24,643 bases of DNA from Baffinella frigidus (lineage: Eukaryota; Cryptophyceae; Cryptomonadales; Baffinellaceae), in assembly GCA_026770585.1 (NCBI GenBank), contig MU647277.1, positions 56,250 through 80,892 of the forward strand, read 5' to 3'. The translations under genes and the position numbers were made by a program. The notes below the pieces were generated by a model, which saw nothing but the letters and a program-made list of their open reading frames with translations, did no database searches and had not been told where the DNA came from. Position 1 is the first letter of the stretch; each line of letters begins with the position of its first letter. Below, piece by piece: positions 1 through 24,643 of this stretch.

Positions 1-110
1 CAGGGTTCAGGGTTCAGGGTTCAGGGTTTAGGGTTTAGGGTTCAGGGTTCAGGGTTCAGGGTTCAGGGTTCAGGGTTCAGGGTTCAGAGTGCAGGGTTTA
101 GGGTTCAGGG
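1..110 (+). repeat. Heptamer tract, TTCAGGG variant
   Basis: Tandem TTCAGGG with a few TTTAGGG units. It lies in the intron that follows exon 47. Confidence 0.9.
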
Positions 111-157
111 GTCGAAGAAGACAACCCGCGTCAACAATAAGGCATGCACGAACCACA

Positions 158-306
158 AACCCTCCCGTTTGGACCAAATCATCGATTTTAGGCTTGCGGT
201 TTACCCTTGCAGAGACCCCCGAGACCCCGGATCCGGGGTCTCTGCAAGGGTAAATCAAGGGTAAATCAAAAATCAAAATCGACGATTTGGTCCAATCGTG
301 AGGGTT
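158..306. mobile_element. Foldback (MITE-like) element with a near-perfect hairpin
   Basis: Outer arms starting AACCCTCCCGTTTGGACC and ending with the matching inverse form a 32-base inverted repeat with 29 matches. The inner part (TTTACCCTTGCAGAGACCCC and its complement) is also inverted around the palindrome ACCCCGGATCCGGGGT. It lies in the last visible intron and is flanked by a duplicated stretch (CAACAATAAGG at about 132 and 349). Confidence 0.7.
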
Positions 307-387
307 GGTGGAAGGAGAAGGATCAGCAACAATAAGGAGACAACCCTCATCAACAATAAGGAAAGCACAAAGGAGAAGGTTGAGCAC

Positions 388-460
388 CTGTGCTGCCGAG
401 ACGCCGGTCTTGAGGCGGCACTGGAGCGAAGTGTCTGATGCCCACACCGTGTTGACGCAC
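388..460 (-). CDS. Exon 47, TIG unit 14 Cys half
   Basis: Phase 2 to 0, 73 bases. It reads CVNTVWASDTSLQCRLKTGV and then SAAQ. The acceptor is GCCCAG and the donor is GTGCTCAACC. It is the last exon in the window; the gene continues to the left beyond position 1. A copy with a stop codon is at 581-617. Confidence 0.82.
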
Positions 461-3400
461 CTGGGCCAGGGTGCACGGTTCAGGGTTCATTGTGTAGGGT
501 GCAGGGTTCAAGGTTTCGGTTCAGGGTTCAGGGTTTAGGGTTTAGGGTTCAGGGTTTAGGTTTTAGGTTTTAGGGTTTCAGATCGAGGTGTCTGATGCCC
601 ACACCGTGTCGACGCACCTGCTTCAGGGTGCAGCGTTCTGGGTTCAGGGTGTAGGATTTAGGGTTCAGAGATCAGGTTTAGGTTTCGGGGTAAGGATTTA
701 GGGTTTAGGGTTTAGGGTTTAGGGGTTAGAGTTTAGGGTTTAGGGTTTAGGGTTTAGGGTTAGGGGTTCAGGATTTAGTGTTTAGGGTACAGAAAGGGAA
801 GGCCACGGTGGAGAGGTGAGGGATGTTACCCATCGGTGCCAATCTTCGCGACAAGAAACATGTCCAGGGCGTAAAGTTCGGGATATGGGGTTCAGGGTTC
901 AGGTTTAGGGCGCAGAGTTAAGGGTTCAGGGTGTAGGGATGTTACCCATCGGTCCCGAGCTTCGCCGCAAGAGACATTTCCAACGGTTTAGGGTTCAGGG
1001 GTTAGGGTCTAGAGTGCAGGGTTTAGATTTGGGGAGTATGGTTGAGGGTTCATTGAGACTTCCCCGAGTTCCCGTTGAGAGCTTAGGGGATAGGGATGTT
1101 ACCCATCGGTGCCGACTTTCGCGGCAAGAGACATATCCAGGGTTTAAGCTTCGGGATTTAGGGTTCAATGCCCCGGTTTAAAGTTCAGAGTTTAGGGTTC
1201 AAGGTTCAGGTTTAAAGTTAAGGGTTTAGGGTGTAGGGACGTTACCCATCGGTGCCGACTTTCGCGGCAAGAGACATGTCCGACATCCCGAAATCGCGCC
1301 CGAGAAGCTCCAGCACCACGGCAGCCCCCGCCTGCGCCTTCGGTTCGGGTTTGGGGCTTAAGGGTTGGGGTTCCGGGTCTGGGTTTCGGGTTCAGGGTGT
1401 AGAGGTCGGTGTTCAGTGTTTAGGGTCGGAGGTTCCGGGTTTCAGGGTGCGGGCGTAGTGTTCAGGGTTTCGTTTTCAGGGTTCAAGGTTTGAGGTTTGG
1501 GTTTTAGTGTGGGGTGAAGGACTTTTCGGGTTGACGGTTTCAGGTTTGGGGTTGAGGGCGCAGGGTTTAGGGCGCACGGGTGCAGGGTATTTAGGGTTGA
1601 TGGCTTAGGGTTGAGGGTTGATGGTTGAGGGTTGATGGTTGATTGGTGATGGTTGAGGGTTGATGGCTGATGGCTGAGGGTTTGGGTGGTACCTGGGGGA
1701 TCTCCTTCCCGACGGAGGAGAAACGCGGGACGTCGAACGTGAACGCCTCGGATAGTGTTGCCGACGCGCCTGTTACGCGTTAGGATTTAAGAGGTACCTC
1801 GACCGGATTGAAGAAACTACCGGTCAAGGCTTTTTCCTGGTACAAACCGGACGTGCCCGTACAAACCGGACGTGTCCTACAATCTACTTTTACCCGTAGT
1901 ATACTCAGTCGGGGCGCGGTTGGAGGTACGCTCGTGGGACACCTCCACGACCAAACCCTCGCAGTTGCTTTACAACCCGTGTCGCTTTACACGCCGTCGC
2001 GCTTTACACGACGGGGGCCTCGCAACCTGTGCCGGGGGGCTCGTAACCTTCTACGATCCTAAACCGCGCCTGTTTAGGGTTGAGGATTTCAAGGCTTATC
2101 AAATGCTTCTCCTGCCGGTTACTCCAATGCGAGTTGGGGTTTAGGGTTTGGGGTTAGGGTTAGGGTTCGGGGTTAGGGGTTAGGGTTAGAGTTAGACTTA
2201 GAGTTAGGATTAGGCTTTAGCGATTAGGGAGAAGGGGGGCGTCTCCGAGAGCGTTGCCACCGCGTCTGACACGCCACACGGGGGACTACGAACCTTTCAT
2301 CAAAAGTCAACTTGAATTGATGCAATTAACTTAAGAGATTGTCTGGTGCAATGTTGTCACGCACCCCCCTGGAATCCTTCTGACACGGTACGCGTGAGGG
2401 TTAGCGTAACTCATGACGGTACGTCCGTCATACGGCGCACAGACTATTGGATCACTCAACTCAAGGCTTGAGCGTAATAGCGAACCTGCGATGGAGAGGA
2501 CGACGGCGAGGCGCGGCCTCGAGAAGCCTCTCGCCACTTTGCACGCCAGCGAGGAGTGCGACACCCACTGCGTCCCCTCGCACGCCGTGAAGCCGACGCG
2601 CGCCCCGGCCGCGGAGGAGTCGCGCACCCCGAGGTTCTGCCCCGCGAGCAACGCCCGCTGCGTGTGGGGTTTGGGGTTTGGGGTGTGGGGTTTGGGAATT
2701 AGAGTTAGGGTTTAGGGTTTAGGGTTTAGGGTTTGGGGTTTAGGGTGTAGGGATGTGGGTTGAGGGTTTGTGACCACCTGGGAGCCAGCGGCCGGGGAGT
2801 TGCGCGGCGCGAGGGAGGAGAGCGCGGGGCGGTCGTAGCTCACTGCACGCGCCGCGGTCCCGACCTGCGCCGAATCAACATGTTAGTTCAGCGCACATAG
2901 CTCAGCGCACGCGCCGCCGTAGCTGAGCGGCCGTACCTGAGCGCTTGCTTTGCCGTGCCCGCCTGCCACAGAAATGATCAATCGTTTGAACTTAGTTCCT
3001 AAACGCTCTAAATGTATTTGATAACGCTCTAAATGATTTGATGGCCGTAGCTGAGCGCTTGCGTTGCCGTGCCCGCCTGCCACCGAAATGCCGGATAAAT
3101 GATCGGAACGTGGTTCCTCCACGCTCTATATGTCTTTGATAACGCTCTAAATGTTTTTGACGGCCGAAGCTGAGCGCTTGCTTTGCCGTGCCCGCCTGTC
3201 ACCGAAACGCCGGACAAACGAATTCGGCGTCTTCTTCTTTCTGGGCAGAGGCGAGCTGCCGGCTGCTCACCCCGTCCGTCTGGGTCTCGCTCTGAACTTC
3301 GCTACAGACAGCCTTTTGAACGAGGTTCATCCACGCTCTCTATGTCTTTGACGGCAAGCGCAGTGTTTCTCAGGCAGAGCTAGGCTGCACCGCGAAGGTC

Positions 3401-6400
3401 GCCTGAACCGGACACGCTTTGCACCAAGACGATGACCGATCTCATCTCGGAACATACCAGAATCTGTCCTGATAAAAAGGCGTAAGATAGCATCATTTGA
3501 TGCCTAAAATGGCATATACACTCTTACCTTCCGCGTGGGGAGCCTAAGATAGCGGGACAGATTCTGTCTTGTTCCGAAATTAAATCCGAGCAGGCCTTGT
3601 ACCAGGGAACGAGAGGATTCGTCAACAGTGCACTGCCAGGCCGGATATTTTGTAAAAGTCAATTCACCCACAAAATCTGTCAACTTAGAAACGAGGCACC
3701 CAGATTGGGTACTTCGTTACTACACATTCGCAGGTGAGTTGACTTATACAAAAACTGTGCCCTGGCAGTGCAGTGAAGGGACTCGCCTGGATGAATCTTT
3801 TGAACATTTGGTTCCTGTTCTGACCCAAAACGAAGTTTGCCAAATGCCGGATAAATCGTTTCAACGGATCCGAAAGGCCGCTTGCTGAAATGTAGTTTAG
3901 CTGCGATCTGAGGGAAGCAGGAACTCAAAGCATCGAGGGGGGGCTTCCCGGACACGCGTTTACCAAGCCGATGACTAATCCGAGCAGGCCGTGTTCCAGG
4001 GAACGAGAGGATGCGCCAACAGTAAAGAGGCTTGAACAAACAAGGGTTGGAACGACCATCAATTTGACCAGGTGTAGGGTTTAGGATATCCCTTAAGTGG
4101 CCATGCCGACAAATCTGAGGGCCAAGAGGTCCTAGGCAGGTCCTAGGGCCCTACGGTAGTGCGTATGCGCCTACTGGCCACTTAAGGGGTATGATGAAGG
4201 GGAGGCTCGCCTGGAGCGCTCCAGGTCAGGATTCGTCAACCGTCAACCGTCAGGATTCGCCAACAGTGAAGGGGCTTTCCTGGAGCGCGACGGTGAGCGC
4301 GAGCGGCACGGCCTGCCCGGGGATGCCCCCGGCCCCGGCCTTGCATGCGACCGCCGAGTCCGACTCCCACTCGCTCGCCTCGCACGCCGTCCCACCTGGC
4401 CGAGAGATGGGCGTCAGTAAGCAGCGTTGGCGGCACCGTTGCGTGGCCCGGTGAGGCCTCCGGCGCCCGCGCGCCCCTCCCTCTCTCTCTCTATCCCTCC
4501 CTCCCTCCCGCCCGCCCTCTCTGTCTGTCTCTCCCCCCCTGCCTCTCTCTCTCTCTCTCTCTCCCTCTCTCTCTCTCTCCCTCTCTTTCTCTGCCACAGA
4601 GTCCGATTCCCACTCGGGAGCCTCGCACACCGTCCCGCCTAGGGTTTGGGGTGTGGGGTTGGGGGTTTGTGGTTTGTGGTTTGGGTTTAGGGTTGAGGGT
4701 TTAGGGTTTAGGGTTTAGGGTTTAGGGTTTAGGGTTTAGGGTTTAGGGTTCAGTGGGGGGGGGCTCGCAACCTGCGCGGGCCTGGACGCTGTGCCACCCC
4801 CACGCCGCCCCCCCATTGGAGGTGTGGAGCACGACGAGCTGGGCCGGCCCCACCTTGGAGGGGAGGTTTCTGCGGGAGAGCGGCGCCCCTGTTTTGGGGG
4901 GGTTAGGGTTTAGGGTTCAGGGTTTTATCGTAGAGCCGCGTCCCGCAAGCCTAACCCCTAGTCGTAAACCGGAATGCCCCCGAGCTGGAGGGGATGTTGC
5001 GGCGCGAGGGAGGTGCTTCTGTTGCGGGGGGTGGTTGCGAAGGGTGGGGTCAGGAGGGCGGTCGAAAAACAATCGAGTTTGACTGTCGGTATGCGTCGGG
5101 GCGGACGTGAAAAGGTTCTTGGGTCAGAAAGTGATTGAGAGCCCTGGCAAACACGGAGGGGAAACGTCCCTTTGCTGACCGAGTGCACTGCCAGGGCGGA
5201 GTTTTTGTACGTTTCTTAAATTGACAGATTTGTGGGGGAGTTGACTTTTGCAAAATCTCCAGGGTCGCAGTGGAGTGGTGGGTGGGGATGGGCATACCGA
5301 GTGCGGGGGGGGGCGCACTGAGTTGAGTGATACAAAAGTCTAAGAGGCTCAAGGGCCTCATTTAGGACCTGCAACGAGAGTAATAAAGAAGAACCAGAAG
5401 AAGAAGAGGGGAAGGCTAGTGCAATCCACTAGTTTTTGGTGTAGTACACTAGTTTCTGGCGAGCCGGGGGTTATAAAGAAGAGAAGAAGGGAGGGGTACC
5501 GAGTGCGGGGGCGTCGAAGGAGAGGGGCAAGGCGGAGGTTCCAACTACGGCCACTTTTGGCGTGATCCTGAAGTTCTAGAGTTTTAGGTTTTGACAAAAA
5601 CGCCAAAAGTGGCCGTAATTGGAGCACTTGTTCATGATTTCATCTCGGTCCGTGGCCGACAGTTGCGAAACCCGCTCTAAGGTGAGGAGGGATACCGAGT
5701 GCGGGGGCGTCGAAAGAGAGGGGCAAGGCGGCGGTGCCCACCCCCCTAGGCGGCGGCCACGTGCGGGCCCCTAGTCGTAAACCGGAAGGGCCCGTGGCTG
5801 GAGGGGGTGTTGCGGCGCGAGAGCGGCGCCCCTGTTGCGGGGGGTGGGGAGGGGCATACCGAGTGCGGGGGCGTCGAAGGAGAGGGGCACGGCGGCAGTG
5901 CCCACCCGCACGGCAGCCGTCACCGCCACCTGCCAAAAAAAGTTTTCGGTGGTTGAATTAAATAGGTTTCCGCGTTAGATCCTCGCGCTGCCACAATCTG
6001 AACACACGGTCTCTCAGCAGCGAGATGCTCCGAGGCGGGTCTGTTTCTTAAGGCTCATAGACTTTTGTATCACTCAACTCAAGGATCAAGGGCCTCATTT
6101 AGGACCTGTATCGAGAGTAATTAAGAAGAAGAAGAAGAATTGTGAACGGGAACCGTCAGCCCTGGCAGACGTCAGTTCGCCCGTCTCAACCCTGATCCCT
6201 CATCCCCGCACCGTAAAACCCTACACGGGGGTTCGGGGTTCGGGTCTCCGCACCGCGGTGGTGAGCCCCGCGCCACTTGCAGGGCGGCAGGAGAGAGAGG
6301 ACACTGACGGTATAAGCAACAGTATGGGTCTCTGTCGCGCTCTCTCTTGGGAAGGGCTTGTTCAGGTTTCGGGTCTCACCGCGGTGGTGATCCCCTGAAC

Positions 6401-9400
6401 CCTGAACCCTACACCCTACACACCCTACACACCCTACACCAAACACCCTACCCCCTACACCCTACATCCTGCACTATAAACCCTACACCCTACACCCTAC
6501 ACCCTACACCCCACACCCTAAACGTGTGTAAAGCGCGCACCGTGGTGGGGAGCCCCGCGCCACTTACAGGGCGTCAGGAGAGCGAGGATGAGGACGGTAT
6601 TAGCAACGGTCTCTGTCTCTGCATGTGTCTCTCTTGGAAACGGCGTGTTCAGGTTTCGGGCCTCACCGTGGTGGGGAGCCCCGCGCCACTTGCAGGGCGG
6701 CAGGAGAGGGAGGATGAAGATGTCCAGCGCGTCGCTCGGCACGCGCTCCCTCCGATCTGTAGGGTGTATGGTTTGAGGTTTGGGTTATAGGGGGTGGGGT
6801 TTAGGTGTAGGGTGTGGGGTCTAGGTTATAGGGTTTATGGTTCAGGGTTTACTGATTGGTGTTTGGGGTTCACGCACTGCCAACGATCTGGCGTTTGGGG
6901 TTGAGCGTTCGCTTCCCCCCCCCTCAGTCTATATATTGTTCAGGGTTCTCTCCAGAGAGGAGGTCGATCGGCACGCGCTCCCTCCGATCTGCCAGGACGA
7001 GATGAGGACGTGTCAGTACTAATGCCAGGACGGGATGATGACGTGTCAGTACTGATGCCAGGACTGGATGAGGACGCTGACATCCAACTACTTATCGCTC
7101 GACATGCGTTCCCTCCGATCTGTCAGGCGTTCACGCTTCAGCCGTCAGGGAGTGGGGTTGATGGTTTGGGGTGTAGGGTTCAGGGTTTGGGGTTGAGGGT
7201 TTGGGGTTTGGGGCGGGTCTAGGGTTTAGGGTTTTAGGTTCATTGTTCAGGGCTTAGGGTTTCGTGTTCAGGGTTCATAGTTGATAGTTGATAGTTGATA
7301 GTTGATAGTTGATAGTTCACGGTTAGGGTTGGGGTTGAGGGTTGACCCGCGCGCGCAGCGACGGATCCCACCCCCCGAAGCCCCCCCCCGACAAACCCGC
7401 CACGGCACCCAGCGAGAGGGTCCGATTCGCGCCGGACACTGGGAAGTTGCCTGAGCGAGGGTTTGGGGTTTTGGGGTTTGGGGTTTAAGGTTATGAACCG
7501 CCCCGTGACAAACCCGCCGCGGCGGCCAGCGAGAGGTTATGAGCCGCATCGGAGACCGGGAGGTTGCCTGGGTGAGGGTTTGGGGTTTGGGGTTTATGGT
7601 TGAGGGTTCAGAAGGGTTTAGAAACCGACAGGCCCGCCTCAGCACCCAGCGTCAGATTCCGGCGACCGGGAGGTTTCCTGCGAATACGTTTGTACCAAGG
7701 TGTCGTAACTACACGGTAGGCTTCGAGGGTTTCGTTGGGCCTGGATTCCAGGGGGTTACGTGACCAAATTGCACCATAAAATCTCTAAAGTTAATTGCAT
7801 CAAGGCAAGTTGACTTTTGATGAAAGGTTCGTAGTCCACCGTGTGGACTGAGAGGGAGGGACTACATGGGGGGCCTCGAACCCTACATGGGGGGGCTCGT
7901 AACCTGGTTGGTTCAGGAGACTGGGAGGTTGAGAGGATCCCGTGCGGCGGTTGGATTAAGCTTAGGTTGAAGGTCTAGCTAAGGGTTCAGGGTTTAAGGT
8001 TGGGGGGGGGCTCGTAACCTCATAACCTGGACATGGAGGGGCTCGCAACCTGAGAGAGATGGAATACAGGGGGGGAGGCTCGTAACCTGGAGACGCGCGG
8101 GCGAGGAGCAAGGGGGAGAGGGGCGCGTCGAAGGAGAAGAGGCCCGTGGTGGTCCCGACGCGCTCGCCCCCGCACGTGACAGCCAGGCGCAGCGACCCGC
8201 CGAGGCCGGGCGCGAGGCGGGTGGAGAGCGCTGTGTCTGACGTCCACGCCGTCCGTTGTGCGGTGGAGCCGCCCACGTGGCTCACTGCCGACACGTCAGA
8301 CGTCCCGACGTTGGTCCCGTGGAGCCTGGTGTGGGTGTGGGGGTTGAGGATTTATGGCTTAGGGTTGATGGTTTATGGTTTAGGGGTGAGAGGTTTAGGG
8401 TTTAGGGTTTAGGGTTCAGCGTTCAGGGTTTACCGGCGGCGCGTTAGAGGTTTAGGGGTGTAGGGTTGAACCTCGAGGCTCTCGTCGGGTTTAGAGTTCA
8501 GGGTTCAGGGTTCAGGGTTTCGTGTTTCGAGGTTAAGGGGTGTAAGGTTGAACCGCGAGGCGTTAGGGGATGAGGGTTGAACTCGAGGCTTTAGGGGCTC
8601 AGGGTTGAAGAAGGGTTGAGGGGTGTAGGGTTGCACCGCGAGGCTCTCGTAGGGTTCAGGGTTCAGGGTTCAGGGTTCAGGGTTCAGGGTTCAGGGTTCA
8701 GGGTTCAGGGTTTATTGTTTAGTATTTCGAGGGTAAGGGGTGTAGGGAGGAACCGCGAGGCGTCCACGCGCATCCCCGATCCGAGCGGGAGAGATGGAGG
8801 GAGGTTCTGCTTCGAGGCGGGGGCCGCGAAGGCTGTGGGTGCGTCGTACGAGAGAACCTGGTTTTGGGGTTTTGGGGTTTAAGGGTTTGCGCGCGCAGCT
8901 TGAGTGTTTAGCTCTGTAGTAGCGCTGCGCGCGCGCGCGGCGCCATATTTAGCGCCCTAGGAGTTAGATGAAGGTTCGGAGTTCGAGCCAGAAAGAGGAA
9001 GGTTCTGCTGGGAGGGATGGGCGGCGGAAGCTGTGGGTGCGTCGTATGAGAGAACCTGGGGAAGGGTTTAGGGTTTACGGATTGGGGATAAGGAATTGGG
9101 GATTGGTGATTAGGGAGTAGGGACGATGGGGTTGGAGATTGGGGGGTAGGGATTAGGGATTAGGGATTAGGGATTAGGGATTAGGGATTAGGGATAAGGG
9201 GTTAGGGATTAGGGTTCAGGGTTTAGGGTTCGGATCAAGGTTTGGAATTACAACCCTTCAAAGATCAGGGTCTCGGGATGAGGGAATAGGGAATATGGTT
9301 AAGGGTGTCGGGAGTACGTGGGTGACGCTCTCAGCGAGGCGGGCGATGGTGACTTGGACAGGGAGCGTCGCTGCCACTCCCGCGGCGAGCCGTGCTTTGA

Positions 9401-12400
9401 TCGAGGTGTCTGACACCCAGGTTGTCGCCTCCGCCCCGGTGAAGCCGGCCCTGGGGGGGGGGGCAGGGGTGAGACGTTTGAGGCTAAGACAGCGAATACC
9501 ACCCTTAGGAAAGCACACACAGGTGATTTGATCGAGGTGTCGGACACCCAGTTCGTCACCTCGGCTCTGGTGAATCCGGCCCTGGGAGGGTGTGGGGTTG
9601 GTTGGGTGTTGATGGTTAATTGTTTCATTATTTATTATTTATTATTTATTGTTTATTGCTTATGTGTATGGTGTGTTGTTTTAATGGGAAGGGGCAGCAC
9701 CGGAGGGAGGGCGAGTCTTGCCAGTAGCCGAACGACACGCCCGGGATCGTGACTTCGTATCGCCCGACCGTCGGGAGGTTCGTCGACACCTGCCGCATAG
9801 CGAAACACTCACTTTCTTGCTCTGTCTCAGTCTATTTCGGCGCATAACGTTAGAGAGCACGGGCTCTGTTCCACTCCAAAGTTGATGGATTAGTACCGCA
9901 GACCCTGGATGACAACTTGTGAATAGTCGGTCAATGCGAGTGAGGCAGAGCTAGGCACAGTGACTTCGTATCGCCCGACCGTCGGGAGGTTCGTCGAGAC
10001 CTGTCAAGGTTTAGGATTGAAAATTTGGGGTTTGGGGTTTGGGGTTTGGGGTTTGGGGTTTGGGGTTCGGGTTTTGGGTTTTGGGGTTGAGTTTTTAGGG
10101 TTTAGGGTTCAGAGTTTAGGGTTTAGGGTTTAGGTTTTAGGGTTTAGGAGTTAATGTTTAAGGTTTAGGGTTTAGGTTTGAGGTTTGAGGGTATAGGGTT
10201 TAGGGTTCAGGCGCACGGACGTTGGTGAAGAAGTGGCGGTCGTAGCTGTAGGAGTCTGAGTCAGAGTGGAACTCGCCCTCCTCGTCCTCCAGAAACACCG
10301 TCACCTAGTAGAGGGTTTCGGGTTTCGGGTTTCGGGTATCGGGTTTCGGTTGTAGCGTTTCGCGGGATTTCGGGGGTTTAGTGTTTCGGGTTTCGGGTTT
10401 AGGGTTTCGGGTTTCGGGTTTCGGGCTTAGGGTTGAGGGGTTTAGGGGGGGGGGGGTCACCCGGGCCGACATGCCTGGTGGGACGAGACACATGATGCGC
10501 CTGATTTGGGGTTTGGAGTTCAGGGCAAGGGTATATTTGTTAGTGTTTAGGGTTGAGGGTTTAGGGTTTGGGGTTAAGGGTTTGGAGTTCAGGGTTTAGG
10601 GTTTAGGGTTTAGGGTTTAAGGTTTAGGGTTCAGAATTTAGGGTGTAGGTTACACCCGGTGTAGGTTACACCCGGTTTCGGGTTTCGGGTTTCGGGTTTC
10701 GGGGGTAGGGGTCCAGGGTTTAGGGTTGAGGTTTTCAGGGGTTTGGGTTTGGGGATTACGAGTCGGAGTGCCACTGGGTGAAGATGCAGCGCGTGTTGCC
10801 CACCTTGATCCACGCGCTCTGCTCGTACCTATTTTCAGGTTTCGGGTTGTCACGTCCCGAAATTAGTACCGGGCTGTAAGAAGGCGGTACAAAAAGTTAC
10901 AAGGCGGTACAAAAAGTTACTACCGTCACGTCCAAATAAGGGGTCCGTTAATATATATCGTATCTTGGTACACATAGTGAAGCAATATTTTTCACGGGTG
11001 AAAAATGTTTCGGGTATCTGGTTTCGGGTTTCGGGGTAAGGGTTTCGGGTTTCGGGTTAAGGGTTTCGGGGTAAGGGTTTCGGGTATCTGGTTTCCGGTT
11101 TCGGGGTGAGGGATCGTACGTCCCGAAGTTCTTCCCGAGGAGGGTGAGGAGGTGGCGCCCACTCTTTGGAGCGTTGGAGGGTACCACTTTGTCCACTTGC
11201 GGGGGATGGAACGAGAACACCTGGTTTAGGTGGGGTCAGGGCTTGGGGTTTGGGGTTTTGGGTGTATATGGTGTTTTTGATAGGACCACGCGGTGATGAA
11301 GGGGTTAGTGTTGAGTGTTTAAGGTTTAGGGTTTAGGGTTTAGGGTTTAGGGTTTAGGGTTTAGGGTTTCGGGTTTAGGGTTTGGAGTTTGAGGTTTCGG
11401 GAGTCGGGTTTCGGGTTTCGGTTTGCGGGTTTCGGGTTTCGGGTTTCGGGTGCATGGTCTAGGGTTTAGACCCCCGCCGCGGTGCCGCGCTGCGACTCGA
11501 CTGACACCACGATTTTCGTCGTCACCTGATGAGGGTTTCACGTTTCGGGTTTCGGGTTTCGGGTTTCGGGTTTCGGGTTTCGCGGTTCGGGTTCGGGTTC
11601 CGGGTTCCGAGTTCCTGGTTCCGAGTTCCTAGTTTCGGATCCCAGGTTCCGGGATTCAGGTTCCGGGTTTCGGGTTTCGCGGTTCGGGTTTCGGGTTCCG
11701 GGTTCCAGGTTCCGGATCTCGAATTCCGGGTTCCGGATCCCGGATCCCGGGTTCCGGGTTCCGGGTTTCGGGTTTCGGGTTTCGGGTAAGGCACCTCTGG
11801 GGCGCGGTTCCACGGCACGCGGCTGATAATCGAGGAGTGAGAGAGCCTGGTTCAGGGTTTCGGGTTTAGAGCTTCGGATTTAGGATTTAGGGATTCGGTT
11901 TAGGGCTTGGGTTTCAGGGTTTAGGAATTGGGTTTAGGGTTCAGGGTTTCGGGTTGAGGATTTAGGGATCCAGTCAAGGGATATAATTTAAGGGGTTAGG
12001 GTTTAGGGTTCAGGGTTTCGGGTTTAGGACCAGAAGGACGCCTCTGCTGCCGTGTACCCGAGGCGCACGGTGGGGGAGCCGCCTGGTTTGGGGTTTCGGG
12101 TTTAGGGTATAGGGTTTAGGGTTTAGGGTTTAGGTTTTGGGGTTTAGGTTTTGGGGTTGAGGGTTGAGGGTTTGGGGTTTGGTGTTAGGGGTTTAGGGAT
12201 TAGGGTTTAGGGCTTAGGGTGGGGGTTGCCTGATGCTCCAAACGAGGCTCCGAGGACGTCCACCAGGATCACGTCCGCCTTGAGGGTTTGGGGTATGGGG
12301 TTTAGGGTTGAGGGTTTAGGATTTCGGGTTTCGGGCTGAGGATTCAGGAGTTCAGGTGTATGGTTGCGGGTTTAGGGTTTAGGTGCCGGGTTTAGGAGTC

Positions 12401-15400
12401 CAGGTTTAGGGTTGAGCGTTTAGGGTTGNNNNNNNNNNNNNNNNNNNNNNNNNNNNNNNNNNNNNNNNNNNNNNNNNNNNNNNNNNNNNNNNNNNNNNNN
12501 NNNNNNNNNNNNNNNNNNNNNNNNNNNNNNNNNNNNNNNNNNNNNNNNNNNNNNNNNNNNNNNNNNNNNNNNNNNNNNNNNNNNNNNNNNNNNNNNNNNN
12601 NNNNNNNNNNNNNNNNNNNNNNNNNNNNNNNNNNNNNNNNNNNNNNNNNNNNNNNNNNNNNNNNNNNNNNNNNNNNNNNNNNNNNNNNNNNNNNNNNNNN
12701 NNNNNNNNNNNNNNNNNNNNNNNNNNNNNNNNNNNNNNNNNNNNNNNNNNNNNNNNNNNNNNNNNNNNNNNNNNNNNNNNNNNNNNNNNNNNNNNNNNNN
12801 NNNNNNNNNNNNNNNNNNNNNNNNNNNNNNNNNNNNNNNNNNNNNNNNNNNNNNNNNNNNNNNNNNNNNNNNNNNNNNNNNNNNNNNNNNNNNNNNNNNN
12901 NNNNNNNNNNNNNNNNNNNNNNNGGGTTTGGGGTTTGGGGTTTGGGGTTTGGTGTTTGGTGTTTGGGGTTTGGGGTTTCGGGTATGGAGTTTCGGGAACA
13001 GGGTTCAGGGTGTAGGGGTTACCAGCGGCGCAAGCGTCACAGAGGGTGCGTCGTACGAAAACACCTGCCCATCACAGAGTCCTTTAGGTTATGAGGCATC
13101 ATAGCAAGCGACCTTTCTTACTACCGAAACGGCCGCCATGCATGCGCCCTACCACTTAGCAGCCACCGGGGGCTTCACGGATACAGTCCATCTAAACGAT
13201 TTGTACTGGAATCTTATCCACTGCCCTGGGTTCCAACCGGAATTTCGCCTTGAATTCAAGGCGAAAAGGAACTCGGCCGCTGCTAAGTTCATCCGGGAAC
13301 ATGTTTAATTTTAAGGGAAATGGCCTATCAAACTGGATTCTGGCCCCAATTAAATTTACTGAGGGCCCTAATTAACCTTGGTCCAACTCCTATGAACAAA
13401 TAGGGATCCATTTTATATTAAATTCAAACATGCCCCCGGATTCAAGTGGCCAGGGGGAGAAGAGGACCTCGGGGCGCGAGAAGTTGCGGGCAAAGTCAGC
13501 GGCGAGCGACACCACGAGCCCGAGCGAATTCCCGCCCCTGGCCCCGCCCGCCCGGCAGCGCAGTGCCGAGTCCGAATCCCACCTGAGCGAGCGAGAGAGC
13601 GTAACTGCACTGAAAGGGCCTACCCACCCATGGACCGAGGCCACACAGCGGGCTACGAAGGGATTTTCGGCCCACATCGGCCACCTTTCCGTTGCCTTAT
13701 CTGTAGGAACCCCCCTATGTCCCTACGCCATCGCTTGCTGTATGGTCCTATATCTTATCGCGTATGGGTTATTCACGAAATCACTCCGTAGTCCGCTGTG
13801 TGGTTAGGCTTAGGATTTAAAGATTCAGCTTCGAGTTTGGGGGCTGCAGGTTGGGAAAGCATACGTGGAGGACACGGTGGCGGTCCCCCCAACCCTAAAC
13901 CCCCAAACCTTAACCCTAAACCCTACCAACCCTGAACCCTTTCGAGGACTGCCACTGTACCAAAGTTACTTCGTGTTAAGGCGCATAGCCTCATTGACCA
14001 CTCATCTCTTGGGTTGAGAGTAATAAAGAAGAAGAGGAAGAAGAAGAAGAAAAAGAAGAAGGGGCAGAAGAAGGGGAGGGGGGCGCATACGACGAGGACA
14101 CGGCAGCGGTCCCCCCAACCCTCACCCCCATCGAGCGATCCGCCGTGCCCCAGTTACCCCCGGTGAGGAAGAGGGGGAGGGGGGCGGAGGACGCGGGGCC
14201 GTTGGTTGTAAGGTTGGCGGTGAGGAGCGGGGGGAGGATGTTCCACGCGTCCTGGTTTAAGGTTTGGGATTTAGGGGTTAGGAGTTTTGGTGTGGGGTCT
14301 GGGGTTTAAGGGTTGGGATTTATGGTTTAGGTTTTAGGGTTTAGGGTTTAGGGTTTAGGGTTTAGGGCTTAGGGTTCAGGGTTTAGGGTTTGGGGTTTAG
14401 GGTTTAGGGTTTGGGGTTCAGGGTTTAGGACCTGCAGCGTCCCTGCTTGGCGCGCAGCCGTCACCTGGGTTAGGGGTTAGAGGTTAGGGTTGAGGGTTCA
14501 GTGTTTGGGGTTCAGTTGGGTTCAAGATTTGGGGGTCAGCTTGGTTCAGTAGGTTCAAAATGGTTCAGTATGGTTGTTTGGGGTTAGGGTACCGGGTACC
14601 GGGTTTGGGGGTTGGACTGTTACCGCGGCCGGGAGGGTCCTCCCGACGGAAGCGGCTACTCTGCACTCCACCAGCGAGTCGCTCCGCCACTGCGTCGCCT
14701 CACACGCGGTCCCCCCTCCCCTCCCGCGTGCCGTGACCCCCCACGCGCCGTACCCAGCGCCCGCGACCGTAGCGACCCACCCCCCCACGGATGCCCCGGC
14801 GGAATGGTTTCCGAGAACGCCTGCTGGCAGAGGGGGCGCAAACGAGAACGCGTCGGAGAGCGTGGAGGTTGTCACGCCTGCGGTCGCGAGGGAAAGTGGG
14901 TTCAGAGCACTTCGTGGTCCATTTACAATATAGACTATAAACGGTATTACACGCTTGGGGTTTGGGGTTTGGGGTTTAGGGGTTAGGGTTTAGGGTGCAG
15001 GGTTCAGCCGTAAATGCGCAGTTCAGGTCACGCATGGGGAGAGTAACGCGTCTGGGGGGGTTGAGGAATCATCAACTACACCCTAGGCGGTGGCGACCGC
15101 CTAGGGTTTAGATCAACTTTAGACCAGAGCGGCCGCTCGTAACGCGGCTTCACGCACCACAGCTAGCTAACAGATTGATAGGGTAACGTCCTGAAAACCG
15201 GGTAGGTAGGCCTACGGTATTGCCTACGGTAGGCCGTAGAGCCCCTAGGACCTAGTGTTTCCTAGGACCCCCCCTAGGCCCCTACGGCCTACCGTAGGCA
15301 ATACCGTAGGCTCAACTACCCGGTTTTCAGGACGTTGGCCTATGTAGATGTGGAAATGACTCTACCTGCGGTGACGACGACGCGGGGGGTAGCAGAGCTC

Positions 15401-16995
15401 TGAACGCGCCACAGCTGGCTAATAGATATGGAAATCACTCTACCGAAAAGATGGCGCGCGTTGCGTTAGCAAGTTCGTTGATTGAGCAAAACGGTTACCT
15501 GCGGTGACGACGACTCAGAGGGTAGCAGAGGCAAATCATCAACTCATGTCCTAGGCTGTGGCGCCCGCCGCTCTCAACGCGCCACAGCTGGCTAACAGAA
15601 GTGGAAATCACTCTACCTGCGGTGACGGCGATGCGAAGGGTCGCTGCAGTGGCGCGGAGCGGGAGGCAGAGCAGCCTGGTTTCGGGTTCGGAGTTGAGCG
15701 TTGGTTTCGGGTTCGGAGGCAAGCAGGTTTGGGGGTTTCGGATTCGGAGTTAAGCAGGTATGGGGTTCAGGGGTGGGTGTTTCGTGTTTCGTGTTTAGGG
15801 TTAAGTGGTGGGGGGTTAGGGTTCATGGTTCAGGGTTCAGAGTGTAGGGGTGCAGGGTTTACGTGGTCGCGGACAGCCAGAGGGTGGACGCCGCGCCCGT
15901 CCCCCCGAAGCGCGCCGCGCCCGTCGCGTGCCCTAGTGTAGGGTTCAGGGTTCAGGGTATCGTATTTCGGGTTTCAGGCTTCAGGATAATCTTAAGGGTT
16001 TGAGGCATTTGGGGCTAGGGTTTCGGGTTTCGGTTTCGGTTTCGGTTTCGGGGTTCATGCTTCAGGATGATTATCGTTAGGGTCTCTAGAGCATTGGGGG
16101 CAGGGTTTCGGGATCATCTTCAGGGTCTAGGGCTTTGGGACTAGGCTTCGGGACTAGGGTTTGAGGGTCAAACCTTGCGCGGGGAACCCTGCCCCGGTGA
16201 GCGCCACCATCTCCGTTTGGTTGTACCTGCTTTCGGGTTAAGGGATGAGGGTTTAGAGTGCAGGGGTTAGGGTTTAGGGTTTGGGGTCTGGGGTCTGGGG
16301 TTTGGGGTTTATATGTTGTGTTTGTTGGAAACATATGGTGAATAGGGTTCAGGGTTTAGGGTGTAGGGTTTATATGGTGTGTTTGTGGGAGGCATGGCGG
16401 CGCATGTAAGATTTCAGGATTCGGGTTTCGGGTTCTGGGTTTAGGGTTTAAGGTTGCAGGTTGTACATGGGAGGCGTGGCGGCGAGGAGCGAAGGCGCGT
16501 CGACTGAGAAGAGGGGTAGCGATGTGCCGCCCTGCGTGTAGGATTTAGGGTTTAGGGTTTAGGGTTTTGGGTTTTGGGTTTTGGGTTTTGGGTTTTGGGG
16601 CTTAGGGTTTAGGGTTTAGGGTTTAGGGTTTAGGGTTTAGGGTTTAGGGTTTAGGGTTTAGGAAGGGTTTAGGGCTTAGGGCTTAGGAAGGGTTTAGGAA
16701 GGGTTTAGGGTTTAGGGCCTACCTGCTCTGCGACCGTGACGGACACGCGCAGGCTCCCCCCGCTCTCGGGAGCCACTTTACACACAAGCGACGCGTCGCC
16801 GCCCCACGCGGTGCTCTCCGCTGCCGTCCCACCCACCTAGGTTACGGTGTAGGGGTTAGAGTTTTTATTTTCGGGTTTCTGTTTTCTATTTTCGGGATTA
16901 TGGTTTTAAGTCCCGCCCACCTGAGGTGGGGTTCAGGTTGTTTTAGTGTCGGGTTTCGGATTCGGGTTGAGGGTTGAGGGTTGAGGGTTGAGGGT

Positions 16996-17028
<33 letters not shown>

Positions 17029-17073
17029 GGTTGAGGGTTGAAGGTTGAGGGTTGAGGGTTGAAGGTTGAGAGT

Positions 17074-17125
<52 letters not shown>

Positions 17126-20100
17126 TGGAGTACCCGTGCGGCGGCGCTGCTGGCCCACGCGCCGAAGCCCTTCCCCTGCACCGTCGTGCTCACAGAGAGA
17201 CCTGTAGGCAAGTTGCGAGAGCCAGCGACGATCGGCGCGTCAAAAGAGAGGACCGCACCCGCGGAGCCGAATGAAGTCGCCGCCTGCCGAAAACGATAAA
17301 AAAAATCAGCCAGATTCTCACTGTTAAGTCATGGTGCAGACAAAGCATCAAAACATGCACCAGCACATTGCAGACCCAACGAATTGAGCATTTCGGTACC
17401 GTGAGCGTGACGCCGCGGCTTCCGCAAAGCGCCGTGGGGGCGAGGCACGCGAGCGCTGAATCCGACACCCACGCGGGTTGACAGGCTATTCTCAAGTTGA
17501 CACCCGGGATCCGCGGTACAATCCCGTCAACTTCGGGGTGGAAACGCGCCCGGTCTCGCCAAATTGGTGCGCCCAAAAGAGCTAGCATTTTGGTACCGTG
17601 AGCGTGACGCCGCGGGTCCCACGGAGCGCCGCGGGTGCGTGGCACGCGAGCGCCGAGTCCGACACCCATGAAGACGCCTCGCACGCGCTCCCCCCGACGC
17701 GGCCAGCAGGCGACGTGTCGTATGCGCCCAGGTGCTCCCCGCGCATGTCCACCGCCTGGTTTCGGGTTTCGGGTTTCGGGTTCAGGGCGTAGGATTCAGG
17801 GTTTAGGGTATAGGGTTTAGGGTTAGGGGTGAGTGTTTGGAGTTTAGGGTTTAGTGTTTGGAGTTTAGGGTTTAGTGTTTAGGGTTTAGGGTTTAGGTTT
17901 CTAGAAATGGATCGTCGTGTAGGGTTAATCAAGGGTTGAGGGTGTACCGCGCCGCCCGTAGTAGCGAGGTTGGCGCCCGAGGGCCCCGGGGGGAGGACGA
18001 GCGGTGTGAGGTACGAGAAGAAGGACGCGTTGGTGGAGATCACCGCCTGCAGGCCCAGCCGCAGAGTTAAAAGTGTACGCTCGCTTCACCAAGAGGCAGG
18101 GTTTGTACCGGGAAAGAAAGGTATAATACATGTACGGACTTTAAAACTACATGTGCAGCGTTTTTTTGGGTACGGAGGAGGACGAGCGGTGTGAGGTACG
18201 AGAAGAAAGACGCGTTGGTGGTGATCGCCGCCTGCGATTCGATGGTGGCGGTTTAGAGTTTGGGGTTAGTGTTTGTGGTTAAACCTGCGATTCGATGGTG
18301 ACGGCCAGCTTGGTTTAGGATTTGGGTTCAGGATTTGGGTTTTAGGTTCAGGATTTGGGTTTTAGGGTATGGGGTTTGGGGTTTAGGGTTTAGGGTTGCC
18401 TGGGATTCGATGGTGACGGCGACGGTGAGCTGGTGCGCGTCGGCTCCAGGAGGGGTGACGCAGAGGAGGGACGAGTCTGATGTCCAGAGGGTCTCGAGGC
18501 AGGAGGACGCCCTGGTCGAAAGTTAGGGTTCAGGCTTCAGTGTTTCGGGTTTCGGGGTGAGGGTTCAGGGTTTAGGGTTTAGGGTTTGGGGTTCAGGGTT
18601 AAGGGTTTGGGGTTTACGGTTCAGGGTTTAGGGTGTGGGGTTGAGGGTGTGGGGTTTAGGATCCCACGGGTTGGGTGCTCCATACGGTAGATGTGTATGT
18701 TTAGGGCGTAAGGGCTACCAATTCCTATAAACCTTTTAGGATTTAGGGTGTAGGGGGTACCCGAGCGAGGCAGCCCGTGCCTCGGGCGCGCCGAGGATGC
18801 GGGGGTTTGAGCGCACCGGGCCGAACCCGGATCCTGCGGACAACCCGCAATATTATAATACATCCCTAATATTATTATACACCCCTAATATTATTATACA
18901 CCCCTAACCGTTGACTACTTTCACAGCGCCGAGGATGCGGGGGTTTGAGCGCACCGGGCCGAAGCCCGATCCTGGTTGAGGGTTTGAGTTTAGAGTACAG
19001 CCCTAACCCGGGGGAAACCCCCCACCGTCCCAGGGTTAACTACTCTCACAGGTGTTGTATCCCGGGGGTGGGAGCTAAACCGGGCATGGTTTGCACCGGG
19101 GAGAGGGATTAGAGTTTAGTTTTTAGTTTTTAGTTTTTAGGGTTTAGGGGTTAGATACCAGGGAGAGGAGAAATCAATGAAACGTGGGTGGGAGGGAGGG
19201 AGTTGCCTGTGAGGGTGAGGCGTGTCCCGCCGCGCGGCGGCCCGTCGTCGCGCGAGAGGGCAGGGGGCGCGGGGGGGAGGTAGCGGAGGTAGAGCGGCGA
19301 TGAGGAGAGGTTGTACTCCATGAGTCGCGCCTGGTTTGGGGTTTGGGGTTCCACTTAGCAGTCACCGGGGGCTTCACGGATACAGTCCATCTAAACTATT
19401 TGTACTAGAATCGTATCCATTTGCATTGGATTCTAACCGCATTTCTCCCGGATATCCGGGGGGAAAGGAACTCGGCCGCTGCTAAGTGGAGGGGCTCGCC
19501 GCGCCTGTCGTGTTAAGGGGAAACGGAAAGACATAAGCAACCACCCGCCCCCCCGGTGGGGTGGTGGGGGGGGGTAGTGGGGGTAGAGCGGAGATGGGGA
19601 GAGGTTGTACTCAACTGGGCGGGCCTGGTGGGGTATGGGGTTGAGGGGTTGGGGTTGAGGGTTTAGGGTTTAGGGTGAGGGAGCAGGGTGGTGCAGCCTT
19701 GACTTTCTCGCAGCAAGACGAGACGAGACCTAGCTCTGTCCGAGTAAAGTCGGGCGCGTACATGTTTCGCCCCCCTCCCCCATTTCACAGGTAGATTTCA
19801 TGGGGGGGGTTCAAAATTTACCTGTGAAATTTCGGGGGGGGGCGAAATATGTACGCGCCCAACTTTACTCGGACGGATCTAGGAGACGACAGGAGGACAC
19901 TCCTCCCCCGCGGCATTGGGCGAAAGCGAGCGGGGAAACCCTACACACGCTAACCCCCGCCCCTAACAAACACACCTTCCCAGCGTTCTGGCACCAAGAC
20001 GAGAGGAGAAGAGGGGAGACCGCCCGGGGAGGCAGCGGGAGCTCTGGTCAGCAGCAGGGGGGGTGGGGCGTGGGATCGAGGGGAAACGCTGATCTCCAAC

Positions 20101-23100
20101 TTCCAACCCCCATCAAGACACCTCCCCGTGGGCGAAGAGCAGCGCCTCGAGTGCCGAGCGAGGCAACCGTAACCCCTACCCCCTATACCGTAACCCCTCA
20201 CACTTAGGGTTTATCGTTGAGGGTTCAGGGCTCGAGGTACAGGGCGTAGGTTTTAGGGTTTAGGGTGTAGCACCTCCCCAGCGTCGTTGGCAAAGATCCG
20301 CGCCCCAAACGCGTCCGTGAAGCCCGACGTCTCGCGCAGCACCACCCCCTCGATCGCCACTACCCACACTTCCCCGCGTGTGAGCGACGCTCCCACTCTG
20401 GTTTCGGGTTTCGGGGTTAGGGGTTATGGGTGATAGGTTTAGGGTCTAGGGTTTATGGTTTATGGTTTATGGTTTATGGTTTAGGGTTAGGGTTAGGGTT
20501 AGGGTTAGGGTTAGGGTTAGGGTTAGGGTTTGGGGTTCGGGTCGAGAGGTTTATGGTTTAGGGGTGAGGGGTTACCGCGTGATAGTGACGTTACCCGACG
20601 TCTCCGCGGGGCTGGAGGGGTGGCGGGAGGAGCGGCGCGGGAGGGAGGGGGGGAGCGCGCGCGGGGAGAGCCGCGCGGTGAGGGTCAGGGAGGCGGTGGG
20701 GGATGAGGCGGTGGGTGACCTGGTTTGGGGTTTGGGTTTTGGGGTGTGGGGTTTGGGGTTTGGGGTTTGGGATGTGGGGTGTGGGGTGTGGGGTTTGGGA
20801 TGTGGGGTGTGGGGTTTGGCGTGTGGGGTGTGGGGTTTGGGGTTTGATGTTTGGGGTTTGGGGTTTGGGGTTTGGGGTTTATGGGGTTTAGGGGTTAGGG
20901 TTTAGGGTTTAGGGTTTCAGGTTTTAGGTGTTAGGTTTTGGGGGTTAGGGTTTAGGGTTTAGGGGTTAAGGTTTAGGGTTTAGGGTTTAGGGCTTAGGGG
21001 TTAGACGCTCACCAGAGGGAGGGGGGGAGGGTGAAGTCGTCGGGGAGGAGGATTTGGAGGGAGGCGTTTGGGGGGAGCGCGTTGAACGTGTGGAGCGTGG
21101 CGGTGAGCGTCACCTGTGTTCGCAACTGTCAGGCGAGGTCGACGCGAGCAGGAGGCTCAGGCGCAAGAGCCTCATTCAGGACCTGTATCGAGAGCAACAA
21201 AGAAGAAGAAGAAGAAGAAGAAGAAGAAGAGAAGGCTAGTGCAATCCACTAGTTTTTGGTGGAGTACACTAGTTTCTGGTGAGCCGGGGGAGCGCATTGA
21301 ACGTGTGGAGCGTGCATCTAAGCGTCACCTGCCAGCGTTCACGATTTCATATGGAAACACTTACGATTTACAAACTTGATTTCGATCAAAATTACTACAC
21401 GTTTGCTTTAATTTTACTGATAAAGATGCATGTGAGCGTGTGAGCGTCACCTGCGGTTAGGGTGTTAATCCGGGAACATGTTTAAGTTAACAGAAAACGA
21501 TTCCCTATTTGTTCATAGGAGTGGGACAAAGGTTAATTAGGGCCCTAAGTAAATTTAATTAGGGCCAGAATCCGGGTTGATAGGCCATTTTCTTTTAAAT
21601 TAAACATGTTGCTGGATGAGTGTAGGGTTCAGGGCATGTGAGCGTCACCTGGCAGCGTTCGCAACCGTCAGGCGAGGTCGACGCTCACCAGAGGGAGGGG
21701 GGGGGGGCAACCCTTAGGCTAGCTCGACGTGAGCAGGAGGCTAGTGCGATCTCATATGCAAACACTTATAGTCTACAAACTTGGTTCAATGAAATTTACT
21801 ACACAGAACAATCTTTATTAGAATTATTAAAGCAAACGTGTAGTAATTTTGATTGAAATCAAGTTTATAAATTATTGGTGTTTCCATATGAAATCCACTA
21901 GTTTCTGGTGTAGTACACTAGTTTCTGGCGAGCCGGGGGAGCGCGTTGAAGGTGTAGGGCGTGACGGTCAGTGTGATCTGCGATTATGGTTCAAGGTTGA
22001 GGGTTTATGGTTGAGCGTCAACCCCCCTGGTTTAAGATTCAGGGTTTATGGTTGAGCGTGACCAGTGTTCGAAAACACGGAACCCCCCCACGGAGACTTT
22101 TGCCATTGTTTCATTCTTTCCCGTGGGATATGTACCGTGCTGTTCGCAGCGAGGGAGGAGGTGGCGAAGTCAACGCGCACCGGCCGCGCATCCAGGGACA
22201 ACCCCCCCCACCCGTGCTCGCCTGACACCTGTTTAGGGTTTACGGTTTAGGATTTCGGGGTTCGTCGAGCGACAGCCTCCACAGCACATGCTCGCTCGCT
22301 CGACTAAGAAACGCAAAAACTATTCAACCGTCAAAAAAATCACAACGGTCAAAACAGTCGTACGGGGGACTCCGACCTGCCCCGCAGCGGACATGGTCTG
22401 AATCCGGAGTTCCCCGGCAGGCCCCGCCAGCGGCGCGTTGCGAATCCCATTGATCGTCACCTGCACCGTCGTCCCCGCGTCCCACTCGGAGCTATCGGGG
22501 GTCAGCTCGAGCGTGAGCGTCTCGCAGCTCTGCCACGCCCGCCTCCCACACGAAACCCGCGTCAGCCCCGCGCACCTGGTTTAGGGTTTTGGGTTTTGGG
22601 TTTAGGGTTTAGGGTTTAGGGTTTAGGGTTTAGGGTTTAGGGTTTAGTGGCTTAGGGTTTAGGGTTTAGGGTTTAGGGTTTAGGGTTTAGGGTTTAGGGT
22701 TTGGGGTTTGGAGGTTGGTGTTTGGGGTTTTAAGATTTAGGGTTGAGACCCCCCTTCCGCAGACCCCCACACGTCCGTGGCGGAAGCACTTTCGGAAGGG
22801 AGCGGGGCGCAGGCTGCCGAGCCGTTCCCGAGGACGCGCAGGCTGCCCTGGCTCGGCGCTGAGAGCGCGGAGATTGCCGGCGATGGATGCCCCGCCACCT
22901 GAAACCCGTCCGGCAGCGCGAGCCTGGTTCCGGGTTCCGGGTTTGAGGTTCCTGGGTTCCTGGGATCGGGGTGATTGGGGCCCTGAAACCCGACCGGAAG
23001 CGCGATCCTGGTTCCGAGTTTCGGGTTTGTCCGTTATGTCCTTTCGGTTCTTTCAACTCCCACCATAGGCGGACACTAGAACTTATCTGCAGACAAGCCA

Positions 23101-23846: not shown

Positions 23847-23956
23847 CTGCCAACGGTCAACGTTCAAGCCGATGACCCTCAATTGGAGCCATTATTTAAG
23901 CCAAAATGGCCATGGTGGTCAAATTGCTTCGATTGCTTTACAATGTAACGTCAAGA

Positions 23957-24019
23957 CCCCCCCCCCCCCTCCGTGTAGACCGTCCAGTTCCCCGACCACC
24001 CCGCGTAGTAGTTACGCAC
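23957..24019 (-). pseudogene. Partial copy of exon 1
   Basis: It repeats the first 17 codons of exon 1 (VRNYYAGWSGNWTVYTE) almost exactly behind an ACCAG acceptor, then runs into a long G tract in the sense strand and diverges. It is probably a fossil duplication; use as an alternative first exon is possible but unsupported. Confidence 0.7.
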
Positions 24020-24166
24020 CTGGTGTGGGGTTTAGGGTGCAGGTGTTGTGGTGTAGGGTGTGGGGTGTCGGTTTTAGGGTGATGGGCGTAGGGTTGAGGT
24101 TTTATGGTGCATGGTCCAGGTTCGGGGTTTAGGGTCCAGGTTTAGGATTTAGTGTTGAGGGTCTAG

Positions 24167-24345
24167 GATCTAATCCCGCCAGGTATTTGATTTAAATGGT
24201 CGGGAGTTCCCCGAATCAACGAAATTTACTACACAATTGGACAAATCAGTCGTGTCCAGCCCTGGACGTGACCAATTGTGTGGTAAATTTCATGTATTCG
24301 GGGAACTCCCAACCATTTAAAACAAATACCTGGCGGGATGAGATC
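24167..24345. mobile_element. Large foldback element with arms of about 70 bases
   Basis: Ends GATCTAATCCCGCCAGG and CCTGGCGGGATGAGATC. The arms continue through GGGAGTTCCCCGAAT and AAATTTACTACACAATTGG to a loop of about 35 bases. It is the most complete hairpin in the window and lies outside the recognised exons. Confidence 0.75.
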
Positions 24346-24443
24346 GGTATAGAGTAGAGTTGCGCATAAGGTGTAGGGCTCAGCGTTCAGAGAGGTTCAG
24401 GTTTAGGGTTTAGGGGTTGGGGTGTAGCAAGTAGGGTGCGCAC

Positions 24444-24458
24444 CCCCCTGAGGACCAC
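24444..24458 (-). CDS. Possible 15-base microexon upstream of exon 1
   Basis: On the minus strand a 15-base segment encoding VVLRG sits between an AG (CCTAAG) and a GT (GTGCGC), both inside heptamer tracts, and would be phase 0 to 0, matching exon 1. It is too short to be sure and could be chance. Confidence 0.2.
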
Positions 24459-24469
24459 CTTAGGGTTTA

Positions 24470-24643
24470 GGGTTTAGGGTCTTGGGTGTAGGATTTAGGG
24501 TGCAGGGTTCAGGGTGTAGGGTGCAGGGTGCAGGGTGCAGGGTGCAGGGAGCAGGGTGCAGGGTGCAGGGTGCAGGGTGCAGGGTTCAGGGTGTAGGGTG
24601 CAGGGTGCAGGGTGCAGGGTGTAGGGTGTAGGGTGCAGGGTGC
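24470..24643 (+). repeat. Heptamer tract, TGCAGGG
   Basis: TGCAGGG and TGTAGGG units to the right edge of the window; no coding seen. Confidence 0.9.

Follow-up and report, generated by a model that had tools for sequence, protein, structure and literature searches.

Some previously characterised introner families make target duplications of 3-9 bp, and introners are described as using GC as well as GT donors, with some carrying both splice sites and adding codons (PMC9860276). In Daphnia, neo-introns are attributed to staggered double-strand breaks that leave repeats of 4-12 bp between the intron and one adjacent exon, and nested secondary staggered insertions lengthen these introns (PMC4202315). 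A model of intron gain by AGGT duplication, together with a potato variant, is described in PMC3443670 and PMC4974935. Here we describe an intron of an IPT/TIG repeat gene of the cryptophyte Baffinella frigidus that contains a continuous copy of the two exon edges it separates, lying directly beside a dispersed element that looks like an introner.

Gene model and organization of intron 12

The window, by which we mean the whole stretch of 24,643 nucleotides analyzed (contig MU647277.1, positions 56,250 to 80,892), is located at a contig end in an assembly of 382,457,362 bases and 1364 contigs; the adjoining 20 kb of the contig (36251-56249) reads N. Fifteen hand-modelled exons join without a stop into one frame, and because that frame is kept over its full 559 aa, the edges of exons 12 and 13 are credible. 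All 14 model introns end in AG; 12 start with GT and two, those after exons 10 and 12, with GC. The GC donor that the initial annotation had assigned to exon 12 is thus present (CAG/GCAACC, the slash marking the exon edge), and CCCTAAA-type heptamers abound in many introns of the gene. Cryptophytes supply the named proteins that most resemble the TIG family (Guillardia theta, Hanusia phi, B. frigidus and an MMETSP record whose organism name breaks off at 'Crypt'; best 20 of 7991 scored). A protein search (972 candidates) gave no relative of this stretch, and a genome search of the assembly gave no close paralogue.

Table 1. Features of the gene and of the intron 12 region, in window coordinates and listed in the direction of the gene.
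Feature	Coordinates	Strand	Description and basis
IPT/TIG repeat gene, 15-exon stretch	13430..19330	-	559 aa, six modules; Pfam PF01833, profile hits
Exon 12	18400..18511	-	ends ...ACCATCGAATCCCAG, GC donor; last ~20 nt are copy X1; open frame, TIG profile hit
Insert 1, start of intron 12	18306..18399	-	CCCTAAA-type, no exon-13-like start; sequence
X2, copy of exon 12 end	18285..18305	-	21/22 identical including the next base (18284), then GT
Insert 2	18252..18284	-	short, CCCTAAA-like; sequence
X3, copy of exon 12 end	18232..18251	-	left part of fused copy; alignment
Y', copy of first 48 nt of exon 13	18184..18231	-	right part of fused copy, abuts E1; alignment
E1, introner-like	18047..18183	-	137 nt, GTCCTCC...GGGCCTGCAG; provides the intron 12 acceptor; dispersed copies
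Exon 13	17948..18046	-	starts with the other 48-nt copy, Y (18046-17999); open frame, alignment

The initial annotation had pointed to an intron-free copy of the exon 12/13 junction within intron 12, and this is borne out. Positions 18251-18174 of the reverse strand carry 20 nt of the end of exon 12 followed, with no gap between, by 58 nt of the start of exon 13, with 72 of 78 positions identical to the spliced exons (70 of 76 in a shorter hand alignment); the copy translates as TATIESQAAITTNASFFSYLTPL, where the gene reads AVTIESQ^AVISTNASFFSYLTPL. The likeness is beyond chance: no score exceeds 11 in 200 dinucleotide shuffles, and the exon-12 part reaches 19 in the intron. A 25-nt fused junction, searched for at no more than three mismatches, occurs at a single place in the readable assembly, which is intron 12; the search recovered no further copy of the spliced junction. 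We considered the fused copy as an alternative exon and rejected this: by reading, there is no AG between X2 and X3; the exon-13 part would be 58 nt, and out of frame, if GTACCC were the donor; and the genome match across the fused copy contains one TAA.

The end of exon 12 is present three times, with CCCTAAA-like sequence between the copies, and X2 is followed by TTTAACC, which gives CAG/GTTTAACC. Y' and Y are identical at 45 of 48 positions (score 40.5), and each lies 0 nt from its end of E1. Direct repeats of exon sequence, by which staggered-break introns are recognized, therefore flank the inserts, those abutting E1 being 48 nt long and the X copies 20-22 nt. An X copy and a Y copy adjoin in one place only, the fused copy. 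The acceptor CTGCAG of intron 12 is the 3' end of E1, and ten bases of exon 13, GTCCTCCCCC, are alike at 8 of 10 positions, by reading, to the E1 start GTCCGCCCCG.

E1 and its dispersed copies

The 130 nt before exon 13, used as a query, identify 15 places in the assembly, itself included, and the copy at locus L052 identifies 37 matches. Nineteen copies could be aligned over most or all of their length; the first stretch is absent in one, and the others span from about GTCCGCC to the 3' end, which is CAG in 14 of the 19. Among 24 copies with a 5' end, 21 start with GT or GC (19 and two, respectively) and 15 are preceded by CAG; in three cases (L049, one in L054 and one in L069) this CAG belongs to an adjacent E1, as its end. 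A CAG end is found in 21 of 32 distinct copies, these counts including a few doubtful ones (L066, L067 and L075 are probably not E1) and treating L055 and L061 as one locus. A CAG both before the element and at its end is indistinguishable from a target duplication of CAG. Inspection by eye established no terminal inverted repeat for E1.

L052 has an open frame that E1 interrupts in phase 0 (...GLYFKNKPLQ^LPDPTLQYDEM...), and at L050 an E1 intron with a continuing frame is plausible. Because its copies are dispersed, its ends are GT or GC and CAG, and the frame at L052 is split in this way, E1 looks like an introner, judged by sequence. Tandem copies, one beginning where the CTGCAG of the other ends, occur at L049, L054, L056 and L069.

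The best E1 match within the window is the intron 12 copy itself (18183-18047, score 75), and the next scores 26.2 (7745-7629); a single shuffled window gave 19.8. Intron 12 yielded no second E1. Compared with the consensus of the other copies, the window copy has 31 differences in 135 positions (23%), and the fused copy departs from the exons at 6 of 76 (8%).

Flanking repeats at other copies of E1

A strict test, in which a repeat must contact both E1 ends within 3 nt, was applied to 24 copies, and a long repeat is present in the window copy alone, the maximum in 530 mismatched control pairs being 9.7; a 48-nt target duplication is therefore not the rule of the family. Locus L058 has an ungapped repeat of 23 of 30 nt that abuts both ends, and we read its failure in the strict test as a 2-nt shift of the boundary. 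A test of 120 nt of unanchored flank is weakly controlled, its 790 mismatched pairs having 95% at 13.5 and reaching 43, and we think the high maximum comes from sequence common to neighbouring copies; it also recovers abutting repeats at L065 and L071, which are poor E1 matches. A test of 40 nt of flank, picked after the 120-nt result was seen and limited to copies with both ends and a score of at least 50, places five of 19 copies above the maximum of 9.0 in 326 mismatched pairs: the window (27.5), L058 (16.5), L055 (12.5), L064 (10.5) and L057 (9.5). The repeats at L055, L064 and L057 do not reach both E1 ends. Long, exactly abutting repeats are thus a property of the window copy and, less perfectly, of L058. 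At L057 the arrangement is E1, an exon-like piece, E1, and a similar piece.

Other introns and duplications in the gene

Five of the 14 model introns, those after exons 10, 12, 14, 20 and 23, contain a copy of a flanking exon edge, and among these a fused copy at close identity occurs only after exon 12; the formal crossing after exon 10 rests on 10 nt of intron-like CCCTCAACCAG. Of the other 13 spliced junctions, each compared with the whole window, none has a fused copy of similar closeness. Weaker crossings of exons 15/16, 16/17 and 23/24 (best E values 3e-4, 1e-4 and 2e-6) fall in other TIG modules that are uninterrupted at those points, and those of exons 10/11, 11/12, 17/18, 18/19 and 19/20, with 8-11 nt on the short side, were set aside as exon edges, or the exon 11 copy, joined to their own intron bases.

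When 27 duplicate pairs were aligned together with their flanks, several were seen to start sharply at CAG (24020/23847, 18974/18836, 18235/18050, 10003/9792, 9590/9459, 9057/8859 and 6989/6757). Others, such as 17668/17471 and 1281/1138, run on into the intron and therefore postdate it.

A second, large insert family is represented by positions 9793-9962, for which 40 of 2004 candidates were scored; the 39 non-self matches begin at query positions 2-15 and end at 141-152 of 170, which leaves a gap of about 20 nt between the end of the element and the second duplicate. We therefore rejected the idea that all inserts make long target duplications. The abundant repeat of this family, about 140 bp long (9954-9814), has ends that by eye resemble inverted repeats and is matched in inverted orientation by 17577-17470 (73% over 108 bp).

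Several further features of the window were noted. The intron after exon 17 (16466-16227) starts with GTACAACC, as does the next exon; this 8-bp direct repeat, of a kind seen after insertion with target duplication, is the longest among the 14 introns (maximum 5 in 182 mismatched control pairs). In the intron after exon 20, 7 nt (ACCGCAG) are common to the exon end and the intron end (control maximum 6). Between 1281 and 812, one exon end with a GT donor is present in four copies (GATGG/GTAACATCCC or a near form). Two copies of another element (13152-13288 and 19351-19487, 85%) have ends like CCACTTAGCAG and CTGCTAAGTGG, and similar sequence lies beside E1 in L051; fold-back elements at 24167-24345, 19729-19883 and 15178-15343 have arms of 77, 70 and 67 nt. 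Many introns of the window consist of telomere-like CCCTAAA/CCCGAAA heptamers, several ending in AACCAG/G, and these may represent another type of insert that forms introns.

Thirteen of the 14 introns can be mapped to the TIG profile, where they occupy 12 distinct column-and-phase positions across the six modules. The sole shared position, column 76 in phase 0, belongs to the introns after exons 12 and 16. Identity is 31% between modules M1 and M3, as it is between M1 and M4. Paralogues with many modules in one frame are found elsewhere in the assembly, and because they were picked as long open frames, they prove that uninterrupted modules exist, not how frequent they are; one on C4 is an uninterrupted frame of 1734 aa with about 20 TIG modules (L046, G000:C4:1742000-1751500), while the modules in the window are finely split. 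Together, the 12 distinct positions among 13 introns and the multi-module open frames suggest that the introns came later than the duplication of the modules.

Origin of the fused copy

We consider it somewhat probable, from the arrangement of the sequences, that X3-Y' preserves the exon as it was before interruption, caught between insertions of E1 and of CCCTAAA-type DNA. E1, bringing its own GT start and its own CTGCAG end, would have entered next to or inside this exon. The 48-nt exon copies around it could be a target duplication of unusual length, or could stem from an ordinary insertion at CAG/G that recombined with an intron-free allele; the likeness between the start of E1 and exon 13 would help the route by exchange between intron-bearing and intron-free alleles. 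CCCTAAA-type DNA would have entered on the other side of X3-Y', duplicating about 20 nt of the end of exon 12. The spliceosome is predicted to join the outermost exon-12 copy, with its GC donor, to the exon-13 copy that follows the CAG of E1, and splicing would thereby remove the exon relic along with E1 and the two inserts, so that the protein would be unchanged.

Either the duplication of X or that of Y, taken alone, would imply that X and Y were contiguous, and since these two separate duplications meet only in the fused copy, we read it as the original exon. The dispersal of E1 with ends resembling splice sites, the frame split at L052, the five of 19 copies above control in the 40-nt test and the apparent arrival of introns after module duplication also favor this reading. 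This reading explains both duplications with no need for a deletion, whereas the alternatives require an exact secondary fusion or an RNA patch. The order of the events, the ancestry of the fused state and the use of the proposed splice sites are what we infer from this arrangement. The initial annotation had taken the locus as a fossil of intron birth, and this is supported to the extent that an uninterrupted exon is the simplest source of the fused copy; the mechanism offered for it, a tandem duplication at AG-G, is not supported. Its further suggestion that the GC donor fits an uninterrupted CAG-GC is acceptable in that this donor may derive from the GC of the ancestral junction, a weak point of 2 nt.

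Several observations weigh against an insertion into the uninterrupted exon. Long repeats in contact with both element ends are confined to the window copy in the strict test, and the more permissive 40-nt test was picked with the 120-nt result in view. E1 may be older than the duplication, as its divergence from the consensus exceeds that of the fused copy from the exons; if all copies of E1 had one source, E1 would predate the duplication, and routes by excision or exchange would gain weight, whereas if E1 comprises subfamilies, the divergence figures date nothing. The second insert family misses the edge of its duplication, and copies of exon edges that postdate their introns are present in the same gene. 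The profile position common to the introns after exons 12 and 16 would also allow an older intron; yet M1 and M3 have only the low identity given above.

In the most probable of the alternatives, the intron was already present when E1 and the start of exon 13 underwent tandem duplication as one block; exact loss of the upstream E1, by excision or by joining at the CAG-G common to donor and acceptor, would then have left the fused copy as a secondary product. The arrangement at L057, the tandem copies of E1 at four other loci and the apparent age of the E1 copy all favor it, and an exact join would be easy because X2 and the acceptor share GCAGG (by reading). It nevertheless requires an extra deletion with exact positions, and intron 12 holds no second E1 that the search could recover, the next match in the window being the weak one elsewhere noted above; we regard it as unlikely. 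Less likely still is the copying of a piece of spliced mRNA or cDNA into the intron: the junction is as exact as in spliced RNA, but such a patch would cover 78 nt over just one of 14 junctions, neither the other 13 junctions in the window nor, at up to three mismatches, the exon 12/13 junction elsewhere in the readable assembly has left a comparable copy, and both the exact abutment to E1 and the presence of X2 would go unexplained. Plain tandem duplication of an AG-G exon, the copies supplying donor and acceptor, is very improbable even though duplicated exon sequence with CAG-GC is present. It would place exon-13-like sequence right behind the donor and exon-12-like sequence right ahead of the acceptor, but the first 94 nt of intron 12 resemble exon 13 no more than shuffles do (score 6, p 0.85, 500 shuffles). 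Likeness to exon 12 is equally absent from E1 (score 5, p 0.998) and from its last 60 nt (score 4, p 1.0), again with 500 shuffles each, and the acceptor is supplied by the dispersed element.

A wider generalization, which we put forward as doubtful, is that E1 and similar introns insert by a 3' CAG anchor. The CAG end would join just after a target CAG and the other end further downstream, at a spacing that varies from 0 to about 50 nt in the manner of target-primed insertion and gives rise to the exon duplication. Were this true, introns of this genome would keep readable relics of uninterrupted exons and hence a record of their own birth.

Implications and relation to known systems

Showing that an intron was gained mostly depends on a relative that lacks it. 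In intron 12, the pre-insertion exon apparently survives within the intron, alongside the inserted element and the flanking duplications, and because all three appear to be preserved together, the order of events could be read from one genome. The same reading can be tested on other introns made by E1, and if it is general, the mechanism of introner insertion would be open to study without comparative data.

We did not find the arrangement of E1 and the relic described in literature on introners and target duplications, on intron gain by tandem duplication, or on telomeric repeats in relation to intron gain, which was represented mostly by titles and the openings of abstracts and is thus weak evidence of absence. 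The tandem-duplication model, as presented in PMC3443670, shares with intron 12 the duplication of exon sequence beside a new intron, but there it is the duplicated sequence that provides the splice sites, whereas here the acceptor comes from the inserted E1. The Daphnia neo-introns, as outlined in PMC4202315, are similar in their exon-derived direct repeats and nested insertions; their repeats are 4-12 bp, in contrast to about 20 and 48 nt here, and the DNA inserted here is a repeated element. E1 is like the introners characterized in PMC9860276 in being dispersed in many copies, with ends resembling splice sites and starts of GC or GT, and intron 12 differs from the 3-9 bp duplications given there in its exactly abutting repeat of 48 nt and in the exon relic that it appears to contain.
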